This document shows positions 1 through 64,000 of a stretch of 64,000 bases of DNA, one piece after another. The stretch spans positions 1 to 64,000 of the forward strand of contig NZ_JAEK01000013.1 of the NCBI RefSeq assembly GCF_000518865.1, in the 5' to 3' direction. This stretch comes from Bacillus sp. J37 (GTDB lineage Bacteria > Bacillota > Bacilli > Bacillales > Bacillaceae). Made by a program: the position numbers and the translations under genes. Below the pieces are notes generated by a model. It searched no databases. It had not been told where the DNA came from and saw nothing but the letters and a program-made list of their open reading frames with translations. How positions within the stretch are numbered: position 1 is the first letter of the stretch; every line of letters begins with the position of its first letter.

Positions 1-267
1 GTAATAAAATTTTTGCTTGGACTCTTCTGAAAGCAACAAGGCAATAATTTCATAATAGTCATCTATCTTTGATGTTCGTTTACGAATACTTTTCGGCTCG
101 TAGCCATTAAGGTATTTATCAATCGTCCTCCGATCAACTCCCATATCACGAGCCAATTTACTCTTATTAATTTTCATTTTCAAGCTCTCCATTAAGATTT
201 TTAATTTCGGTAAGTCTGAAAGACTTTTAACTTCAATATCTGTAGTTATATTTATTGGCATATGCAT
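1..267 (-). CDS. istA: IS21-family transposase IstA, N-terminal part (cut by window edge)
   Basis: The frame is open for 89 codons from ATG at 267 to the window edge, preceded by GGGGTG. The product contains a helix-turn-helix (KSKLARDMGVDRRTIDKYL, about residues 35-53) followed by YEPKSIRKRTSKIDDY, the arrangement at the N terminus of IS21-type IstA transposases, where the HTH precedes the DDE integrase core. The catalytic core is not visible because the gene runs off the window. The alternative, a stand-alone HTH protein, is less likely given the TG/CA-type terminal repeats just upstream. Confidence 0.7.
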   Translation of the reverse strand, partial: MHMPINITTDIEVKSLSDLPKLKILMESLKMKINKSKLARDMGVDRRTIDKYLNGYEPKSIRKRTSKIDDYYEIIALLLSEESKQKFYY

Positions 268-338
268 AATATTCACCCCAGAATATTATGCAGTTTAGTG
301 ATCCAAACTGTACATACTTAAACGATCATTTTTGTACA
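1..338 (-). mobile_element. Left end of an IS21-family insertion sequence
   Basis: The segment carries the 5' part of an istA-like gene reading off the window edge, plus an upstream terminal region. Reading out from the gene, the hexamer TGTACA occurs twice (309-314 and 333-338), 24 bp apart. Repeated terminal motifs and ends of the form TG...CA are typical of IS21 elements. The outer copy at 333-338 is the best guess for the element tip, because paiB-like coding sequence starts within about 20 bp beyond it. The other end and istB are outside the window, so the exact boundary and any target duplication are inferred. Confidence 0.6.
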
Positions 339-805
339 TTTTTAATTTAGCATTTGTAGCAAGGCCAAATCCTCAGTGGAAAGACATTAAAGATCAAACG
401 GTTCTAGCTGTTTTCCATGGTCCTCATTGTTATATTTCACCATCTTGGTATGAGACGAATAAGGCAGTACCGACCTGGAATTACGTGACAGTTCATGTAT
501 ATGGAGAAGCAGAGCTATTAGAGGATGAAGAGGAGTTAATAGCTTCCTTATATGACATGGTAGTAAAATATGAAGCTCCCGACAGTTCATATAGATTACA
601 GGATGTAGATCCTGAGTTTCTGGCTGGTATGAATAAAGGAGTCCAAGGGTTTAAAATAAAAATCAATAGAATAGAAGGAAAATGTAAATTAAGTCAAAAT
701 CATCCCTTACACAGGCAAGAGCGAGTTATTAATCAACTCGAACAAAAATCTACTACAGATGAGCAACAGATCGCTTCATTAATGAAGGCCAATCTAAAAA
801 AGTAA
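339..805 (+). pseudogene. paiB: paiB-like FMN-binding regulator, 5' end lost to IS21 insertion
   Basis: The reading frame from about 356 encodes the C-terminal two thirds of a PaiB/FMN-binding split-barrel protein (PF04299): [43 protein letters not shown] and a C-terminal [17 protein letters not shown] segment. PaiB proteins are about 200 residues. The first roughly 55-60 residues (the start of the split barrel) are missing, and the frame instead runs directly into the IS21 terminus. In Bacillus subtilis PaiB is linked to repression of sporulation and protease genes. Here the remnant has no start codon or ribosome site of its own apart from a chance TTG at 332 inside the IS end, so it is probably non-functional. 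Confidence 0.75.
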
Positions 806-904
806 ATTTTATCATACCTTAAACACGAAATGTTTTATTGTGAGAAAAAGAGTTACTGGTTGTTTTTCATAAAATTTGACTTAGGAGTAGCCAGGTTTTA
901 TAAT

Positions 905-920
905 TTGGTTGATTGACCAA
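905..920. promoter_or_regulatory. Operator palindrome upstream of the TetR gene
   Basis: TTGGTTGATTGACCAA is an interrupted palindrome (TTGGT-N6-ACCAA) ending 5 bp before the ribosome site of the TetR-type gene. An almost identical 16-mer (15 of 16 bases) lies before the next gene at 1512-1527, so it is probably the autoregulatory binding site. Confidence 0.7.
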
Positions 921-936
921 AATATGGAGGTGGAAA

Positions 937-1491
937 ATGAGAAAGGAAGATAAGAAACAACGTATAATAGATGCTTCTTACAAAGTTTTCGCCAATAAGG
1001 GTTATAACAATTCATCAATAAAGGATATTGCAAAAGAAGCTGATCTAACACCTGGACTCATTCACTATTATTTTAAAAATAAAGAAGAATTGTTATTTTC
1101 CGTTCAGCAATATGTTCAAGAGGGATATCATAACAAGTACACTGGAAAAGATGTGGATGATGTATCTCCATTTGTCACTTTACACGAGATAAAATCAAGG
1201 TCAGAAGACGATCCTGAATGGTACAAAATGCGTTATGAATTATATTCTTTAGGCTTAAAGAATAAAAATATTCAAAAAGAAGTAGCTGCAATTTTAAGCA
1301 ATGGTAGAGAAAGCTTAAGTAAACCTTTACAGAAACTTAGTGGAGCGGAAAAAGATATTGAAGGAATAGCAAGTGTTTTGTTAGCTTGTTTTGATGGCCT
1401 AGCATTGCAGAAAATGTTAGATAAAGATTTTAATATTGATGAAGCATATGAAGTGTTAGGGAAATTAGTTCAAATCTATTTGAAGGAATAG
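937..1491 (+). CDS. TetR/AcrR-family transcriptional regulator
   Basis: The protein has 184 residues. An N-terminal TetR DNA-binding domain is clear: RIIDASYKVFANKGYNNSS, IKDIAKEADLTPGLIHYYF and KNKEELLFSV (about residues 9-55). The C-terminal ligand/dimerisation domain is not specific enough to name an inducer. ATG 937 is chosen because GGAGGTGG at 926-933 precedes it; an upstream in-frame start would fall inside the operator. The palindrome TTGGT-N6-ACCAA just upstream recurs before the serine hydrolase gene that follows 76 bp downstream. The simplest reading is that this protein represses itself and that gene. Confidence 0.9.
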   Translation: MRKEDKKQRIIDASYKVFANKGYNNSSIKDIAKEADLTPGLIHYYFKNKEELLFSVQQYVQEGYHNKYTGKDVDDVSPFVTLHEIKSRSEDDPEWYKMRYELYSLGLKNKNIQKEVAAILSNGRESLSKPLQKLSGAEKDIEGIASVLLACFDGLALQKMLDKDFNIDEAYEVLGKLVQIYLKE

Positions 1492-1511
1492 ATTTTTTAT
1501 TAACGGACGTC

Positions 1512-1527
1512 TTGGTTGGTTGACCAA
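1512..1527. promoter_or_regulatory. Second copy of the TetR operator
   Basis: TTGGTTGGTTGACCAA lies 40 bp before the serine hydrolase start and differs at one base from 905-920. It suggests that the downstream gene has its own TetR-controlled promoter rather than relying on readthrough. Confidence 0.65.
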
Positions 1528-1567
1528 TTAAAAACTGCAAACTACATGTCAAAAAGGTGTGTTGAAA

Positions 1568-3034
1568 ATGAAAAAAGCACTACTATCTATATTGTTATTT
1601 ACATTGTTCGTTAGCCCTATCACTGCAATCGCCGTTAGTAACAATCAGTCAGAACACATTAAAGTATTTATGGACAATGCGATCGAAGAATACAACATTC
1701 CGGGTGCATCACTTGTCATTATTAAGGATGGAGAAATAGCTTTTCAAGAGAATTGGGGTGTTCAAAGCGATGGTTCTCCTGTAACAAATGATACGTTGTT
1801 TACATTAGGTTCTGTGAGTAAACCTCTAACAAGCCTTGGAATTATGATGTTAGTTCAGCAGAAAATGATCGAACTTGATCAGACAATTGATACATATATA
1901 CCATCATTTACATATAAACGAAATGGTTATGAAAATAATATCACCATTCGCCATCTTTTATCACATACAAGTGGTATTAGCTCTTATGAAGGCTTAAAAA
2001 TAGCTGAGTTAAACTTAAGAGGAAAAGACGCGATAAACGATGCAGTTCAAAGGCTTAATAACGTAGAACTTAACCATGAACCAGGTGAGGTGCACCAATA
2101 TAGTGCAGCGAACTATTTGCTTTTAGGAAAGATTATTGAAAATGTCTCAAACCAATCTTTTGCGGAGTTTATGAATGACGAACTATTCTCCAAGCTGGGT
2201 ATGAACCAAACTGTCTCGAATGATAAGAGTGCCTCTGAACTAGGATATCAGCCAGGATTTCAATCATGGTTTGGAAAGCCTATACAAAGTGAGAACATTT
2301 ATGATGACAGTGGGGCTCCATATGGGTATATTTCTTCTACATCTAATGATATGGCGAAATTTATACAATTCTTACTAAAGGGAGAAGGTTTATTATCTAA
2401 ACAAAACTTTGAAACGTACATTTCCCCTCAAGTTTCTAGAAAAGAAGATATGTATTATGGATTAGGCTGGAGAATTTCTACAAAAGAAAATGATCCTTAT
2501 TTCTTCCATGGAGGAGAAACACCCGATTCACGATCTGAGCTTTTGGTTAACTCTGAAAAGAATTATGGTTTCATATTGCTGACAAATAAAAATAATATTT
2601 CTGAAGTGCTACAAACCACTTATATGAAAGAAGGGATTAAAGCAATTATTGAAAACGGTAAGTTACCTGAAAGTCCAAAGGTAACTCATCAAATGCAATG
2701 GATGACATTGCTTGGGACGATCTTACTTGCTTTGTTGTCTGTATGGAATCTATTTGTCTTAAAGAGGAAAAGCACTGTACGAAAAAAAGTATGGATTGTC
2801 GTCGGATTAACGTCCATTCTATGTTCAATTGCTTTAATCCCTGCGTTAACCTATATTTTTGGTGCACCTTGGCACTCCATTAACTATTATGCACCTGACA
2901 TAGCTTTTTTAATTAAGTGTCTAGTTGGTGTATTAGCTTGTAATGGGTTTTTATTACTTTCTATTATTATCTTAAAAAATAAAAGGTTAAATTACACGAA
3001 AAAAGGAATCAAAAAAGATGAAACCTATTCATAA
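1568..3034 (+). CDS. Serine hydrolase, class C beta-lactamase/PBP-like, membrane-anchored
   Basis: This 488-residue protein has a signal peptide (MKKALLSILLFTLF...TAIA) and then a beta-lactamase-family domain (PF00144). The nucleophile motif SVSK (in TLGSVSKPLTSLG) is near residue 87, the YSAANY tyrosine motif near 176, and an HGG motif (FFHGGET) replaces the KTG box. Three hydrophobic helices follow at the C terminus (about residues 375-480), placing the catalytic domain outside the membrane. The family includes D-aminopeptidases, esterases and FmtA/PbpX-like enzymes, so the substrate is unknown. ATG 1568 has AAGGTG 8 bp upstream; GTG 1559 and TTG 1562 are alternatives. Its promoter carries the TetR operator, which points to induction by a compound the enzyme or the membrane senses. 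Confidence 0.85.
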   Translation: MKKALLSILLFTLFVSPITAIAVSNNQSEHIKVFMDNAIEEYNIPGASLVIIKDGEIAFQENWGVQSDGSPVTNDTLFTLGSVSKPLTSLGIMMLVQQKMIELDQTIDTYIPSFTYKRNGYENNITIRHLLSHTSGISSYEGLKIAELNLRGKDAINDAVQRLNNVELNHEPGEVHQYSAANYLLLGKIIENVSNQSFAEFMNDELFSKLGMNQTVSNDKSASELGYQPGFQSWFGKPIQSENIYDDSGAPYGYISSTSNDMAKFIQFLLKGEGLLSKQNFETYISPQVSRKEDMYYGLGWRISTKENDPYFFHGGETPDSRSELLVNSEKNYGFILLTNKNNISEVLQTTYMKEGIKAIIENGKLPESPKVTHQMQWMTLLGTILLALLSVWNLFVLKRKSTVRKKVWIVVGLTSILCSIALIPALTYIFGAPWHSINYYAPDIAFLIKCLVGVLACNGFLLLSIIILKNKRLNYTKKGIKKDETYS

Positions 3035-3085
3035 AAAGTCTTTGTTTATAGTGGGAGTATAAAAAAAAGTACTAGTAACTAGTTG

Positions 3086-3111
3086 AAAACGCTGCATCTA
3101 CGCAGCGTTTT
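3086..3111. terminator. Bidirectional terminator hairpin
   Basis: AAAACGCTGC and GCAGCGTTTT form a perfect 10-bp stem with a 6-nt loop. It lies between the convergent serine hydrolase and YdcZ genes, with A and T runs serving both strands. Confidence 0.8.
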
Positions 3112-3127
3112 AACTTATATCAATATG

Positions 3128-3598
3128 CTATGCTTTTATTTTTTCGTTTGAATATTTATTCCCTTTATAGATAAAATAAAGGGAAATTAACATAAATAGT
3201 AAAGCAAAGGCACGTTTCATATCTAATTCTAAGACTAAACTATTGAACCACCCAAAATGATCAATAATGACACCAATCACAAGCTGACCAGCTATACCAG
3301 CAATATTTGTTGCGATAACTCCAATTCTAGGAACTGCCATGACAGTCAGAAGTAGATACATTGTCCCCAAAAATGCTGCACTTAATTGCCATTTAGGTGC
3401 TTCTAGTAGTGCAAGAACATTTCCATTGCCAAAAAATATGATAAAAATAGTAAGAAACATTGTTCCGGTGAGAAAGGTTAGAAGTGTTGTTTCAATTGTT
3501 CCGGCTTTTCGACTTAATGTACCATTGATAGATGATTGTGCGCTTAATGTTATACCGCCAATCAATGTAAATAAAATCATAAATAATCCCAAAATCAT
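3128..3598 (-). CDS. YdcZ/DUF606-family small membrane transporter, second of a pair
   Basis: The protein is 156 residues with about five hydrophobic helices, the length and style of the DUF606/YdcZ family (PF04657), part of the drug/metabolite transporter superfamily. Recognisable pieces are SSINGTLSRKAGTIETTLLTF and QLVIGVIIDHFGWF. TAGGAGGTC precedes ATG 3598. It lies 7 bp after an equally sized homologue, so the two probably act together, as paired small transporters often do. The substrate cannot be told from sequence. Expression should follow the ArsR-type operator upstream of the pair. Confidence 0.8.
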   Translation of the reverse strand: MILGLFMILFTLIGGITLSAQSSINGTLSRKAGTIETTLLTFLTGTMFLTIFIIFFGNGNVLALLEAPKWQLSAAFLGTMYLLLTVMAVPRIGVIATNIAGIAGQLVIGVIIDHFGWFNSLVLELDMKRAFALLFMLISLYFIYKGNKYSNEKIKA

Positions 3599-3605
3599 AG
3601 ACCTC

Positions 3606-4034
3606 CTAATTTATCAATAAAAGTGCGATAATCATTGAAATAACGGCAAAAATCTTTTCTTTATTTATCCTCTTTTTTTTACTGCCCAGCCATCCAAAAT
3701 GTTCAATAAACATACTCATTACTAATTGTCCGATAATGACAGCAACCATTGTGATGCCAACACCAACGAATGGGACACTTACAACAATGGAAGTTAAATA
3801 TACAACACCCAAGACACCTCCGAGTAATGTCCATTTAGGTGCTTCAAATGTATAGGAAAGCTTTCCTTTGCCCAAAAAAAGCCACAATAGCCCCAAAATT
3901 ATTGAGCCCATAAAGAAGTTATAAAAGCTTGTTTCAATTTGTCCAACTGCTTTTCCTAGTTCAGCATAAATCGCTCCTTCAAAACTAAGTGCTGCCCCAG
4001 CTAAAAGTGCCAGAATATAAGAAATAAAGCGCAT
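3606..4034 (-). CDS. YdcZ/DUF606-family small membrane transporter, first of a pair
   Basis: The protein is 142 residues with about five transmembrane segments and is homologous to the next gene: AKWTLLGGVLG-type and QLVMSMFIEHFGW motifs occur at matching positions (compare QLVIGVIIDHFGW). Family PF04657 (YdcZ). Start ATG 4034 follows AAAGGGGAT. The gene is downstream of an ArsR-type regulator gene, separated by 82 bp that contain the same palindrome found in the regulator's own promoter. It is probably one half of a two-component efflux or uptake unit; the two halves may have opposite topologies, which could be tested by charge distribution. Confidence 0.8.
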   Translation of the reverse strand: MRFISYILALLAGAALSFEGAIYAELGKAVGQIETSFYNFFMGSIILGLLWLFLGKGKLSYTFEAPKWTLLGGVLGVVYLTSIVVSVPFVGVGITMVAVIIGQLVMSMFIEHFGWLGSKKKRINKEKIFAVISMIIALLLIN

Positions 4035-4061
4035 AGATGATATCCCCTTTTTTGTATAATT

Positions 4062-4085
4062 ATATATCTAGAAAAATCGATATAT
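4062..4085. promoter_or_regulatory. ArsR-type operator before the ydcZ pair
   Basis: ATATATCTAGAAAAATCGATATAT is an imperfect palindrome (ATATCTAGA...TCGATAT). A TATAAT-like -10 (complement of 4059-4064) overlaps its edge. It matches 18 of 22 bases of the site in the regulator promoter (4443-4464). Confidence 0.65.
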
Positions 4086-4116
4086 ACCGTGACAAAAAAC
4101 AGAAACCAATATAAAG

Positions 4117-4431
4117 TCAGATTTCTGTTTTAAAATAGTTAGCTAGCTGTTGAATAAATTCTTCATTACGTCTGTAGTAAGTCCATTGCCCATGACGAAT
4201 TGATTCAAGTAGACCAGCTTTTTGCATCATGTTTAAGTAGCTAGAAACCGTAGATTGAGAAACTTTGGCTTTTTCTTGGATATCTCCAACACATACTCCA
4301 CCTTTGTAACTTACCTCCTTCGGTAGGTGAGCACCTTGTTTTGGGAAATGCTTCTCAGGTTCCTTTAGCCACGCTAGGATATTGATTCTTGTTTCGTTAG
4401 ATAATGCTTTGAAAACATCAATAGGTTCCAT
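4117..4431 (-). CDS. ArsR-family winged-helix regulator, probably translated from a leaderless mRNA
   Basis: The protein has 104 residues with the ArsR HTH fold: VFKALSNETRINILAWL at the N terminus, VGDIQEKAKVSQSTVSSYLNMMQKAG as recognition helix region (residues about 48-73), and a wing at HGQWTYYRRNEE. Only one cysteine (CVGD) is near the HTH, so no classical metal site (ELCVCDL) is evident. No Shine-Dalgarno sequence precedes ATG 4431; a TTGACA/18 bp/TACAAT promoter ends 7 bp before it, so the transcript probably starts at the ATG. It heads the YdcZ transporter pair and should regulate it. Confidence 0.88.
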   Translation of the reverse strand: MEPIDVFKALSNETRINILAWLKEPEKHFPKQGAHLPKEVSYKGGVCVGDIQEKAKVSQSTVSSYLNMMQKAGLLESIRHGQWTYYRRNEEFIQQLANYFKTEI

Positions 4432-4442
4432 GGGAGTAATTG

Positions 4443-4464
4443 TATATCTAGAATTCTCGATATG
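4443..4464. promoter_or_regulatory. ArsR-type operator in the regulator's own promoter
   Basis: TATATCTAGAATTCTCGATATG contains the near-perfect palindrome ATATCTAGAATTCTCGATAT. On the minus strand it fills the spacer between the -35 TTGACA (complement of 4463-4468) and the -10 TACAAT (complement of 4439-4444), so binding would block RNA polymerase directly. Confidence 0.7.
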
Positions 4465-4580
4465 TCAAGTTATTAATTTGCTTCTATTTTTATCGTGTTT
4501 TTATTAAATAAATATAATTTCTTTACATTTTGTTAATCATGATAATAGTGCTTATCTTCTTAAGAAAGGAGGAGGTGATA

Positions 4581-4793
4581 TTGATCAACATCTTTATACT
4601 ACTTGTTGTTATGTGTGTATGTTTACTTCTAATCATCACTTTAGATATAAGTCAAGGATTTAGCGCCTTAATGATACTTAATATACTAAAAGATCAAATG
4701 AAATTATTCAAAGGAGAAGATATAGTATTATTAGTCATCTTTTTCTCAATATACACATTCATTTTCTTTTCGTACATAAAATCAGAAAAGTAA
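4581..4793 (+). CDS. Small two-helix membrane protein of unknown function
   Basis: I do not recognise this 70-residue protein. The frame can be opened at ATG 4530, but an excellent ribosome site (AGGAGGTGA, about 4570-4578) lies inside that extension and points to TTG 4581. The product has one hydrophobic helix at the N terminus (INIFILLVVMCVCLLLIITL), a short polar stretch (KDQMKLFKGED) and a second helix (IVLLVIFFSIYTFIFFSY). It converges on the germinant-receptor permease gene with 8 bp between stop codons. Small membrane proteins next to ger operons occur in bacilli, but any link here is inference. Confidence 0.5.
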   Translation: MINIFILLVVMCVCLLLIITLDISQGFSALMILNILKDQMKLFKGEDIVLLVIFFSIYTFIFFSYIKSEK

Positions 4794-4801
4794 GTGTTTC
4801 T

Positions 4802-5911
4802 TTATGCTTTGTATGGCTTCTTCAAAATCTTTTCTTTGATTAACAGCGTAAGTAATAATGCGAACGGAATCATTATTTGAAATGGTATATGCAAGTAATA
4901 AGGAACTAAATCCAAACCTTCCTGTAAATGTTCTTGATAGGTAGAGGCAATGATAATCGAAAAAAAGAGTATCATTCCACCTACAGAATAATTTATAAGT
5001 TGATGAGGTTTCATCGAAAACAATTGGTTTATACCCATTACACCACAAAAGAAAAAAATAGTTATTTTTACAAAACCTAAGATGACCATTAATGTAATAA
5101 TAAGAGTATCTAACCTTTGAATAAAGTCAGCTATGTTTATATTTGAAACCGCTGTAAGTGAGGGGAACGCAGATCGAATAATTAGATCTGGTCCAATCAC
5201 ACTAATAAGCATAAGCATATTAAATGTTAGATAAAGCCCCGTACAAGCAATAGCGAACAGTCCGGTCTTCATCACTTTTTTCTTATTGTTAATATAGGGG
5301 AGAAGCATCGTAAATGTAATAAGTTCCCCATACGGGACAGTTATACCAAGAGGAAAAACCTCCTTTATTATCGGCTTCAAACCATTACTTAATACCGGAA
5401 TGATATTTTCAGGTGATATGTATCCTCCAATAACATACATTGTATTAATGACGAACAGGGAAAATAACATGATGGCAAAACAGATAACAGCCACTCTTGA
5501 AAATACCTCTATCCCCAAGTTAACTGCATAAATTAATACAAGCATAATACAAATTCCTAGTGTAGTCATGGAAGTTCTAAAATATGGAGAAATGACTAAC
5601 ATTTCCAAAAAATCCCGAAGTACTCTAGCAGCAATGTATATAAAATAAATGATATAAGAAAGACCAACTATTGATCCCAAATATTTTCCCCAAATAATTT
5701 TCGTATATTCTATCAATGATTTGTCAGGGAACTTTGTAAATAGATAATAGTACAAGTAAAACACTGCTCCACCAAACAATGGTGAAATAAGAGATACTAG
5801 CCAAGCATCTTGCATGGCTCCACTGCCGATGTCTAACAAAACCGCAGTGCCGAATAAAAACAATACCATCATACAAAAAAATTGAACTTGACCAATTTGT
5901 ATCTTTGTCAT
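4802..5911 (-). CDS. gerKB: Spore germinant receptor B subunit (GerAB/GerKB-type permease)
   Basis: This 369-residue, about ten-helix protein belongs to the spore-germination permease family (PF03845, APC superfamily). Typical features are IQIGQVQFFCMMVLFLFGT at the start, PYGELITFTMLLPYI in the middle and DTLIITLMVILGFVKIT later. In dormant spores the B subunit sits in the inner membrane and binds the germinant. It is the last gene of the operon, 10 bp after the C-subunit gene. Gene order A-C-B is that of gerK in Bacillus subtilis rather than gerA or gerB, but orthology and the germinant cannot be decided from sequence. Confidence 0.88.
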   Translation of the reverse strand: MTKIQIGQVQFFCMMVLFLFGTAVLLDIGSGAMQDAWLVSLISPLFGGAVFYLYYYLFTKFPDKSLIEYTKIIWGKYLGSIVGLSYIIYFIYIAARVLRDFLEMLVISPYFRTSMTTLGICIMLVLIYAVNLGIEVFSRVAVICFAIMLFSLFVINTMYVIGGYISPENIIPVLSNGLKPIIKEVFPLGITVPYGELITFTMLLPYINNKKKVMKTGLFAIACTGLYLTFNMLMLISVIGPDLIIRSAFPSLTAVSNINIADFIQRLDTLIITLMVILGFVKITIFFFCGVMGINQLFSMKPHQLINYSVGGMILFFSIIIASTYQEHLQEGLDLVPYYLHIPFQIMIPFALLLTLLIKEKILKKPYKA

Positions 5912-5921
5912 TGATTCTCAC

Positions 5922-7112
5922 TCATTTCATCTCAAAAGTATTCGTACGCATTCCTGTATTCGAAATCTTTGAGTTGATATTAATTAAGAAGGAGGCTTTC
6001 GAAAATAATTCATCCCACTCCTTTTTGTGCTTTTCCCAATACTTAGGGTCAGTTTTAGAAAGTTGTTCACCAAATCCTAAAACATCTGTTTGTTCTTTTT
6101 GGACAATTTCCATTACTTGATTAATTTGCGATTTTACCTCATCTTCAAGAGTCTTTTCTATTCTCTCGATTGTCTTTGGGTCCTCTAGATCCATATTGCA
6201 ATTATAATCACTTATGAATGCTGGAAGAGACACATCTATCCTTAATGAAATTTCACTTTTACTAACTTTTGTAATTAAGGTAGAGTTACTGTCCTGAGTT
6301 GTTAATGTTAACTTTTCGTTATTACTACCAGAATCAATCTGTGAACAAGAAAAGGGGAAAGTAGTACTCTTGCTTTCTGATAAGATCATTCGGGCTGTTC
6401 TTGCTAGTTCACCATCTAACCAGCGAACTAAGCGATCATCTTTAAATAATCCTATCCCATCAACTTCTATAACAGCTGGTGTCATTTTCTCTAAGTTCTG
6501 GCTTTGACTGACTCCCTCTTTAGGTTTACTATGACTTATGCCCGTAATAATAGGGGCTTTTCCTTCTGAGGAGAACATACTGACAAGCTCATATATAGGT
6601 ATTAAATCTCCAATTCCATACATGTTTTTGTTGTTTTCTGTTGTACTTATAATACTTTTACTCGGGTTTGACTCAATAGGTTCAACTACTTCCAAAACTT
6701 CCTCGGCAGTCATGCCTCTGGAAATGAATACTAACACACTTGATCTTGTTTGTTTGGCACGCTCAAAAGCATCGAGTAATGGAAAAATACCTTCTCTTGC
6801 TTGTTCTTCTCCTATTATAAGGAGGGAAAGATGTGATGTTATAATTTCTCTAGGGATATAGGCGGAGGATTTTCGATAAGCATCGTTCAAGGTTTCTCCT
6901 TCAATTGGATAATTAATTAAGGGTAAACCAGGTGAATTACCTCCTGTTTTGGTTAATTGTCCCGGGTTTACTACTTGAAAGGTAACACGATACCCATCTT
7001 CTTTTCCTTTGTCTACTCCTACTGAAATGATTGCAGCTAGGTTATTAAGTTCTCTATAATTTGAACAACCGGATAACAACATACATATCAAAATCAACAA
7101 TATTTTCTTCAT
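5922..7112 (-). CDS. gerKC: Spore germinant receptor C subunit, lipoprotein (GerAC/GerKC-type)
   Basis: The protein has 396 residues with a lipoprotein signal peptide ending in the lipobox LLSGC (cysteine near residue 16), followed by SNYRELNNLAAIISVGVDKG, the conserved opening of Ger(x)C proteins (PF05504). ATG 7112 is preferred over an upstream in-frame start because AAAGGAAAA precedes it and the signal peptide begins there. The mature protein is attached to the outer face of the spore inner membrane and is needed for receptor function. It lies 19 bp after the A-subunit gene and 10 bp before the B-subunit gene. Confidence 0.88.
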   Translation of the reverse strand: MKKILLILICMLLSGCSNYRELNNLAAIISVGVDKGKEDGYRVTFQVVNPGQLTKTGGNSPGLPLINYPIEGETLNDAYRKSSAYIPREIITSHLSLLIIGEEQAREGIFPLLDAFERAKQTRSSVLVFISRGMTAEEVLEVVEPIESNPSKSIISTTENNKNMYGIGDLIPIYELVSMFSSEGKAPIITGISHSKPKEGVSQSQNLEKMTPAVIEVDGIGLFKDDRLVRWLDGELARTARMILSESKSTTFPFSCSQIDSGSNNEKLTLTTQDSNSTLITKVSKSEISLRIDVSLPAFISDYNCNMDLEDPKTIERIEKTLEDEVKSQINQVMEIVQKEQTDVLGFGEQLSKTDPKYWEKHKKEWDELFSKASFLININSKISNTGMRTNTFEMK

Positions 7113-7131
7113 AGGTTTTCCTTTCAGTAAG

Positions 7132-8622
7132 TTAAGAATCATTTGGCTTTTTGGAAGAGGAAAGTGAATCTTGATCTTTCTCCATAGATGAATAGGATGT
7201 TCGGATAAAACTATCCTCTAGTCCTTCTAATTCCAAAAGTGCAAAGGGTGCAAAATAAGGTTTCCCAAATGATCTTAAACTACTAAGATGTAGTAAAAAA
7301 GTGAGTGTCATCAATAACACACCCAATAGACCAATAAATGCAGAACTGAATAAGAATAGAAAACGTAAAATGCGTGCTAAATTCATCGTGCTGGTATTCG
7401 GGAAAGTGAAACTACTAATTGCTGACGTAGCGACAATTATCACCACTGCGGCAGATACAAACCCAGCATCTACTGCAGCTTGTCCCAAAATAAGTGCACC
7501 CACAATCGAAACAGCAGGACCGATTGCCCTAGGCATTCGTATACCTGCTTCTCGTAGAATTTCAAATGCTATTTCCATCAAAAGGATCTCAAACACTGCA
7601 GGAAAGGGGATTTTTTCCCGTTGAGCCATTAAAGAAACTAGTAAGGTAGTTGGTATTAACCCTTGATGATGTGTGGTTAAAGCTAGATATAAAGATGAAG
7701 CATATAAATTAATAATAAATGTTATGACTCTTAGTGTTCTCACAAGAGAACTATAATAAAAGTTGTTGTAATAATCTTCAGGTGTATGAAAGAACGAAAT
7801 AAAATTTACTGGACAAATTAAAACAAAAGGGGTTCCATTAATAAAAATGGCTATCCTTCCTTCTGATAAGTTTCCTGCGACAACATCTGGCCGTTCGGTA
7901 TTTAGTAACTGAGGCAAGATTGTTTTCTTGTTGTCCTGAATGAGTTCCTCTATATAATTTGATTCAAGCACCCGATCAATTTTTATTTTTTTGATGCGAG
8001 AGTAAACTTCATTCACTATTGCTTTGTCTGCAATTCCTTCTATATACATGATCATCACATCTGTCTTAGTAACAGATCCTACTTTCGTGCTTAATACTCT
8101 TAAATTCTTATTTTGAATTCTAAAACGAACAAGTGATATATTTTGACTAATATTTTCATTGAAACTATCTTTTGGCCCTCTAATCACTGTTTGGCTTGTC
8201 GGTTCACTAATAGATCGAGATTCTACTCTTTGTGTGCTAGCTACGATGGCTTTCTTTTCATTATTAAGTAAAATAATCGTATCCCCGGATAGAATGGAAG
8301 ATATAAGTTTATCCCAAGAATAGATCGTGGATGTTTTTGTAAGGATAATATTATTCATAATTTCATCTGGTTCTATAGCTGGTTGACGGTTACAGATTTT
8401 AATGATTGGTTCCAATATATGATCATTAATTTTTTGATCGTCCACAATACCATCTAGATGAATGATCGCTAAATTAGTTTGATTATTATATTGATTTACG
8501 ATTCTTATGGAAAGATCACTACTGATTCCAAATTCATCTTTTAAGTGATCAAGATTTACTTGAAGATCTTCATCAATGTTTTTGAATGTATCAGATCCTA
8601 AATTGCTATTATGTTCCTTCAA
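7132..8622 (-). CDS. gerKA: Spore germinant receptor A subunit (GerAA/GerKA-type)
   Basis: The protein has 496 residues, the usual size for the GerA family (PF03323). A hydrophilic N-terminal domain of about 250 residues is followed by membrane segments with the family hallmarks: ALTTHHQGLIPTTLLVSL, EILREAGIRMPRAIGPAVSI-type and SSFTFPNTSTMNLARILRF. Translation starts at TTG 8622 with GAGGTGA upstream. As first gene of the operon it would be transcribed in the forespore under sigma-G; I could not identify a convincing sigma-G promoter in the upstream 297 bp. Confidence 0.9.
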   Translation of the reverse strand: MKEHNSNLGSDTFKNIDEDLQVNLDHLKDEFGISSDLSIRIVNQYNNQTNLAIIHLDGIVDDQKINDHILEPIIKICNRQPAIEPDEIMNNIILTKTSTIYSWDKLISSILSGDTIILLNNEKKAIVASTQRVESRSISEPTSQTVIRGPKDSFNENISQNISLVRFRIQNKNLRVLSTKVGSVTKTDVMIMYIEGIADKAIVNEVYSRIKKIKIDRVLESNYIEELIQDNKKTILPQLLNTERPDVVAGNLSEGRIAIFINGTPFVLICPVNFISFFHTPEDYYNNFYYSSLVRTLRVITFIINLYASSLYLALTTHHQGLIPTTLLVSLMAQREKIPFPAVFEILLMEIAFEILREAGIRMPRAIGPAVSIVGALILGQAAVDAGFVSAAVVIIVATSAISSFTFPNTSTMNLARILRFLFLFSSAFIGLLGVLLMTLTFLLHLSSLRSFGKPYFAPFALLELEGLEDSFIRTSYSSMEKDQDSLSSSKKPNDS

Positions 8623-8919
8623 GGGTATTCACCTCATTAGCTGTTTAACACCATTAAAAAAAGGTATTGGGAAATAGGTGTATTTGAACAACATCTGTAG
8701 AAACATCATTGGCAAGAATTTAATATTTTATGCAAGTGGTTTAATTTGAGGATCATGAGTTATATCTTTGTGCGACATGATTTAGGATTCATTTTGAATG
8801 GTAATTTTAACATATCCCCAGGTTCTTAATTTTTCAAAACATAATAATCCCTGAATGATTACTCATAAGCTACATATGCATTAATTAACAACTAGATGTA
8901 AAAAAAAGAGGTGGTTTTT
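8623..8919. other. Divergent intergenic region between the ger operon and the Mo-enzyme gene
   Basis: About 300 bp without a credible gene. It must hold the promoters of both flanking transcription units. AAAGAGGTGG at 8905-8913 is the ribosome site of the rightward gene. I see no clear palindrome, repeat or structured RNA. Confidence 0.5.
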
Positions 8920-9987
8920 ATGAGTAATTCCTATCAATCTAAGCTAAGATCCTACCTGATTACAAAGAGTTTAGTTCCTGAAAACCAGGAAACACCTATA
9001 CATTTTATTCATGGCGATATTGTTAGTAATAGACTGTTTTATAGAAGAAGTCATTTTCCTTATCCACGATTTGCGTCTTCCTTTTATTCTCTGCCAATTG
9101 AGGGGCTGGTACATCATCCAAACGTTTTTTCTTTACAGCAAATTTACTCATTACCATCTAAAACGATAAAAGTAGTTTTAGAATGTTCTGGTAATAAACG
9201 TGAGTTATTTAACCCAAAAGTATATGGAGAGCAATGGGGAAAAGGTGCGATTAGCCAAGGGATTTGGAAAGGCGTGCCATTAAGATCCTTATTGGCGTAT
9301 ACAGGATTACTTGAAACTGCCAAAGAAATTGTTTTTGAGGGGCATGATTATGGAGAAAGAACGGATTCTAACCAGTCGCATAGTTTTTCAAGAAGCCTAC
9401 CTATAGAAAAAGCCCTTGATCCAGATACCATTATCGCGTATGAATATAATAATCAACCGATTCCTTTCAAGCATGGTTTTCCGCTTAGGTTAATAGTTCC
9501 TGGATGGTATGCAATGGCATCTGTTAAATGGGTTAAAAGGATAATAGTGATTGATAAGGAATTTAAAGGACCATTTCAAACAGTTGATTACGTTTACTAT
9601 CCGAACAAAAAGAACGATAGTGGAAAATTCCCTGTTACGACGATCAATGTGAACTCAACGATAAAATATCCTTTAAATAGGAAAATATTGCATTCAGGAA
9701 CATATGAAATTGATGGAATTGCATGGACAGGTAACGGCCATATCACAAAGGTGGAAATTAGTTTTGATGGTGGTCAGACTTGGGATCCATGTCAACGAAC
9801 TTCTTCATCCGTGAAAAATGCTTGGGTTTGTTGGAAGTATAAATGGGAGGCACATAAAAAAGGCGAATATACCATACTATCCAAAGCGACTGATTCTAAA
9901 GGCAATGTTCAACCATTAAAGCCAATGTGGAACAGAAAAGGGTATGGTTACAACGCCATAGATAGGATAAAAGTTAACATTGAATAA
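8920..9987 (+). CDS. Molybdopterin-dependent sulfite-oxidase-family oxidoreductase
   Basis: The 355-residue protein has an oxidoreductase molybdopterin-binding domain (PF00174, about residues 30-210) followed by a Mo-co dimerisation domain (PF03404, about 225-350). The molybdenum-ligand cysteine is in VVLECSGNKRELF (near residue 91). HGFPLRLIVPGWYAMASVKWVK is the usual end of the catalytic domain. There is no Tat signal and no haem-binding cytochrome b5 domain, so it is predicted to be cytoplasmic, and the electron acceptor is unknown. ATG 8920 lies 6 bp after AAAGAGGTGG. No molybdopterin-synthesis genes are nearby; cofactor must come from elsewhere in the genome. Confidence 0.85.
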   Translation: MSNSYQSKLRSYLITKSLVPENQETPIHFIHGDIVSNRLFYRRSHFPYPRFASSFYSLPIEGLVHHPNVFSLQQIYSLPSKTIKVVLECSGNKRELFNPKVYGEQWGKGAISQGIWKGVPLRSLLAYTGLLETAKEIVFEGHDYGERTDSNQSHSFSRSLPIEKALDPDTIIAYEYNNQPIPFKHGFPLRLIVPGWYAMASVKWVKRIIVIDKEFKGPFQTVDYVYYPNKKNDSGKFPVTTINVNSTIKYPLNRKILHSGTYEIDGIAWTGNGHITKVEISFDGGQTWDPCQRTSSSVKNAWVCWKYKWEAHKKGEYTILSKATDSKGNVQPLKPMWNRKGYGYNAIDRIKVNIE

Positions 9988-10158
9988 CACACATGTTTCA
10001 TTTATTAATATGGAGTCATACCTTATTGAAAGAGATTACAAACAAAAAAGAGTGTGTATGGTTAAACCTAAACGAACTCGGCAGGTTATTTGAAGCAGGG
10101 TTATTTTAAGTAATTGATGAATTTTGTAGGGGAAAAATAGAAGTTAAAAAGGAATGAA

Positions 10159-10692
10159 GTGCTATATATGAGAAAAACCGAAATTGTCCCTTGGTCAAAA
10201 AAATGGGAAGAATCTTACAGGGAAGAAGAGAAATTACTTAAAGAAATCTTCATAAATGAATTGGTAGATATTTTTCATATTGGAAGTACCTCTGTACCAG
10301 CAATTGGTTATGCTAAACCAATAATTGATATTTTAATGATTGTTAAAAATATTGATAAGGTTGATGCATACAATAATAAAATGCAAACTTTTGGATATGA
10401 ACCTAGAGGTGAAAACGGTATTTCGGGAAGAAGATACTTTCCTAAAGGTAAAGATAAACGAACACACCATGTACATATTTACCAAATTGGTAACAAGAAT
10501 ATTGAAATTCATTTAAGTTTTAAAAACTATTTATCGAACTACCCCGAAGAAGCAATTAAATATGGAAAGTTAAAAATTGAATTAGCTAATAAGTTCAAGG
10601 ATCATACTCATCAATATCAAAAAGGAAAAGAAGCATTTGTTCATGAGCTTGTTGAAAAGTCTCTCCGATGGAGGAACGAGAAAAACAAGTAA
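10159..10692 (+). CDS. GrpB/UPF0157-family protein
   Basis: The protein has 177 residues and belongs to the GrpB family (PF04229), a branch of the nucleotidyltransferase fold found widely in bacilli, usually of unknown role. Diagnostic pieces are EIVPWSKKWEESYREEEKLL, FHIGSTSVPAIGYAKPIIDI (GS and D-x-D-like motif of the NTase fold) and RTHHVHIY. GTG 10159 is 5 bp after AAAAGGA, while ATG 10168 (three codons later) has poorer spacing; either could be used. It is a single-gene unit followed by a hairpin at 10786-10810. Confidence 0.8.
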   Translation: MLYMRKTEIVPWSKKWEESYREEEKLLKEIFINELVDIFHIGSTSVPAIGYAKPIIDILMIVKNIDKVDAYNNKMQTFGYEPRGENGISGRRYFPKGKDKRTHHVHIYQIGNKNIEIHLSFKNYLSNYPEEAIKYGKLKIELANKFKDHTHQYQKGKEAFVHELVEKSLRWRNEKNK

Positions 10693-10785
10693 TGATTTTG
10701 GTGGGATAGATAGACTGGTTTCAACATTTTAATAACTGTATGTGTTAATGTTTAAACAAAGGGTTGCTATATTTCAGAGTGTTCA

Positions 10786-10810
10786 GGCTGTCGGTAAAGT
10801 TCCGACAGCC
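10786..10810 (+). terminator. Hairpin after the GrpB-like gene
   Basis: GGCTGTCGG and CCGACAGCC form a perfect 9-bp GC-rich stem with a 7-nt loop, followed by ATTCTTGT, a weak T tract. It is probably a terminator, though 94 bp past the stop codon. Confidence 0.6.
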
Positions 10811-10859
10811 ATTCTTGTGTCTAATTTAAATACGCATATTTTATTCGAAAAATTATTTT

Positions 10860-10883
10860 CTATGAAATGAAATTATTTCATAG
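10860..10883. repeat. Inverted repeat just upstream of the sigma-factor promoter
   Basis: CTATGAAAT and ATTTCATAG are 9-bp arms separated by 6 bp. TATAAT at 10894-10899 follows, so the palindrome would cover the -35 region of the sigma/anti-sigma operon. It could be an operator; no T run supports a terminator. Confidence 0.5.
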
Positions 10884-10951
10884 ATGAACTCGTTATAATA
10901 GATGAGATTAAAAAGCGTAAAATGCACATGGAGTATAGTCAGGAGGACAAA

Positions 10952-11515
10952 ATGGAAGAGGAAATCCAATGGATTCAAGCAGTGTTATCCGGCAATAAAG
11001 ATGCCTACGCACACATTATTAATAAATATAAAAATCAGTTATATGCCACGATTTTACGAATGACAAAAAATCCACAGGATGCACAAGACTTAGTACAAGA
11101 AGCATTTATCAAAGTATATCACCAGTTGGGTAAATATGATGGAAAAGGATCGTTTTCCAGTTGGATTTATCGGGTGTCGATCAACCATTGTATGGATGAG
11201 TTCCGAAAAAAACGCTATAAAATGATGCAAGTAGAAATAGACGAAGAAAAAGTCGTGAATCCTAATAACCCGGAAGTCATTTTCTTAAAAAATGAGAAAA
11301 ATAGACAGCTAGAACGATTAATTTCATCCCTGACAGAAGATGAGCGTATCATTCTTCTCTTACGTTATGTAAATGAATTAAGCTATATCGAAATAAGTGA
11401 GCTTGTTGAGCTCCCACTTTCGACCGTTCGTAATAAACTTCATCGGGCTAAGAAAAAAATGAGAGATACCGTAAAATGTGGAGGAGGCTATTTTCATGAA
11501 CTGTCCAACGGGTGA
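10952..11515 (+). CDS. ECF-type RNA polymerase sigma factor (SigW-like)
   Basis: The protein has 187 residues. Region 2 is clear (LYATILRMTKNPQDAQDLVQ, then KYDGKGSFSSWIYRVSINHCMDE), and region 4 ends with the HTH (YIEISELVELPLSTVRNKLHRAKKKMR). This is the ECF layout lacking regions 1 and 3. ATG 10952 follows AGGAGG at 10941-10946. The gene overlaps the anti-sigma gene by 20 bp, so synthesis of the pair is coupled. The regulon and signal cannot be deduced; such pairs in bacilli respond to envelope stress. Confidence 0.9.
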   Translation: MEEEIQWIQAVLSGNKDAYAHIINKYKNQLYATILRMTKNPQDAQDLVQEAFIKVYHQLGKYDGKGSFSSWIYRVSINHCMDEFRKKRYKMMQVEIDEEKVVNPNNPEVIFLKNEKNRQLERLISSLTEDERIILLLRYVNELSYIEISELVELPLSTVRNKLHRAKKKMRDTVKCGGGYFHELSNG

Positions 11516-13121
11516 TAAACTTTCACAGTATGTTGATAATCTACTAATAGAACAAGAACATGTTGATATACACACTCATTTAAATAGCTGTGAAGGCTGT
11601 ACGCATGTAGTCAATGATTTCAAGGAGGAACAACGATTCTTAAAAAAGACTTTACAAACTCCAACATTAACTGATGATTTTGCTTCTTTAGTCCTCGACG
11701 AATTGGAACCTTATGGTCAGACTGCTGCCCGTAAAAAGAGGAGTCCCTGGAAGCGTATGACGCTTGTTGCAGCTGGAGCTGTATTAGTGATTGGTTTAGG
11801 GACAACACTACATCCTAGCTTTGCACAGTGGATAGGTGGCCTTTTCTCAACAGAACAAGTGGATGAAGGGTTAAGAATGGCATCTGAGGCAGGTTTAGTA
11901 AAACGAATCAATCAAGAAGTAACAGATAAAGGGATTACTTTAAAAGTGGAAGATGTTTTTGCCGATTCTTCCCGGGTGGCGTTATCCTATCAAATTATAA
12001 ATGAAAAAGGACAATCACAAGATTCTTATATTGAATTAACTGATTCGAAGAACAACATCATGGCAAGTGATCAAAATGGAAAAAAACTTGATGGATTAAG
12101 CATGGGTTGGTCAGAAGGAAGTGACTACGGGCTAATCGAATTTTCATTACGTGAACAAGAAGTATTAGAAAAAGTTACTGTAAATTTTGATTTAATCGAG
12201 CTAAATGGAAAAGAGGGTAACTGGGAGTTAGAGATTCCTGTTGATTTAAAAGAGAGTCTTAAAAACACAACTACTCACTCTTTAAATGATGCAAAAGCAA
12301 GCATGCATGGTGTAACCATTAACATGAAGGAAGTTCGATTTGCACCTTCCTCGAATGAATTATTGTATGAAACGTCATTTGCGACAGAAGAGCAAGCTAG
12401 AATAGAAGAAAAGATAAAGCAGCTTGAAGAAAAATTTGGTGAGGATAGTGTAGACTCCTTTACTAACTTTGGATCGGCTATTCAATATCATATTGAGAAT
12501 GACAAAAATCAAGCTATATATCACCATAATACCTTCTTTGAAGATAAAGGACACCCGAGTGATTTAGGAATGCTACAAGGTTCTGGCCAACCGATGGGGA
12601 AAATCGGTCATAATGCGTGGAATGAGTCATTTATCCCGCAAAAAGAGGATACCAAATTGACCTTTGTGTTAGATGGGGTGATAAAAACAGTGCCTTCGGA
12701 TTTTTCCATTAAAATTAAACCAAACGAGTTGAGGGAAAAACCTGTCTCATTTGAATATGAGGGTAATTATATAACGATTAAAAAGGCGAAAAAACAAAGT
12801 ATGTATTCGCTACGTAAATCGCTCATCCCAATTAAAAAGGAAACGCTGTTTAAAATTGAAATGGAAGGCGGCAAAGAAGCTCCGTCTTCAGATCTTGGAG
12901 CTTGGGTTATAGTGGATGACAAAGGAAAAAAATATTTCACTTATCCTAGCGGCTCCATTCTCGATGAAAAAGATGAGAACGGGCGTTATAAAACAACTAT
13001 TGATCTCGTTTCATATGATTTAGATGAAATTCCTGAAGAACTAACATTGCATTTACTTTCTGTGACTAGGTATTATGAGGTCAAAGATAAGTGGAAGGTT
13101 CCGTTATATTCATCAAATTGA
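11496..13121 (+). CDS. Membrane-anchored anti-sigma factor with DUF4179-type ectodomain
   Basis: The protein has 541 residues. The N-terminal cytoplasmic part has an H-x3-C-x2-C zinc-binding anti-sigma motif (HTHLNSCEGC, about residues 26-35). A single transmembrane helix follows (MTLVAAGAVLVIGLGTTL, about 88-105) and then a roughly 430-residue extracellular region typical of DUF4179/DUF5643 proteins. The protein should hold the ECF sigma factor at the membrane until the ectodomain senses stress. ATG 11496 follows GGAGGAGG at 11480-11487 inside the sigma gene. GTG 11478 is a less likely start. Confidence 0.88.
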   Translation: MNCPTGDKLSQYVDNLLIEQEHVDIHTHLNSCEGCTHVVNDFKEEQRFLKKTLQTPTLTDDFASLVLDELEPYGQTAARKKRSPWKRMTLVAAGAVLVIGLGTTLHPSFAQWIGGLFSTEQVDEGLRMASEAGLVKRINQEVTDKGITLKVEDVFADSSRVALSYQIINEKGQSQDSYIELTDSKNNIMASDQNGKKLDGLSMGWSEGSDYGLIEFSLREQEVLEKVTVNFDLIELNGKEGNWELEIPVDLKESLKNTTTHSLNDAKASMHGVTINMKEVRFAPSSNELLYETSFATEEQARIEEKIKQLEEKFGEDSVDSFTNFGSAIQYHIENDKNQAIYHHNTFFEDKGHPSDLGMLQGSGQPMGKIGHNAWNESFIPQKEDTKLTFVLDGVIKTVPSDFSIKIKPNELREKPVSFEYEGNYITIKKAKKQSMYSLRKSLIPIKKETLFKIEMEGGKEAPSSDLGAWVIVDDKGKKYFTYPSGSILDEKDENGRYKTTIDLVSYDLDEIPEELTLHLLSVTRYYEVKDKWKVPLYSSN

Positions 13122-13144
13122 GACTAAAATGTGATGAGCAAAAT

Positions 13145-13177
13145 TTCACCCTTAAGACTTAAGTTCTTGAGGGTGAA
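13145..13177 (+). terminator. Terminator after the sigma/anti-sigma operon
   Basis: TTCACCCTTAAGA pairs with TCTTGAGGGTGAA (13 bp with one G-T pair, 7-nt loop). The following bases are only moderately T-rich. Confidence 0.6.
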
Positions 13178-13446
13178 GTTATATACTCCTTATGTATATG
13201 ACGCTAATACTTTAATGGGAATAATTCCACGATGAGTGTTCTTAATGCTGATATGAACGGAACTGTTTTTTAAAAAAATTATTAAAGGTTACTGCATACT
13301 TATTCCAGAATGCCAGGTTGATAAGCCACACTACTATAGGAAATTTGGATATATATGTTAAAATATAGAGTGAAATTGTAATTGAAATACTTTTATAAAA
13401 AAGTGTTTATACTAAACTATTATAGGCAAATCAGGAGGAGAAATTT
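13178..13446. other. Gap with a possible tiny gene remnant
   Basis: No intact gene is visible. From about 13281 to 13361 one plus-strand frame reads ...KGYCILIPECQV then PHYYRKFGYIC before TAA. The HYYRKFGY string resembles the end of GNAT acetyltransferases (Y-x-K-x-GF), so this could be a decayed acetyltransferase 3' end, but it is too short to be sure. The ribosome site AGGAGGAG of the next gene is at 13433-13440. Confidence 0.3.
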
Positions 13447-13458
13447 ATCGAAAATTCA

Positions 13459-14037
13459 TTGATAATGAGAATAGAAGCATCCTGTGCATTAAATTTTCTA
13501 ATATATATCCAAAATATCTTTATCAATCAAAATAATAAAAAAGAAGAGTATAGATTTCCTTATGTTTCTTCAAAAGTGGCTTTCGATAAAGAATTTATAT
13601 TAAAGTTTGAAGAATTGTGGAATGAAGTATCTGAAAGAATATGTGAAGATCATATAAATAGTGTGAAAATTTTCTATGAAGAAGAAGATTTATTTTACAA
13701 TAGATTGTTTGTAAATAGTTCCTGTAGTTTAAAGGATTATAAGGGAATGTATAAGGCATTCAAAGTATGGTGGAGCAGTTTCGCAGGGCAGTTTTCGATA
13801 GAAAGATCGATTGAAGAAAAAAGTCATGGATTATATGAAGAACTGGTGAATTCACTTTCCCAAAAAGGAATGAATCCAAAAAAAGAATTAAGTATTTGTT
13901 TAGTTTATGATGAATGTTTATTAGTAGATATAGAGGTAACTTCTTATTTTGCTGTTATTCCTATAAAAAATTTTTATGTTAATGATAAAGATGTGGTTTA
14001 CAATTTGGTGGCGCATATTGTTGAAGATAAAAATTAA
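13459..14037 (+). CDS. Hypothetical protein of unknown family
   Basis: I do not recognise this 192-residue protein. It is acidic and soluble, with aromatic-rich motifs (VWWSSFAGQFSIERSIEEKS, YEELVNSLSQKGMNP) and an N-terminal hydrophobic stretch (ASCALNFLIYIQNIF). The start is unclear: AGGAGGAG at 13433-13440 is perfectly spaced for the ATC codon at 13447, and the first conventional start in frame is TTG 13459, 18 bp after the ribosome site, followed by ATG 13465. Either translation begins at a rare codon or the original start has mutated. It is monocistronic and its neighbours give no functional hint. Confidence 0.55.
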   Translation: MIMRIEASCALNFLIYIQNIFINQNNKKEEYRFPYVSSKVAFDKEFILKFEELWNEVSERICEDHINSVKIFYEEEDLFYNRLFVNSSCSLKDYKGMYKAFKVWWSSFAGQFSIERSIEEKSHGLYEELVNSLSQKGMNPKKELSICLVYDECLLVDIEVTSYFAVIPIKNFYVNDKDVVYNLVAHIVEDKN

Positions 14038-14141
14038 AATTGCTTTGATATTGTAAACAATTTTACTTTAAGTAACGAATAAAATGGCTTATTTCTCAAT
14101 ACACCGAATTTATAGAATAAATTGACTGAGGGTGAAGGTTT

Positions 14142-15002
14142 TTGAGATACACTGATCGTTCTTTAAGAATTCTAAAATATGCAGAAATGGAAGCTGAAAG
14201 GACAACCAAGATTGTTTATCCGATTCATTTATTATTAGGGGTATTGCTCGAGAGGACAAGTGTGTGTGCTGAATTATCTATTAATTATCCAAATCTTAGT
14301 GAGATAATAAATAAAAAAGTAACAGACATACAATTTGATAAGGAAGATAAAGGATTAAATTATGAACCTTTTACACTAAATATTTCTCAAACCACGAAAA
14401 GAGTATTAGCGCAGGCAGAAAATCAAATGAAACGGTTCAACCAAGTCTATTTAAATGAAGGACATATAGTGGTGGCCATATTTAAAGTTAATGACAGATT
14501 AACGAGAGCAATAATTGATGGTTTGGATGTCCCTCTTATTCTTGAAATTGTGTCTCTGCCGAGAGATATGATCGTTTCTTTAAAAGATTATTCGTTTCCT
14601 ACCCTTCCAAAAAGTAGAATAACATATAGAAAGGCAAAGCAAAAGGATGCTCCATCCTTGAAAACCTTTGTAGAAAAGGAATTTGGAAATGGATGGATAG
14701 ATTCACTTGAAATCGGATTATTACAGGAAAATATTCCAATTTTTATAGCTCTTGATGGGCAAGGGATTATTGGATTCGCTTGCTTTGATGTAGTTAGAAG
14801 AAAAAAAGGATTATTCGGTCCAATGGGTATATCTTTTTCAAATAGAATACAAGGAATAGGATATACTCTACTTCATTATTGTTTAGGTGAGATGAAGGAA
14901 ATAGGATATGGGTATGCTGTAATTGGTGAAGCTGGTCCTCTTGAGTTTTACGAAAAAGCCTGTAATGCTGTTGTTATCCCCAAAAAGTTCACTGATCATT
15001 GA
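14142..15002 (+). CDS. Clp N-domain / GNAT acetyltransferase fusion protein
   Basis: The protein has 286 residues and two domains. Residues about 1-145 resemble the double Clp repeat (PF02861) of ClpA/ClpC N domains: RSLRILKYAEMEAER, YPIHLLLGVLLE, then TKRVLAQAENQMKRF with LNEGHIVVAIF. Residues about 160-285 are a GNAT domain: ITYRKAKQKDAPSL, FIALDGQGIIGFACFDV, GPMGISFSNRIQGIGYTLL (acetyl-CoA loop region) and a terminal GPLEFYEKACNAV. No AAA+ module is present. A Clp N domain normally binds substrates or adaptors, so it may bring the acetyltransferase to a target. Translation starts at TTG 14142 after GAGGGTGAAGG. Confidence 0.75.
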   Translation: MRYTDRSLRILKYAEMEAERTTKIVYPIHLLLGVLLERTSVCAELSINYPNLSEIINKKVTDIQFDKEDKGLNYEPFTLNISQTTKRVLAQAENQMKRFNQVYLNEGHIVVAIFKVNDRLTRAIIDGLDVPLILEIVSLPRDMIVSLKDYSFPTLPKSRITYRKAKQKDAPSLKTFVEKEFGNGWIDSLEIGLLQENIPIFIALDGQGIIGFACFDVVRRKKGLFGPMGISFSNRIQGIGYTLLHYCLGEMKEIGYGYAVIGEAGPLEFYEKACNAVVIPKKFTDH

Positions 15003-15005
15003 TAG

Positions 15006-15034
15006 AGCGCGTTAATAAAGGAACGAGCTTTTTT
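15006..15034 (+). terminator. Terminator after the Clp-N/GNAT gene
   Basis: AGCGCGTT and AACGAGCT form an 8-bp stem with one mismatch, followed by a run of T residues. Confidence 0.6.
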
Positions 15035-15262
15035 GTGGAAGGATATCAAGTAATAAGAACTGTTACATCAGAATAATGGGGTAAATATCTATAGTTAGTA
15101 TTTGGGCTTAGAGTGAATACCATAATTTACAATTCAGAAATAAAGCGCTTATCTTGAATAAGAATTATTTGATTGCAACGGCAGCTTTATTTTTATATAG
15201 GTCTCAGCAAAAGAGACCATTGTTCAATACCGTAAGACAAATTTGAGATTTGTCGGGGGAAA

Positions 15263-15424
15263 ATGATGAAGAATGTATGGTTAGCAATTTTAGGTGCAAT
15301 AGTTACTTGGTTTGTATTAAGTATTTTCACACAAGATTTAGAGCTTAACTATCTGGGGCCGCTTATCATAGGTATTGTGATTGGTTATGGTATTGGAAAA
15401 AGAGAAAATGCACCCAAACATTGA
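15263..15424 (+). CDS. 53-residue two-helix membrane protein
   Basis: A short frame from ATG 15263 (a second ATG follows at 15266) to TGA 15424 follows GGGGGAAA at 15255-15262. The product has two hydrophobic helices, VWLAILGAIVTWFVLSIF and YLGPLIIGIVIGYGIG, joined by a short acidic turn and ending in a basic tail (KRENAPKH). This glycine-zipper-like layout is that of small Bacillus membrane proteins of unknown role. Support comes from the ribosome site, membrane pattern and codon use; no homologue is recognised. Confidence 0.55.
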   Translation: MMKNVWLAILGAIVTWFVLSIFTQDLELNYLGPLIIGIVIGYGIGKRENAPKH

Positions 15425-15623
15425 ATTTTTCAGCTATTAACCGTGTAATTCAACAAGTGAACACTGTTCTTGAATTAAGGTGGCCAGTTTTGTGAAGATC
15501 ACTTAGAAAGGGAAAGAAAAGTGTCAAGGCTTTCACTAAACCTAACAAGCAATGTAGTGAAAAGGGGAATAGAACTTCTATATATAAATTTAGCAGATTG
15601 CTTGTAAATAAGGAGACGTATAA

Positions 15624-16040
15624 ATGAATCATAAAGTAATTATAAATATACCAATAGATACGAATGAAGTACCTGATTTAAGAGAACTTGTTGGTTGGAG
15701 TAGACGAGAAGAAGATTACCCGACATTGTTTGAACGTTGTAATTTCTGGGCAGGGGTTAGAGATGAAAATGATATACTGATTGGCTTTGGTTATGTGTGT
15801 GGAATGGGCTTAGAACATGGTTATATGGAAGATATTATCATTCATCCTATGTATCAGGGGCAAGGAATTGGCTCTGAATTAGTTAAAGAATTATTACGTG
15901 AGTCCGAACGGATTGGATTAGGAATTATAACGGTATCATTCGAGCAAAACAAGACTAACTTTTATAAAGCATGCGGCTTTACACCTGGTTCAGGAGGGGT
16001 TTGGCGATCAAGTACGTGTTTAAAACTCCACACTCAATGA
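15624..16040 (+). CDS. GNAT-family N-acetyltransferase
   Basis: This 138-residue single-domain GNAT protein (PF00583 family) has the N-terminal LRELVGWSRREEDYP segment, GFGYVCGMGLEHGYMEDIII for strands 3-4 and the acetyl-CoA pyrophosphate loop in HPMYQGQGIGSELVKELL (Q-x-x-G-I-G, about residues 72-89). It ends with FYKACGFTPGSGGVWR. The opening VPDLRELVGWSRR is typical of a common bacillar GNAT subfamily with unknown substrate. AAGGAGAC precedes ATG 15624. Confidence 0.85.
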   Translation: MNHKVIINIPIDTNEVPDLRELVGWSRREEDYPTLFERCNFWAGVRDENDILIGFGYVCGMGLEHGYMEDIIIHPMYQGQGIGSELVKELLRESERIGLGIITVSFEQNKTNFYKACGFTPGSGGVWRSSTCLKLHTQ

Positions 16041-16104
16041 ACAGGTGTTGTATTCAATTGCAACTACTACAATCAAACGCCATTATGATATAGGTGGTAC
16101 GTGC

Positions 16105-16126
16105 TGTCCGGAACTGTTTCCGGACA
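16105..16126. repeat. Inverted repeat between convergent genes
   Basis: TGTCCGGAA and TTCCGGACA form a perfect 9-bp stem with a 4-nt loop between the GNAT and WYL genes. No T run follows on either side, so terminator function is uncertain. Confidence 0.5.
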
Positions 16127-16146
16127 AACAATGTCTTGAAGGCGCC

Positions 16147-17082
16147 TTAATCTTCATACATAGTTAAAATCTCTTCAGCTTGTCTTCGTAAACCATCTAT
16201 TAATTCCATTGGTTCTATTATTCGTGCATGACGTCCAAGTCTTAAAAATAGGGGTGTTATAAAACCAAGTTCTTCTCTATCAATGATTGTATCTATGTAA
16301 CCAGTTCCATCTTCTTGTGTGACAACAAAACCTTCAAAATAAGGAACACTTTTACATTGGCGTACGCCCTCCATTGTTAAGTTTACTTGCAATCGAATCG
16401 GTTTTTTTACTTCATGAAAGTCGAACCAATCTTCTAAACTCATGAATTCATCTTCATTTTTTTCGGTTGATAAAATTGAATGAATACGATCTATACGAAA
16501 TAGTAAAATTTTTTTCTTATCATAATCGTAAGCAGGCAAATACCATAATCCATCATGTGCATAAACACCGATTGGACGAATGTGTTTTTCCCTTACTCCT
16601 GTTTTAGATTCATATTGAATATGTACATCTCGATTCTCAATAGAATACTCTAACATTTCATTTAATAATGGCGAATCAATTGTTCGCTTAGGGTTCCAAA
16701 ATGCAATATGTGAACGAATTTTATCTACTTTTGATTTTGCTTCACTTTGAAGTGAGTTATATAATTTATGTTCAATCGAGGTAATTTCAGCCTCAAATGG
16801 CAAACTTCGATAATATTTTAGCGATTGAAAGGCAAAGAATATTGAAACGGCTTCTTCTTCAGTAAATAAAATAGGGGGAAGAAACGAATTTGTTAATACG
16901 GTATAACCCCCATTACGTCCTTGTTCAGCATAAATCGGCAATCCTAAATCACATAAATCTACTATGTATCGATGTACAGTACGAATAGATATTTGGAATT
17001 CATCTGCTATTTCCTGAGCTGTAAATTTTTTTTTAGCCGTAACAAACAGCAGAATATCTAATAGTCGCTTGGATTTTGCCAT
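16147..17082 (-). CDS. YafY-type HTH/WYL-domain transcriptional regulator
   Basis: The protein has 311 residues. An N-terminal HTH_11 domain (SKRLLDILLFVTAKKKFTAQ, EIADEFQISIRTVHRYIVDL) is followed by the middle linker region and a WYL domain (about residues 140-220; GVYAHDGLWYLPAYDYDKK, LLFRIDRIHSI), then a WCX extension. WYL domains bind small ligands or nucleic acid and control metabolic or defence genes. ATG 17082 follows AAAAAGGTGAG. It is divergently transcribed from the DHFR-like gene 118 bp away, which is therefore its likeliest target. Confidence 0.88.
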   Translation of the reverse strand: MAKSKRLLDILLFVTAKKKFTAQEIADEFQISIRTVHRYIVDLCDLGLPIYAEQGRNGGYTVLTNSFLPPILFTEEEAVSIFFAFQSLKYYRSLPFEAEITSIEHKLYNSLQSEAKSKVDKIRSHIAFWNPKRTIDSPLLNEMLEYSIENRDVHIQYESKTGVREKHIRPIGVYAHDGLWYLPAYDYDKKKILLFRIDRIHSILSTEKNEDEFMSLEDWFDFHEVKKPIRLQVNLTMEGVRQCKSVPYFEGFVVTQEDGTGYIDTIIDREELGFITPLFLRLGRHARIIEPMELIDGLRRQAEEILTMYED

Positions 17083-17199
17083 TTTTCTCACCTTTTTTCG
17101 TTAATCATGCCATTACTTGTCATGTTTTACAGTTAGTATAGTGTATACCTTATGGTTTTATCAATAAGGGAAATTCTATAAGAAAAAGGAGATCAAAGG

Positions 17200-17733
17200 A
17201 TGTCACGTGAAATTGTTTTATACATTGCCGCAAGTTTAGATGGATTTATTGCGAAAGAAGATGATGACTTACAATGGTTGGAAGATACAGAAGGGGAAGG
17301 GGATGCTGGATACCAAGACATGTATCAATCCATTGATACAGTGATCATGGGGAAAAAGACGTATGATTATATAGTAAAACATTTGAACCCATATCCTTAT
17401 CCTGATAAAAAATGCTATGTCTTCTCCACTACTGAAAAAGGTTCAAATGAATATGTGGATTTTGTGAATGAAGATGTAGTTGAATTTACCAAAAAGTTAA
17501 AAGTACAAGAAGGTTCCAAAATATGGATGGTCGGTGGAGGATGCTTACTTGATTCTTTTTTAAAAGAAAATTTAATTGACGAATATATCATTACGGTCAC
17601 ACCTCATATTTTAGGATCGGGTATCCCCTTATTTAAAGAAAAGAAACCACAAATTGATTTGAATTTAATTGATATAAAACGGTTTGGACAGTTTGCACAA
17701 TTATATTATAAGGTGAATCAAGGTAAGAAATAA
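17200..17733 (+). CDS. Dihydrofolate-reductase-family protein (RibD C-terminal domain type)
   Basis: The protein has 177 residues and the RibD_C/DHFR fold (PF01872): REIVLYIAASLDGFIAKEDD, TVIMGKKTYDYIV, KCYVFSTTEKG, KIWMVGGGCLLDSFLKENLI (NADPH-binding GGG) and TPHILGSGIPLF. Such YyaP/YwjB-like proteins are presumed NADPH reductases, but their substrate is not established. The gene diverges from a WYL regulator, suggesting it is under that regulator's control. GGAGATCAAAGG precedes ATG 17200. Confidence 0.88.
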   Translation: MSREIVLYIAASLDGFIAKEDDDLQWLEDTEGEGDAGYQDMYQSIDTVIMGKKTYDYIVKHLNPYPYPDKKCYVFSTTEKGSNEYVDFVNEDVVEFTKKLKVQEGSKIWMVGGGCLLDSFLKENLIDEYIITVTPHILGSGIPLFKEKKPQIDLNLIDIKRFGQFAQLYYKVNQGKK

Positions 17734-17757
17734 CTTGGCGGCATCCGTTTCTCGATC

Positions 17758-17788
17758 GAGCGCTTTTCTTGAATGAAGAAAGGCGCTT
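17758..17788 (+). terminator. Hairpin after the DHFR-like gene
   Basis: AGCGCTTTTCTT pairs with AAGAAAGGCGCT (12 bp with one G-T pair). TATTTCAGTTT follows, a weak T tract. Confidence 0.55.
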
Positions 17789-17851
17789 ATTTCAGTTTCG
17801 GACTAATTGGTGTATAGTAAAAAGAAAAATTTTCCTTAATGGGAGGATGCT

Positions 17852-18355
17852 ATGGAAAAGATAGAATATGAGTGGGTAAAACAAACACGACAAACTTTAC
17901 TAGAACAATGCAGAGAATTGACTGAAGATGAATTTACAAAAGAATTTGAATTTGGTTTTCAGAGCATTAGAGATACTTTCGTTCATGTGGCAGGCTGCTA
18001 TCATGCATGGCTAGGTTCATTTGTGCTTTCAGAAACAACTTGTCCCTTATTAACAAAGGAAGTAATTAACAATATGAAGGTAGATGATATTCAATGCTAT
18101 TTTAAACAAGCGGATGAATATGTAGAGAGTATATTAGAGCAATTCAGAAACAAATTTGATGATCCTATTGAAAAAGAGCCTTCTTGGAAAGCAGGCAGTG
18201 GATGTATTAGAAAAACGCCACATCAGTTACTATTTCATTCAATTACACATGAATCCCATCATAAAGGACAAATTGCTGCAATGATCCGATTGCTTGGGTA
18301 TATTCCTAGCAATACTGACATATTGGGGTTGTCTGAAATGAATTTCGTAAAATAA
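17852..18355 (+). CDS. DinB-family four-helix metalloprotein
   Basis: The protein has 167 residues in the DinB/YfiT-like fold (PF05163). The three metal-binding histidines appear in order: FVHVAGCYHAWLG (about residue 47), then HQLLFHSITHESHHKGQIAAM with the paired histidines near residues 135-139. LGYIPSNTDI closes the protein. Members include bacillithiol transferases and damage-inducible proteins of unknown function; nothing here narrows it further. GGGAGGATG is the ribosome site. Confidence 0.88.
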   Translation: MEKIEYEWVKQTRQTLLEQCRELTEDEFTKEFEFGFQSIRDTFVHVAGCYHAWLGSFVLSETTCPLLTKEVINNMKVDDIQCYFKQADEYVESILEQFRNKFDDPIEKEPSWKAGSGCIRKTPHQLLFHSITHESHHKGQIAAMIRLLGYIPSNTDILGLSEMNFVK

Positions 18356-18423
18356 ACATTAGCTTGTCTTCTTCGAATGTGAATTTATACTAATCTACTA
18401 TAATTTAAAAAGGTGGTTGAGAA

Positions 18424-18648
18424 ATGGATAAAAGAGTTCTTTTCGACTTTGAAATTGAGTTTACGAATGGTGGCGGAATACAAGGGCAGGAATTCCGTCT
18501 TGATATTGAGGGAAATGATATTTCTGACGAAGAATTAGCAAGGTATATTGTAGAGGATATGAGATTATTAATGGTCGGTGAAGTGCGCATACTTAACAAG
18601 AAAATAATAAATGAAAAACATAAACGAAATCTTGATAACCGGAAATAA
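18424..18648 (+). CDS. Small conserved-looking protein, function unknown
   Basis: This 74-residue soluble protein begins KRVLFDFEIEFTNGGGIQG and continues GQEFRLDIEGNDISDEELAR, DMRLLMVGEVRIL, ending in a basic tail. The regular alternation suggests a small alpha/beta domain. I do not recognise the family. AAAGGTGG precedes ATG 18424, and a strong terminator follows, so it is a complete single-gene unit. Confidence 0.65.
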   Translation: MDKRVLFDFEIEFTNGGGIQGQEFRLDIEGNDISDEELARYIVEDMRLLMVGEVRILNKKIINEKHKRNLDNRK

Positions 18649-18670
18649 TGATCTATACACTCTACATGAT

Positions 18671-18705
18671 AGAAAAGCTGCCTAATGAGGTAGCTTTTCT
18701 TTTTT
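18671..18705 (+). terminator. Rho-independent terminator
   Basis: AGAAAAGCTGCCT pairs with AGGTAGCTTTTCT around a 3-4-nt loop (one mismatch) and runs into a T tract. Confidence 0.85.
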
Positions 18706-18889
18706 GAAGCTTCTATGAGGAACTAGCTCAACTTATTCTAAAAAGGAAAATGTAGTCCTCTTCAGAAGGGTGTTAGTTAATAAAATGGTGAATGTTAATG
18801 ATTTGTGACAGAATGACAATTATAGTTTACATTATGTAAAATATACTTTACTCTGTGAATAAGAAGACAAAAGGAGACTGAGTAAAACC

Positions 18890-19090
18890 ATGTTGAAAAA
18901 TTCTGTGCGTGAATTGCGGGCTAGATTTCGATTAACTCAACAGGATTTAGCAGAAAAGATTGACGTTTCAAGGCAAACAATTGGATTAATCGAAAAAGGA
19001 GATTATTCTCCATCTGTTACTCTGGCATTAAAAATGGCGAATGTATTCCAAGTCCCTGTTGAACAAATATTTTACTTAGAAGGAGAATGA
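18890..19090 (+). CDS. Xre-family HTH regulator
   Basis: A 66-residue single-domain Cro/CI-type HTH: VRELRARFRLTQQDLAEKID, VSRQTIGLIEKGDYSPSVTL, ALKMANVFQVPVEQIFYLEGE. This is the short YozG/YvaO-like class that often regulates an adjacent membrane protein. AAAGGAGAC precedes ATG 18890, and the next gene begins 3 bp after its stop codon. The product probably controls the three-gene unit it heads. Confidence 0.9.
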   Translation: MLKNSVRELRARFRLTQQDLAEKIDVSRQTIGLIEKGDYSPSVTLALKMANVFQVPVEQIFYLEGE

Positions 19091-19093
19091 TTC

Positions 19094-19519
19094 ATGTTAA
19101 AAAGTATTTATCAATCCCCGATATTTAATGCGGTGCTTTTATTAGTGTTTGGAATGATTATGCTTGGGAACCATTATTCAGACGATGTTCCCAGTTGGTT
19201 AAATGTTGACCCTTTAGTACTAGGGATTCCAATTCTAATACTGATCTTAGCTATACCCCTGCATAATATGAAAAATCCTAAAAATAAGGTAAAACCTACA
19301 TTAATACCTATGGAATTTAAAGAGCAAGATGAAGGGCTTCAATGGATTACTTATAAGGCAACTAGAAAGGTTTATATATTCTTTGCATCTTTTCTCCCAA
19401 TTGCGATAGCGCTTACAGCCTATCTTAACCACATACCCTATTTTCCGGTTATCCTTTTAACCGGAATGGCCATCGTACAATATTTAGTGTTTTGGTTAGA
19501 ACATAAAAAACATAAATAG
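19094..19519 (+). CDS. Four-helix membrane protein partnered with the Xre regulator
   Basis: The protein has 141 residues and four predicted membrane segments (AVLLLVFGMIMLGNH, LVLGIPILILILAIPLH, VYIFFASFLPIAIALTAYL, FPVILLTGMAIVQYLVFWL) with a charged central loop. I do not recognise the family. The gene lies 3 bp after the Xre gene and 13 bp before the CPBP protease gene. Paired Xre/membrane proteins of this size are common in Firmicutes, and some relate to stress or bacteriocin immunity; that role here is inference. Confidence 0.7.
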   Translation: MLKSIYQSPIFNAVLLLVFGMIMLGNHYSDDVPSWLNVDPLVLGIPILILILAIPLHNMKNPKNKVKPTLIPMEFKEQDEGLQWITYKATRKVYIFFASFLPIAIALTAYLNHIPYFPVILLTGMAIVQYLVFWLEHKKHK

Positions 19520-19532
19520 ACGGGGGGCACGG

Positions 19533-21065
19533 ATGATGGATAAGCAGATGTTGGTTTCTCTCATACTGCTAGCTACTGCATTAGAAATTTTTATTCTGTT
19601 TTTACTTATAAAATATAAACAAGGAAAAATCGAAAAAAATCCGTTGATCACAATTTTTGTAAAAGAGTGGAAAATTTTATACTATGCTTTTTTTCGATGG
19701 AAAATATCGGACAATAATAACAGGTTTTTTTTACACAAGAACTCAGCATATTTCTGGTTATTTATTGCACTCCTCCATGAACAAGTTATAGAAATGATTG
19801 TATTTCATATATACTTAAAAAAAGTAGATCCATCATATGCCAATATCATGTCTGCCCTTCATATATATAGCATTATCTATATGATTGGGGATTCCAATTG
19901 GGTAAGAAACACTCCTATACGAATAAAAAATAATGAAATTGAAATGAAGATAGGTGCGAGGAGAGAGCTTTCATTTCATATATCTGATATTGAGTCCGTT
20001 CAAACGGCACAGCTTTTATATACTTCCAAAGGTGGGATTATTCATGAGAAAGGTGTGTTTCATGCAACTTCATTTCCTAGAGTACTGACTAGAATATTCG
20101 GAATATCTGATGAGCTAAGGCGTGAAATTATCTTTAATAAACCTATTTATTATACTGGCTATTTTGGTTTGAAAAAACAGATTAATAAAGTACTAATCTA
20201 TAGTAAGGATTCAGACAGACTAGCAGCTGTTCTGGAAGAAAAAATGAAAGATTATGAAGTAAGTAGAAATGAAAATAATCAAGATGTTCAGAAAGTAGTA
20301 ACAAATAAAAAGCAATCCATTATCAACTGGAAAATCTATTTTTTATTGTTATTTTTGAATGTTGTAGGAGCTTTAGCTCTAGCTCCTTACGCTATAGCTA
20401 GAGAGGGACTTCATATTGAAATGGGAGTTTCGAAATGGCTTTTTACACTTGTTTTTTCTGGACAAATGTTAGTAGAAGGTGCAGTCTTGATCTTTTTTGC
20501 ATTATTAATGGGGAATGTTATTGGGGTTAAATTACCAATTTTCACCTCGTTAACTCGTAAGGAAAAGGTTCAAAGTCATGATCTGAAAAATTTGGGGTTT
20601 GCATTAGTATATGGAGTAATAACTTCTATTGTTATTATGATTGTCAGTTATTTTATTTCAAACCAACTTGGAATTGATAATTCTTTTATTAATGAACCGG
20701 TGTGGTGGCTGGGAATTTTAGGTTCCTTTGGGGCTGGTGTCACAGAAGAAACAATATTCCGGCTCTTTTTCGTTACTTTTTTATTGTGGATAGCTTCCGC
20801 ATTATGTAGAACGAAGGGTTCAACAACTTCTGCGAAATGGATAGCGATTGTACTAGCATCATTAGTCTTTGGACTTTTACATTATGGAGTTGCTGCATCT
20901 ACTTATGAGATGACATTGGGTCTATTTTTAGGAATGCTCCTTATAAACGGCATTGGTGGGATTACTTTTGGAGCACTTTTTGTTTATCGAGGTTTAGAGT
21001 CTGCGATGATTGCCCATTTTATTGCGGATGTCATGATTCATGCAGTGGCACCTTTATTCATTTAA
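19533..21065 (+). CDS. CPBP-family intramembrane metalloprotease with a long N-terminal region
   Basis: The protein has 510 residues. The last third is a CPBP/Abi domain (PF02517): the glutamate pair and arginine in EETIFR (near residue 407), the histidine in VFGLLHYG and a final HFIAD motif are the expected metal and catalytic residues. The N-terminal 250 residues contain one leading helix, further membrane segments and a polar section (IRIKNNEIEMKIGARRELSF) that I cannot assign. CPBP proteins process prenylated proteins or serve as bacteriocin self-immunity factors. Transcription with an Xre regulator fits a regulated stress or immunity unit. GGGGG precedes ATG 19533; ATG 19536 is equally possible. 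Confidence 0.82.
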   Translation: MMDKQMLVSLILLATALEIFILFLLIKYKQGKIEKNPLITIFVKEWKILYYAFFRWKISDNNNRFFLHKNSAYFWLFIALLHEQVIEMIVFHIYLKKVDPSYANIMSALHIYSIIYMIGDSNWVRNTPIRIKNNEIEMKIGARRELSFHISDIESVQTAQLLYTSKGGIIHEKGVFHATSFPRVLTRIFGISDELRREIIFNKPIYYTGYFGLKKQINKVLIYSKDSDRLAAVLEEKMKDYEVSRNENNQDVQKVVTNKKQSIINWKIYFLLLFLNVVGALALAPYAIAREGLHIEMGVSKWLFTLVFSGQMLVEGAVLIFFALLMGNVIGVKLPIFTSLTRKEKVQSHDLKNLGFALVYGVITSIVIMIVSYFISNQLGIDNSFINEPVWWLGILGSFGAGVTEETIFRLFFVTFLLWIASALCRTKGSTTSAKWIAIVLASLVFGLLHYGVAASTYEMTLGLFLGMLLINGIGGITFGALFVYRGLESAMIAHFIADVMIHAVAPLFI

Positions 21066-21145
21066 TACCTCTTGGTTTATATACTAGAATTGTTTACATA
21101 CATAAAAAAGAGGTCGACCAGTAAGGTTTGGGTGATCTCTAACAG

Positions 21146-21181
21146 AAAACGAGATGTCGAACAATCGACATCTCGTTTTTT
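21146..21181 (+). terminator. Rho-independent terminator
   Basis: AAAACGAGATGTCGA pairs perfectly with TCGACATCTCGTTTT around an ACAA loop, continuing into T residues. Confidence 0.9.
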
Positions 21182-21238
21182 GGTGTTTATAAGTTATACG
21201 ATTCTTAAAAATTTCAGGTAATTATTTTGAAGGGTTTC

Positions 21239-21255
21239 ACTTAGAACTAAGTTCT
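21239..21255. promoter_or_regulatory. Overlapping palindromes upstream of the amino-acid symporter
   Basis: ACTTAGAACTAAGTTCT contains two overlapping dyads, ACTTAG-N2-CTAAGT and AGAACT-N-AGTTCT, about 100 bp before the symporter start. It is a candidate operator with no recognised regulator. Confidence 0.4.
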
Positions 21256-21357
21256 GTTTTATCACGATATATTTAGGGTAAATTCATATAAAATTCCAAG
21301 TAGCTTGCTAACTTGTCATATGGGGTTCTAATAATTAAGCAGGAAGGATTGATTTTT

Positions 21358-22836
21358 TTGATAGATTTTATAAACTGGCTAAATAGTTACATTTGGAGTA
21401 ATTGGTTGGTTTTTGCCTTTTTAGGAATGGGTTTGCTTTACACTCTACTGACCCGTTTTGTTCAAATAAGGCTATTAAAGGACATGATTAGCTTGACGTT
21501 TGGCGGTGGAAGTTCAAAGGCTGGAGTTTCCTCCTTTCAAGCATTAGCAATGTCATTAGGCAGCCGAATTGGCACTGGAAATATAGCAGGTGTTGCAACG
21601 GCGATTGCTTTTGGAGGGCCTGGTGCTATTTTTTGGATGTGGGTAGCTGCACTATTAGGAAGTGCCACTTCTTTTATTGAAACAACTCTTACTCAAGTTT
21701 ATAAAAGAAAAATTGATGGGCAATACAGAGGTGGAACCCCATATTACATTGAAAAGGGATTAAAACAAAAGTGGATGGCAGTTGCATCCGCTGGTTTAAT
21801 TTTAATAGTCATGGGCTTTTTATGGCCTGGTGTTCAAGCTAACACGGTAGCGTTAACAATGAATAATGCATTTGGAATGTCTCCAGTCCTTACTGGGTTC
21901 ATGATTAGTATTCTACTTGGAATTATTATTTTTGGAGGAGTGAAGAGAATAGCTAAAGCTGCAGAAATAATAGTACCGTTCATGGCAATTGGCTACATAC
22001 TTGTATGTTTAATCATTCTTAGTTTAAATGTGACAAAAATACCTGAGGTGCTATCTCTTATATTCACAAGTGCTTTAAGCTTGAATTCTACTTTTGGAGG
22101 ATTGATGGGCTCTGCAATAGCTTGGGGAGTACAAAGAGGTGTCTATTCAAACGGTGCAGGGGTAGGGAGTGAAACATTCGAAGCAGGAGCAGCGGAAGTA
22201 TCTCATCCAGCAAAACAAGGGTTAGTCCAAGCGTTTTCTGTTTATATTGATACATTGATTATTTGCCCTGCAACAGCATTTATGATTTTAATCACAGGAA
22301 TGTATAATGTAAAACCAGAAGGGGGAAATCCGATCATTAACAATCTTGGAAATGTAGAACCCTCTGTTTATACACAGTTAGCAGTAGAATCTGTCTTACC
22401 AACGTTCGGAATGTCATTTTTGGCTATTTCCTTGTTTTTCTTCTGTTTTACCACACTCTTATCCTATTATTATAAAGCTGAGACTAATTTAGCCTTTCTG
22501 AAAAGTAATCAAATATTAAGGTCTAAATGGCTAGACATTTTCCTGAAAATGACCTTATTAGTAGCTGTCTTTTTTGGAAGCGTTAAGTCAGCAACTATTG
22601 TCTGGGCAATGGGAGATTTGGGCATGGGAGCAATGGCTTGGGTGAATTTATCGGTTATTTTTTTATTAACTAAACCTGCAATACGTGCTTTAAACGACTA
22701 TATACTACAAAAAAAATCAGGGAAAGACCCGGTATTTAGACCTGATCAGTTAGGGATTAAAGGAGCGGAATTTTGGGACGAAAAGTATAAAATGACCACT
22801 AGTCGGGAAATACAGCAAAAAAGGTCCATATCTTAA
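21358..22836 (+). CDS. Sodium:alanine/glycine symporter (AGCS family)
   Basis: The protein has about 492 residues with roughly ten transmembrane helices (PF01235). Signatures are SLGSRIGTGNIAGVATAIAF, PGAIFWMWVAALLGSATSF and AWGVQRGVYSNGAGVGSE, the residues that form the sodium and amino-acid sites in this family. It would import alanine, glycine or related amino acids with sodium. An upstream GTG/ATG-like extension is open, but AGGAAGG at 21341-21347 is best placed for TTG 21358, which also begins a typical AGCS N terminus (IDFINWLNSYIW). It is a single-gene unit ended by the hairpin at 22887. Confidence 0.9.
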   Translation: MIDFINWLNSYIWSNWLVFAFLGMGLLYTLLTRFVQIRLLKDMISLTFGGGSSKAGVSSFQALAMSLGSRIGTGNIAGVATAIAFGGPGAIFWMWVAALLGSATSFIETTLTQVYKRKIDGQYRGGTPYYIEKGLKQKWMAVASAGLILIVMGFLWPGVQANTVALTMNNAFGMSPVLTGFMISILLGIIIFGGVKRIAKAAEIIVPFMAIGYILVCLIILSLNVTKIPEVLSLIFTSALSLNSTFGGLMGSAIAWGVQRGVYSNGAGVGSETFEAGAAEVSHPAKQGLVQAFSVYIDTLIICPATAFMILITGMYNVKPEGGNPIINNLGNVEPSVYTQLAVESVLPTFGMSFLAISLFFFCFTTLLSYYYKAETNLAFLKSNQILRSKWLDIFLKMTLLVAVFFGSVKSATIVWAMGDLGMGAMAWVNLSVIFLLTKPAIRALNDYILQKKSGKDPVFRPDQLGIKGAEFWDEKYKMTTSREIQQKRSIS

Positions 22837-22886
22837 TAGAGAAAGACAGGAAAATGGAGAACAGCAGTTTTCTTGTGTCTAATAAT

Positions 22887-22927
22887 AAAAACAGCCTTTT
22901 AAACAATAGGTTTAAAGGGCTGTTTTT
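22887..22927. terminator. Bidirectional terminator between convergent genes
   Basis: AAAAACAGCCTTTTAAAC and GTTTAAAGGGCTGTTTTT form an 18-bp stem with one mismatch, bounded by A and T runs on the two sides. Confidence 0.85.
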
Positions 22928-22989
22928 ATGACAATAAGCTAACTAGCTAAACCATTTCAATTGATGACACGTTAGCGTTTATAATACAT

Positions 22990-24369
22990 TTAACCATTTT
23001 TCATCTTATCAATTTCTGAACGATATTTTTCAAGCGGATAATACTTCATACAAATAACAATTGCCAAGCAAATGATAGCAGGAATACCAAAACGAACAAA
23101 GTTCAAAGTAAACATGGTTGCGTCCGGCTGTTGTCCAATCGCACCTGGGATATATCCAGAAACAGCTAGTAATGCTAAAATCCCTGAATTGGTAATCGTG
23201 TTCCCGCATTTTTGCGCAAACCCTTTAAGAGAAGCGATCGTTCCATTCAATGATGTTTTTTCTTTTAAATAAATGAAGTCAATTGTATCATTTACTAAAA
23301 TATTCACCAATGCATTTGACATGGCACCAATAGCTGTAGCGATAAATGAGCAAACATATAAAACAATTAAGTTATCACCGAAAATAAAAGCGATTCCATA
23401 AAAAACAAATGTAATCAATTGTGTAATAAGCATGGCTCTTTGACCTGTTTTAAATATTTTTAAAGCGATTGGCATACAAACGACCATAGAGACCAGTGCA
23501 CCAATAGAAATGATTCCCATATATAATGAAATCAAATCAGGTCTGCCAATATAGTACATCATAAAATAAACAGATGAAGCGAACATAAAACCATATCCTA
23601 CAGCTGCCAAACACCAAACTAAAATAAGAGGATAAATTTCTTTATGCTTAAATAATTTCTTTAAGTCTTTTGTAAATGGATTTTTTTCAGAAGTAGTGAT
23701 GTATCTCTCTTTCGATGTAACAAATAATCCCCAAAAACAAAAGATTGTAATAATACCGTAAATGACCATTAAAGGAATATAACTTCCCCCGAAAAACCCA
23801 GTAAGCTGAGGTGTAAAGGTTGAGCCAATTGTAAAGGCAATGGCTGTGAAAGCAGCACCTAACGTAATGACACTATTACGTTCTTTATCATTTTTAGTGA
23901 CGGCAGGAAGTACGGCCATTTGCGGCATTGTTAAAGCCGTTGTACACATATTTAATAGAATATATAAGCCGCCTATATAAATAACTTTACCGATACCATC
24001 GATTCCAGTAGGGTTGATGAAAAGCAGGACACTTGCAATGACAAAAATAATAGGTACAAATAAGAAATATGGTCGGTAACGTCCCCATCTTGAGTTTGTT
24101 CGATCGGCAAGGGTTCCCATAACGGGGTCGTTTATGGAATCCCATAATGTAGCAACAAACATAATGCCTGCAGCAGCAGCTGCTGATATACCAACTGTAT
24201 CCGTCATATAGATGGAGAAGTAACTAGCAATTGTGGCTAGTACCAGCATATGGCCTCCATTAAGAGATGTAGCATGGAACCATTTAAAAGCTGTTGTAAC
24301 TTCTTTTTCTGAGTGCTGATTTGAGACAGTGACTTCTTGTTGTTGTGTTGTATTTGTTTGTATAGACAT
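22990..24369 (-). CDS. GPH-family (MFS) glycoside/sugar:cation symporter
   Basis: The protein has 459 residues with twelve hydrophobic segments. Motifs such as DSINDPVMGTLADRTNSRWG (GPH signature, about residues 78-97), RPYFLFVPIIF and KERNSVITLG place it in the glycoside-pentoside-hexuronide:cation symporter group (MelB/YicJ-like, PF13347). It would import a glycoside or sugar with sodium or protons. It is divergent from the alpha-L-rhamnosidase gene, with a shared regulatory region holding a 14-bp palindrome and a cre-like site. The likely cargo is therefore a rhamnoside or rhamnose oligomer. AAGGAGTG precedes ATG 24369. Confidence 0.88.
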   Translation of the reverse strand: MSIQTNTTQQQEVTVSNQHSEKEVTTAFKWFHATSLNGGHMLVLATIASYFSIYMTDTVGISAAAAAGIMFVATLWDSINDPVMGTLADRTNSRWGRYRPYFLFVPIIFVIASVLLFINPTGIDGIGKVIYIGGLYILLNMCTTALTMPQMAVLPAVTKNDKERNSVITLGAAFTAIAFTIGSTFTPQLTGFFGGSYIPLMVIYGIITIFCFWGLFVTSKERYITTSEKNPFTKDLKKLFKHKEIYPLILVWCLAAVGYGFMFASSVYFMMYYIGRPDLISLYMGIISIGALVSMVVCMPIALKIFKTGQRAMLITQLITFVFYGIAFIFGDNLIVLYVCSFIATAIGAMSNALVNILVNDTIDFIYLKEKTSLNGTIASLKGFAQKCGNTITNSGILALLAVSGYIPGAIGQQPDATMFTLNFVRFGIPAIICLAIVICMKYYPLEKYRSEIDKMKNG

Positions 24370-24420
24370 CTTTCACACTCCTTATCATTTGTTATAAACG
24401 GCATAGCTTTGAAAAATATC

Positions 24421-24434
24421 AACAAGCGCTTGTT
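24421..24434. promoter_or_regulatory. Perfect 14-bp palindrome between divergent catabolic genes
   Basis: AACAAGCGCTTGTT is fully symmetric with a central GCGC, as in LacI-family operators. It lies 51 bp upstream of the symporter start and 237 bp upstream of the rhamnosidase start. No LacI-type gene is in the window. Confidence 0.6.
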
Positions 24435-24453
24435 AAGTTGTTAATCGTATAGT

Positions 24454-24467
24454 AGCAAACGTTTACA
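24454..24467. promoter_or_regulatory. cre-like catabolite-repression site
   Basis: AGCAAACGTTTACA matches 12 of 14 positions of the CcpA consensus TGWAANCGNTNWCA, in the divergent promoter region of the glycoside locus. Confidence 0.5.
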
Positions 24468-24670
24468 TAGAAAACTATAGTCAAAACAAAGATGTCGTTT
24501 GCTCAAATCAAAGATCTGGTTATTATGACTCTTGAAAATAGTAAAGAAGGAAAATATAACTATAAAACTAAATCTTTGATTCGAGCAGTAATTTCTTTTA
24601 TTTCACTATTATATATTTGTTTTCGTTTTGTTAAGATGAAAACAAACAGAGAAAGAAAGGACCGAATAAA

Positions 24671-27547
24671 ATGCTGAAAATCAGTAATCAAACTTGTGAA
24701 TATCAACCATTCCTGTTAGGAATCGACATCGCGAAACCAAGATTCTCTTGGATGAGTGAATCAGACAAAAGAAATACAATACAAGCATCATATCAAATTA
24801 TGGTAGCAGAAGATAATCAATTTAATAAGATAGTTTGGGATTCAGGTGAGGTAACAAGTGATCAAAGTACTCATATCAAATATAATGGAGATTCGTTAAA
24901 ATCCTTTACTAGATATTTTTTTAAAGTAAGAATTTCGGATCAGTTTGGAAGATACTCTGAATGGAGTACGACGAACTGGTTTGAAACCGCTTTTTTAGAT
25001 AGTGACGAATGGAAAGCAAAATGGATTACACCGAAAAAGCAGGATGTTGAGGAAGAGGTATTTGCTCTTCGAAAAACGTTAACCGTAAAAGACGAAGTTC
25101 AATCAGCAAGAGTTTATGTGACTTCTTTAGGAATTTACCAACTTTATATAAACGGTGCTGAAATAGGGGATGCCTTATTCACACCGGGATGGACCAGCTA
25201 TCAAAACCGCCTGCAATACCAAACATATGACGTCACTAACAATCTCGTAAAAGGCAGCAATGCACTTGGTATTTTACTTTCTGAAGGCTGGTACAAAGGA
25301 ATGGGCTTTGATAAGCCGTATAAATATGGTGAAAACTTAGCAGCCTTACTTGAATTACATGTTGTCTATAAAAATGGTAAAAAAGAGATATTTACGACAA
25401 ATAAAGAGTGGAAGTCAGGTAATAGTTCTTTCGTAGCTGCCAGCATTTACAATGGTGAAACATATGATGCAAGGCTTGAAAGTAACTGGAGTGAATCGGA
25501 TTTTCATGATGAAGATTGGGAGCCGGTAGATTGTTCTTTTAAACCTGATGCCAAGCTGGTCGCACAGCAAAACGAACTTGTCCGAGTGACAGAAACGATT
25601 ACTCCGATCGAATATATCGTCACACCAAAGGGTGAAAAAGTACTGGATATGGGACAAAACATGGTAGGCCGGATGAGAATGCGGGTGACGGCACCAAAAG
25701 GAACAAAAATTACTCTAAAGCATGCGGAAGTGCTTGATAAAGAAGGAAATTTCTATACAGAGAATCTCCGTACAGCAAAGCAAGAAGTTATCTATATTAC
25801 AAAAGGTGATGGAAAAGAGACGTACGCACCAACCTTTACATTTCAAGGCTTTCGATATGTAAAAGTAGAAGGGTATCCATCAGAAGACTTATCTTTGGAT
25901 GATTTTACAGGTGAAGTTATACATTCAGATATGGAACGTACGGGTGAATTTATCACAGATAATGAATTAATAAATCGCTTGCACAGCAATGTGGTTTGGG
26001 GGCAACGAGGAAACTTTGTTGATGTTCCAACAGATTGCCCGCAACGAAACGAGCGGCTAGGGTGGACTGGTGATGCCCAAGTATTTATTGGAACCGCTCT
26101 ATATAACTACCAAGGTGCATCTTTCTTCAAAAAATGGCTGTTAGACTTAAAAGCCGATCAAAAACCTGATGGACAAGTACCGTTTGTGATTCCTGATATT
26201 ATTCCGGGAAACCAAGTCGCTTCAGGATGGAATGATGCTGCGACGATCATACCTTGGACACTCTACCAAGTATATGGAGACAAGCATATTCTTGAAGATC
26301 AATATGAAAGCATGAAAGCATGGGTGGAAAAAGTACGAAGTCTTGCAACAAATGAAACAGTATGGAATGCAAAAATTCAATTTGGTGATTGGCTGGCTCT
26401 TGATGGAGATCCTCATTCACCAGTTGGTGCTACACCTATTCCGTTAATTGCAACAGCCTATCACGCGTATTCTACACATATTTTAGCCAAAGCAGCCTCT
26501 GTCTTAGGCTTTGAAAAAGATGCGGAAGAGTACTTTGCTTTATATGGGAAAATTGTTGCTGATTTCCAAGCTGAATTTACTACCGCAACAGGAAATGTGA
26601 TTGGTGGTACGCAAACAAGCTATATCATCCCGCTTGCATTTAATCTATTAAAAGGGGATGCAGCACGAAAAGCAGCACACGAATTACATCGTATGATAGT
26701 GGCAAATGATTATCACCTGACAACAGGATTTTTAGGAACTCCACATTTGTGTTCTGTACTATCAAAATATGGTTATCATGAGACAGCATTAAGATTATTG
26801 CTTCAAGACGAATATCCGTCATGGTTGTTTGAAGTGAAAAATGGTGCGACGACGATTTGGGAACGTTGGAACAGTATGAATCCGGATGGTACGTTTAATG
26901 ATTCCGGTATGACTTCGTTCAATCATTACGCTTATGGAGCAGTGGCTGAATGGATGCATAACACAATCGCAGGTATTTCATTTGATGAAACAACACCAGG
27001 ATATAAGAAATTTTCAATTGCACCGAATATCAGTCCACTCGGAATGACTGAAGTGAAAGCCAGCTATAAATCGCTTTATGGCAAAGTGGTAAGTGAGTGG
27101 AAGCTTAACGAAAATGAGGTCATGCTGAAAGTAACTGTTCCAGTTAACACAGAAGCGGATGTCATCATACCACCTAATGCTTCGAACATCACATTAGATG
27201 GAGAAAGAAAACAACATTCACGATTTACTTTAGGTTCTGGAGGCTATTCCTTTACCTTCCAGCTTAATGTCGTAAATCAAAAGGTGTTTACACATGATAG
27301 TGTCTTAGGCGAGGTTATTTATTATCCCGAAGCAAAAGCAGTAGTTGAAAGTTACTTGACCAATTTTATGCACGGCGAAATGCCACCACACGTTGCGTTC
27401 CAAATGATGAAAGGCATGACGTTTGGAGAATGCAAAGTTACACCGGAAACAGGTATTACTTCTAGTCAGGTGGATGAAATACTGAGAAAAATCAATAAAA
27501 TCGTAAATGATACTTCAATAAATGAAAAACATCATGCTAAAATTTAA
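24671..27547 (+). CDS. Alpha-L-rhamnosidase, glycoside hydrolase family 78
   Basis: The protein has 958 residues, no signal peptide (cytoplasmic), and the GH78 domain series: N-terminal fibronectin-like and carbohydrate-binding domains, a concanavalin-like domain (about 130-330), the (alpha/alpha)6 catalytic barrel with the acid motif DCPQRNERLGWTGD (about 455-468), and a C-terminal beta-sandwich. GH78 enzymes remove terminal alpha-L-rhamnose from flavonoid glycosides, saponins and pectic oligomers. A C-terminal extension of about 70 residues (ESYLTNFMHGEMPPHVAFQM) is unusual but occurs in Firmicute GH78 proteins. Position beside an importer and a quercetinase-like dicupin suggests intracellular cleavage of imported flavonol rhamnosides. 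Confidence 0.92.
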   Translation: MLKISNQTCEYQPFLLGIDIAKPRFSWMSESDKRNTIQASYQIMVAEDNQFNKIVWDSGEVTSDQSTHIKYNGDSLKSFTRYFFKVRISDQFGRYSEWSTTNWFETAFLDSDEWKAKWITPKKQDVEEEVFALRKTLTVKDEVQSARVYVTSLGIYQLYINGAEIGDALFTPGWTSYQNRLQYQTYDVTNNLVKGSNALGILLSEGWYKGMGFDKPYKYGENLAALLELHVVYKNGKKEIFTTNKEWKSGNSSFVAASIYNGETYDARLESNWSESDFHDEDWEPVDCSFKPDAKLVAQQNELVRVTETITPIEYIVTPKGEKVLDMGQNMVGRMRMRVTAPKGTKITLKHAEVLDKEGNFYTENLRTAKQEVIYITKGDGKETYAPTFTFQGFRYVKVEGYPSEDLSLDDFTGEVIHSDMERTGEFITDNELINRLHSNVVWGQRGNFVDVPTDCPQRNERLGWTGDAQVFIGTALYNYQGASFFKKWLLDLKADQKPDGQVPFVIPDIIPGNQVASGWNDAATIIPWTLYQVYGDKHILEDQYESMKAWVEKVRSLATNETVWNAKIQFGDWLALDGDPHSPVGATPIPLIATAYHAYSTHILAKAASVLGFEKDAEEYFALYGKIVADFQAEFTTATGNVIGGTQTSYIIPLAFNLLKGDAARKAAHELHRMIVANDYHLTTGFLGTPHLCSVLSKYGYHETALRLLLQDEYPSWLFEVKNGATTIWERWNSMNPDGTFNDSGMTSFNHYAYGAVAEWMHNTIAGISFDETTPGYKKFSIAPNISPLGMTEVKASYKSLYGKVVSEWKLNENEVMLKVTVPVNTEADVIIPPNASNITLDGERKQHSRFTLGSGGYSFTFQLNVVNQKVFTHDSVLGEVIYYPEAKAVVESYLTNFMHGEMPPHVAFQMMKGMTFGECKVTPETGITSSQVDEILRKINKIVNDTSINEKHHAKI

Positions 27548-27654
27548 ACAGGGAGTAATTGTAAATTCAATTTTGAACTTATAAAAACCACATCGAGATT
27601 GATCTTATTTAAAGTGATTGGGAGCAAATTAACTGCTAAAAAGGGGGAGAAACA

Positions 27655-28611
27655 ATGAAATCTGAAGTGATAAAGTTCTATGATGATCGAGATGATGTGA
27701 CACTAACAACATATGTGATCGCAGATTCACCGGAATTATTGGGTGGAAAGAAGAGACCAGCTATTCTTATTTGTCCGGGAGGAGCCTATTTAGCTTGTTC
27801 TGACAGAGAAGGAGAAGCAGTGGCACTAAGGTTTGCGGCTATGGGATATCATGCTTTTGTCCTTCGATATTCAACCTATATGGGAGGAGAGGTTGGATTT
27901 CCAAATTTTCAAGAAGAAATGAAAGTGAAGGAACACTCCATTCACCCGACACCAATGAGAGAAATAGGAAAAGCGATGCTGACAATTAGGGAACATGCTG
28001 AAGAATGGCTTGTAGATGTAGATAAAATCGCCATCTGTGGATTCTCAGCAGGCGCACATAATTGTGCTATGTATTCTGTGTATTGGGATAAGCCTATTAT
28101 GAATGAATATTTCAATGAAAAAACCGAAATGTTCAAACCAGCAGCCACGATTCTGGGCTACACATTAAGTGATTATCTTTTCATGCGTTCATTCCCGAAA
28201 AGCCCTGTAGATTCTAAGCTTTTTGAAGCTGCTAATCTTGCATTTACAGGGACCAAAGAACCCGATGAGGAAACACTTAAAGAAATAAGTCCTGTTTTCC
28301 ACGTGTCGAAAAGTACGCCACCTATGTTCTTATGGGCGACGTCAGAGGATACATTAGTACCAGCACAACACACTCTAAGGATGGCACATGCACTTGCCGA
28401 TAAAAACATTCCTTATGAAGTTCACATTTATGAAAAAGGACCACATGGTTTAAGCCTGTCGAATCAAGCTACATCCCAGGCGAAAAGCCAAATGGATCGC
28501 GATGCGGCTAGATGGATTGTTGAAGCGGAAGCGTGGTTGGAAAAGAGATTTGCTTTGGAGCTGCCTGAACTAACACCATTTGAATTAATGAAATTGGAAC
28601 ACAAGCGTTAA
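27655..28611 (+). CDS. Alpha/beta-hydrolase, acetylxylan/acetyl esterase-like
   Basis: The protein has 318 residues, without signal peptide. The oxyanion segment is ILICPGGAYLACSDREGEAV, the nucleophile motif is ICGFSAGAHNC (G-x-S-x-G, near residue 129), and the catalytic His is in YEKGPHGLSLSNQA (near residue 264), with Asp in the ATSEDTLVPAQ strand. The layout matches BD-FAE/Est carbohydrate esterases that deacetylate sugars. It lies 107 bp after the rhamnosidase gene, with its own GGGGGAGA ribosome site, and ends the first transcript of the locus. Removal of acyl groups from imported glycosides is a reasonable inference. Confidence 0.85.
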   Translation: MKSEVIKFYDDRDDVTLTTYVIADSPELLGGKKRPAILICPGGAYLACSDREGEAVALRFAAMGYHAFVLRYSTYMGGEVGFPNFQEEMKVKEHSIHPTPMREIGKAMLTIREHAEEWLVDVDKIAICGFSAGAHNCAMYSVYWDKPIMNEYFNEKTEMFKPAATILGYTLSDYLFMRSFPKSPVDSKLFEAANLAFTGTKEPDEETLKEISPVFHVSKSTPPMFLWATSEDTLVPAQHTLRMAHALADKNIPYEVHIYEKGPHGLSLSNQATSQAKSQMDRDAARWIVEAEAWLEKRFALELPELTPFELMKLEHKR

Positions 28612-28639
28612 AAACTAAAAATTCTATGAAAATAAACAG

Positions 28640-28683
28640 GACGATACTGTATGAATATGATTCGTACGTATCGTCTTTTCTTT
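28640..28683 (+). terminator. Terminator after the first part of the glycoside locus
   Basis: GACGATAC and GTATCGTC pair over a 20-nt loop, followed by a CTTTTCTTTT tract. Confidence 0.6.
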
Positions 28684-28876
28684 TATGTTTGAAATGGATA
28701 AAGTTTGTGTTCGATAGAGTCATAGTGATATGGCATTTTTCCTTTAAGCTGATATAAGTTGCACACATTAGATTCGAGCAATAATCTCTTTGTTTTTAAC
28801 ATTATTCACCTTTAAAACAACTGCTAAAATAGAAAAGGTTGAGTTTGTATATATAGACATAGGAGGAGGAAATAAG

Positions 28877-29920
28877 TTGGTTAATTTAAATGTGAAAACG
28901 CTGCCAAATAGCAATGTACCTTATCTTTTAAAAAGCGGAGAAGGAGAACGATATCTATTTGGAAGACAACTAGCAACAATTATTGCCAGCGGGGAAAGTA
29001 CGGGAAATTTAGTGGAAATGGTTATTCTCTCCGGTGGAAAAGAAGATCATTTCCCTCTTCATAAACATGAACGAACTCATGAAGCTATTTATGTTCTTCA
29101 TGGCAGAGTGGGACTGGACATTTCCGGCAAAAAATATTTGCTAACAGAAGGAAACTACGCCTTTATCCCGGCTGGTACTATACATGCTTATACCATGCAA
29201 AGTCATCGAACACAAGTTCTGTCTATCACCTCAAAAGGGGGAATCTCAAGTTTATATCGTCAAATAGGAAAGCCTTATGAAAAATATGTTCACCCACCAA
29301 AAGCGATCAATGAATTGTCACGAGAACAATATGAGGAAACTTCCCTCGTTGCGGATGTAAGTTTTCTTTTTGACAAACAAACAGAAGGTACTGCACAAAT
29401 AGTTGAAAGTAACTCTGTTCCCGAGGAAGCGGTACCTTTTATCCTTGAAACAGGTGAAGGAATCCGATTAGTTGCAGCAGAACAGCTTTTCACACTTGTC
29501 ACTACTCAGAAACATACAGACGGCGAATTTATCACTGCGCTAACAGAAGGACCTAAAGGCGATTTCATTCCGGAACATTACCATGAAAAGCATTCAGAAA
29601 CTTTTTTCTGTCTCGAAGGTCAAATGACCATGACAGCAAACGGAGAGGAAATTGTTTTATTACCGGGAGATTTTCTGCATGTTCCAGCTTTTACGAAGCA
29701 TTCCTATCGATTAGATTCTCACTATACAAAGTTCATCGGCTTTTTAGCGACAGGCTTATTTGAACCATTTTTCCATACGTTATGTGATGTGTATGATGAT
29801 TACATCTTCCCAAGTGATCCGCCTCCATTTCGTTTTGACCGGGTTCTAAAAACACTACATACACTTGATTTAAAACCATCTGACGCTCCTCCGGTCAAAG
29901 AGCAGCCTGTAGAAGGGTGA
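28877..29920 (+). CDS. Dicupin dioxygenase resembling quercetin 2,3-dioxygenase
   Basis: The protein has 347 residues with two cupin domains. Cupin 1 shows H-x5-H-x4-E then H in FPLHKHERTHEAIYVLHG and PAGTIHAY (about residues 57-107). Cupin 2 shows the same metal set in PEHYHEKHSETFFCLEG and VPAFTKHSY (about 232-278). Length and paired metal sites match bacterial quercetinase QdoI/YxaG (337 residues), which opens the flavonol C ring releasing CO. The start TTG 28877 follows AGGAGGAGG at 28861-28869; longer readings lack a ribosome site. The gene is 6 bp before a second esterase gene, which could hydrolyse the depside product. Confidence 0.82.
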   Translation: MVNLNVKTLPNSNVPYLLKSGEGERYLFGRQLATIIASGESTGNLVEMVILSGGKEDHFPLHKHERTHEAIYVLHGRVGLDISGKKYLLTEGNYAFIPAGTIHAYTMQSHRTQVLSITSKGGISSLYRQIGKPYEKYVHPPKAINELSREQYEETSLVADVSFLFDKQTEGTAQIVESNSVPEEAVPFILETGEGIRLVAAEQLFTLVTTQKHTDGEFITALTEGPKGDFIPEHYHEKHSETFFCLEGQMTMTANGEEIVLLPGDFLHVPAFTKHSYRLDSHYTKFIGFLATGLFEPFFHTLCDVYDDYIFPSDPPPFRFDRVLKTLHTLDLKPSDAPPVKEQPVEG

Positions 29921-29926
29921 GGAATT

Positions 29927-30895
29927 ATGTTGCAATTAAGTGAATTAAAAAATGATCAGATTGAAATCATTCACGATTTGGTATATTCCAAGCAAAATGA
30001 GAAAGAATTACTAGCCGATTTATATATCCCTAAAAACACCCGATTACCTGTTCCTGTCATTATTTGGCTACATGGCGGGGGATGGCGCTTTGGTGACCGG
30101 CAGCTCGGTCCGGATTTCTCTACTTATTTTGCAAGCCGGGGCTTTGCGATGGTCAGTATTGAGTACCGTTTAAGTGAAGAAGCGGTTTTTCCTGCTCCAG
30201 TTCATGATGTCAAAACGGCTGTAAGATGGGTGAAGATGATTGCTGAAACATATGGTCTTGATTCGAATAGAATCGGCCTCTGGGGTTCATCTGCCGGTGG
30301 CCACCTTGCTGCACTTGCCGCAACATCTGGATCGGACGAGTTTATAGGTGAAAACCCTGAATACCCTGATATATCCAGCGAAGTACATGCAATTGCGATT
30401 GGCTACGGACCAGTTGATTTTCTTAAAATGGATGAACAAAATGAAAAGAATGGAATCATCGAGGAGGATCCTGAATCAGCGCAAATTCCAACCGATAAAA
30501 AGGCTACTGATCCTGATTCGTTCGAATCATTGTTTTTAGGAGAACCAATCTTTTCATGTCCTGATCGTGTGAAAGCAGCGAACCCTATTACATATATAAT
30601 GCCAGGTATGTCACTGCCTCCATTCCTTATTATGCACGGATTAAGTGACACGGCTGTTCCTGCAAAGCAAAGTGAAATGCTCTATAAGGCCATTGCGGCG
30701 GAAGGAAATGATGCATCTTTTTATCTTATAAAAGGACTAGGTCACGGTTTTCTCAATAGATCGAATATAGATGATGATGGACCAAAAATAGCAAACTGTC
30801 ACTTTTCAAAAGATGGTGTCGAGACGAGCAATGAAGAGAGGGCACACTTTATCTTCTGGACAATCGAGCAGTTTTTTGTGAGAACTTTAAACTAG
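29927..30895 (+). CDS. Alpha/beta-hydrolase, HSL/BD-FAE-type esterase
   Basis: The protein has 322 residues. The oxyanion motif WLHGGGWRFGDRQ (near residue 46), the nucleophile motif GLWGSSAGGHLAAL (G-x-S-x-G, near 120), Asp in HGLSDTAVPAKQ and His in GLGHGFLNR complete the catalytic machinery. It is unrelated in detail to the esterase upstream of the dicupin. It is translationally close to the quercetinase-like gene (6 bp, AGGGTGAGGA overlapping the stop), so the two form an operon. Quercetinase yields a depside ester; an esterase acting on it is a plausible role but not shown. Confidence 0.85.
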   Translation: MLQLSELKNDQIEIIHDLVYSKQNEKELLADLYIPKNTRLPVPVIIWLHGGGWRFGDRQLGPDFSTYFASRGFAMVSIEYRLSEEAVFPAPVHDVKTAVRWVKMIAETYGLDSNRIGLWGSSAGGHLAALAATSGSDEFIGENPEYPDISSEVHAIAIGYGPVDFLKMDEQNEKNGIIEEDPESAQIPTDKKATDPDSFESLFLGEPIFSCPDRVKAANPITYIMPGMSLPPFLIMHGLSDTAVPAKQSEMLYKAIAAEGNDASFYLIKGLGHGFLNRSNIDDDGPKIANCHFSKDGVETSNEERAHFIFWTIEQFFVRTLN

Positions 30896-30907
30896 TTTTA
30901 ACTAGAG

Positions 30908-30960
30908 AGGGTGTCCCAAAAGTAATGTCTTTTGGGGAAAATCCTCTTTTTTTCGTTTGA
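30908..30960 (+). terminator. Terminator after the glycoside locus
   Basis: CCCAAAAG and CTTTTGGG (30912-30934) form an inner stem, and AGAGG/CCTCT extends it outward. A TTTTTTT tract follows. Confidence 0.75.
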
Positions 30961-31003
30961 AAAACATTCTCAGACCAAGGTCGTAATTTGTTGGATTATG
31001 TCT

Positions 31004-31096
31004 AATAGCAAATAAAATTCAATAATCGCAAATAAATTTTCAAAATAGCAAATAAAATCCCTAAATCGAAAATAAAAATCCAAAATCGCAAATAAA
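31004..31096. repeat. 20-bp tandem repeat, five units
   Basis: The motif AAT(A/C)G(C/A)AAATAAA begins at 31004, 31024, 31044, 31064 and 31084, an exact 20-bp period. Units differ at a few positions. The array lies in the 310-bp gap between two terminating transcripts and has no reading frame. Confidence 0.85.
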
Positions 31097-31209
31097 ACAA
31101 ATTTCATATGAAAAATGGTGGATTTCTATGAAACAGAGGGACAGGTACACTGTCCCTATTTATATATTCAACCTACATAGCTAAAAAAGGTCAATAACCA
31201 GGTTCTTTC

Positions 31210-31443
31210 TTAAGACGGTGCATTACCATCCACTTCATCATCACTTCTAAACTCCAAAATATCACCAGGCTGACAATCTAATGCCTTGCAAATAGCCTCC
31301 AAAGTGGAAAAACGAACAGCTTTTGCCTTGCCATTTTTTAAGATAGAAAGATTCGCCATCGTGATTCCAACTCTTTCCGAAAGCTCAGTAACACTCATTT
31401 TTCGTTTCGCCAACATCACATCGATATTAATAATAATCGCCAT
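31210..31443 (-). CDS. yozG: YozG-like Xre-family HTH regulator
   Basis: A 77-residue single-HTH protein: IINIDVMLAKRKMSVTELSE, VGITMANLSILKNGKAKAVR, TLEAICKALDCQPGDILEF. This matches the short HTH partners of DUF2975 membrane proteins in bacilli (yozG-yoaS in Bacillus subtilis). ATG 31443 is chosen over GTG 31452 because GAGGTG sits just upstream. It lies 10 bp after the DUF2975 gene and should regulate the pair. Confidence 0.85.
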   Translation of the reverse strand: MAIIINIDVMLAKRKMSVTELSERVGITMANLSILKNGKAKAVRFSTLEAICKALDCQPGDILEFRSDDEVDGNAPS

Positions 31444-31453
31444 TAATTTCACC

Positions 31454-31930
31454 TCAGACCGTTAATTCATTTTCTGATTTGATTGTTATTGCTTCTTGTA
31501 AAAGACGTTGAAGAACAGCAGCGAATACAGCGATAACGATCGAAGCGAAGATAGGGACCATTCCAATGATGATAAGACCAGGTGCATCATCCAATTCTGC
31601 TAATAGGAAAACAAATGGAATGATAACTACATACAAACCGCTGATGGTTAATGCGCAGAATTTGATCACCTTTAAAGCTCTAACAGACAATTCCGAGAAA
31701 GCCTGGTTTTTGTCAATATAGCTTAAAAGCTTAAAAGCCTGGAACAAGGCAATAAAAAAAGGGATTGCTGATACATACATTCCGATCACAATGGGATACA
31801 GGATATGGGCATAATCCGGATTTGCAGGATTATTAGTTAATTGAACCAATCCAAAAATAATCAAAGCCAGTACAGGTGTTCCAATAAGGAAGACAGCTGC
31901 CTTTAAAAAGAGTGTTGAACCTAATTTCAT
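31454..31930 (-). CDS. yoaS: DUF2975 membrane protein (YoaS-like)
   Basis: The protein has 158 residues with four transmembrane helices: AAVFLIGTPVLALIIFGLVQ, YPIVIGMYVSAIPFFIALFQ, ALTISGLYVVIIPFVFLLAE and IIGMVPIFASIVIAVFAAVL, with FSELSVRALKVIKFCA between helices 2 and 3. This is the DUF2975 pattern (PF11188). ATG 31930 follows GTGAGGTGC. Function is unknown; the family is nearly always paired with a YozG-type regulator, as here. Confidence 0.85.
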   Translation of the reverse strand: MKLGSTLFLKAAVFLIGTPVLALIIFGLVQLTNNPANPDYAHILYPIVIGMYVSAIPFFIALFQAFKLLSYIDKNQAFSELSVRALKVIKFCALTISGLYVVIIPFVFLLAELDDAPGLIIIGMVPIFASIVIAVFAAVLQRLLQEAITIKSENELTV

Positions 31931-32100
31931 AAAAAAGCACCTCACAGATTTATTATCGTTATAAATTTATCACGTAATTTATCGATTTACAATAAAATTT
32001 TATCTATAGTTATGATTGTTTTGTTATTAAATAAAAATTCTACTTTCATTTATAATAGATAAATACAAAATTATCCAAAAATGGAATTGACGAAACGATG

Positions 32101-32115
32101 TTATACGACGTATAA
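32101..32115. promoter_or_regulatory. PadR operator, copy 1
   Basis: TTATACGACGTATAA is a perfect palindrome about a central A. It shares the core TATACG-N-CGTATA with a second site 31 bp downstream (centre to centre), both upstream of the padR gene. Confidence 0.7.
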
Positions 32116-32132
32116 TATGTTTGTTCCAATAA

Positions 32133-32145
32133 TATACGCCGTATA
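32133..32145. promoter_or_regulatory. PadR operator, copy 2
   Basis: TATACGCCGTATA repeats the core of the site at 32101-32115 and ends 29 bp before the padR start. The roughly three-turn spacing would place two dimers on the same DNA face. Confidence 0.7.
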
Positions 32146-32174
32146 ATATTATAAAAGAAATTGGAGGTGTTCAA

Positions 32175-32495
32175 ATGTCATTCCAATTGGGTTCCTCTTT
32201 ACTTGATGCCTGTGTCCTTGCCGTATTGGCAAAAGAAGATGCATATGGCTATTCACTCACACAGCAAGTACGTGAAATTATGGATATCTCAGAATCGACA
32301 CTGTACCCGGTGCTTCGTAGATTGCAAAAGAAAGAATATTTAACAACATATGACAGCCCATTTCAAGGAAGAAATCGAAGGTATTACCGGATTACTGACA
32401 GGGGAATGGAAAAGCTCCAAGAACTTCGCAGTGAATGGGTGGAACACAAACGAAAAATTGAATCTGTTTTATTAGGAGGAATAAATGGTGAGTAA
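32175..32495 (+). CDS. PadR-family transcriptional regulator
   Basis: The protein has 106 residues of the short PadR type (PF03551): LLDACVLAVLAKEDAYGYSL, QVREIMDISESTLYPVLRRLQ, and the wing RNRRYYRITDRGMEKLQEL. TTGGAGGTG precedes ATG 32175. The gene overlaps the DUF1700 gene by 11 bp and is preceded by two matching palindromes that are probably its binding sites. PadR/DUF1700/DUF4097 operons in bacilli respond to envelope or antimicrobial stress; the inducer is unknown. Confidence 0.92.
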   Translation: MSFQLGSSLLDACVLAVLAKEDAYGYSLTQQVREIMDISESTLYPVLRRLQKKEYLTTYDSPFQGRNRRYYRITDRGMEKLQELRSEWVEHKRKIESVLLGGINGE

Positions 32496-33084
32496 AGAAG
32501 AATATCTGAAAAAACTCCGGGTCAAAATTAAAAAATTGCCAAGTGAAGAAATAGAAGAAGCAATTGACTATTATCGTGAGTATTTTGATGAGGCAGGAGA
32601 AGAAGATACCAAATCAGTTATTGCAAGACTAGGTTCACCATCCTATGTTGCATCTCAAATTCTGGCGGATTATGCAATAAAAGACTTGGATAATCAAAAA
32701 AGTACAACGAAAAAGAACGTTTCGGCCATTTGGTTTATCATCCTTGCCATTCTAGCCTCGCCGATTGCTTTGCCACTTGTCCTTGTGATCATTTGTCTTA
32801 TATTTACCTTAATTCTGGTTTGTGGTGTAGCGATTCTTACTTTTTTTATCCTTGTTGTAAGTTTACCCATTAGTGGATTGTTCAGCTTATTTGCTGGCGT
32901 GTCGGTCATCGCACAAGATTGGCAAACATCCATATTCTTTAGTGGTATCGGCCTAATTACCATTGGAATTGGCGTGCTTTTATTTTCTCCTTTTCTACAA
33001 TTCACCAAGAAGACTAGCTCAGGAATTGTGAAAGTATTGAAGAGATTGTTAGATAAAATGATTAGACGCAAGGAGGGAATCTAA
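32485..33084 (+). CDS. DUF1700 membrane protein
   Basis: The protein has 199 residues. The N-terminal 60 residues form the helical HAAS/DUF1700 segment (EEYLKKLRVKIKKLPSEEIE, YREYFDEAGEEDTKSV, LGSPSYVASQI) seen in proteins partnered with PadR regulators. It is followed by three hydrophobic segments (IWFIILAILASPIALPL, VCGVAILTFFILVVSLP, FFSGIGLITIGIGVLLF) and a basic tail. The HAAS domain may contact the PadR repressor at the membrane, which is inference. Its start overlaps padR by 11 bp, and it abuts the DUF4097 gene with no gap. Confidence 0.88.
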   Translation: MVSKEEYLKKLRVKIKKLPSEEIEEAIDYYREYFDEAGEEDTKSVIARLGSPSYVASQILADYAIKDLDNQKSTTKKNVSAIWFIILAILASPIALPLVLVIICLIFTLILVCGVAILTFFILVVSLPISGLFSLFAGVSVIAQDWQTSIFFSGIGLITIGIGVLLFSPFLQFTKKTSSGIVKVLKRLLDKMIRRKEGI

Positions 33085-34038
33085 ATGAAACATACAAAAA
33101 TCGCACTCGCAATGATTATGATTGGAACCCTTCTTGCTGTCATAGGATTATTCAGTGGCACTAAATTTTCGATTATCTTAACAGATAATGGGTTGAAAGC
33201 AGTAGGAAAAGAAGATCGAAAGAATGAGGAATGGGTATTGGAAGAATTCAAGGATTTGGAGGTAGCTCTCGCGGACGCCAAACTAGAGGTTATTCCCTCT
33301 GATGAATATAAATTGGAAATTGAGAGTCTAGTAGGTACAAAAATCACACATACAGTTGAAAATGAAACACTAACGATTAAGGATCGAGCATCACATTCAG
33401 AATTTACATTTGCCATGAACTTTATTGGAAACATTCAAAAAACAATCATTAAAATCTATGTTCCAGCCGATAAAGAATTTGACAATGTTAGCATTACGAA
33501 TGATTTTGGAGATATAAAGCTGAACGAAATGACAACCGATAAATTGATGATCTTATCCAATGATGGAGATATAGACATCAAGGACATTCAATCTAATACT
33601 GTAACAATTCAAAACGATTTTGGCGATACTAATGCCTCAAATGTAAAAATAAACAATTTAACACTAGAAATTAATGATGGGGACGCCGAATTTAATTCTG
33701 TTAATATTGCGAAAGAAGCAACTCTTTCAAATGATTTTGGTGAAATTTCATTACGTGATTTTACTAGTCATGGCACAAAGATCGAAAGCTCTGACGGAGA
33801 AATTTATATAAATGGTGAACTCTTAGGAAAAACAAATATAGAATCCAGCTTTGGCGATATGAAGTTGGAATTAACGAATAAGGAAACCGAACTGAATTAT
33901 CATATTCAGAATGATTTTGGCGATATAGTAGTAAACGGCGAAGAATTTGAAACAAAAACCACTAATAATGTAGATATGGATGATAAAATAACAATTCTTT
34001 CAAGTGATGGTGATGTTGAGATCTCTTTAGATAAATAA
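33085..34038 (+). CDS. DUF4097 beta-repeat protein, membrane-anchored
   Basis: The protein has 317 residues. One N-terminal hydrophobic helix (IALAMIMIGTLLAVIGLFSG) anchors a DUF4097 domain (PF13349), a right-handed beta-helix-like fold of roughly 20-residue strands. Turns alternate strictly between N-D-F-G-D/E (TNDFGDI, QNDFGDT, SNDFGEI, SSFGDM, QNDFGDI) and N/S-D-G-D/E (SNDGDID, INDGDAE, SSDGEI, SSDGDVE). The protein is probably displayed outside the membrane. Homologues such as LiaG lie in envelope-stress operons. AAGGAGGG precedes ATG 33085. Confidence 0.85.
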   Translation: MKHTKIALAMIMIGTLLAVIGLFSGTKFSIILTDNGLKAVGKEDRKNEEWVLEEFKDLEVALADAKLEVIPSDEYKLEIESLVGTKITHTVENETLTIKDRASHSEFTFAMNFIGNIQKTIIKIYVPADKEFDNVSITNDFGDIKLNEMTTDKLMILSNDGDIDIKDIQSNTVTIQNDFGDTNASNVKINNLTLEINDGDAEFNSVNIAKEATLSNDFGEISLRDFTSHGTKIESSDGEIYINGELLGKTNIESSFGDMKLELTNKETELNYHIQNDFGDIVVNGEEFETKTTNNVDMDDKITILSSDGDVEISLDK

Positions 34039-34053
34039 AACCACCTATAATTT

Positions 34054-34097
34054 TGACGGCAAATCGGTTAGGAAGAATCGGATGCCGTCTATTTTTA
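34054..34097 (+). terminator. Terminator after the padR operon
   Basis: GACGGCA and TGCCGTC form a stem around an AATCGG/AATCGGA-rich loop, followed by TATTTTTATTT. Confidence 0.65.
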
Positions 34098-34187
34098 TTT
34101 ATTTTTACATTACTCATCCACCTTCCTTTTTATCAATGTCTGGTATACTTTATACGATACAACTAATCTTATCTATTAGGTGATAAC

Positions 34188-36491
34188 ATGCAACCTGAAA
34201 TAAAGCTATCTGTACGTTCATTAGTTGAATATGTGTTTCGAAGTGGAAGTATTGATCAACGATTTCGAACTGCCACAACCCTTACGGAAGGAACAAAAGC
34301 TCATCAAGCCATCCAAAGGACGTATCAAGAAAATGATGAGAAAGAAGTCTTTCTAAAAACAGAAATTGAGTATAAAAAAATAATGTTCATCATTGAAGGT
34401 CGATGTGATGGGTTGCTATTTCGCGATGATAAAATCCTTATTGATGAAATCAAGTCAACTTCAAGAGAATTGAGTGACATAGAGGAAGAGTCAGTCCCTG
34501 TACACTGGGCACAGGCAAAGGTTTATGCCTATATATATGCCAAAGATTATGGACAGAACGATATGATTGTTCAATTAACTTACATACATGCTGTTACATC
34601 AGAGCAAAAGAAATTTCAAAAACTTTTTACTTATCAAGAACTCGAACAGTTTGTATTTGGATTAGTGAAGCACTATTATCCATATGCATCTCTTATGCAA
34701 AACCATCAACTGAGAAGAAATCATAGTATTAATCAACTATCATTTCCATTTACCACATATCGAGAGGGTCAACGTAAGCTTGCAGGTGTCGTTTATCAAA
34801 CTATTTCAGAGGAAAAGAATATTTTTGCAAATGCACCTACTGGTATTGGAAAAACCATTTCGACGATTTTCCCAACACTGAAGGCGATCGGAGAAGGCAA
34901 ACTGCATCGCATGTTTTATTTAACAGCAAAAACCATCACAAGACAAACCGCAGAAGAAGCTTTTTCACTTATGAAGACTAAGGGATTGTGTATGAGTGCT
35001 GTTACGATTACAGCCAAGGAAAAAATCTGCTTTAAAGAAGAAACCATTTGTCAAAAGGAATATTGCGAATTTGCGAATGGATATTACGATCGAATAAATG
35101 AGGCTGTTCTCGATATTTTCTCTAATGAAACGTTTATTAATCGTCAAAAAATCGTGGAATATGCGAGAAAGCATACGATTTGTCCATTTGAATTTTCCTT
35201 AGATCTAGCATTTGTGGCAGATGCAATTATTTGTGATTATAACTATATTTTTGATCCAAAAGTGTCACTAAAGCGGTTCTTTGATGAACATAAACGAAAG
35301 TCCGCCTTATTAATCGATGAAGCTCATAATCTGGTTGATCGAGCAAGGGAAATGTTTTCAGCTGTATTACAAAAATCCGATTTTCTTTCATTAAAACGTG
35401 CTTATAAAGGGTCTGTTTTGTATGAATCAGTTCAAAAACTAAATAAATATTTTATTGAACTGAAGAAAAAGTGTTCTGAAAAAGGATATCTTGTGTGGCG
35501 GGAATTGGATGAACATCTGATCAACATACTTGAAGAATTTGTAGACAAGGCAGAAAAAGAATTAGTACAACCTTCAAAACAAGTTGAGCAATCAGGTCTA
35601 TTAGAAACCTATTTTGCTGCAACTGGATTTGTTCGAATATCAAATCTCTATGATGAACAATATGTTACGTATGTTGAAATAGAGAAAAATGAAGTTCGTC
35701 TTAAAATGTTTTGTTTGGATCCTTCTCATCTATTACAGCAGGTTAGTAAGAAGTTTCGGACAACTGTCTATTTTTCTGCAACTCTTTTACCATTTCAGTA
35801 TTATTTAGATATGTTAGGTGGTACGACTGAGGATTATACCATTTCGATTCCTTCACCATTTGAAAAAGAACAAACAGAGATATTCCTTCAACCTTTATCG
35901 ACTCGATACCAAGACCGAGAGCGTTCAAAAAAGCCGATCATTGATATGCTTTCAAAGCTTTTGAAAGCACGCAGCGGAAACTATTTGATCTTCTTTCCTT
36001 CCTATCACTATATGAACAGTGTATATGATGACTTTATTACTAGCTGTCCTGACATTCGTACCATTATTCAGACAAACAGGATTGATGAGAAGGAAAGAGA
36101 ACAATTTTTAGAAGAGTTCAAAGAAGATAATACAGAACCATTTTTAGGCTTTGCGGTGTTAGGTGGTATTTTTTCTGAAGGTGTTGACTTAAAAGGGAAT
36201 AGGCTAAATGGTGTCATCGTTGTCGGAGTGGGTTTACCACAGCTTTGCCTGGAACGAAATATAATGAAAGATTATTTTCAAACAACAGGAAAAAACGGAT
36301 ATGATTACGCATATACCTTTCCCGGCATGAACAAAGTGTTACAGGCAGGTGGCCGATTAATCAGATCTGAGACCGATACCGGAGTAATAGTACTTGTTGA
36401 TGATCGGTTTCTGACTCAGAAATATCAAGGACTTTTACCAAGGGAATGGAGGGATTTTGAATATGTTCAAAATCTCCCGATTGATAAATAA
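34188..36491 (+). CDS. Cas4/RecB-like nuclease fused to XPD/DinG-type iron-sulfur helicase
   Basis: The protein has 767 residues. Residues about 1-170 are a PD-(D/E)XK nuclease-like domain: GTKAHQAIQ, RCDGLLFRDDKILIDEIKS (D...E-x-K near residue 80-86) and AQAKVYAYIYAK. The helicase follows with Walker A NAPTGIGKT (about 214-222), an XPD-type cluster of cysteines (about 281, 287, 293 and 331: CFKEE, CQKEYCEF, CPFEF), DEAH (about 376), and motifs VYFSATL and QAGGRLIRSETD (motif VI). Family members unwind DNA 5'-3' with an Fe-S cluster. Single-gene unit; a role in repair is inferred. Confidence 0.87.
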   Translation: MQPEIKLSVRSLVEYVFRSGSIDQRFRTATTLTEGTKAHQAIQRTYQENDEKEVFLKTEIEYKKIMFIIEGRCDGLLFRDDKILIDEIKSTSRELSDIEEESVPVHWAQAKVYAYIYAKDYGQNDMIVQLTYIHAVTSEQKKFQKLFTYQELEQFVFGLVKHYYPYASLMQNHQLRRNHSINQLSFPFTTYREGQRKLAGVVYQTISEEKNIFANAPTGIGKTISTIFPTLKAIGEGKLHRMFYLTAKTITRQTAEEAFSLMKTKGLCMSAVTITAKEKICFKEETICQKEYCEFANGYYDRINEAVLDIFSNETFINRQKIVEYARKHTICPFEFSLDLAFVADAIICDYNYIFDPKVSLKRFFDEHKRKSALLIDEAHNLVDRAREMFSAVLQKSDFLSLKRAYKGSVLYESVQKLNKYFIELKKKCSEKGYLVWRELDEHLINILEEFVDKAEKELVQPSKQVEQSGLLETYFAATGFVRISNLYDEQYVTYVEIEKNEVRLKMFCLDPSHLLQQVSKKFRTTVYFSATLLPFQYYLDMLGGTTEDYTISIPSPFEKEQTEIFLQPLSTRYQDRERSKKPIIDMLSKLLKARSGNYLIFFPSYHYMNSVYDDFITSCPDIRTIIQTNRIDEKEREQFLEEFKEDNTEPFLGFAVLGGIFSEGVDLKGNRLNGVIVVGVGLPQLCLERNIMKDYFQTTGKNGYDYAYTFPGMNKVLQAGGRLIRSETDTGVIVLVDDRFLTQKYQGLLPREWRDFEYVQNLPIDK

Positions 36492-36506
36492 CTTTTGTTA
36501 TCTTAA

Positions 36507-36536
36507 GGGAAACGATTAGTCGTTTCTCTATTTTTT
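36507..36536 (+). terminator. Terminator after the helicase gene
   Basis: GGGAAACGA and TCGTTTCTC form a short stem around TTAG, followed by a TATTTTTTTG tract. Confidence 0.75.
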
Positions 36537-36721
36537 TGTGCCCAGCAAGCCGTTAACCTATTAAAATCTTAGAAATAATTAGGCTCTTTCACCAGTAGCA
36601 ATACCCACCCAATTTACATATTTTGTTGAAGAAGTATGTGATTACCAAAAGACAGGTTTATATTTAAGTGTCCGTTTCTCGTCACTGGTCCCAGGTAAGT
36701 ATTATGAGGAGGTTTTACTTA

Positions 36722-37030
36722 ATGAATAATTTTCAACAGGATCTTCAGATGTTAAATCTTGGAGATTACCAAGCAACTCAGGCTGTACCTTATGACCCGA
36801 ATCAATATTATTATGATGATGAAAGACTGTACGTTGGTATAGGCGGTTTATTCCGTTGTTATAGTTGTTTTAGTTGTTATAACTGTTTCAATTGTTATAA
36901 CTGCTTTAGCTGTTTCAGTTGCTTTAATTGTGGCGGCGGCCGTTGTGGCGGAGGTCGCTGTGGTGGAGGTCGTTGCGGTGGCGGTGGTCGCTGTGGCGGA
37001 GGCGGCGGAGGCCGCTGCGGAGGAAGATAG
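36722..37030 (+). CDS. hcaA: Heterocycloanthracin/sonorensin-type TOMM precursor peptide
   Basis: The 102-residue peptide has a leader of about 45 residues (NNFQQDLQMLNLGDYQATQ, VPYDPNQYYYDDERLYVG) like those of Bacillus heterocycloanthracin precursors. The core contains nine cysteines in an exact three-residue register (C-F/Y-S/N; C46 to C70), then a glycine tail with cysteines at 75, 80, 85, 91 and 99 (GGGRC units). Fourteen cysteines and four core serines are candidates for thiazole/oxazole formation by the enzymes encoded downstream. ATG 36722 follows GAGGAGG at 36706-36712; an upstream in-frame ATG at 36668 lacks a ribosome site. A hairpin separates this gene from the enzyme genes. Confidence 0.9.
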   Translation: MNNFQQDLQMLNLGDYQATQAVPYDPNQYYYDDERLYVGIGGLFRCYSCFSCYNCFNCYNCFSCFSCFNCGGGRCGGGRCGGGRCGGGGRCGGGGGGRCGGR

Positions 37031-37055
37031 AATAAAATTCGTTAATAAATATGGA

Positions 37056-37087
37056 AAGTCTCTACATAAGGTTGTAGAGGCTTTTTC
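37056..37087 (+). terminator. Partial terminator between precursor and enzyme genes
   Basis: AAAGTCTCTAC pairs with GTAGAGGCTTT (one mismatch), followed by TTTTT. It would favour high precursor expression over the modifying enzymes. Confidence 0.75.
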
Positions 37088-37175
37088 TGATTGACATAAC
37101 GGACAAATAGCCATTCATAAAATGGTAGTACTGTATGTTGAAAGACAATGGCAACTGCGGTTAAGGAGGATCGAT

Positions 37176-39074
37176 ATGACAAACTTATACCCTTCTATGC
37201 GTCTGAAGGTGAAAAGGGACACGTTTTTTCTCCCTGAAGCTAACAGCGGTGTATATTTTCGGAATAATGTAAGTTCGTTTCGTATGGAAGGCAGTATGAT
37301 TGATAAGTGGGTTGAGAAACTGATACCGATGTTCAATGGAGAAAATACTTTAGAGAGTCTGACAACAGGATTACCAGGACCTTATCGTGATCGAGTGTAC
37401 GAAATTGCTGAAACATTGTATCAAAATGGATTTGTTAAAGATGTAAGTCGGGACCATCCGTATCAATTGCCTGAACATGTCCTCAAAAAGTATGCTTCAC
37501 AAATTGAATTTATTGATAGTTTTGTAGATTCTGCCGCGTTTCGATTTCAGAATTATCGACAGGTAAAAGCATTGGCAGTTGGTTCAGGAGATATGTTTGT
37601 TTCATTGATCTCCGCATTACTAGAATCTGGGTTACCTAAGTTTCAAATACTCATAACAGATAGGAAACAGACAAATATACAGCGGCTGCATAAACTCATG
37701 GCACATGCCCGAAAAAACGATTCGGAGGTTGCAGTCGAGGAGATCTCACTAAGCACTTGGAGAGAGATTGTGGAGCCGTTTGATTATATATTATACGTGT
37801 CACAAGAGGGGAATGTAGAAGAGCTAAAACTTCTCCATACGATTTGTAGAGAAGAAAAGAAAGTGTTTATCCCTGCTTTATGTTTACAACAGATTGGGAT
37901 GGCGGGTCCTGTCGTTTTACCAAGCTCAGAGTATTGTTGGGAATCTGCATGGCGCAGGCTTCACCGAACAGAACTCTTTAAAGAAAATCGAATTTCTTCT
38001 TTTTCCACAACAGCCGGGGCCATGCTTTCTAATCTCATTGTATTTGAATTGTTTAAAAACATTACCGGGGTGACTGAGGGAGATAAGAATAATCAAACCT
38101 TTTTACTGAATTTAGAAACGATGGAAGGAAACTGGCATACATTTCTTCCTCATCCACTATGTAGTGGAAAAAAGGTAACTAGGACTGTAGACGATTTTGA
38201 CGAACGCACTCAGCGAGATCTGGATAGAGAAGAAATAGGAAAATTACTTCTTTTTTTCAATAAATTAACATCAAAGGCAACAGGGATTTTCCATACCTGG
38301 GATGAGGGAGATTTGCTGCAGCTCCCGTTAGCACAGTGCAGGGTTCAGGCAATCGATCCCTTGTCTAATGGACCTGCTGATTTGTTGCAAAGTGTCATCA
38401 GTTCGGGACTAACGCACGAGGATGCTAGAAGGGAAGCAGGTCTCGCCGGAATTGAAGCATACGCAATGCGATTAACGGCCATGCTCAATCTGCCAACAAA
38501 TGTTCAAATTTGTGCAGGTGAAACATTTACGGAAAGTGTCTATCGTGGGTTACAAAAGTGTTTAGTACAGGAGATGAAAAGAAGTCAGACAAACAATACC
38601 GTTTCTCTATCTCGAATCAAGTTGAATACAGTAGAAGATGAGCGATCCAGGTTTTATTTACAGGCTTTATCAACGATACAGGGTGAGCCGTTGATTGGAT
38701 TAGGAGAGGAAGTCCATGGCTTCCCTGCAGTGTGGATCGGGACGAAACATGGATGGTATGGAAGTGTAGATACGAATCTAACACGTTCATTAAGAAACGC
38801 ATTGCAACAGGCTCTTTATAAATCACAAAACAATGAGGATCCGATAAATTTTCAAGGTTTAACCGCAGCATCCGTAATATTTATTGAAAAAGCACAAATA
38901 CAAATTAATATACCTGATGGTGATGCTCAGAAACATTCTATGCTTTTGCAATCTGCAAAGGAAGTATTGGGCCGTAATGGAAAGCGACTTGATATTTTTG
39001 AACTTGAACTAGAGCCAATTATAAAAGAGGGCTTAGCAGGGATATTTGGTGTCGTGGTTCGAGAGGAGGAATGA
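37176..39074 (+). CDS. hcaF: TOMM F protein (ocin_ThiF-like leader-binding partner)
   Basis: The protein has 632 residues and is similar in layout to the putative thiazole-containing bacteriocin maturation proteins (TIGR03693). The first 90 residues (LYPSMRLKVKRDTFFLPEAN, WVEKLIPMFNGENTLESL) form the winged-helix region that recognises the leader peptide. The middle resembles a ThiF/E1 Rossmann fold without an obvious catalytic ATP site (VKALAVGSGDMFVSLI). In the B. sp. Al Hakam heterocycloanthracin system the equivalent HcaF delivers the precursor to the cyclodehydratase. ATG 37176 follows AAGGAGG; the end overlaps the next gene. Confidence 0.87.
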   Translation: MTNLYPSMRLKVKRDTFFLPEANSGVYFRNNVSSFRMEGSMIDKWVEKLIPMFNGENTLESLTTGLPGPYRDRVYEIAETLYQNGFVKDVSRDHPYQLPEHVLKKYASQIEFIDSFVDSAAFRFQNYRQVKALAVGSGDMFVSLISALLESGLPKFQILITDRKQTNIQRLHKLMAHARKNDSEVAVEEISLSTWREIVEPFDYILYVSQEGNVEELKLLHTICREEKKVFIPALCLQQIGMAGPVVLPSSEYCWESAWRRLHRTELFKENRISSFSTTAGAMLSNLIVFELFKNITGVTEGDKNNQTFLLNLETMEGNWHTFLPHPLCSGKKVTRTVDDFDERTQRDLDREEIGKLLLFFNKLTSKATGIFHTWDEGDLLQLPLAQCRVQAIDPLSNGPADLLQSVISSGLTHEDARREAGLAGIEAYAMRLTAMLNLPTNVQICAGETFTESVYRGLQKCLVQEMKRSQTNNTVSLSRIKLNTVEDERSRFYLQALSTIQGEPLIGLGEEVHGFPAVWIGTKHGWYGSVDTNLTRSLRNALQQALYKSQNNEDPINFQGLTAASVIFIEKAQIQINIPDGDAQKHSMLLQSAKEVLGRNGKRLDIFELELEPIIKEGLAGIFGVVVREEE

Positions 39075-39076
39075 TG

Positions 39077-41023
39077 GTGAGTGCTAATTTGCTGGTTGTT
39101 GGTGAGGGCTTACTGGCAGACCTTTTTTGTAAGGAGCTATCCTCAGAATTTCTGATTGTCCGAAAGACACATGTTGATTCAGTCGTACCGGAAACCATTG
39201 ATTTAGCTATGGTCTTACATAATGAATGGAATCCTTCTATTGATCAAATCGCTGAAGATGTGTATCGGGCAAGCAATACCCCATGGCTTCGAGGGTGTGT
39301 TTCATTTGGAGAAGGCATTGTCGGGCCATTGGTTTATCCTGAAATTCCAGGTTGTTCTCAATGTGCCGATTTGCGCCGTATTATAACCGGAAGACATCGT
39401 AGAGAAATGTGGCAAATGCATAAAAATTTAGAGAACACTGGAAAATCTCAACATGAAGCCTGGATATCACGGACAGGGTTATTACAGATGGTCTATCTCC
39501 TTAAAACAGAGATTCAAAGGTTTATAAAAGAAAATCATTCTCAAGCAGAGAAGAGGATTGGTTTCATCAACCTAAAAACATTGAAGAGTTCATGGCATTC
39601 CTTCCTGCCTGTCCCACAATGTAAGGTATGTAGTTCCATACCTGATGATTCACCGGAATTAGCTCGAATTTCCCTTCAGCAAAGTCCGAAAATCAGTATG
39701 GAAAGTTATCGTACCCGTTCATTAGATGATCTGAAAAACGTGTTAGCCAAAGACTATCTTGATTCTCGAACAGGTCTGCTTAATGATAAGATGTTTAATC
39801 TCGTGCCTCCATTTGCGGATGTAAGTGTCAATTTACCTTTATTTGAGGGAGATGAAGGAACAGCCGGCCGTACAAATTCCTATGCTCAAAGTGAGTTAAC
39901 GGCCATTTTAGAAGGATTGGAACGATACTGCGGCCTTGAGCCCCGTGGAAAACGGACGAAGGTATATGACTCTTATGAAAATGTAAAAGATCAAGCCTTA
40001 AATCCACAATCGGTTGGTGTACATGAGACAGAACAGTATCAACGCCCGGGATTCCCCTTTGAAAAATTTGATCCTGACCGTCCAATGAAATGGGTCTGGG
40101 GCTTTTCTCTTTTGATTGAGCAACCGATTCTCATCCCGGAGTTACTTGCTTATTACAGTTTGGGGTGTGGATCACGAGGATTTGTCTATGAAACGTCAAA
40201 CGGATGTGCACTAGGAGGAAGTTTAGAAGAAGCGATTTTTTACGGCATTATGGAAGTGGTTGAGCGTGATTCGTTTCTTATGACCTGGTACGCAAAATTA
40301 TCTTTACCACGTATTGATCCATACTCCTCTGAAGATGAAGAACTAAAGTTGATGATTGAGCGGATGAGTACAGTTGGAGGATATGATCTGTATGTATATA
40401 ACTCTACAATGGAACACGGAATTCCAAGCATTGTCGCATTAGCAAAAAACAAAAAGCAAAAAGGGTTAAACCTAATCTGCGCAGCCGGGGCTCATTTGGA
40501 TCCAGTGCGGGCTGTGAAAACGGCTGTTCATGAGCTGGCTGGCATGATGTGGACATTGGATGAGAAACTGGAAGCAAACAAAGAAGAATATGTCCGTATG
40601 TTACAAGATTCATCCTTAGTCCAACAGATGGATGACCATGGTATGCTGTATGGATTACCCGAGGCAGAAGAACGGCTTCATTTTTTACTTAACAATAACT
40701 CTCCGATTAAAGCATTTAACGAAGCATTCAAGTGGAAGTCAAACCATGCTGACCTTACCGAAGATCTTCAAGATATCCTTCAAGCGTTACGGAGCGTAAA
40801 CTTGGATGTCATTGTCGTTGATCAGACTACACCTGAACTTAAACAAAACAGATTACATTGTGTAAAAGTGCTGATACCCGGAATGGTACCGATGACCTTT
40901 GGGCATCATCTAAAGCGTGTATCAGGTCTAGAACGGGTATTGCGGGTCCCTATGGAATTGGGGTATACGACAGAACCACTGACATATGAAAAGCTTAATC
41001 CACTTCCACATCCGTTTCCATAA
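39077..41023 (+). CDS. hcaD: YcaO cyclodehydratase with fused E1-like domain
   Basis: The protein has about 649 residues. The N-terminal third is an E1-like/Ocin domain with two zinc-type CxxC pairs (PGCSQCADLRR near residue 95 and PQCKVC near 180). The rest is a YcaO domain that uses ATP to cyclise Cys/Ser to azolines: SELTAILEGLERYC (ATP/Mg motif), EEAIFYGIMEVVERD and the diagnostic proline-rich C terminus PLPHPFP. AGGAGG at 39064-39069 best fits GTG 39077; ATG 39071 and 39074 are alternatives. It depends on the adjacent F protein for leader binding by analogy with HcaD. Confidence 0.9.
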   Translation: MSANLLVVGEGLLADLFCKELSSEFLIVRKTHVDSVVPETIDLAMVLHNEWNPSIDQIAEDVYRASNTPWLRGCVSFGEGIVGPLVYPEIPGCSQCADLRRIITGRHRREMWQMHKNLENTGKSQHEAWISRTGLLQMVYLLKTEIQRFIKENHSQAEKRIGFINLKTLKSSWHSFLPVPQCKVCSSIPDDSPELARISLQQSPKISMESYRTRSLDDLKNVLAKDYLDSRTGLLNDKMFNLVPPFADVSVNLPLFEGDEGTAGRTNSYAQSELTAILEGLERYCGLEPRGKRTKVYDSYENVKDQALNPQSVGVHETEQYQRPGFPFEKFDPDRPMKWVWGFSLLIEQPILIPELLAYYSLGCGSRGFVYETSNGCALGGSLEEAIFYGIMEVVERDSFLMTWYAKLSLPRIDPYSSEDEELKLMIERMSTVGGYDLYVYNSTMEHGIPSIVALAKNKKQKGLNLICAAGAHLDPVRAVKTAVHELAGMMWTLDEKLEANKEEYVRMLQDSSLVQQMDDHGMLYGLPEAEERLHFLLNNNSPIKAFNEAFKWKSNHADLTEDLQDILQALRSVNLDVIVVDQTTPELKQNRLHCVKVLIPGMVPMTFGHHLKRVSGLERVLRVPMELGYTTEPLTYEKLNPLPHPFP

Positions 41024-41040
41024 GAAGGGAGGACGGAAGG

Positions 41041-42606
41041 ATGAATCTTGATGAGTTTTTGCACAATCTCCATTTTGACGTCGACAAGGCAAGCATACCA
41101 AACTGGGAAGTGGATTGGGAAGATGGCCCCCTAGCTTACAAGCTTTACTATGACTTACCTGAAATCCCGCTTTCTTTGGATATCCCATTATCGCTGGAAG
41201 GTCAGGATGCTCCAGAAAAGCCTGATCATAGGAAAATCGGTCACTTTCTTTGGTATGTGTATGGAATGACCCAATTTAACCAATCAGTTTTCCAGTTGAA
41301 TTCGACCGAGAATAATCTGGAAGTCATGCAATCTTATAGAAGGTTTGCTCCTTCAGGTGGAGGTCTGTATCCAAACGAATTATATGTCTATTTAAAAATT
41401 GACGACTTACCTGAAGGTGTTTATCATTTTGATCCTTCACACCACCGCTTAGTCCTATTGCGTAAAGGCAATTTTGACGATTATCTTAACCGGACGCTCG
41501 GATACCAATGTGATCTTACATCTTGCTTTGGCACAGTTTTTATCTCCACGATGTTTTGGAAAAACTTTTTCAAGTACAATAACTTTGCTTACCGGCTCCA
41601 AGGGTTAGACACAGGTGTACTGATGGGGCAGTTATTAGAAGTGGCTAAGCGTTTTGGATTTGCATCAGGTGTGTACTATCAATATCTTGATCGTGCGATT
41701 AACCATCTTCTTGGACTCTTAGAACAAGAAGAGAGCGTATATGCCGTCATTCCGTTATCAGTAGAGCCAACCATTTGGTCAGGAATCCGTGATGGTATGA
41801 ATATCTCAGCGGCAGACCTTTTACGAGAATTACCTCCCATACACCATAAACATCATGTTAAATCAAAGAGAATAAAAGAGTTTCCGATGTTATTAAAAAT
41901 GAATGAAGCTTCCGTACTTGATTCTACTGCGTTTCGCTGGATCAAGGAAAAGGAGAATGGAGAAGTTGAGGGAAAGGTGGTACCTTTACCACTGGTTAAA
42001 CGGCTTTCGTATGATTTCAAATCTATCTGTCAAAAGCGAATGTCACCTGATATGGATTTCATTTTAGACAAGGTAAGTCTAAACAAACTTGCCCAACTTC
42101 TATATGAGGCGACATCATCTTTCTATTATCGTAATGACGTAGACGAAAGATATTTAACTGAAACACGTGTTTCTATTTTTGCCTGTTTGTATAGTATAGA
42201 AGGAATCCCTAATGGAGCTTATTTCTATGACAACAGTGCACACGCATTGCGTCTGGTAAATCCAGGGGACCACAGGCCCATGCTGCAATCCGGTATGCCT
42301 TTAGGTAATGTAAATCTCCTGCAAGTACCGATTACCATACATGTTGTCGGTGACAAGGATTACGAGAAGGATTCACTTGGCTACAGAGGATATCGAATTC
42401 AACAAATGGAAGCGGGGATGCTCGTCCAAAGATTATTATTAGCAGCATCAGCCCTTGAAATGGGTGGCCACCCTCTCCTTGGTTTTGATGTTAATCTAAG
42501 TGATCAACTTTACAACTTGGATTCTCTTGGAAAAACATGTTACATTCAAATACCAATTGGTCCTTATCGACAAAGGCCTTGGTTGATGGGAAGGCTACAT
42601 TCTTGA
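41041..42606 (+). CDS. hcaB: SagB-type FMN dehydrogenase with two nitroreductase domains
   Basis: The protein has 521 residues. Two SagB/nitroreductase-like halves are visible. The first (about 40-260) has SYRRFAPSGGGLYPNELYVY and DTGVLMGQLLEVAKRFGF; the second (about 310-520) has LAQLLYEATSSFYYRNDVDE, EGIPNGAYFYDNSAHALR and QMEAGMLVQRLLLAASALEM. SagB enzymes oxidise thiazolines and oxazolines to aromatic azoles with FMN. TIGR03605-type proteins of this double length accompany heterocycloanthracin clusters. The gene starts 17 bp after the cyclodehydratase gene with AGGGAGGACGG as ribosome site, and a terminator closes the operon. Confidence 0.88.
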   Translation: MNLDEFLHNLHFDVDKASIPNWEVDWEDGPLAYKLYYDLPEIPLSLDIPLSLEGQDAPEKPDHRKIGHFLWYVYGMTQFNQSVFQLNSTENNLEVMQSYRRFAPSGGGLYPNELYVYLKIDDLPEGVYHFDPSHHRLVLLRKGNFDDYLNRTLGYQCDLTSCFGTVFISTMFWKNFFKYNNFAYRLQGLDTGVLMGQLLEVAKRFGFASGVYYQYLDRAINHLLGLLEQEESVYAVIPLSVEPTIWSGIRDGMNISAADLLRELPPIHHKHHVKSKRIKEFPMLLKMNEASVLDSTAFRWIKEKENGEVEGKVVPLPLVKRLSYDFKSICQKRMSPDMDFILDKVSLNKLAQLLYEATSSFYYRNDVDERYLTETRVSIFACLYSIEGIPNGAYFYDNSAHALRLVNPGDHRPMLQSGMPLGNVNLLQVPITIHVVGDKDYEKDSLGYRGYRIQQMEAGMLVQRLLLAASALEMGGHPLLGFDVNLSDQLYNLDSLGKTCYIQIPIGPYRQRPWLMGRLHS

Positions 42607-42650
42607 TTCACAACTAAGACCTTAGCCGAAAAAGATGCGAACAATACATT

Positions 42651-42683
42651 AACCTTGATTGGCTCTTGCTATTCAAGGTTTTT
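42651..42683 (+). terminator. Terminator of the TOMM enzyme operon
   Basis: AACCTTGA and TCAAGGTT form an 8-bp stem over a 15-nt loop, followed by TTTTTT. Confidence 0.75.
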
Positions 42684-42800
42684 TGGTTCATAAAATGAAG
42701 ATTTTATCATGTTTTTTCAATTAGAGTAATGGAAGAAGGTAAGTCAATAAGAGGAAATACAAAGATAATGATGAAATATCTATAAATTAAAAAAATAAAA

Positions 42801-42814
42801 ATAAAGCGTTTACA
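42801..42814. promoter_or_regulatory. cre-like site upstream of the carbohydrate locus
   Basis: ATAAAGCGTTTACA matches 12 of 14 positions of the CcpA consensus TGWAANCGNTNWCA. A TATAAT at 42822-42827 follows. Confidence 0.45.
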
Positions 42815-42841
42815 TTTTTGATATAATCATTTAATATACTT

Positions 42842-43017
42842 AATAAAGGCACTGGAAAAAGTAAGTGATGAAAAATAGTTGTGATAAAGTCTTACAAACT
42901 TGTCGAAATCATCAAAATCACAATGTAAGCTCATAAATAAGGGTGAAGCATAGAGTTTATACATATAATGCAAACTCTCATGTGAAAAACTAAATAAAGG
43001 CACTGGAAAAAGTAAGT
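42842..43017 (+). repeat. Pair of identical 25-bp direct repeats before the ROK regulator gene
   Basis: Copies at 42842-42866 and 42993-43017 are identical (AATAAAGGCACTGGAAAAAG followed by TAAGT), 151 bp apart. The second ends 20 bp before the ROK start codon and directly precedes its AGAGGA ribosome site. The DNA between has no gene. The pair could be a regulatory duplication; otherwise unexplained. Confidence 0.8.
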
Positions 43018-43037
43018 TTTGAAAAGAGGATATATAA

Positions 43038-44252
43038 ATGGAAATTCAACGAACAGGGGACTTAAGGTTAATACAGGAGTTAAATCGTTCGCTAATACTA
43101 GATACAATTCGTAAGCGTGGTGCAATCTCAAGAACTGAAATTGCCAAAGCCATTAAGGTGAGTCCGACTACGGTTACATCTGCTGTAGCTGAGCTCATAA
43201 ACGAAGGTCTTGTTTATGAGGATGGAGTGGGAAGTTCAAGTGGAGGAAGGAAGCCGGTATTACTTCGCTTTAATCCGAAGGCCCACTCAGTCATTGGTGT
43301 ATCGATCACGAACTCGTTTATTAAAATTGCATATATGGATCTTGAAGGAAACATTCTTAAAAAAGAGGTACACCCTACGAACAATTGCCTTGGGGATGAG
43401 ATGATTCACCTTTTATTAGAAATTGTTGAAAGCTTTACGAAGAATAAACAGGACATTGAAAAATGCCAGGGGATTTCAATTATCACTCCAGGGATAGTGG
43501 ATGCAAATAAGGGGGTCATTTCCTATAACTCAAAATTGAAACTTTATAACGTTGAGTTGAAAAAAATAATCGAGGAGAAAATTGGCTTACCTACTTTTGT
43601 TGATAATGACGCAAATGCATATGTCTTAGCAGAAAACTTTTTTGGATCATTTAGCCATTATAAAGATTTACTATATGTAACGATTGGGGATGGTGTAGGT
43701 TCCGGTATTTTAATAAATGGATCGATTTATCGCGGTTTCCTTGGCAGCTCAGGAGAATTTGGTCATACAACAGTTGTTCAAGACGGAGTGAAGTGTGATT
43801 GTGGCAACAAAGGTTGTCTAGAAAACTATACGAATTGGCCAACCATCTATTCAAAAATCGTATCCGCGATCATCACGACAGGTTCTAATACAATCATTAA
43901 AGAACTCTCACAAAATGATTTAAACAAAATCAAACCTAATACATTTATTGAGGCTGTTAACCGTCAAGATGAATTGGCAGTGGAAATTTTAGAGGAAGTT
44001 GTGAAATACCTTTCTATTGCCGTCACAAATATTGTTCATATGTTTAATCCACAAGTTGTGATTTTAAGTGGAAGTATTGTTCAAGATAATCCGCTACTGT
44101 TAAAACGAATTAATGAAATGGTAGCAAGTAAGGTGATTCCGGTATTAAGAGATCGGGTTAACATTCAAAGTACATCACTTGGACCTGATTTTGAATTACT
44201 AGGATCAGCAGCTGTGCTGCTTCATGGAAAGTTTAAATTTGAAATTTCTTAA
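43038..44252 (+). CDS. ROK-family transcriptional repressor (XylR/NagC type)
   Basis: The protein has 404 residues. An N-terminal winged HTH (NRSLILDTIRKRGAISRTEI, AKAIKVSPTTVTSAVAELIN) is followed by a ROK sugar-kinase-like domain with the zinc motif CDCGNKGCLENY (near residue 255), GDGVGSGILINGSIYRG and a VDNDANAY segment. Such proteins repress sugar operons and dissociate when the sugar or its phosphate binds. It sits at the head of a carbohydrate transport and catabolism locus. AGAGGA precedes ATG 43038. Confidence 0.9.
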   Translation: MEIQRTGDLRLIQELNRSLILDTIRKRGAISRTEIAKAIKVSPTTVTSAVAELINEGLVYEDGVGSSSGGRKPVLLRFNPKAHSVIGVSITNSFIKIAYMDLEGNILKKEVHPTNNCLGDEMIHLLLEIVESFTKNKQDIEKCQGISIITPGIVDANKGVISYNSKLKLYNVELKKIIEEKIGLPTFVDNDANAYVLAENFFGSFSHYKDLLYVTIGDGVGSGILINGSIYRGFLGSSGEFGHTTVVQDGVKCDCGNKGCLENYTNWPTIYSKIVSAIITTGSNTIIKELSQNDLNKIKPNTFIEAVNRQDELAVEILEEVVKYLSIAVTNIVHMFNPQVVILSGSIVQDNPLLLKRINEMVASKVIPVLRDRVNIQSTSLGPDFELLGSAAVLLHGKFKFEIS

Positions 44253-44378
44253 AATATCTTAACCTTTTAAGGGGGTGGTACAACTAGAATGACACTACAT
44301 CTTAGAACATCAGATCGTTTTTCAGCTTTACTCTAGGTTGGTTTGTAAATCAAAGTATAAAAAGGGGTGCGGGGAAAA

Positions 44379-45638
44379 ATGAAAAAGATAGTTAGTTGGA
44401 TCGTGCTAACATTAATGGTTATCTCTTTAGTAGCATGTAGTTCGAATTCTAGTAGTGGAAAAGATAAGAAAACGCTAGAGGTTGCATTATGGGATGAAAA
44501 TGCAAGCGATGCAGTTGATGCCTCAATCGAAGCCTTTAAAAAAGAACACCCGGATGTTGAAGTAAATGTCACATATACACCTTTTGCAGAATATTGGACG
44601 AAATTAAAAACAAGTTTAGGTGGTGGAAGTGGACCGGATGTTTTCTGGATGAATGGTCCAAACTTCTATCAATATTCAACACAAGGCTTAATTAAAAACC
44701 TTGAACCATTTATTTCCGAAGATGATTCATTTAACAAAGATACGTATTTCCCGGCTGTTGTTGATTTATATTCATTAGAAGGAGAGTTATACGCTGCCCC
44801 TTATTTTGTTGATGCTGTTGGTCTATTTTACAATAAAGAAATTTTTGACGAAGCAGGCGTAGAATACCCGGATGAATCATGGACATGGGAAGACATAAAA
44901 ACTGCCGGCGAAAAATTAATAAACCCCGACAAAGGCATATATGGCTATGCCGCACATACTGTATCAAGTCAGCCGGGTTACTACAACTTAATGCACCAGG
45001 CAGGCGGTTTTGTCATCAGTGATGATAAAACAACTTCAGGATTTAACACCCCAGAGGCTAAAGAAGCTTTCACCTTTTTAAAAGAATTACAGGATAAAGG
45101 TATATCTCCATCCACACAATCTCAAATTGAAACAGAAGTTGAACAATTATTTATCTCAAAGAAACTTGCCATGATCCCGGCAATCAATGTTAAGGCCTCT
45201 ACATATACGGAGGAATTAGGAGATTCCGTCGGAGTAGCACCACTTCCGGCAGGTAAGCAGGAAGCAACCATTGTCCATGGTATTGGCTGGGCAATGAATG
45301 AAAAAACAAAAGATGAAGATTTAACATGGGAATTAGTTAAGTATTTATCAAATGAAGATGGAAACCGCGTAATTGCTGAAACAGGTTTTTCAATCCCGGC
45401 GATTAAATCGATGAGTGATGTTTGGAAAGAATCATTACCATCATTGGATTTACAAGTCTTTATCGATGCTCAAGAGTCAGGAGCTGCTTATCCAGTATCA
45501 AAACGTACCGCAGAATGGCAAGATGTTGAAACAAAAGAAATCCAAGCAGCCTTTTTAGGTCAACAGACAATTGACGAGGCACTAGAGAAAATTGGTACAG
45601 AAATGAATGCCATATTGGAAGAAGAACAAAAAGAATAA
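44379..45638 (+). CDS. Extracellular sugar-binding lipoprotein of an ABC importer
   Basis: The protein has 419 residues with a lipoprotein signal (LTLMVISLVACSS; cysteine near residue 19), and is a family 1 solute-binding protein (PF01547/PF13416) with motifs EVALWDENASDAVDAS, GPDVFWMNGPNFYQYS and GIGWAMNEKTKD. It would bind a carbohydrate outside the membrane and pass it to the permeases encoded next. ATG 44379 has AAGGGGTGCGGGG upstream. Two large hairpins separate it from the permease genes, which usually makes the binding protein the most abundant product. Confidence 0.9.
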   Translation: MKKIVSWIVLTLMVISLVACSSNSSSGKDKKTLEVALWDENASDAVDASIEAFKKEHPDVEVNVTYTPFAEYWTKLKTSLGGGSGPDVFWMNGPNFYQYSTQGLIKNLEPFISEDDSFNKDTYFPAVVDLYSLEGELYAAPYFVDAVGLFYNKEIFDEAGVEYPDESWTWEDIKTAGEKLINPDKGIYGYAAHTVSSQPGYYNLMHQAGGFVISDDKTTSGFNTPEAKEAFTFLKELQDKGISPSTQSQIETEVEQLFISKKLAMIPAINVKASTYTEELGDSVGVAPLPAGKQEATIVHGIGWAMNEKTKDEDLTWELVKYLSNEDGNRVIAETGFSIPAIKSMSDVWKESLPSLDLQVFIDAQESGAAYPVSKRTAEWQDVETKEIQAAFLGQQTIDEALEKIGTEMNAILEEEQKE

Positions 45639-45645
45639 TAGTGGT

Positions 45646-45690
45646 TTGAGAAGGGGCTATCACAGATGAAAATGGCTAATCCCTTCTCAA
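45646..45690 (+). promoter_or_regulatory. Stem-loop between binding-protein and permease genes
   Basis: TTGAGAAGGG and CCCTTCTCAA form a perfect 10-bp stem over a 25-nt loop. No T run follows directly, so it probably protects or processes mRNA rather than terminates transcription. Confidence 0.65.
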
Positions 45691-45703
45691 TCTAGATGTC
45701 TAA

Positions 45704-45739
45704 TCTCTTCCCTTTATTGTATTGAATGAAGGGAAGAGA
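45704..45739 (+). promoter_or_regulatory. Second stem-loop before the permease genes
   Basis: TCTCTTCCCTT and AAGGGAAGAGA form a perfect 11-bp stem over 14 nt, followed by an A-rich rather than T-rich stretch, 20 bp before the ribosome site of the permease gene. Confidence 0.65.
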
Positions 45740-45771
45740 ACAAAAAATTTAAAACGGAAGGAGAGATTTAG

Positions 45772-46713
45772 TTGGAAAATTCGTTAGCTACAGAGAAAAA
45801 ACAGCAACCTGTTTTACCTAAGGTGAGAAAAAAGAAACCGAATAAAGAAGTATTATGGGCATATCTATTTATAGCTCCGACAGTTCTTGGCCTTTTCGTC
45901 TTTTATATGTTTCCGGCTATTGCGTCTTTTGCTCTCTCATTTACGAAATGGAATGGCATTAGTACGGCAGAGTATGTTGGGCTGGAAAATATTATAACAT
46001 TACTAAATGATGAATCCTTTATTCGTTCAGTGCTCAATACGATCGTTTTTACGATTGTCTCCGTTCCGCTTTCTGTTATTTTTGCTCTTATTATCTCTTT
46101 GCTGCTGAACCAAAGAATCAAAGGAATGGTCATGTATCGTACCCTTTACTTCTTACCTGTTGTCACGATGCCTGTCGCAGTTGGAATGGTTTGGAAGTGG
46201 CTATATAACACGGAATATGGACTCATTAATTACATGTTAGGTTCATTAGGACTTCCACAACCGTCATGGTTGTTTGATCCAAATATTTCGCTGATTTCTG
46301 TTATTTTAGTATACGTCTGGATGACGGTCGGAAATAATGTCATTCTCCTTCTGGCTGGATTACAAGGAATCGATAAAACCTATTATGAAGCAGCTCAAAT
46401 TGACGGTGCTTCAAAAATGAAGCAGTTTTTCAACATAACACTGCCGCTTATCACACCAACTTTATTTTTTGTCTTCATTACAGGAATGATCAGCTCGCTC
46501 CAAGTATTTGATTTAATTTATATCATGATTGGGGAAAGTACGGCCCTGTTAGATCCATTACGGACAGTTGTGTTCGGGGTATATGAAACAGGCTTTGAGT
46601 ATTCACAAATGGGCATGGCTTCTGCTCAAGCATTCCTCTTATTCTTAGCTATTCTGGCGGTTACAATCATTCAGTTTGTCTTCCAGAAGAAGTGGGTTCA
46701 CTATGATGGATAA
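45772..46713 (+). CDS. Sugar ABC transporter permease (MalF/UgpA type)
   Basis: The protein has 313 residues with six membrane helices and the EAA loop YYEAAQIDGASKMKQFFNIT-LP that docks the ATPase (near residue 205). The N-terminal tail is hydrophilic. Translation starts at TTG 45772 after AAGGAGAG. It follows the binding-protein gene and precedes a MalG-type partner by 17 bp. No ATPase gene is present, so the complex probably uses a shared MsmX-type ATPase encoded elsewhere. Confidence 0.9.
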   Translation: MENSLATEKKQQPVLPKVRKKKPNKEVLWAYLFIAPTVLGLFVFYMFPAIASFALSFTKWNGISTAEYVGLENIITLLNDESFIRSVLNTIVFTIVSVPLSVIFALIISLLLNQRIKGMVMYRTLYFLPVVTMPVAVGMVWKWLYNTEYGLINYMLGSLGLPQPSWLFDPNISLISVILVYVWMTVGNNVILLLAGLQGIDKTYYEAAQIDGASKMKQFFNITLPLITPTLFFVFITGMISSLQVFDLIYIMIGESTALLDPLRTVVFGVYETGFEYSQMGMASAQAFLLFLAILAVTIIQFVFQKKWVHYDG

Positions 46714-46730
46714 AAAGGAGTTGTTAACAG

Positions 46731-47543
46731 ATGAAACTAAAAATAGGTAATCATATATTGCTGATTTTCGGGGCATTTATCATGATTGTACCATTTTTAT
46801 GGATGGTTTCCACTTCGCTGAAGACATTTGGGGAATCTATGCAGGTACCGCCAACCATCTTACCGAAAGAATGGAAATTTGAAAACTATGCAGAAGTTTT
46901 CGAGAGTGTTAATTTTGTCAAATACTATATAAACACAATTGCCTTAACACTTGGCAGAACGATCGCACAGTTGTTTTTATGTTCGCTTGCTGCATTTGCT
47001 TTTGCCCGATTAACATTTCCTTTTAAAAATACAATTTTTATCGCGATTCTATCTGTGTTGATGGTTCCTCCACAAGTTATTTTAATTCCAAACTACGCGA
47101 TCTTAACACAGCTTGGTTGGATTGACACGTTTTATGCGTTAATTGTACCAGGTATGTTTAGCGCCTTCGGTGTCTTTTTGTTAAGACAGTTTTTTATGGG
47201 GATACCAAAGGAACTGGACGAAGCAGCAACGATGGATGGATGTTCATTGTTCGGGATCTATTGGAGAATCATTCTTCCAAATGCAACACCGGCACTCATT
47301 GCACTAGGGATCTTCACTATCCTTGCAGCATGGAACGATTTCCTCTGGCCGCTTGTGATGACGAGTTCTGAGAATATGAGAGTTCTTTCAGTTGGAATTG
47401 CTGCATTCCAAGGACAATATTCAACTGATTATCCGTTACTGATGGCTGGAGCTGTGCTTTCAACAATTCCAATGCTGATCATGTTTATCTTGTTCCAAAA
47501 ACATCTCATTTCCGGAATTGCCTTACAAGGTGTTAGAAGATAG
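46731..47543 (+). CDS. Sugar ABC transporter permease (MalG/UgpE type)
   Basis: The protein has 270 residues with six transmembrane helices and the EAA loop ELDEAATMDGCSLFGIYWRI-ILP (near residue 165). The opening IGNHILLIFGAFIMIVPFLWMV and the ending SGIALQGVRR are typical for the MalG family. It pairs with the preceding permease. AAGGAGTTG precedes ATG 46731. Confidence 0.92.
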   Translation: MKLKIGNHILLIFGAFIMIVPFLWMVSTSLKTFGESMQVPPTILPKEWKFENYAEVFESVNFVKYYINTIALTLGRTIAQLFLCSLAAFAFARLTFPFKNTIFIAILSVLMVPPQVILIPNYAILTQLGWIDTFYALIVPGMFSAFGVFLLRQFFMGIPKELDEAATMDGCSLFGIYWRIILPNATPALIALGIFTILAAWNDFLWPLVMTSSENMRVLSVGIAAFQGQYSTDYPLLMAGAVLSTIPMLIMFILFQKHLISGIALQGVRR

Positions 47544-47571
47544 GTTACTAGAATGGCTTAGGAGGATACAG

Positions 47572-48549
47572 ATGAGCTTAGAGAAAAAAGATCTAGCAAT
47601 CGGGGTGGACTTAGGAGGAACAAAACTATTAGTAGCGCTCATCTCGGTTGATGGAAAGGTAATCAGGGAACTGGAATGCAAAACTTCTATACACGATGCA
47701 GTTCAAATTTCATTTACTCTAGTTAACGCGATTACACAATTAATCGACCATGTAAATAGGAGTAGATTAAGAGGAATTGGCGTTGCTTCGGCGGGTGTTA
47801 TAGATTCGAAGCGAAAGAAAATAGTCTATGCCAATAATTTAGGGTTGGAAAACTATCCAATTGGAGACTTGCTTGAAGATCACTTTCATCTTCCGGTTCG
47901 TGTTTGCAATGACGCGAATTCCGCCGCCATTGCCGAATGGATTTGGGGTGCAGGTATTGGAAAAAGAAATCTTATCTATATTACCGTAAGCACCGGCATT
48001 GGAGCGGGAATAATTAGTGACGGCAAACTGATCACTGGAATTCATGATAGTGCAGGTGAATTTGGACACATCACCATCGTTCATAAAGGTGAACAATGTG
48101 GATGTGGAAACAGAGGTTGTTTAGAGCAGTATGCTTCAGGTACAGCACTTGCGAGGCTGGCAAATCAACGACTAAAGAATTCCACCAGCCTGTTACATGA
48201 TTTGAAAACAGGATCAACAGTAACGAATAAAGAGATTGCATTAGCTGCTGAAAAAGGTGATCCTCTATCCATCTCATTACTGCACGAAGTTGGTGAATAT
48301 TTGGGGACAGGGGTAACGAGCTTAATTCATTTATTCAATACCGAAGCCATTGTCTTTGGTGGTGGAATTATGAATATGTCAGACTTTATTTTACCTGCAG
48401 TTGAAGAATATGTAAGGGAAAATAGTATCACTCAAATGAGCAGAGATGTTGTGATTAGCAAAACGGTGTTAGGGAAAAGAGCAGGTGTGATGGGAGCATC
48501 AGGTTTATTTTTTCTAAATGAAGGAACTGAACCAAGTATTAATGTGTAA
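47572..48549 (+). CDS. ROK-family sugar kinase (glucokinase-like)
   Basis: The protein has 325 residues with the ROK ATP/sugar signatures AIGVDLGGTKLLVALIS (residues 10-26), CNDANSAAIAEW, ITVSTGIGAGIISDG, and the zinc motif CGCGNRGCLEQY (near residue 182). No HTH precedes it, so it is a kinase rather than a repressor. It probably phosphorylates the sugar imported by the adjacent transporter. ATG 47572 follows AGGAGGAT; a longer in-frame reading overlapping the permease gene has no ribosome site. Confidence 0.9.
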   Translation: MSLEKKDLAIGVDLGGTKLLVALISVDGKVIRELECKTSIHDAVQISFTLVNAITQLIDHVNRSRLRGIGVASAGVIDSKRKKIVYANNLGLENYPIGDLLEDHFHLPVRVCNDANSAAIAEWIWGAGIGKRNLIYITVSTGIGAGIISDGKLITGIHDSAGEFGHITIVHKGEQCGCGNRGCLEQYASGTALARLANQRLKNSTSLLHDLKTGSTVTNKEIALAAEKGDPLSISLLHEVGEYLGTGVTSLIHLFNTEAIVFGGGIMNMSDFILPAVEEYVRENSITQMSRDVVISKTVLGKRAGVMGASGLFFLNEGTEPSINV

Positions 48550-48590
48550 AGAGAATTGTTCTAACTAAAAAGGTTAAAGGGGAGTTGCTT

Positions 48591-49601
48591 GTGTTTAAAA
48601 CACTTGTTATTGGAGCTGGAACAATGGGAACTGTTCATGCTCATGCATACGAAAAATTAACAAACGTCGAGTTAGTGGGAATTGTTGATCATAATTTTCC
48701 GAAGGCACAAAAACTGGCAGAGCAGGTTGGGGTCAAAGCATTTTGTACATATGAGGAGGCAGTAGCAAGTATTAGGGAGATTGATGTTGTATCCATTTGC
48801 TTGCCGACCCCGCTTCATAAGGAATACTTGATAAAGGTTGCTGATCAAGGGAGTCATGTTGTTTGTGAAAAGCCTCTTGCAAGAACATTGTCAGATGCCA
48901 AGGAAATGATTGCTTACTGTCAAGAAAAAGATGTAAAACTGTTTGTTGGGCATGTTGTACGGTTTTTCCCTGAATACGTTAGAACAAAGCAACTACTGGA
49001 TACGAACAAAATCGGCACGCCAGCCGTAGTAAGAACGTCAAGAGGTGGCGGTTTCCCAAATGCCTCAAATGATTGGTATGCTGATTTTAACAGCAGCGGC
49101 GGCTTGGTTTTAGACATGATTATCCATGATTTTGATTACTTAAGATGGTGTTTTGGTGAAGTCGAACGTGTATACGCGAAAAGCAGCAAGGGACGTGTGT
49201 ATTCAAGAGTAGAATATGCGCTTGTCACATTGAGGTTCAAAAGCGGTGTCATTGCACACGTGGAGGGAACCTGGGCACATCAAAACTTTACAACGAAATT
49301 CGAAATCGCTGGTAAAAGCGGAATTATTGAATTTGATAGCTCGAAGGTACAGCCTGTTGTGACTGGACGGAATAGCAGCAGTTCAGGTGGTGTTGCCGTC
49401 CCTGAAAGTCCGTTAAAAGATAATCCTTATTTTATGGAGCTTCAGCATTTTATACAGTGTATCGAGAAAAACGAACAACCAATTGTAACGGCAGAAGATG
49501 CAGTGAAAGCAATGGAAATCTCTTTAGCAGCGTTAGAATCAATTGAAACAGGTAAACCGGTTGTCTTAAATGAGGTAAAAGTAAAGGAGGTTATTCGATG
49601 A
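48591..49601 (+). CDS. Gfo/Idh/MocA-family oxidoreductase, first of three
   Basis: The protein has 336 residues. The NAD(P) Rossmann domain opens with TLVIGAGTMGTVHAHAYEKL (G-x-G-x-x-G), followed by the conserved EKP (VVCEKPLARTL, near residue 92) whose Lys contributes to catalysis. The C-terminal domain holds VLDMIIHDFDYLRWCFGE with the catalytic D/H. The family oxidises or reduces sugar, inositol or amino-sugar substrates. GTG 48591 is chosen because GGGGAG lies at 48579-48584. The stop overlaps the next ATG by 4 bp. Confidence 0.88.
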   Translation: MFKTLVIGAGTMGTVHAHAYEKLTNVELVGIVDHNFPKAQKLAEQVGVKAFCTYEEAVASIREIDVVSICLPTPLHKEYLIKVADQGSHVVCEKPLARTLSDAKEMIAYCQEKDVKLFVGHVVRFFPEYVRTKQLLDTNKIGTPAVVRTSRGGGFPNASNDWYADFNSSGGLVLDMIIHDFDYLRWCFGEVERVYAKSSKGRVYSRVEYALVTLRFKSGVIAHVEGTWAHQNFTTKFEIAGKSGIIEFDSSKVQPVVTGRNSSSSGGVAVPESPLKDNPYFMELQHFIQCIEKNEQPIVTAEDAVKAMEISLAALESIETGKPVVLNEVKVKEVIR

Positions 49602-50572
49602 GAGTCGGAATCATTAGTTTTGCTCATGGTCATGCATACGGATACGCTAGTGCCTTACAAAAAATAAACGGAATTGAACTAGTTGGAATTGCAGATGACA
49701 GTCAAGAGCGCGGTGAAAAGGTAGCTGCTCAATTTCAATCGAAGCACTATGCGGATTACCTTGAATTATTCGATCAAGATATAGAAGCAGTTATTATTAC
49801 CTCTGAAAATAGTCTGCATATGGAGCATGTTGTAAGTGCTGCCAGAAAAGGAATTCATATATTATGTGAAAAGCCGTTAGCTTCAAAAGTAGAAGATGCG
49901 AAAAAAATGATCCAAGTATGTAAGGAAAACAATGTCATTCTCCAAACTGCGTTTCCGGTAAGATTTAACACACCAATCGTAAACGCAAAAAAAATCATTG
50001 ATAGTGGCGAGCTTGGGAAAATCATTGCGATTAAAGGAACCAATCGTGGAACAAATCCGGGAGCCTGGTTTGTCGATAAGGAAAAATCAGGTGGCGGTGC
50101 TGTCATCGATCACACGGTCCATGTCGTTGATGTGATTCGTTGGTATACAGGTGCAGAAGTAACCGAGGTCTATGCTGAAGTTGATAACAAAATTTCGGAT
50201 TATGATATTGATGATTGTGGCTTATTGACAATGGAATTTGATAATAACATGTTTGCTACATTAGATTGCAGCTGGTCCCGTAATAAAACCTACCCGACAT
50301 GGGGAGATGTGACATTAGAGATTGTCGGCACAAATGGGACTCTAACAGTAGATGCCTTTGAACAGAAAACAGCTGTCTATAGTAATGAGGAAGGTGCACA
50401 GTGGGATTTCTGGGGAGACAATATGGATGAAGAGTTAGTCGCCGATTTTATCACAACCGTCAGAGAAAAACGGGATCCGTCTATCACTGGTGAAGATGGC
50501 CTAAAAGCATTAGAAGTAGCAATCGCAGCCTATGAATCTTCCGAAAAGAAACAACCAGTTTCTCTTATTTAA
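49598..50572 (+). CDS. Gfo/Idh/MocA-family oxidoreductase, second of three
   Basis: The protein has 324 residues. Rossmann start RVGIISFAHGHAYGYASAL (the glycine loop is degenerate, with SFAHGHAYG replacing G-x-G-x-x-G), EKP motif ILCEKPLASKV (near residue 93) and GAVIDHTVHVVDVIRWYTGA for the catalytic region. The unusual phosphate loop with histidines recurs in a branch of this family. It overlaps the previous gene by 4 bp (ATGA), so the two are translationally coupled. A terminator follows at 50581. Confidence 0.87.
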   Translation: MRVGIISFAHGHAYGYASALQKINGIELVGIADDSQERGEKVAAQFQSKHYADYLELFDQDIEAVIITSENSLHMEHVVSAARKGIHILCEKPLASKVEDAKKMIQVCKENNVILQTAFPVRFNTPIVNAKKIIDSGELGKIIAIKGTNRGTNPGAWFVDKEKSGGGAVIDHTVHVVDVIRWYTGAEVTEVYAEVDNKISDYDIDDCGLLTMEFDNNMFATLDCSWSRNKTYPTWGDVTLEIVGTNGTLTVDAFEQKTAVYSNEEGAQWDFWGDNMDEELVADFITTVREKRDPSITGEDGLKALEVAIAAYESSEKKQPVSLI

Positions 50573-50580
50573 AAAATTGT

Positions 50581-50616
50581 AGAGGTCATTTCTAGTTAAG
50601 GGGATGACCTCTTTTT
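50581..50616 (+). terminator. Terminator or attenuator inside the sugar locus
   Basis: AGAGGTCAT and ATGACCTCT pair perfectly (9 bp, 14-nt loop) and run into TTTTT, only 8 bp after the second dehydrogenase gene. The next gene may have its own promoter or be read at reduced level. Confidence 0.8.
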
Positions 50617-50634
50617 ATGAAGGGGTGGTTTTAC

Positions 50635-51474
50635 ATGTTAAAAGGGATCAATCAATGGTGCTATCCAGAGGGAACTCAACTTGAACAAGTATTTGAATAT
50701 AGTCGTGACGCAGGCTTTGACGCAGTGGAATTAAATGTTTATGATACTGGCGGTATAGGGCTAACAATAGAAACAACCGAAGAGGAAGCAAAGCAGATCG
50801 TCCAGCTTGCAGCTGCCTATGACTTAAAACTGAAAAGTCTTTCAACCGGTTTATTATGGGAAAGTCCACTTAGTCATCCGGATGTAGCGATTAGGGAACA
50901 AGGCAGAAAAGTGGTGGAAAAACAAATTCAATTAGCTTCCGTGATGGAAATTGATACCATTTTAGTTGTCCCGGGCGTTGTAACAGAAACAATAACCTAT
51001 TCTGAATGCTATGAGCGCAGTCAGACTGAACTTAGAAAACTGCTACCACTGGCAGAGAAGAACAACGTTACGATAGGAATTGAAAATGTATGGAATAAGT
51101 TTTTACTCTCACCACTTGAAATGGTGAACTACATTGACGAATTAGATTCTGATTATATAGGAGCTTATTTTGATGTCGGTAATGTTTTGCAAATCGGCTA
51201 CCCGGAGCAATGGATTCGGATCCTAGGTCATCGCATCAAGAAGGTTCATGTCAAAGATTTTAAAACATCCGTTGGGAACATAACCGGTTTTGTCCCACTA
51301 CTTGCAGGTGATGTCAATTGGAGAAATGTCAATGGTGCACTAAATGAAATTGGCTACAACGATACGATAACAGCTGAAATCACACCATACAAACTTGATC
51401 CTCGACCATTAGCTGTTGATACATCAAGGAATCTGGAGTTCATTTTTAACATGCAAGAAATGGTGACACGTTAA
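50635..51474 (+). CDS. Sugar phosphate isomerase/epimerase (xylose-isomerase-like TIM barrel)
   Basis: The protein has 279 residues in the AP_endonuc_2 fold (PF01261): INQWCYPEGTQLEQVFEYSR at the start, FDAVELNVYD, GIENVWNKFLLSP (metal-binding Glu near residue 150), GAYFDVGNVLQIGYP (Asp/His region) and KKVHVKDFK (metal-binding His). IolE/IolI and L-ribulose epimerases share this layout. With three Gfo/Idh/MocA enzymes it fits inositol-like or keto-sugar conversion. ATG 50635 follows AAGGGGTGG. Confidence 0.87.
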   Translation: MLKGINQWCYPEGTQLEQVFEYSRDAGFDAVELNVYDTGGIGLTIETTEEEAKQIVQLAAAYDLKLKSLSTGLLWESPLSHPDVAIREQGRKVVEKQIQLASVMEIDTILVVPGVVTETITYSECYERSQTELRKLLPLAEKNNVTIGIENVWNKFLLSPLEMVNYIDELDSDYIGAYFDVGNVLQIGYPEQWIRILGHRIKKVHVKDFKTSVGNITGFVPLLAGDVNWRNVNGALNEIGYNDTITAEITPYKLDPRPLAVDTSRNLEFIFNMQEMVTR

Positions 51475-51486
51475 CGAAGTGGACCA

Positions 51487-51538
51487 GAAGCTCTCTCTTT
51501 CAACCTAACTATCTAGCAGAGAGTCTTCGGTTTTTTTA
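51487..51538 (+). terminator. Terminator after the epimerase gene
   Basis: GAAGCTCTCT and AGAGAGTCTTC pair imperfectly over a long loop, followed by GGTTTTTTT. Confidence 0.6.
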
Positions 51539-51567
51539 TTCAATTATAACCTAAAGGGGGAAGAACG

Positions 51568-52530
51568 ATGCCAAAAGTAAAGGTTGGTTTTGTTGGCGTA
51601 GGAGGAATAGGTGCTGTCCACCTGCGAAACATTGCAAAGAACCCGGATGCAACGGTTGCTGCGGTTTGCGATATTGCTGAGGAAAATGCACGACGAGCAG
51701 GAGAAGAATATCGTGCAACTGCCTATACAGACTTCGATGCGATGCTTTCACATGAGAAGCTGGATGCCTTATTTATCTGTGTTCCTCCATTCGCTCATGG
51801 TGACATGGAAGAGAAGGCAGCACGCCTTGGGATACATTTAATGGTTGAAAAGCCGCTAGGATTGAATATGAATTCCGTCGAGAAAAAGTTAGAAGCAATC
51901 AAGGATGCCGGTATTCTATGTGCAACAGGCTATTGTTTACGCTACTTAGATACTGTTGCAATCGCAAAAGAATTTCTGTCAGGAAAAGAGATTGCCATGG
52001 TAAGAGGCTATTATTTAACCTCCTTTGTCAAAACACCATGGTTTAGGCAAATGGAAAAATCAGGCGGACAGCTTGTAGAACAGGCCACCCATATTGTAGA
52101 TTTAATGCGTTATTTAGCAGGAGAAATCGTTTCGGTTTCTGCTGATATGAATCTACATGTTTTAAAAGATATACAGGGAATGAATATCCCTGATGTTTCA
52201 TCTATTAATGTTACGTTTTCATCGGATGCGGTAGGACACTTAGATTGCTCCCTCACACAGCCTGACCACAGAATGGGACTAGAAGTAATAGGAAATGGTT
52301 TCCGAGTGGAAGTGAATGGAAGGGATGTAACGATCATTGATGGAGAGAAAACAACGACTTATACGTCAAAGGTTGATTTCTATGAAATACAAGATCATGC
52401 ATTTATTGACGCAGTCAAAACGAAGAATAAAGATGTCATTCTCTCATCCTATGAAAATGGACTTAAGACATTACATGTGACCCTTGCGGCGAATAGATCG
52501 AATGAGAAAGACATGATTGTTCATTTATAA
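51568..52530 (+). CDS. Gfo/Idh/MocA-family oxidoreductase, third of three
   Basis: The protein has 320 residues: KVGFVGVGGIGAVHLRNIAK with an intact G-x-G-x-x-G loop, EKP motif LMVEKPLGLNM (near residue 96) and SGGQLVEQATHIVDLMRYLA for the substrate domain. It differs clearly from the other two dehydrogenases of the locus, so they are not recent duplicates. AAGGGGGAAG precedes ATG 51568. Together with the epimerase it could carry out oxidation-isomerisation-reduction of a sugar; the substrate is unknown. Confidence 0.88.
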   Translation: MPKVKVGFVGVGGIGAVHLRNIAKNPDATVAAVCDIAEENARRAGEEYRATAYTDFDAMLSHEKLDALFICVPPFAHGDMEEKAARLGIHLMVEKPLGLNMNSVEKKLEAIKDAGILCATGYCLRYLDTVAIAKEFLSGKEIAMVRGYYLTSFVKTPWFRQMEKSGGQLVEQATHIVDLMRYLAGEIVSVSADMNLHVLKDIQGMNIPDVSSINVTFSSDAVGHLDCSLTQPDHRMGLEVIGNGFRVEVNGRDVTIIDGEKTTTYTSKVDFYEIQDHAFIDAVKTKNKDVILSSYENGLKTLHVTLAANRSNEKDMIVHL

Positions 52531-52619
52531 GTAGAAACGAAGGCTGTACTATAGTATGGGTTCAAATAGTTCTTATCGCCACAGTAAATTTGAATTTATT
52601 ATCAACCTAGAAAAGTTAT

Positions 52620-52656
52620 GACTGTAGAGTGTTCCAACACCTTACAGTCTTTTTAG
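52620..52656 (+). terminator. Terminator of the carbohydrate locus
   Basis: GACTGTA and TACAGTC, with an inner TGTT/ACA pairing, form a hairpin followed by TTTTTAG. Confidence 0.75.
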
Positions 52657-53134
52657 TGATTTATCGAACGAAAAGCTTACATATTAACACCATTTTAGAA
52701 AGCGCTTCCCATAGAGTTATAAAGATAAATGCAACATTTTCTGTCCACAAGTTAAAGAGTTGAATAAAAGAGAGTCAGTAATTAAAAGATGGATGTAGGT
52801 TATTAGATTTATTTCATTTTTTTTACAACTTTTGTTGATTATTTTAAATTTTTTGATTAATAGAACATAAATTTAAACAGGAGAACGATTATAAAGGAAA
52901 CTAAATCTTTTGGAAGAATGTTTTTAGTTATAAAACAACTTTTATCGAAACAACATTTTATAAGGGGGTGATAGCAATAATAGAAAGTGATGCAGATTCT
53001 GGTGTTATGATGTTTCACTAAGGTAAATTATTTTAATATTTAACCTCTTACTATTTTTAAAGCAAATTATAAAATATTTATCATTATTGGAACTAAATAA
53101 TAGATTGATATATAAGTAAAAAGGAGAGAATTAT
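52657..53134. other. 480-bp gap with a cre-like site and a very short ribosome-site-led frame
   Basis: No full gene is visible. AGAAAGCGCTTCCC at 52697-52710 matches 11 of 14 cre positions. A strong AAGGGGGTGAT sequence at 52962-52972 leads a 17-codon frame (GTG 52968 to TAA 53021) ending in SGVMMFH. It could be a leader peptide or the remains of a lost gene. AAAGGAGAG before 53135 belongs to the next gene. Confidence 0.4.
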
Positions 53135-54286
53135 ATGAAGATGTTAGATTTAGCTAATAAAGAAATTGAGAAACTGGAATGGTGCAAGCTGCCAGGTAAA
53201 AGGATACGTGCAGCAGGGTGTAATGCACGCCTAGGTGTTCATGGAGATAGTGTTCCTTTAGACCTTGTCCGGGTATCAATAGGAGGGCATGAAGGTTTTG
53301 GGTGGTCTCGAATAAATGAACAACGAGCACAGGAACTTTTAGGTAAAAAAGTTGGTGAGTTATTTAATCATAATGGAGAAGTAAATTCCCTTTATTATGA
53401 TATTGAATTTCCCCTATTAGATTGGCTAGGAAAAATAAAGAACATGCCTGTATATAAGTTATTATTAGGCGACACAGATTTAAAAATAAGTGTTCCATGC
53501 TATGATACTTCTCTTTATTTTGATGACCTCCACCTTCAGGACGAAGATGATGCGGTAAAACTTATCCAATCGCAGGCATTAGAAGGAAAAGCACGGGGAC
53601 ATCGAGCATACAAAATTAAAGTAGGTCGCGGAGCTATGCACATGCCTCTCGATAAAGGGACAGAAAGAGACATTGCCATTATAAATGGAGTTCGAGAAGC
53701 AGTAGGCCCAGATGCTAAAATTATGATTGACGCTAATAATGGATATAACCTAAACCTTACTAAATATGTTCTGAAGGCAACTGCCCATTCTAACATCACA
53801 TGGATCGAAGAAGCCTTTCATGAAGATCCACCTCTTCTTGAAAACTTAAAGAATTGGATTCAAAATGAAGGATTGAATGTACTTGTAACAGATGGTGAAG
53901 GAGATGCCGCACCACAAATAGTTGATTGGGCGAAACAGGGATATTTAGATGCAATACAGTATGACATCCTTCACTATGGTTTTCATAAGTGGATAAATTT
54001 AGGTCAGGAACTGGATAAAGCAAGTGTATATACTGCACCGCACAGTTATGGCTGTGTATATGGAAATTATGTATTAGGTCATTTAGCTCCACTAATTAAA
54101 GGTTTTTTATTCATAGAGTGGGATGAGATAAATATTGAAGGAATCGATACTTCAAGTTACATAATGAATGAAGGAAAGGTGGAAGTACCCGATAAACCAG
54201 GATTCGGTATTGAATTGGATCATCATTTTTACAGTAAAATGGTAGAAAAATCCGGTTGGAGTGTTTGTAAAAAACTTGTAGGGTAA
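53135..54286 (+). CDS. Enolase-superfamily enzyme (mandelate racemase/muconate-lactonising type)
   Basis: The protein has 383 residues. The capping domain is at the N terminus, and the barrel carries the acid-sugar-dehydratase-like signature residues: KIKVGRGAMHMP (K-x-K near residue 167), MIDANNGYNL (first metal Asp near 197), WIEEAFHEDP (second metal Glu near 224), LVTDGEGD (near 250) and TAPHSYG (His near 297). These enzymes abstract the alpha proton of carboxylates. The precise substrate is unclear; sugar acids are likely from the neighbouring carbohydrate locus. A perfect 20-bp terminator hairpin follows, so it is a single-gene unit. Confidence 0.87.
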   Translation: MKMLDLANKEIEKLEWCKLPGKRIRAAGCNARLGVHGDSVPLDLVRVSIGGHEGFGWSRINEQRAQELLGKKVGELFNHNGEVNSLYYDIEFPLLDWLGKIKNMPVYKLLLGDTDLKISVPCYDTSLYFDDLHLQDEDDAVKLIQSQALEGKARGHRAYKIKVGRGAMHMPLDKGTERDIAIINGVREAVGPDAKIMIDANNGYNLNLTKYVLKATAHSNITWIEEAFHEDPPLLENLKNWIQNEGLNVLVTDGEGDAAPQIVDWAKQGYLDAIQYDILHYGFHKWINLGQELDKASVYTAPHSYGCVYGNYVLGHLAPLIKGFLFIEWDEINIEGIDTSSYIMNEGKVEVPDKPGFGIELDHHFYSKMVEKSGWSVCKKLVG

Positions 54287-54290
54287 TTTC

Positions 54291-54335
54291 AAATAAAGAT
54301 CCACACCTATAAGAAATAGGTGTGGATCTTTATTT
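54291..54335. terminator. Perfect bidirectional terminator hairpin
   Basis: AAATAAAGATCCACACCTAT pairs with its exact complement at 54316-54335 around an AAGAA loop, a 20-bp stem. T residues at the 3' edge support termination. Confidence 0.92.
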
Positions 54336-54338
54336 GTC

Positions 54339-54491
54339 ATTTTTCAGTACCTATTTTTTGAAAAAGGAACGTGGGATGATGTTTTGATAGTTTATGATTT
54401 ACAAAGACCTAAACATCGTGGAGACTTTGATAAGAATAGGCAAGCATTTGATATTAATGTGATACCACTTGAATTTTCATTTATTGGATAA
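54339..54491 (+). pseudogene. Unrecognised 3' gene fragment
   Basis: Directly after the terminator one frame stays open to TAA 54491 and reads VIFQYLFFEKGTWDDVLIVY then DLQRPKHRGDFDKN and DINVIPLEFSFIG. The composition looks coding, but there is no start codon or ribosome site, so this is probably the tail of a lost gene. I cannot name the family. Confidence 0.35.
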
Positions 54492-54584
54492 TAAAGATAT
54501 TGAGTTATTTATATTCTACCCGTTGTCTAATGTTTGTCTCTAACGATGTGGAACAAAATATTTAAAGGGAAAAATGAATAAAAA

Positions 54585-55543
<959 letters not shown>

Positions 55544-55635
55544 GTTACCTTTTTATCAACACAACACATTCAAAATGGTATTTTAGGGCGAGTCTTTTCT
55601 AAAAAAATGATGTTTATTTGGTGATAATTCATATA

Positions 55636-55673
55636 AAAGCGTGAGGATCTACTGTGGATCCTCACGCTTTTTG
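55636..55673 (+). terminator. Terminator hairpin
   Basis: AAGCGTGAGGATC and GATCCTCACGCTT form a 13-bp stem over a short loop, followed by TTT. It marks the old end of the pseudogene transcript. Confidence 0.8.
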
Positions 55674-56142
55674 ATTTGATGCAACAATCTTACTCGGTTT
55701 CGTGTGAGTAATTTAAAGAAATCGCTCTCGAAGATTTGGCATCTCGTATTCCACTAAAATATGTAAATAGGAAAGGAAGGTAAGCAAGTCTTATAAGGGT
55801 AAGTGGTTTTTTTATGAAGGAATAAACCACGTAAGGTTCTCTTACGAAATGAGAGAAAGTAGCTAGCAACAAAGATAATATAAAAGTAGAAAGTGGTGAA
55901 GATAGTCCAAATGGTAAGACCACCTCTTAAATAGTCTTAATATTCAGAAAAAATGCGAGCTAATCAAGAACTTTTGGACTATCAACAAACAGCCCAGGTT
56001 AGAAATATAGACAAGGAGCTTCCTGATTTTATTTTTTTAAGAAGGTAGGTAGTAAGGTAACCGTCATATTTATCATCATGGAATCGTTCTCACATTTTTT
56101 ATAACAATGATAACAACCAATATCTAAAGGGAGGGTGAGAGG
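55674..56142. other. Regulatory gap upstream of the peptide-type ABC operon
   Basis: About 470 bp without a convincing gene. It holds the FadR-type palindrome at 55912 and, before it, AAGTAGAAAGTG, which recurs before the palindrome at 63322. The ribosome site AAAGGGAGGGTGAG precedes 56143. A minus-strand frame through the gap (77 codons) is discussed under rejected items. Confidence 0.5.
55912..55922. promoter_or_regulatory. FadR/GntR-type operator upstream of the ABC operon
   Basis: TGGTAAGACCA fits the TGGT-N3-ACCA pattern bound by FCD-subfamily GntR regulators. Two related sites lie near 63.3-63.5 kb. Confidence 0.6.
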
Positions 56143-57057
56143 ATGAGAAATTACATCATTAAGTATTTACTTCAATTCATTCCAGTTCTATTAATCATTT
56201 CGTTTGTCGTCTTTGTATTAATTTATTTATCCGGAGATCCAGTAGCACTATTAATCTCTGATAATGCAACCCCGCAACAAATTGAAGAATTACGAGAGTC
56301 GTTGGGATTAAATGAACCATTCTACGTTCAGTATGGAATCTACTTAATGAATATGATTCAAGGAGATTTCGGTACTTCATATGTGTATCAGGAAGAAGCA
56401 CTATCCATTGTTTTAGACCGTTTACCAGCGACAATATTGTTAGGATCTGTTTCGATGATCTTTGCCATTTTACTATCGGTTCCTTTGGGAATCTTATCAG
56501 CCATTAAAAGAAATTCGTATATTGATTTGATCATTTCTGGATTTTCAGTTGCAGGAAAGGCGATTCCAAATTTTTGGCAGGGTATCATGCTTATCTTAGT
56601 CTTTTCCATTATATTGGGGATGTTTCCCGTCTCTGGTGATGGATCTTGGAAACATTTAATTTTGCCAGCCATAACACTTGGGAGCAGTGCTGCTGCAGAG
56701 ATAACCAGGCTCATTCGTTCCAGCATGTTAGATGTATTGAATCAAGATTATGTACGTACAGCCAAAAGCAAAGGAATTCCGGGTCATTTTGTTATCATTC
56801 GACACGCTTTTCGAAATTGTTTAATTCCAGTTATAACAATTATGGCAGCTCAAATTTCAGGGATTGTCGGGGGTGCTGTGATAACAGAAACCGTCTTTGC
56901 CTGGCCAGGGATGGGTCAGTTATTAGTAAAGGCAATCAGTGTCAGGGATATGGCGGTTGTTCAAGCAGTCGTATTTGTAAGTGCCTTCGCCATTCTATTA
57001 ATGAATTTTTTAGCGGATATTACCTATCGTCTAACAGATCCACGGATTAAGTACTAG
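56143..57057 (+). CDS. Dpp/Opp-type ABC transporter permease, B subunit
   Basis: The protein has 304 residues with six helices (BPD_transp_1). It opens with IIKYLLQFIPVLLIISFVVF, followed by the periplasmic-facing LLISDNATPQQIEELRESLG segment, characteristic of DppB/OppB, and the EAA loop DYVRTAKSKGIPGHFVII (near residue 205). GGGAGGGTG precedes ATG 56143. It starts a five-gene importer operon, 12 bp before the C subunit. Confidence 0.92.
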   Translation: MRNYIIKYLLQFIPVLLIISFVVFVLIYLSGDPVALLISDNATPQQIEELRESLGLNEPFYVQYGIYLMNMIQGDFGTSYVYQEEALSIVLDRLPATILLGSVSMIFAILLSVPLGILSAIKRNSYIDLIISGFSVAGKAIPNFWQGIMLILVFSIILGMFPVSGDGSWKHLILPAITLGSSAAAEITRLIRSSMLDVLNQDYVRTAKSKGIPGHFVIIRHAFRNCLIPVITIMAAQISGIVGGAVITETVFAWPGMGQLLVKAISVRDMAVVQAVVFVSAFAILLMNFLADITYRLTDPRIKY

Positions 57058-57069
57058 GAGGTGTAGTGA

Positions 57070-57993
57070 ATGACCATTGAAATTCGAGTGAATGAGGTAG
57101 CAAATAAAAAACAGCATATCGAAAAAAAGCGATCTGATTTGTTTAGACGTTGGAAACATATTCTTCTATTCAGCAAAACAGGTACTGCAGGATTAATCAT
57201 TGTATGGATGGTGATTTTGACAGCTATCTTTGCCCCATATCTTGCACCACATGATCCAACTGATATGGACGCAAGAAATACCCTTGCACCTCCTTTTTGG
57301 ATGGAGAATGGGTCAACAGAACATATTTTAGGGACAGATAATCTTGGTAGGGATTTGTTAAGCCGGATTATTTATGGCACGCAAATATCTCTACTTGTAA
57401 GTGTTGCTTCCGTTTTAATCGCGGGTGTAATTGGAATATCTCTCGGTGTCATTTGCGGTTTTTATGGTGGTAAATGGTTTGATCATGTCATTATGCGTGT
57501 GGTTGATGCCAAAATGGCTATACCGGGCATCTTGCTAATGCTTGTCATAATAGGAGTATTTGGATCAAGTGTCACCACATTAATTCTTGTTCTGGGCTTT
57601 ACTGAGTGGACAGCGTATACACGTCTAGTTCGAGGTGAAGTTTTGAAAATTAAACAGCTTGATTATGTAAAAGCAGCGCGTTCGATTGGTACAAAGGATC
57701 GGACGATCATGTTTAAACATATCCTTCCCAATATTGTATCCATTTGTATTGTCATTTCAACTTTAACAGTAGGTGGCAATATTGTGTTGGAAGCCTCCCT
57801 CAGTTTTTTAGGTTTGGGTGTTCAACCGCCAATCGTTTCATGGGGGTATATGCTTAACGAAGGGAGAGACCATATTGCAACAAGCTGGTGGATTTCAACT
57901 TTTCCAGGGATAGCTATTTCACTAACTGTATTAGGAATTATTTTTCTTGGTGATTGGCTAAGAGATCTATTTGATCCGCGCACAAAGTCTTAA
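57070..57993 (+). CDS. Dpp/Opp-type ABC transporter permease, C subunit
   Basis: The protein has 307 residues. A long hydrophilic N terminus precedes the membrane domain; the OppC_N motif ILTAIFAPYLAPHDPTDMD, HILGTDNLGRDLLSRIIYGT and the EAA loop DYVKAARSIGTKDRTIMF (near residue 200) identify the DppC/OppC type. The end SLSFLGLGVQPPIVSWGYML is also characteristic. AGGAGGTG precedes ATG 57070. Confidence 0.92.
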   Translation: MTIEIRVNEVANKKQHIEKKRSDLFRRWKHILLFSKTGTAGLIIVWMVILTAIFAPYLAPHDPTDMDARNTLAPPFWMENGSTEHILGTDNLGRDLLSRIIYGTQISLLVSVASVLIAGVIGISLGVICGFYGGKWFDHVIMRVVDAKMAIPGILLMLVIIGVFGSSVTTLILVLGFTEWTAYTRLVRGEVLKIKQLDYVKAARSIGTKDRTIMFKHILPNIVSICIVISTLTVGGNIVLEASLSFLGLGVQPPIVSWGYMLNEGRDHIATSWWISTFPGIAISLTVLGIIFLGDWLRDLFDPRTKS

Positions 57994-58038
57994 AGAATAT
58001 TTAAGGGACCATTTTGGAACGAGTAAGGAGGGAGTTCA

Positions 58039-59043
58039 TTGACTTTACAGGAAAAACTGCTGGAAGTGAAAGAGTTAAAAACCTATTTTATGACAGATAG
58101 GGGAGTAACTCGTTCTGTTGATGGAGTGTCGTTTACGATTGAACATGGAGAAGTACTCGGTATTGTAGGAGAGTCCGGTTCAGGAAAAAGTGTAACGTCT
58201 TATTCTGTTATGGGCTTAGTCGATGAACCCGGAGAAATTGTAGGAGGCGAGATTTTATTCGAAGGGAAGGACTTGACAAAAATTTCGAAAAAGGAGCTAA
58301 GAAAACTACAAGGAAACTCAATTTCAATGATTTTTCAAGAACCAGTTACTTCGCTAAATCCATTACTTAAAATAGGTTATCAAATTTCCGAAAATATCAT
58401 ACTTCATCAATCGATGAATAAAAGGATGGCAAAGCAAAAAAGCATTAAAATGTTAAAGAAAGTAGGGATTGCTCGAGCAGAAGAGTTGTATAACGCTTAT
58501 CCGCATGAATTAAGTGGAGGTATGAGGCAACGTGTGATGATTGCAATAGCGCTGTCTTGTAATCCTAAGCTACTGATTGCCGATGAACCAACAACAGCAT
58601 TAGATGTGACAATTCAAGCCCAAATCCTATCGTTAATGAAAAATCTAAGAATGGATATAAATACCTCTGTCATGATTATTTCACATGACCTAGGTGTTAT
58701 AGCTGAATTAGCAGACAGAGTATTAGTCATGTATGCGGGTCAAGTGATTGAGGAAGGGAATGTTTTTGACTTATTTAAATCTCCAAAACATCCATATACG
58801 CTTGGATTAATAAATAGCACACCAAAAATAACGGACACAAAGGAACTATTAGATTCGATACCTGGTACGGTTCCTGGTCCCTCAGAAATGCCGACAGGTT
58901 GTCGATTTCATCCGCGCTGTAAATTTGCTATGAAGAAATGTGTAAATCATGAGCCTTTTCTACAAAAGCTATCATCAGGATCTAAGGTACGATGTTGGCT
59001 CCATGAGGAAAAGGAGGTGAATATAGTTGACGAGTCTGAGTGA
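58039..59043 (+). CDS. Dpp/Opp-type ABC transporter ATPase, D subunit
   Basis: The protein has 334 residues. Walker A is GESGSGKSVTS (near residue 44), Q-loop FQEPVTSLNP, signature LSGGMRQRVMIAIAL, Walker B LLIADEPTTALDVT and H-loop ISHDLGV. The C-terminal oligopeptide-type extension has the CRFHPRC...CVNHEP cysteines. Translation begins at TTG 58039 after AAGGAGGG. It overlaps the F-subunit gene by 17 bp. Confidence 0.93.
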   Translation: MTLQEKLLEVKELKTYFMTDRGVTRSVDGVSFTIEHGEVLGIVGESGSGKSVTSYSVMGLVDEPGEIVGGEILFEGKDLTKISKKELRKLQGNSISMIFQEPVTSLNPLLKIGYQISENIILHQSMNKRMAKQKSIKMLKKVGIARAEELYNAYPHELSGGMRQRVMIAIALSCNPKLLIADEPTTALDVTIQAQILSLMKNLRMDINTSVMIISHDLGVIAELADRVLVMYAGQVIEEGNVFDLFKSPKHPYTLGLINSTPKITDTKELLDSIPGTVPGPSEMPTGCRFHPRCKFAMKKCVNHEPFLQKLSSGSKVRCWLHEEKEVNIVDESE

Positions 59044-60040
59044 AATCGAACAACCGCTATTAGAGGTAAAAGGACTAAAAAAGCATTATGAGATTTCTAA
59101 AGGTTGGCTTGGCAAAGAAAAAGAAAAATTAAAAGCAGTGGATGGTGTCAACTTTAAGGTTTACAGAGGAGAAACCTTTGGGATTGTTGGAGAATCAGGC
59201 TGCGGAAAGTCCACAACAGGTAATGCAATTCTTCGATTACTAGAGGCTACTGAAGGTGAAATCCTATTCGAAGGGAAGGACTTAAGAACATTAACACCTG
59301 AACAAATGCGGGAAAAAAGAAAGGACATTCAAATGGTGTTTCAAGATCCATTTTCTTCATTAAATCCTAGATTAAGAGTTTCTGAAATTATTGCTGAGCC
59401 ATTACGTTCCCACAATATTTTTAATGGCAATAAGCAAGAACTAAAAAAACGGGTTCGTGAGCTAATGGATATTGTCGGATTAAGTTCGTCATATGAAAAC
59501 CGATTTCCACATGAATTCAGTGGTGGCCAGCGTCAGCGTATCGGTATCGCTCGTGCACTAGCATTGCAGCCGAAGTTGATTGTTTGTGATGAAGCTGTGT
59601 CTGCCCTTGATGTTTCTATTCAATCGCAAATTTTAAATTTACTCTCCAACCTGCAAAAGGAATTCAAACTCACTTATATTTTTATTGGTCATGGTCTTCC
59701 GGCGGTCAAACATATTAGTGACAGAATAGCCGTTATGTATTTAGGGAAAATTGTTGAAGTTGCTAACAAAGATCAACTATTTAAAAATCCCGGTCATCCG
59801 TATACAAAAGGGCTTTTGTCCTCTATTCCCATTCCGGATCCCACAATGCGGAACGAACAGAAACAAGTGATGATCAATGGTGATATTCCGAGCCCATCCA
59901 ATCCTCCTAAAGGGTGTAATTTTAACACACGTTGTCCATATGTGGTTGATGCATGTATGCAAGATGAACCCCCGTTAAGAGAAGTCACGAAAAGTGGACA
60001 ATTAGTTGCCTGTCATTACCCACAAGTTCCTAACAATTAA
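59027..60040 (+). CDS. Dpp/Opp-type ABC transporter ATPase, F subunit
   Basis: The protein has 337 residues with Walker [14 protein letters not shown] (near residue 60), signature [15 protein letters not shown], Walker [15 protein letters not shown] and H-loop IGHGLPAV, where the usual D is G. The C-terminal cysteine motif ([10 protein letters not shown]...C) follows. TTG 59027 lies just after AAGGAGGTGAA within the D-subunit gene, so the two ATPases are translationally coupled. Confidence 0.92.
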
Positions 60041-60100
60041 ATAAAATGAATAGCCTTACTAGGATTCTTACAAAATAATCTGGTTAAAGGATGGTTGGAG

Positions 60101-61666
60101 ATGAAAACAAAAACAATGAAGCTATTTTTTTACCTACTACTGATTATCCAATTGCTGGTAGTTACCGCCTGTAGTAACCAAACGGAGGAAAGTTCAGGTG
60201 ATGGGAAAACAAATTCAGAAGAAAGCAATGATCTCACGATTGCGATAAGCCAGGACGTAGATACCTTTGACACACATAATACAACAGCCGTCTCAACAGA
60301 AAGTGTGATGGTGAATTTACAAAGCTATTTAATTAAACGGGATAATGAAAGTAAACTTCATCCCCATTTACTAGAGTCATATGAACTAAAGGACGATCTC
60401 ACATGGTCTTTTGTTTTGAAGGAAAATATTAAATTTCATAATGGGGACCCTTTAACAGCTGAGGATGTGAAGTTCTCACTTGAGCGAGTGGCAACAGATA
60501 ATACATTAAAACAATACCAAAACTATAAAACAATTAAAGAAGTAAAGATTATCGATGATACTCATTTTGACATTGTTACAGATGGGCCAGACCCCGTTTT
60601 ACCATATCGATTAGCTAGGGAAGCTGCGGGAATTTTTCCGAAAAAATACATTGAAGAAAATGGGTGGGAAGAGTTTCTTAAGCATCCCATCGGCAGTGGT
60701 CCATATGAGTTCGTTGAATGGAATAAAGGTGAGAGTTTAGTCATGAAGAAATTTAATGACTATTTTGGAGGCGATGTATCTGATTGGGATACGATCACAT
60801 TCAGAACAATTATTGAGACTTCGACACGAATTGGAGAAGTGTTAACAGGTGGTGTTCAAATTGCCAATTCTATCCCGCCAACAGATTGGGACCGTGTGAA
60901 TAGTAATGATAGAACAGAAGTAATTAATGGTGACCAAACAAGTGTCATGATGTTAATGGTCAATCAAAATAAAGAGTTTAAAACATCAGATTCTAAAGTT
61001 CGCGAAGCCATTGATTATGCAATTGATAATCAAGCATTAATTGATAAATATACTCCAGGCTCTGTTGCCACAAGAACGCGTGTTGTACCAGGAGTAGCCG
61101 GATTTGAAGAAAGCTTATATGACACAAATCGATATGATCCTGAAAAAGCAATACAGCTTCTTGAAGAGGCTGGCTATATTGACAGTAATCCGCTTGAAAT
61201 TACTTACACTGCTTCACAAGGACGTACGTATGCTGATAGTGAGCAAGCCCAAATGATAACAGGGATGCTAGAAGCAGTTGGTATTAAAGTCAATCTTAAA
61301 TTACTTGAAGCAAGCCAATATGTAGATGTAAGAACAACGGGCAAAAATGAAGAACTCTTACAAACAAGCTGGAACAACACATTATTCGATCCATCTTTGG
61401 CATTGATTCATTTCCATTCAACCTATAATTCTGAAGGTTTTGGTTATAACAATCCTGTAGTTGATGATTTACTTGATAAAGCAGCAGTAAATATGAACCC
61501 TGAAGAAAGAGCAAAACAGTATCAGGAGGTACAAAAAATTGTATCTGAGGAACTACCTTATATCTACATTTACGTCTTGAAGGATTTTTATGCGGTAAGT
61601 GATTCTGTTCAATTTGAACCACGAGTAGACGGTATGTTCTATGTTGAAGAAATCAAAAAGAAATAA
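60101..61666 (+). CDS. Extracellular solute-binding lipoprotein, family 5
   Basis: The protein has 521 residues with a lipoprotein signal (LLLIIQLLVVTACSNQ; cysteine near residue 23). SBP_bac_5 family (PF00496): NLQSYLIKRDNESKLHPHLL, FHNGDPLTAEDVKFSLERV, HPIGSGPYEFVEWNKGES and a C-terminal EELPYIYIYVLKDFY. It delivers the substrate to the preceding Dpp/Opp-type permease. Binding family 5 proteins carry peptides, nickel, sugars or opines, so the ligand is undecided. ATG 60101 has GGATGGTTGGAG upstream. A hairpin at 61677 follows. Confidence 0.9.
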   Translation: MKTKTMKLFFYLLLIIQLLVVTACSNQTEESSGDGKTNSEESNDLTIAISQDVDTFDTHNTTAVSTESVMVNLQSYLIKRDNESKLHPHLLESYELKDDLTWSFVLKENIKFHNGDPLTAEDVKFSLERVATDNTLKQYQNYKTIKEVKIIDDTHFDIVTDGPDPVLPYRLAREAAGIFPKKYIEENGWEEFLKHPIGSGPYEFVEWNKGESLVMKKFNDYFGGDVSDWDTITFRTIIETSTRIGEVLTGGVQIANSIPPTDWDRVNSNDRTEVINGDQTSVMMLMVNQNKEFKTSDSKVREAIDYAIDNQALIDKYTPGSVATRTRVVPGVAGFEESLYDTNRYDPEKAIQLLEEAGYIDSNPLEITYTASQGRTYADSEQAQMITGMLEAVGIKVNLKLLEASQYVDVRTTGKNEELLQTSWNNTLFDPSLALIHFHSTYNSEGFGYNNPVVDDLLDKAAVNMNPEERAKQYQEVQKIVSEELPYIYIYVLKDFYAVSDSVQFEPRVDGMFYVEEIKKK

Positions 61667-61676
61667 CAATGGGAAA

Positions 61677-61702
61677 GAGTGCTCGACATAAAAAGAGCAC
61701 TC
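61677..61702 (+). terminator. Hairpin after the binding-protein gene
   Basis: GAGTGCTC and GAGCACTC form a perfect 8-bp stem over a 10-nt loop; only ATTATCTTC follows, so termination is likely partial. Confidence 0.6.
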
Positions 61703-61780
61703 ATTATCTTCTATGGTATCTATCGTATGATTTTAATTATCGCGAGAATACAACTTCTAATTGAATGGGAGGAATAATCA

Positions 61781-63124
61781 ATGAGTAAACAACAAAAACA
61801 GATGCATATTAATTTGTTTATCCAGGGAGTCGGTCATCATGAAGCAGCGTGGCGCCATCCGAATACAGATCCTGCTAATATGCTAGACATTAGCTATTAT
61901 CAGAAGCTTGCAAAACAAGCCGAGGACGCTAAGTTTGATTCAATCTTTATTGCAGATGGATTAGCGATTAACCCTAATATAGAATTTGGACCCTTTAATA
62001 ATTTCTATGAACCTTTCACTCTACTTGCAGCTATCGCTGGAGTAACAGAGTATATAGGGCTAATCGGAACCGCGTCAACTACCTATGAAGAGCCGTATCA
62101 TGTAGCGCGAAAGTTTGCCTCGCTTGATCATGTTAGCCGAGGCCGTGCTGGCTGGAATATTGTCACCACTGGTAATGAACTTTCAGCAAATAATTTTGGG
62201 TTGGATCAACATGTAGAGCATAGTAAACGTTATGTTCGTGCAACAGAATTTTTGGAAGTTACGACAAAATTATGGGACAGCTGGGAAGATGACGCGTTAA
62301 TTTTTGATCGTGAGGCAGGTACGTTCATCGATTCAAGCAAAGTCCGAGAAATCAATCATAGCGGAGAAATTTTTAAAGTACGTGGACCAATTGATATCCC
62401 AAGACCACCTCAAGGATATCCAGTTCTCGTTCAAGCCGGTTCTTCAGAAGATGGGAAAGAATTTGCAGCACATTATGCTGAAGCGATTTACACTGCACAA
62501 GATAATATACATGATGCAAAACAGTTTTATACCGATGTCAAAGGAAGAATGGGGAAATATGGTCGAACCTCTGAACAACTTTGTATCTTGCCAGGCTTGG
62601 CCCCGGTTATTGGTAATACGGAAGCGGAAGCCAAAGAAAAAGTGCAAGAAATAAATGAGTATATTGTTCCTCAATATGCACTCAAAGCATTGTCAAAAGT
62701 AGTTAATGTCGATTTATTTACGTATCCATTGGATGGTCCGCTTCCTGAATTACCAAGCATGGATCAAATCAATGGAGGAAAATCACGATTCAAGGTCGTG
62801 ATTGATATAGCAAAACGGGAAAATTATACAATTAGACAATTAATCCAAGCAATTGCTTTCGGGCGTGGACATAATACATTCGCAGGTACTCCTGAACAAA
62901 TTGCTGATCATATGGAAGAATGGTTTACAAATGAAGCTTGTGATGGCTTTAACTTCTTACCACCACATTTACCTGGGGATATGGAGCAATTTACGAAACT
63001 GGTCATTCCTATTTTACAAAAGAGGGGATTATTTCGAACTGAATATTCAGGTCGTACACTTCGTGATCATTTTGGCCAATCAAGACCAGTTAACCAATTT
63101 AACGGGGTAGGTGTTAAAAGTTAA
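61781..63124 (+). CDS. LLM-class flavin-dependent monooxygenase (NtaA/SnaA/DszA family)
   Basis: The protein has 447 residues of the bacterial-luciferase-like fold in the NtaA/SnaA/DszA/DmoA branch: MHINLFIQGVGHHEAAWRHP at the start, AKFDSIFIADGL, TASTTYEEPYHVARKFASLD, SRGRAGWNIVTT, and PPQGYPVLVQAGSSEDGKEF (FMN region near residue 205). These enzymes use FMNH2 supplied by a separate reductase to attack C-N or C-S bonds. No flavin reductase is beside it. GGGAGGAATAATC precedes ATG 61781. It follows the importer operon and precedes an amidohydrolase gene, suggesting a catabolic pathway for an imported N- or S-containing compound. Confidence 0.9.
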   Translation: MSKQQKQMHINLFIQGVGHHEAAWRHPNTDPANMLDISYYQKLAKQAEDAKFDSIFIADGLAINPNIEFGPFNNFYEPFTLLAAIAGVTEYIGLIGTASTTYEEPYHVARKFASLDHVSRGRAGWNIVTTGNELSANNFGLDQHVEHSKRYVRATEFLEVTTKLWDSWEDDALIFDREAGTFIDSSKVREINHSGEIFKVRGPIDIPRPPQGYPVLVQAGSSEDGKEFAAHYAEAIYTAQDNIHDAKQFYTDVKGRMGKYGRTSEQLCILPGLAPVIGNTEAEAKEKVQEINEYIVPQYALKALSKVVNVDLFTYPLDGPLPELPSMDQINGGKSRFKVVIDIAKRENYTIRQLIQAIAFGRGHNTFAGTPEQIADHMEEWFTNEACDGFNFLPPHLPGDMEQFTKLVIPILQKRGLFRTEYSGRTLRDHFGQSRPVNQFNGVGVKS

Positions 63125-63140
63125 TTAGAAGCACAAACCA

Positions 63141-63179
63141 GAAAAAGAGTAAGTAAACAAAAATTAGTTACTCTTTTTC
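63141..63179. terminator. Bidirectional terminator hairpin
   Basis: GAAAAAGAGTAA pairs with TTACTCTTTTTC (12 bp, 15-nt loop). A and T runs within the stem serve either strand. Confidence 0.85.
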
Positions 63180-63321
63180 ACGATTTACCAGATCGTTCAA
63201 GCATATTAGTGGTTATTTTTCCTTTAAATAATCCATGTAAGCTAAATTTACGAACAATAAGTTTTTTAATATGAAAGTTGTTATTGTGTAAGTAGAAAGT
63301 GTAAGAGAATCATGACTGTGT

Positions 63322-63336
63322 ACTGGTAAGACCAGT
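63322..63336. promoter_or_regulatory. FadR/GntR-type operator, best copy
   Basis: ACTGGTAAGACCAGT is a perfect palindrome about AAG (ACTGGT-N3-ACCAGT) and contains the TGGTAAGACCA of 55912-55922. Confidence 0.7.
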
Positions 63337-63467
63337 AATACCAAAAGATTTATTATAAGAAAGGGGTGGGTTCGAATAAAGCCTAGACCTCATATTGAAA
63401 GAAACTATATTCTACCAATTCATAATATGAGGCCGAAAAAATTTACCATCTGAAAAATGATGTGGTT

Positions 63468-63480
63468 ACCAGTCTTACCA
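63468..63480. promoter_or_regulatory. FadR/GntR-type operator, diverged copy
   Basis: ACCAGTCTTACCA reads TGGTAAGACTGGT on the minus strand, matching TGGTAAGACCA at 10 of 11 of its first positions. It lies about 90 bp before the amidohydrolase start. Confidence 0.5.
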
Positions 63481-63570
63481 CGGTTTAAATTTAAAAAGTG
63501 AGAGAGAAACAAATTTTCTTGTACGTAAGAAATTGGCTTCTATAAAAAATGTAAAACAAAGAGGGATGAT

Positions 63571-64000
63571 ATGTTTGATCTTTTGTTTCATAAGGTAACG
63601 ATTCCACATTGTGAACATTTCGTTGATGTTGGTGTACACAATGGTCAAATTACTTATTTATCAAGTACAAGCAAGATTATTCCTGATGCAATGAATGTAA
63701 TTGAGGCGGATGGTCGCGTATTACTTCCCGGATTGATTGAACCTCATATTCATTTAGATAAGGCCTATTTACTTGGACAAATGGATCGAGACGCAACAAA
63801 TTTGAAGGAGGCTATCCATTATACAGGGGAATTAAAGAAATCTTTCACTAGTGAGGATATTAGACAGCGTTCCATTAAAGTGTTGGAAAATTGCATTTCA
63901 TATGGAGTATCAAGCCTGAGGTGCCATGTAGAGGTAGATCCGATTGTTGGGTTAAAAGGTATGGAGGTCCTCTTGGAGCTTAAAGAACGATATAAGGATG
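63571..64000 (+). CDS. Cytosine-deaminase-like amidohydrolase (cut by window end)
   Basis: The first 143 codons are present. N-terminal beta-sandwich (DLLFHKVTIPHCEHFVDVGV), then the metal-binding HxH motif in GLIEPHIHLDKAYLLGQ (near residue 55) as in CodA-type amidohydrolases, which have H-x-H-L-D-K. The text continues with ENCISYGVSSLRCHVEVDP, the usual H-V-E strand (metal-ligand His near 130). It should deaminate or hydrolyse a cyclic C-N bond. GAGGGATGAT precedes ATG 63571. The active-site Asp and remaining His ligands lie outside the window. Two operators upstream tie it to the importer and monooxygenase block. Confidence 0.82.
   Translation, partial: MFDLLFHKVTIPHCEHFVDVGVHNGQITYLSSTSKIIPDAMNVIEADGRVLLPGLIEPHIHLDKAYLLGQMDRDATNLKEAIHYTGELKKSFTSEDIRQRSIKVLENCISYGVSSLRCHVEVDPIVGLKGMEVLLELKERYKD

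Follow-up and report, generated by a model that had tools for sequence, protein, structure and literature searches.

The heterocycloanthracin family of precursor peptides (TIGR03601) has been classed among the bacteriocins since Haft 2009 (PMC2674419). Antimicrobial activity is reported for its relative sonorensin (PMC4544038), and another report describes a member of this widespread heterocycloanthracin/sonorensin family as upregulated in B. cereus biofilm (PMC6962202). Profile searches of the 64,000-nucleotide stretch of Bacillus sp. J37 DNA analyzed here (the window), which belongs to a Metabacillus-type genome, identified a complete TOMM cluster of this family at positions 36722-42606. It shares with heterocycloanthracin the leader family, the Cys-x-x repeats, the F protein, the fused C-YcaO, and SagB, except that its precursor gene adjoins the enzyme genes, whereas in most B. 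cereus-group genomes the precursor is encoded elsewhere in the genome (PMC2674419); the first half of its core is also aromatic, rather than CGG. The B. licheniformis member likewise has its precursor beside the enzymes and contains Cys-Trp-Ser triplets, which place an aromatic residue and then Ser between the cysteines (PMC2674419), but the window precursor has Phe or Tyr in place of Trp as well as a Gly-Arg-Cys tail. Thiopeptide clusters that include an F protein similarly pair it with a fused cyclodehydratase, whereas clusters of the window type have no further conserved enzyme family among 80 loci. No pyridine-forming or dehydratase enzymes are conserved in these loci or were found among the seven nearest neighbors of the window cluster, which when searched against Pfam gave matches of other kinds and no RiPP enzyme.

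The three modification enzymes are all encoded on the forward strand. The leader-binding F protein (ocin_ThiF-like, 632 aa, 37176..39074) matches TIGR03693 at 774.5 bits (cut-off 561.9) and aligns over residues 12-89 with PbtF, a solved chain (8t19, E 4e-7). Position 37176 is the likelier start of this protein than the first ATG of the ORF at 37122, because the TIGR03693 match begins at residue 19 when counted from that ATG and an AAGGAGG stands before 37176. The next gene (39071..41023) encodes a 650-aa cyclodehydratase in which the C and D parts are fused, as TIGR03882 (137.8 bits) and TIGR03604 (421.3 bits) both exceed their cut-offs within one chain, and it matches TruD/LynD/MusD. The last (41041..42606) encodes a SagB-type azoline dehydrogenase of 521 aa with two nitroreductase-like halves, since TIGR03605 (211.8 bits, cut-off 78.4) and PF00881 each match it in two stretches; it also matches McbC 6gos. 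Together with TIGR03601, all of these TIGR profiles scored over their cut-offs, which bears out the heterocycloanthracin-type assignment made in the sequence-only reading. In its chemistry, the cluster is a further member of an already known TOMM family and nothing new in kind.

The precursor gene (36722..37030, forward strand) encodes a peptide of 102 aa with 14 Cys and a two-part core, and matches TIGR03601 at 52.2 bits (cut-off 35). This score and the existence of relatives with the same leader and core style at the same genomic place both argue that the ORF is not a chance frame. The core contains nine Cys in C-x-x register followed by five Cys in Gly-Arg units (GGGRC three times, GGGGRC, and GGGGGGRC), as previously read from the sequence, although the flanking residues are less regular than had been claimed: Ser or Asn precedes eight of the nine triplet Cys, the first being preceded by Arg (FRC), and Phe or Tyr follows eight of nine, the ninth having Gly next. 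The same reading had called the core a hybrid. As a special feature this is not supported: when three or more C-[FYHV]-[SNRHT]-C units with a GG..[RHN]C unit after them are counted as a two-part core, 50 of the 101 distinct precursors in a set that includes the window's have one, with examples in Neobacillus, Mesobacillus, Priestia, Cytobacillus, and Metabacillus; the two-part core was therefore rejected as a singular novelty. These 101 peptides contain 9-18 Cys each, and the residue before Cys is Ser in 251 cases, Asn in 234, Arg in 535, and Gly in 300. The few oxazoles suggested in that reading are doubtful, because Ser and Asn interchange before Cys across the family and Asn cannot form an oxazole. 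Fourteen thiazoles would be the upper ceiling for the window product. The cores as a group are highly repetitive, Gly-rich, and variable in length, some having long GGI repeats.

A block that is conserved between genera precedes the precursor, and in it a GerE-type box is followed by a sigma-K-type -35/-10. In the window, the box AATTAGGCTCTT (36577..36588, forward strand) has one mismatch to the GerE consensus RWWTRGGYNNYY, and the promoter (36596..36625, forward strand) consists of a -35 TAGCA with C at position 4, 15 nt, and the -10 ACATATTTTG. Both this promoter and the sigma-E-type promoter described below were called from the base preferences of these sigma factors. The spacing of the window promoter fits the published sigma-K layout, which supplied the spacing and the C/T rule (PMC517825). 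The pattern was first noticed and then counted, using only genes with at least 230 nt of upstream sequence. The composite, meaning a box with one mismatch or none together with the sigma-K layout, occurs upstream of 89 of the 102 unique precursors, whose upstream regions are not independent because they are homologous, and still in 32 of 40 after thinning to <70% identity, compared with 3 of 456 background ORF upstreams; its background rate is ~0.7%, even if it is counted as one ancestral event. The background originally held 985 upstreams, nine of them with the composite, and was reduced to 456 by cleaning, as it had included F genes and three precursors; these three additional precursors beyond the 102 also show the composite. 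With an exact box the counts are 66/102, 22/40, and 1/456. GerE-type boxes with one mismatch are themselves common when 200 nt are scanned on both strands (263 of 455 background upstreams), so the composite rests upon position and conservation: the distance from box start to the -35 pair is 21 nt in 86 of the 89 composites, and [AG]C-N16-18-CATAnnnT is found in 101 of the 102 upstreams, with a spacer of 17 in 98 of these. In the window, the -35 pair is GC instead of AC and the box carries the one mismatch; the stricter AC...T[AG] form of the promoter occurs in 81 of 102 upstreams, which do not include the window's. In 100 of the 102 cases the F gene is in the same stretch, and the unlinked precursors of the B. 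cereus group fall outside this sample. The conserved stretch from promoter to precursor yielded no consensus RNA structure among 26 sequences, and no known Rfam element was found in 36400-43100, where the only match up to E 1 scored 22.9 bits and the gathering score is 86.7.

A second promoter precedes the enzyme genes. Folding of the window revealed a terminator-like hairpin (37055..37084, forward strand) between the precursor and the F gene, which was also apparent by eye in all 15 relatives folded; under a strict test, it was present in 46 of 102 precursor downstreams, compared with 0-1 per set when five sets were shuffled. A separate terminator scan yielded no more sites than shuffles and did not list this hairpin. 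Beyond it lies a sigma-E-type promoter, ATA-N17-CATAAAAT (37096..37123, forward strand), within which the box ACGGACAAAT (37099-37108, forward strand) is SpoIIID-like in its letters. The pattern ATA..GACA..CATAnnnT precedes the F operon in 72 of 79 named loci, one locus without an anchor being excluded, and in 113 of 144 when all loci are counted with crude start calls, compared with 1 of 456 background ORF upstreams (~0.2%, even if counted as one ancestral event). Thus, elements of mother-cell type stand with correct spacing before both the precursor and the F operon.

Of the corresponding regulators, the same genome encodes sigma-K and SpoIIID, and one of its open frames, 80 aa long, matches the GerE domain. 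In B. subtilis, cotD is under sigma-K/GerE control, and one of the nine places in this 5.3 Mb genome having the composite pattern (the precursor site included) is upstream of a CotD-family gene (PF11122, 86.2 bits), which has the same layout but encodes a coat protein rather than a TOMM precursor. Among the eight non-precursor sites, this was the only one with a recognizable coat gene, and the genome-wide scan showed no enrichment (6 and 3 sites, compared with 20 and 5 when the pattern was reversed). An exact GerE-type box occurs within 200 nt of two of three CotZ-family genes, compared with 25 of 455 background upstreams. CotZ genes were dropped as a control for one-mismatch boxes, as such boxes are so common in the background that the third gene gives no support.

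From its promoter anatomy, we consider it probable that this TOMM cluster is run by the sporulation program of the mother cell, with the enzymes produced early and the precursor late. Sigma-E with SpoIIID would drive the F-YcaO-SagB operon, sigma-K with GerE would later switch on the precursor, and the hairpin would separate the two transcription units, so that the enzymes would already be waiting for their substrate. As reported for the family, F would then bind the leader, C-YcaO would close Cys and perhaps some Ser to azolines, and SagB would oxidize these to a poly-thiazole peptide. The final step is the least certain. A comparison of neighbors across the 80 named loci, covering ORFs of 70 aa or more that lie no further than about 6 kb away, showed conservation for the four cluster families alone (the precursor in 76 loci under looser clustering), with no exporter, protease, or immunity family accompanying them; because of this, the product may be laid on the spore surface or released at mother-cell lysis, rather than secreted by growing cells. 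It is possible, though rather less likely than not, that most of the family follows the former course and yields a structural poly-thiazole TOMM in or on the spore rather than a secreted antibiotic, which might serve as armour, an ultraviolet screen, or an attachment layer. If so, azole-bearing peptides would constitute a new spore-surface chemistry and a RiPP pathway would be tied to a well-mapped developmental timetable. Production confined to the sporulating mother cell would further imply that screens of growing cultures miss the product and that sporulating cells and purified spores are the place to look. A literature search judged on titles and abstract openings returned no paper linking heterocycloanthracin to sporulation.

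The same timing would also suit a different role, in which the peptide is a mother-cell antibiotic freed by lysis and no component of the spore. This variant shares all of the promoter evidence, needs no exporter, and agrees with the activity reported for sonorensin (PMC4544038), but it must contend with the lack of a conserved immunity family, and with cores whose repetitive, Gly-rich, and length-variable character looks structural, albeit as an impression only; we regard it as possible, though somewhat doubtful. An ordinary TOMM bacteriocin secreted by growing or stationary cells, with the upstream block bound by some other regulator and merely resembling a sporulation promoter, seems unlikely. 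While the bacteriocin classification of the family (PMC2674419) and the reported sonorensin activity (PMC4544038) and biofilm upregulation (PMC6962202) would favor it, the 80 loci share no conserved family of exporters, proteases, or immunity proteins, each of the two separate promoters is of a mother-cell type that seldom occurs in the background, and a scan against shuffles gave 12 sigma-70-type sites where 17.9 were expected, thus no excess. A mostly uncyclized metal-binding or redox peptide would account for the 9-18 Cys, yet is highly improbable given the cyclodehydratase, leader-binding protein, and dehydrogenase that accompany the precursor.

The promoters, the hairpin, and the absence of conserved export or immunity genes are features beyond those in the sequence-only reading. 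Across the order, TIGR03601 matched in 94 of 397 genomes, 81 of them over cut-off, and none of these 94 was among the 15 genomes with weak sigma-K (best match E > 1e-50, our own cut), an association that is weak and confounded by phylogeny. Within the genus of the window genome, 10 of 21 genomes have a match over cut-off, and the same 10 carry this YcaO at 68-100% identity, including one in which it is in three pieces (68-86%); an 11th has only a 27% YcaO match and no precursor. A search for plasmid-borne copies gave a best identity of 53%.

Four genes lie consecutively on the plus strand of a Metabacillus-type genome and encode the precursor (36722-37030), the F protein (37176-39074), the fused C-YcaO cyclodehydratase (39071-41023), and the SagB dehydrogenase (41041-42606). 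The YcaO shares 91% identity with its counterpart in M. halosaccharovorans and 92% with that of a strain labelled M. niabensis. All four proteins exceed their curated NCBIfam cut-offs. Residues 12-89 of the F protein match the solved chain PbtF, the C-YcaO protein matches TruD/LynD/MusD, and SagB matches McbC and CyaGox. By eye, the N-terminal half of SagB contains a Lys-Tyr pair (FFKYNN), a pair that is catalytic in McbC, and the same place in its C-terminal half is Gly-Tyr. The cluster is a further member of an already known TOMM family. The sequence-only reading had described the precursor core as a run of Cys triplets followed by glycine-arginine units, which is right except for the residues at the two ends of the triplets. 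This two-part design is common: 50 of 101 distinct precursors contain three or more C-[FYHV]-[SNRHT]-C units and then GG..[RHN]C. These 101 precursors have 9 to 18 Cys (median 14), preceded by Arg (535), Gly (300), Ser (251), or Asn (234). Because Ser and Asn interchange at this position, obligatory oxazoles there seem unlikely. Across the precursors of relatives, the leader is much less variable than the core. At three loci (L060, L067, and L081), long GGI-type repeats separate the two, and these precursors are closer in appearance to a structural protein than to an antibiotic. Two further loci (L062 and L126) have one enzyme set with two tandem precursor genes upstream.

A single conserved block, AAAaTAGGc.TTTg.ATCAGTAaCAATACCCA..cA..gt.CATA.tTTGTTGagGAG, emerges from an alignment of 63 precursor upstream regions and reads as a putative GerE-type box followed by a sigma-K-type promoter. 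In the window, both sit 97-145 nt ahead of the precursor start codon, with the box (AATTAGGCTCTT) one mismatch from RWWTRGGYNNYY, which we take to be the GerE consensus, and with GC replacing AC in the -35, the C being retained. The -35 pair is 17 nt from CATA in 98/101 upstreams, and the box starts 21 nt ahead of the -35 pair in 86/89 composites (box with at most one mismatch plus promoter at set spacing). The composite is present in 89/102 unique upstreams, or 32/40 after thinning, vs. 3/456 cleaned background upstreams, and with an exact box in 66/102 and 22/40 vs. 1/456. These counts cover precursors outside the B. cereus group, in which the precursor is mostly far from the enzymes (PMC2674419). 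The ~100-130 nt from the -10 to the precursor start (36626-36715 in the window) are partly conserved in relatives, and no consensus RNA fold was found in this stretch. A hairpin follows the precursor stop in 16/16 folded sequences and, under a strict test, in 46/102 downstreams vs. 0-1 per shuffled set. Located 3’ of the hairpin is ATA-N17-CATAnnnT enclosing GGACAAAT, which, judged by its sequence, is a promoter of the sigma-E type that contains a SpoIIID-like box, the latter matching what we assume to be the SpoIIID consensus letters. The window copy, ATAACGGACAAATAGCCATTCATAAAAT, was checked at 37096-37123 (plus strand), and ATA..GACA..CATAnnnT occurs in 72/79 named loci vs. 1/456 background upstreams. 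According to PMC517825, the -35 and -10 of sigma-K promoters measure 5 and 10 nt and are 14-16 nt apart; those of sigma-E promoters measure 8 and 10 nt and are 12 ± 1 nt apart. Position 4 of the -35 is C for sigma-K and T for sigma-E.

Two successive mother-cell-type promoters separated by a hairpin suggest a timetable, in which the enzymes would be made first and their substrate last under consecutive mother-cell sigma factors. The dying mother cell would then set its contents free, so that neither an exporter nor an immunity gene would be needed. No link of the heterocycloanthracin/sonorensin family to sporulation was found in the open-access literature searched. The peptide may form a coat on the spore, or it may be freed as an antibiotic, the latter being kept alive by the description of sonorensin as antimicrobial (PMC4544038) and by the induction of a family member in B. 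cereus biofilms (PMC6962202).

Regarding the sporulation timetable, the genome has both sigma-K and SpoIIID, as well as a frame resembling GerE. Its 5.3 Mb contain nine composite sites, one belonging to this precursor and another preceding a CotD-family gene (PF11122). The reversed pattern yields 25 sites in the same genome, and therefore the composite by itself cannot be used to find a regulon; what gives it weight is where it lies and that it is conserved. An exact GerE-type box lies within 200 nt upstream of 2/3 CotZ-family genes vs. 25/455 background upstreams, the third gene being uninformative because a one-mismatch box occurs in 263/455 of the background. The precursor is absent from all 15 order-sample genomes having a best sigma-K match weaker than E 1e-50, which is weak evidence. 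Directly 3’ of one of the nine sites is an 82-aa protein (locus L231) for which neither Pfam nor NCBIfam gave a match up to E 0.01, a candidate for an as yet undescribed coat protein. The window also encodes a three-gene germinant-receptor operon (4802-8622, minus strand), with GerA (PF03323), GerAC (PF05504), and Spore_permease (PF03845) matches all above cut-off.

Conserved neighbors were sought among ORFs no shorter than 70 aa over a range of ~6 kb (less at contig ends) in the best 80 of 391 named loci, from genera we take to be sporeformers. The families standing out were YcaO (80), F (79), SagB (79), and the precursor (76); the remaining large clusters, to judge from their strand and position, consist of ORFs that overlie these four genes in antisense or in another frame, and the next genuine families occur in only 8 of these 80 loci. 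Upstream of the window cluster are three genes, one of them for a DEAD_2-type helicase; downstream are a ROK regulator and an ABC importer represented by its solute-binding protein and two permease genes. By Pfam matches, no exporter, protease, or immunity gene is among these neighbors. TIGR03601 matches occur in 10/21 genomes of the genus, the identical ten possessing the window-type YcaO, and in 94/397 sampled genomes of the order (81 above cut-off). One record labelled Pseudomonas sp. ISL-84 (L087) has the cluster with 69% YcaO identity, and this assembly is probably misnamed, misfiled, or contaminated. In one genome of the genus sample (G007), the YcaO is in three separate pieces (L018, L022, and L024) with the precursor retained, reflecting either decay or sequencing error.
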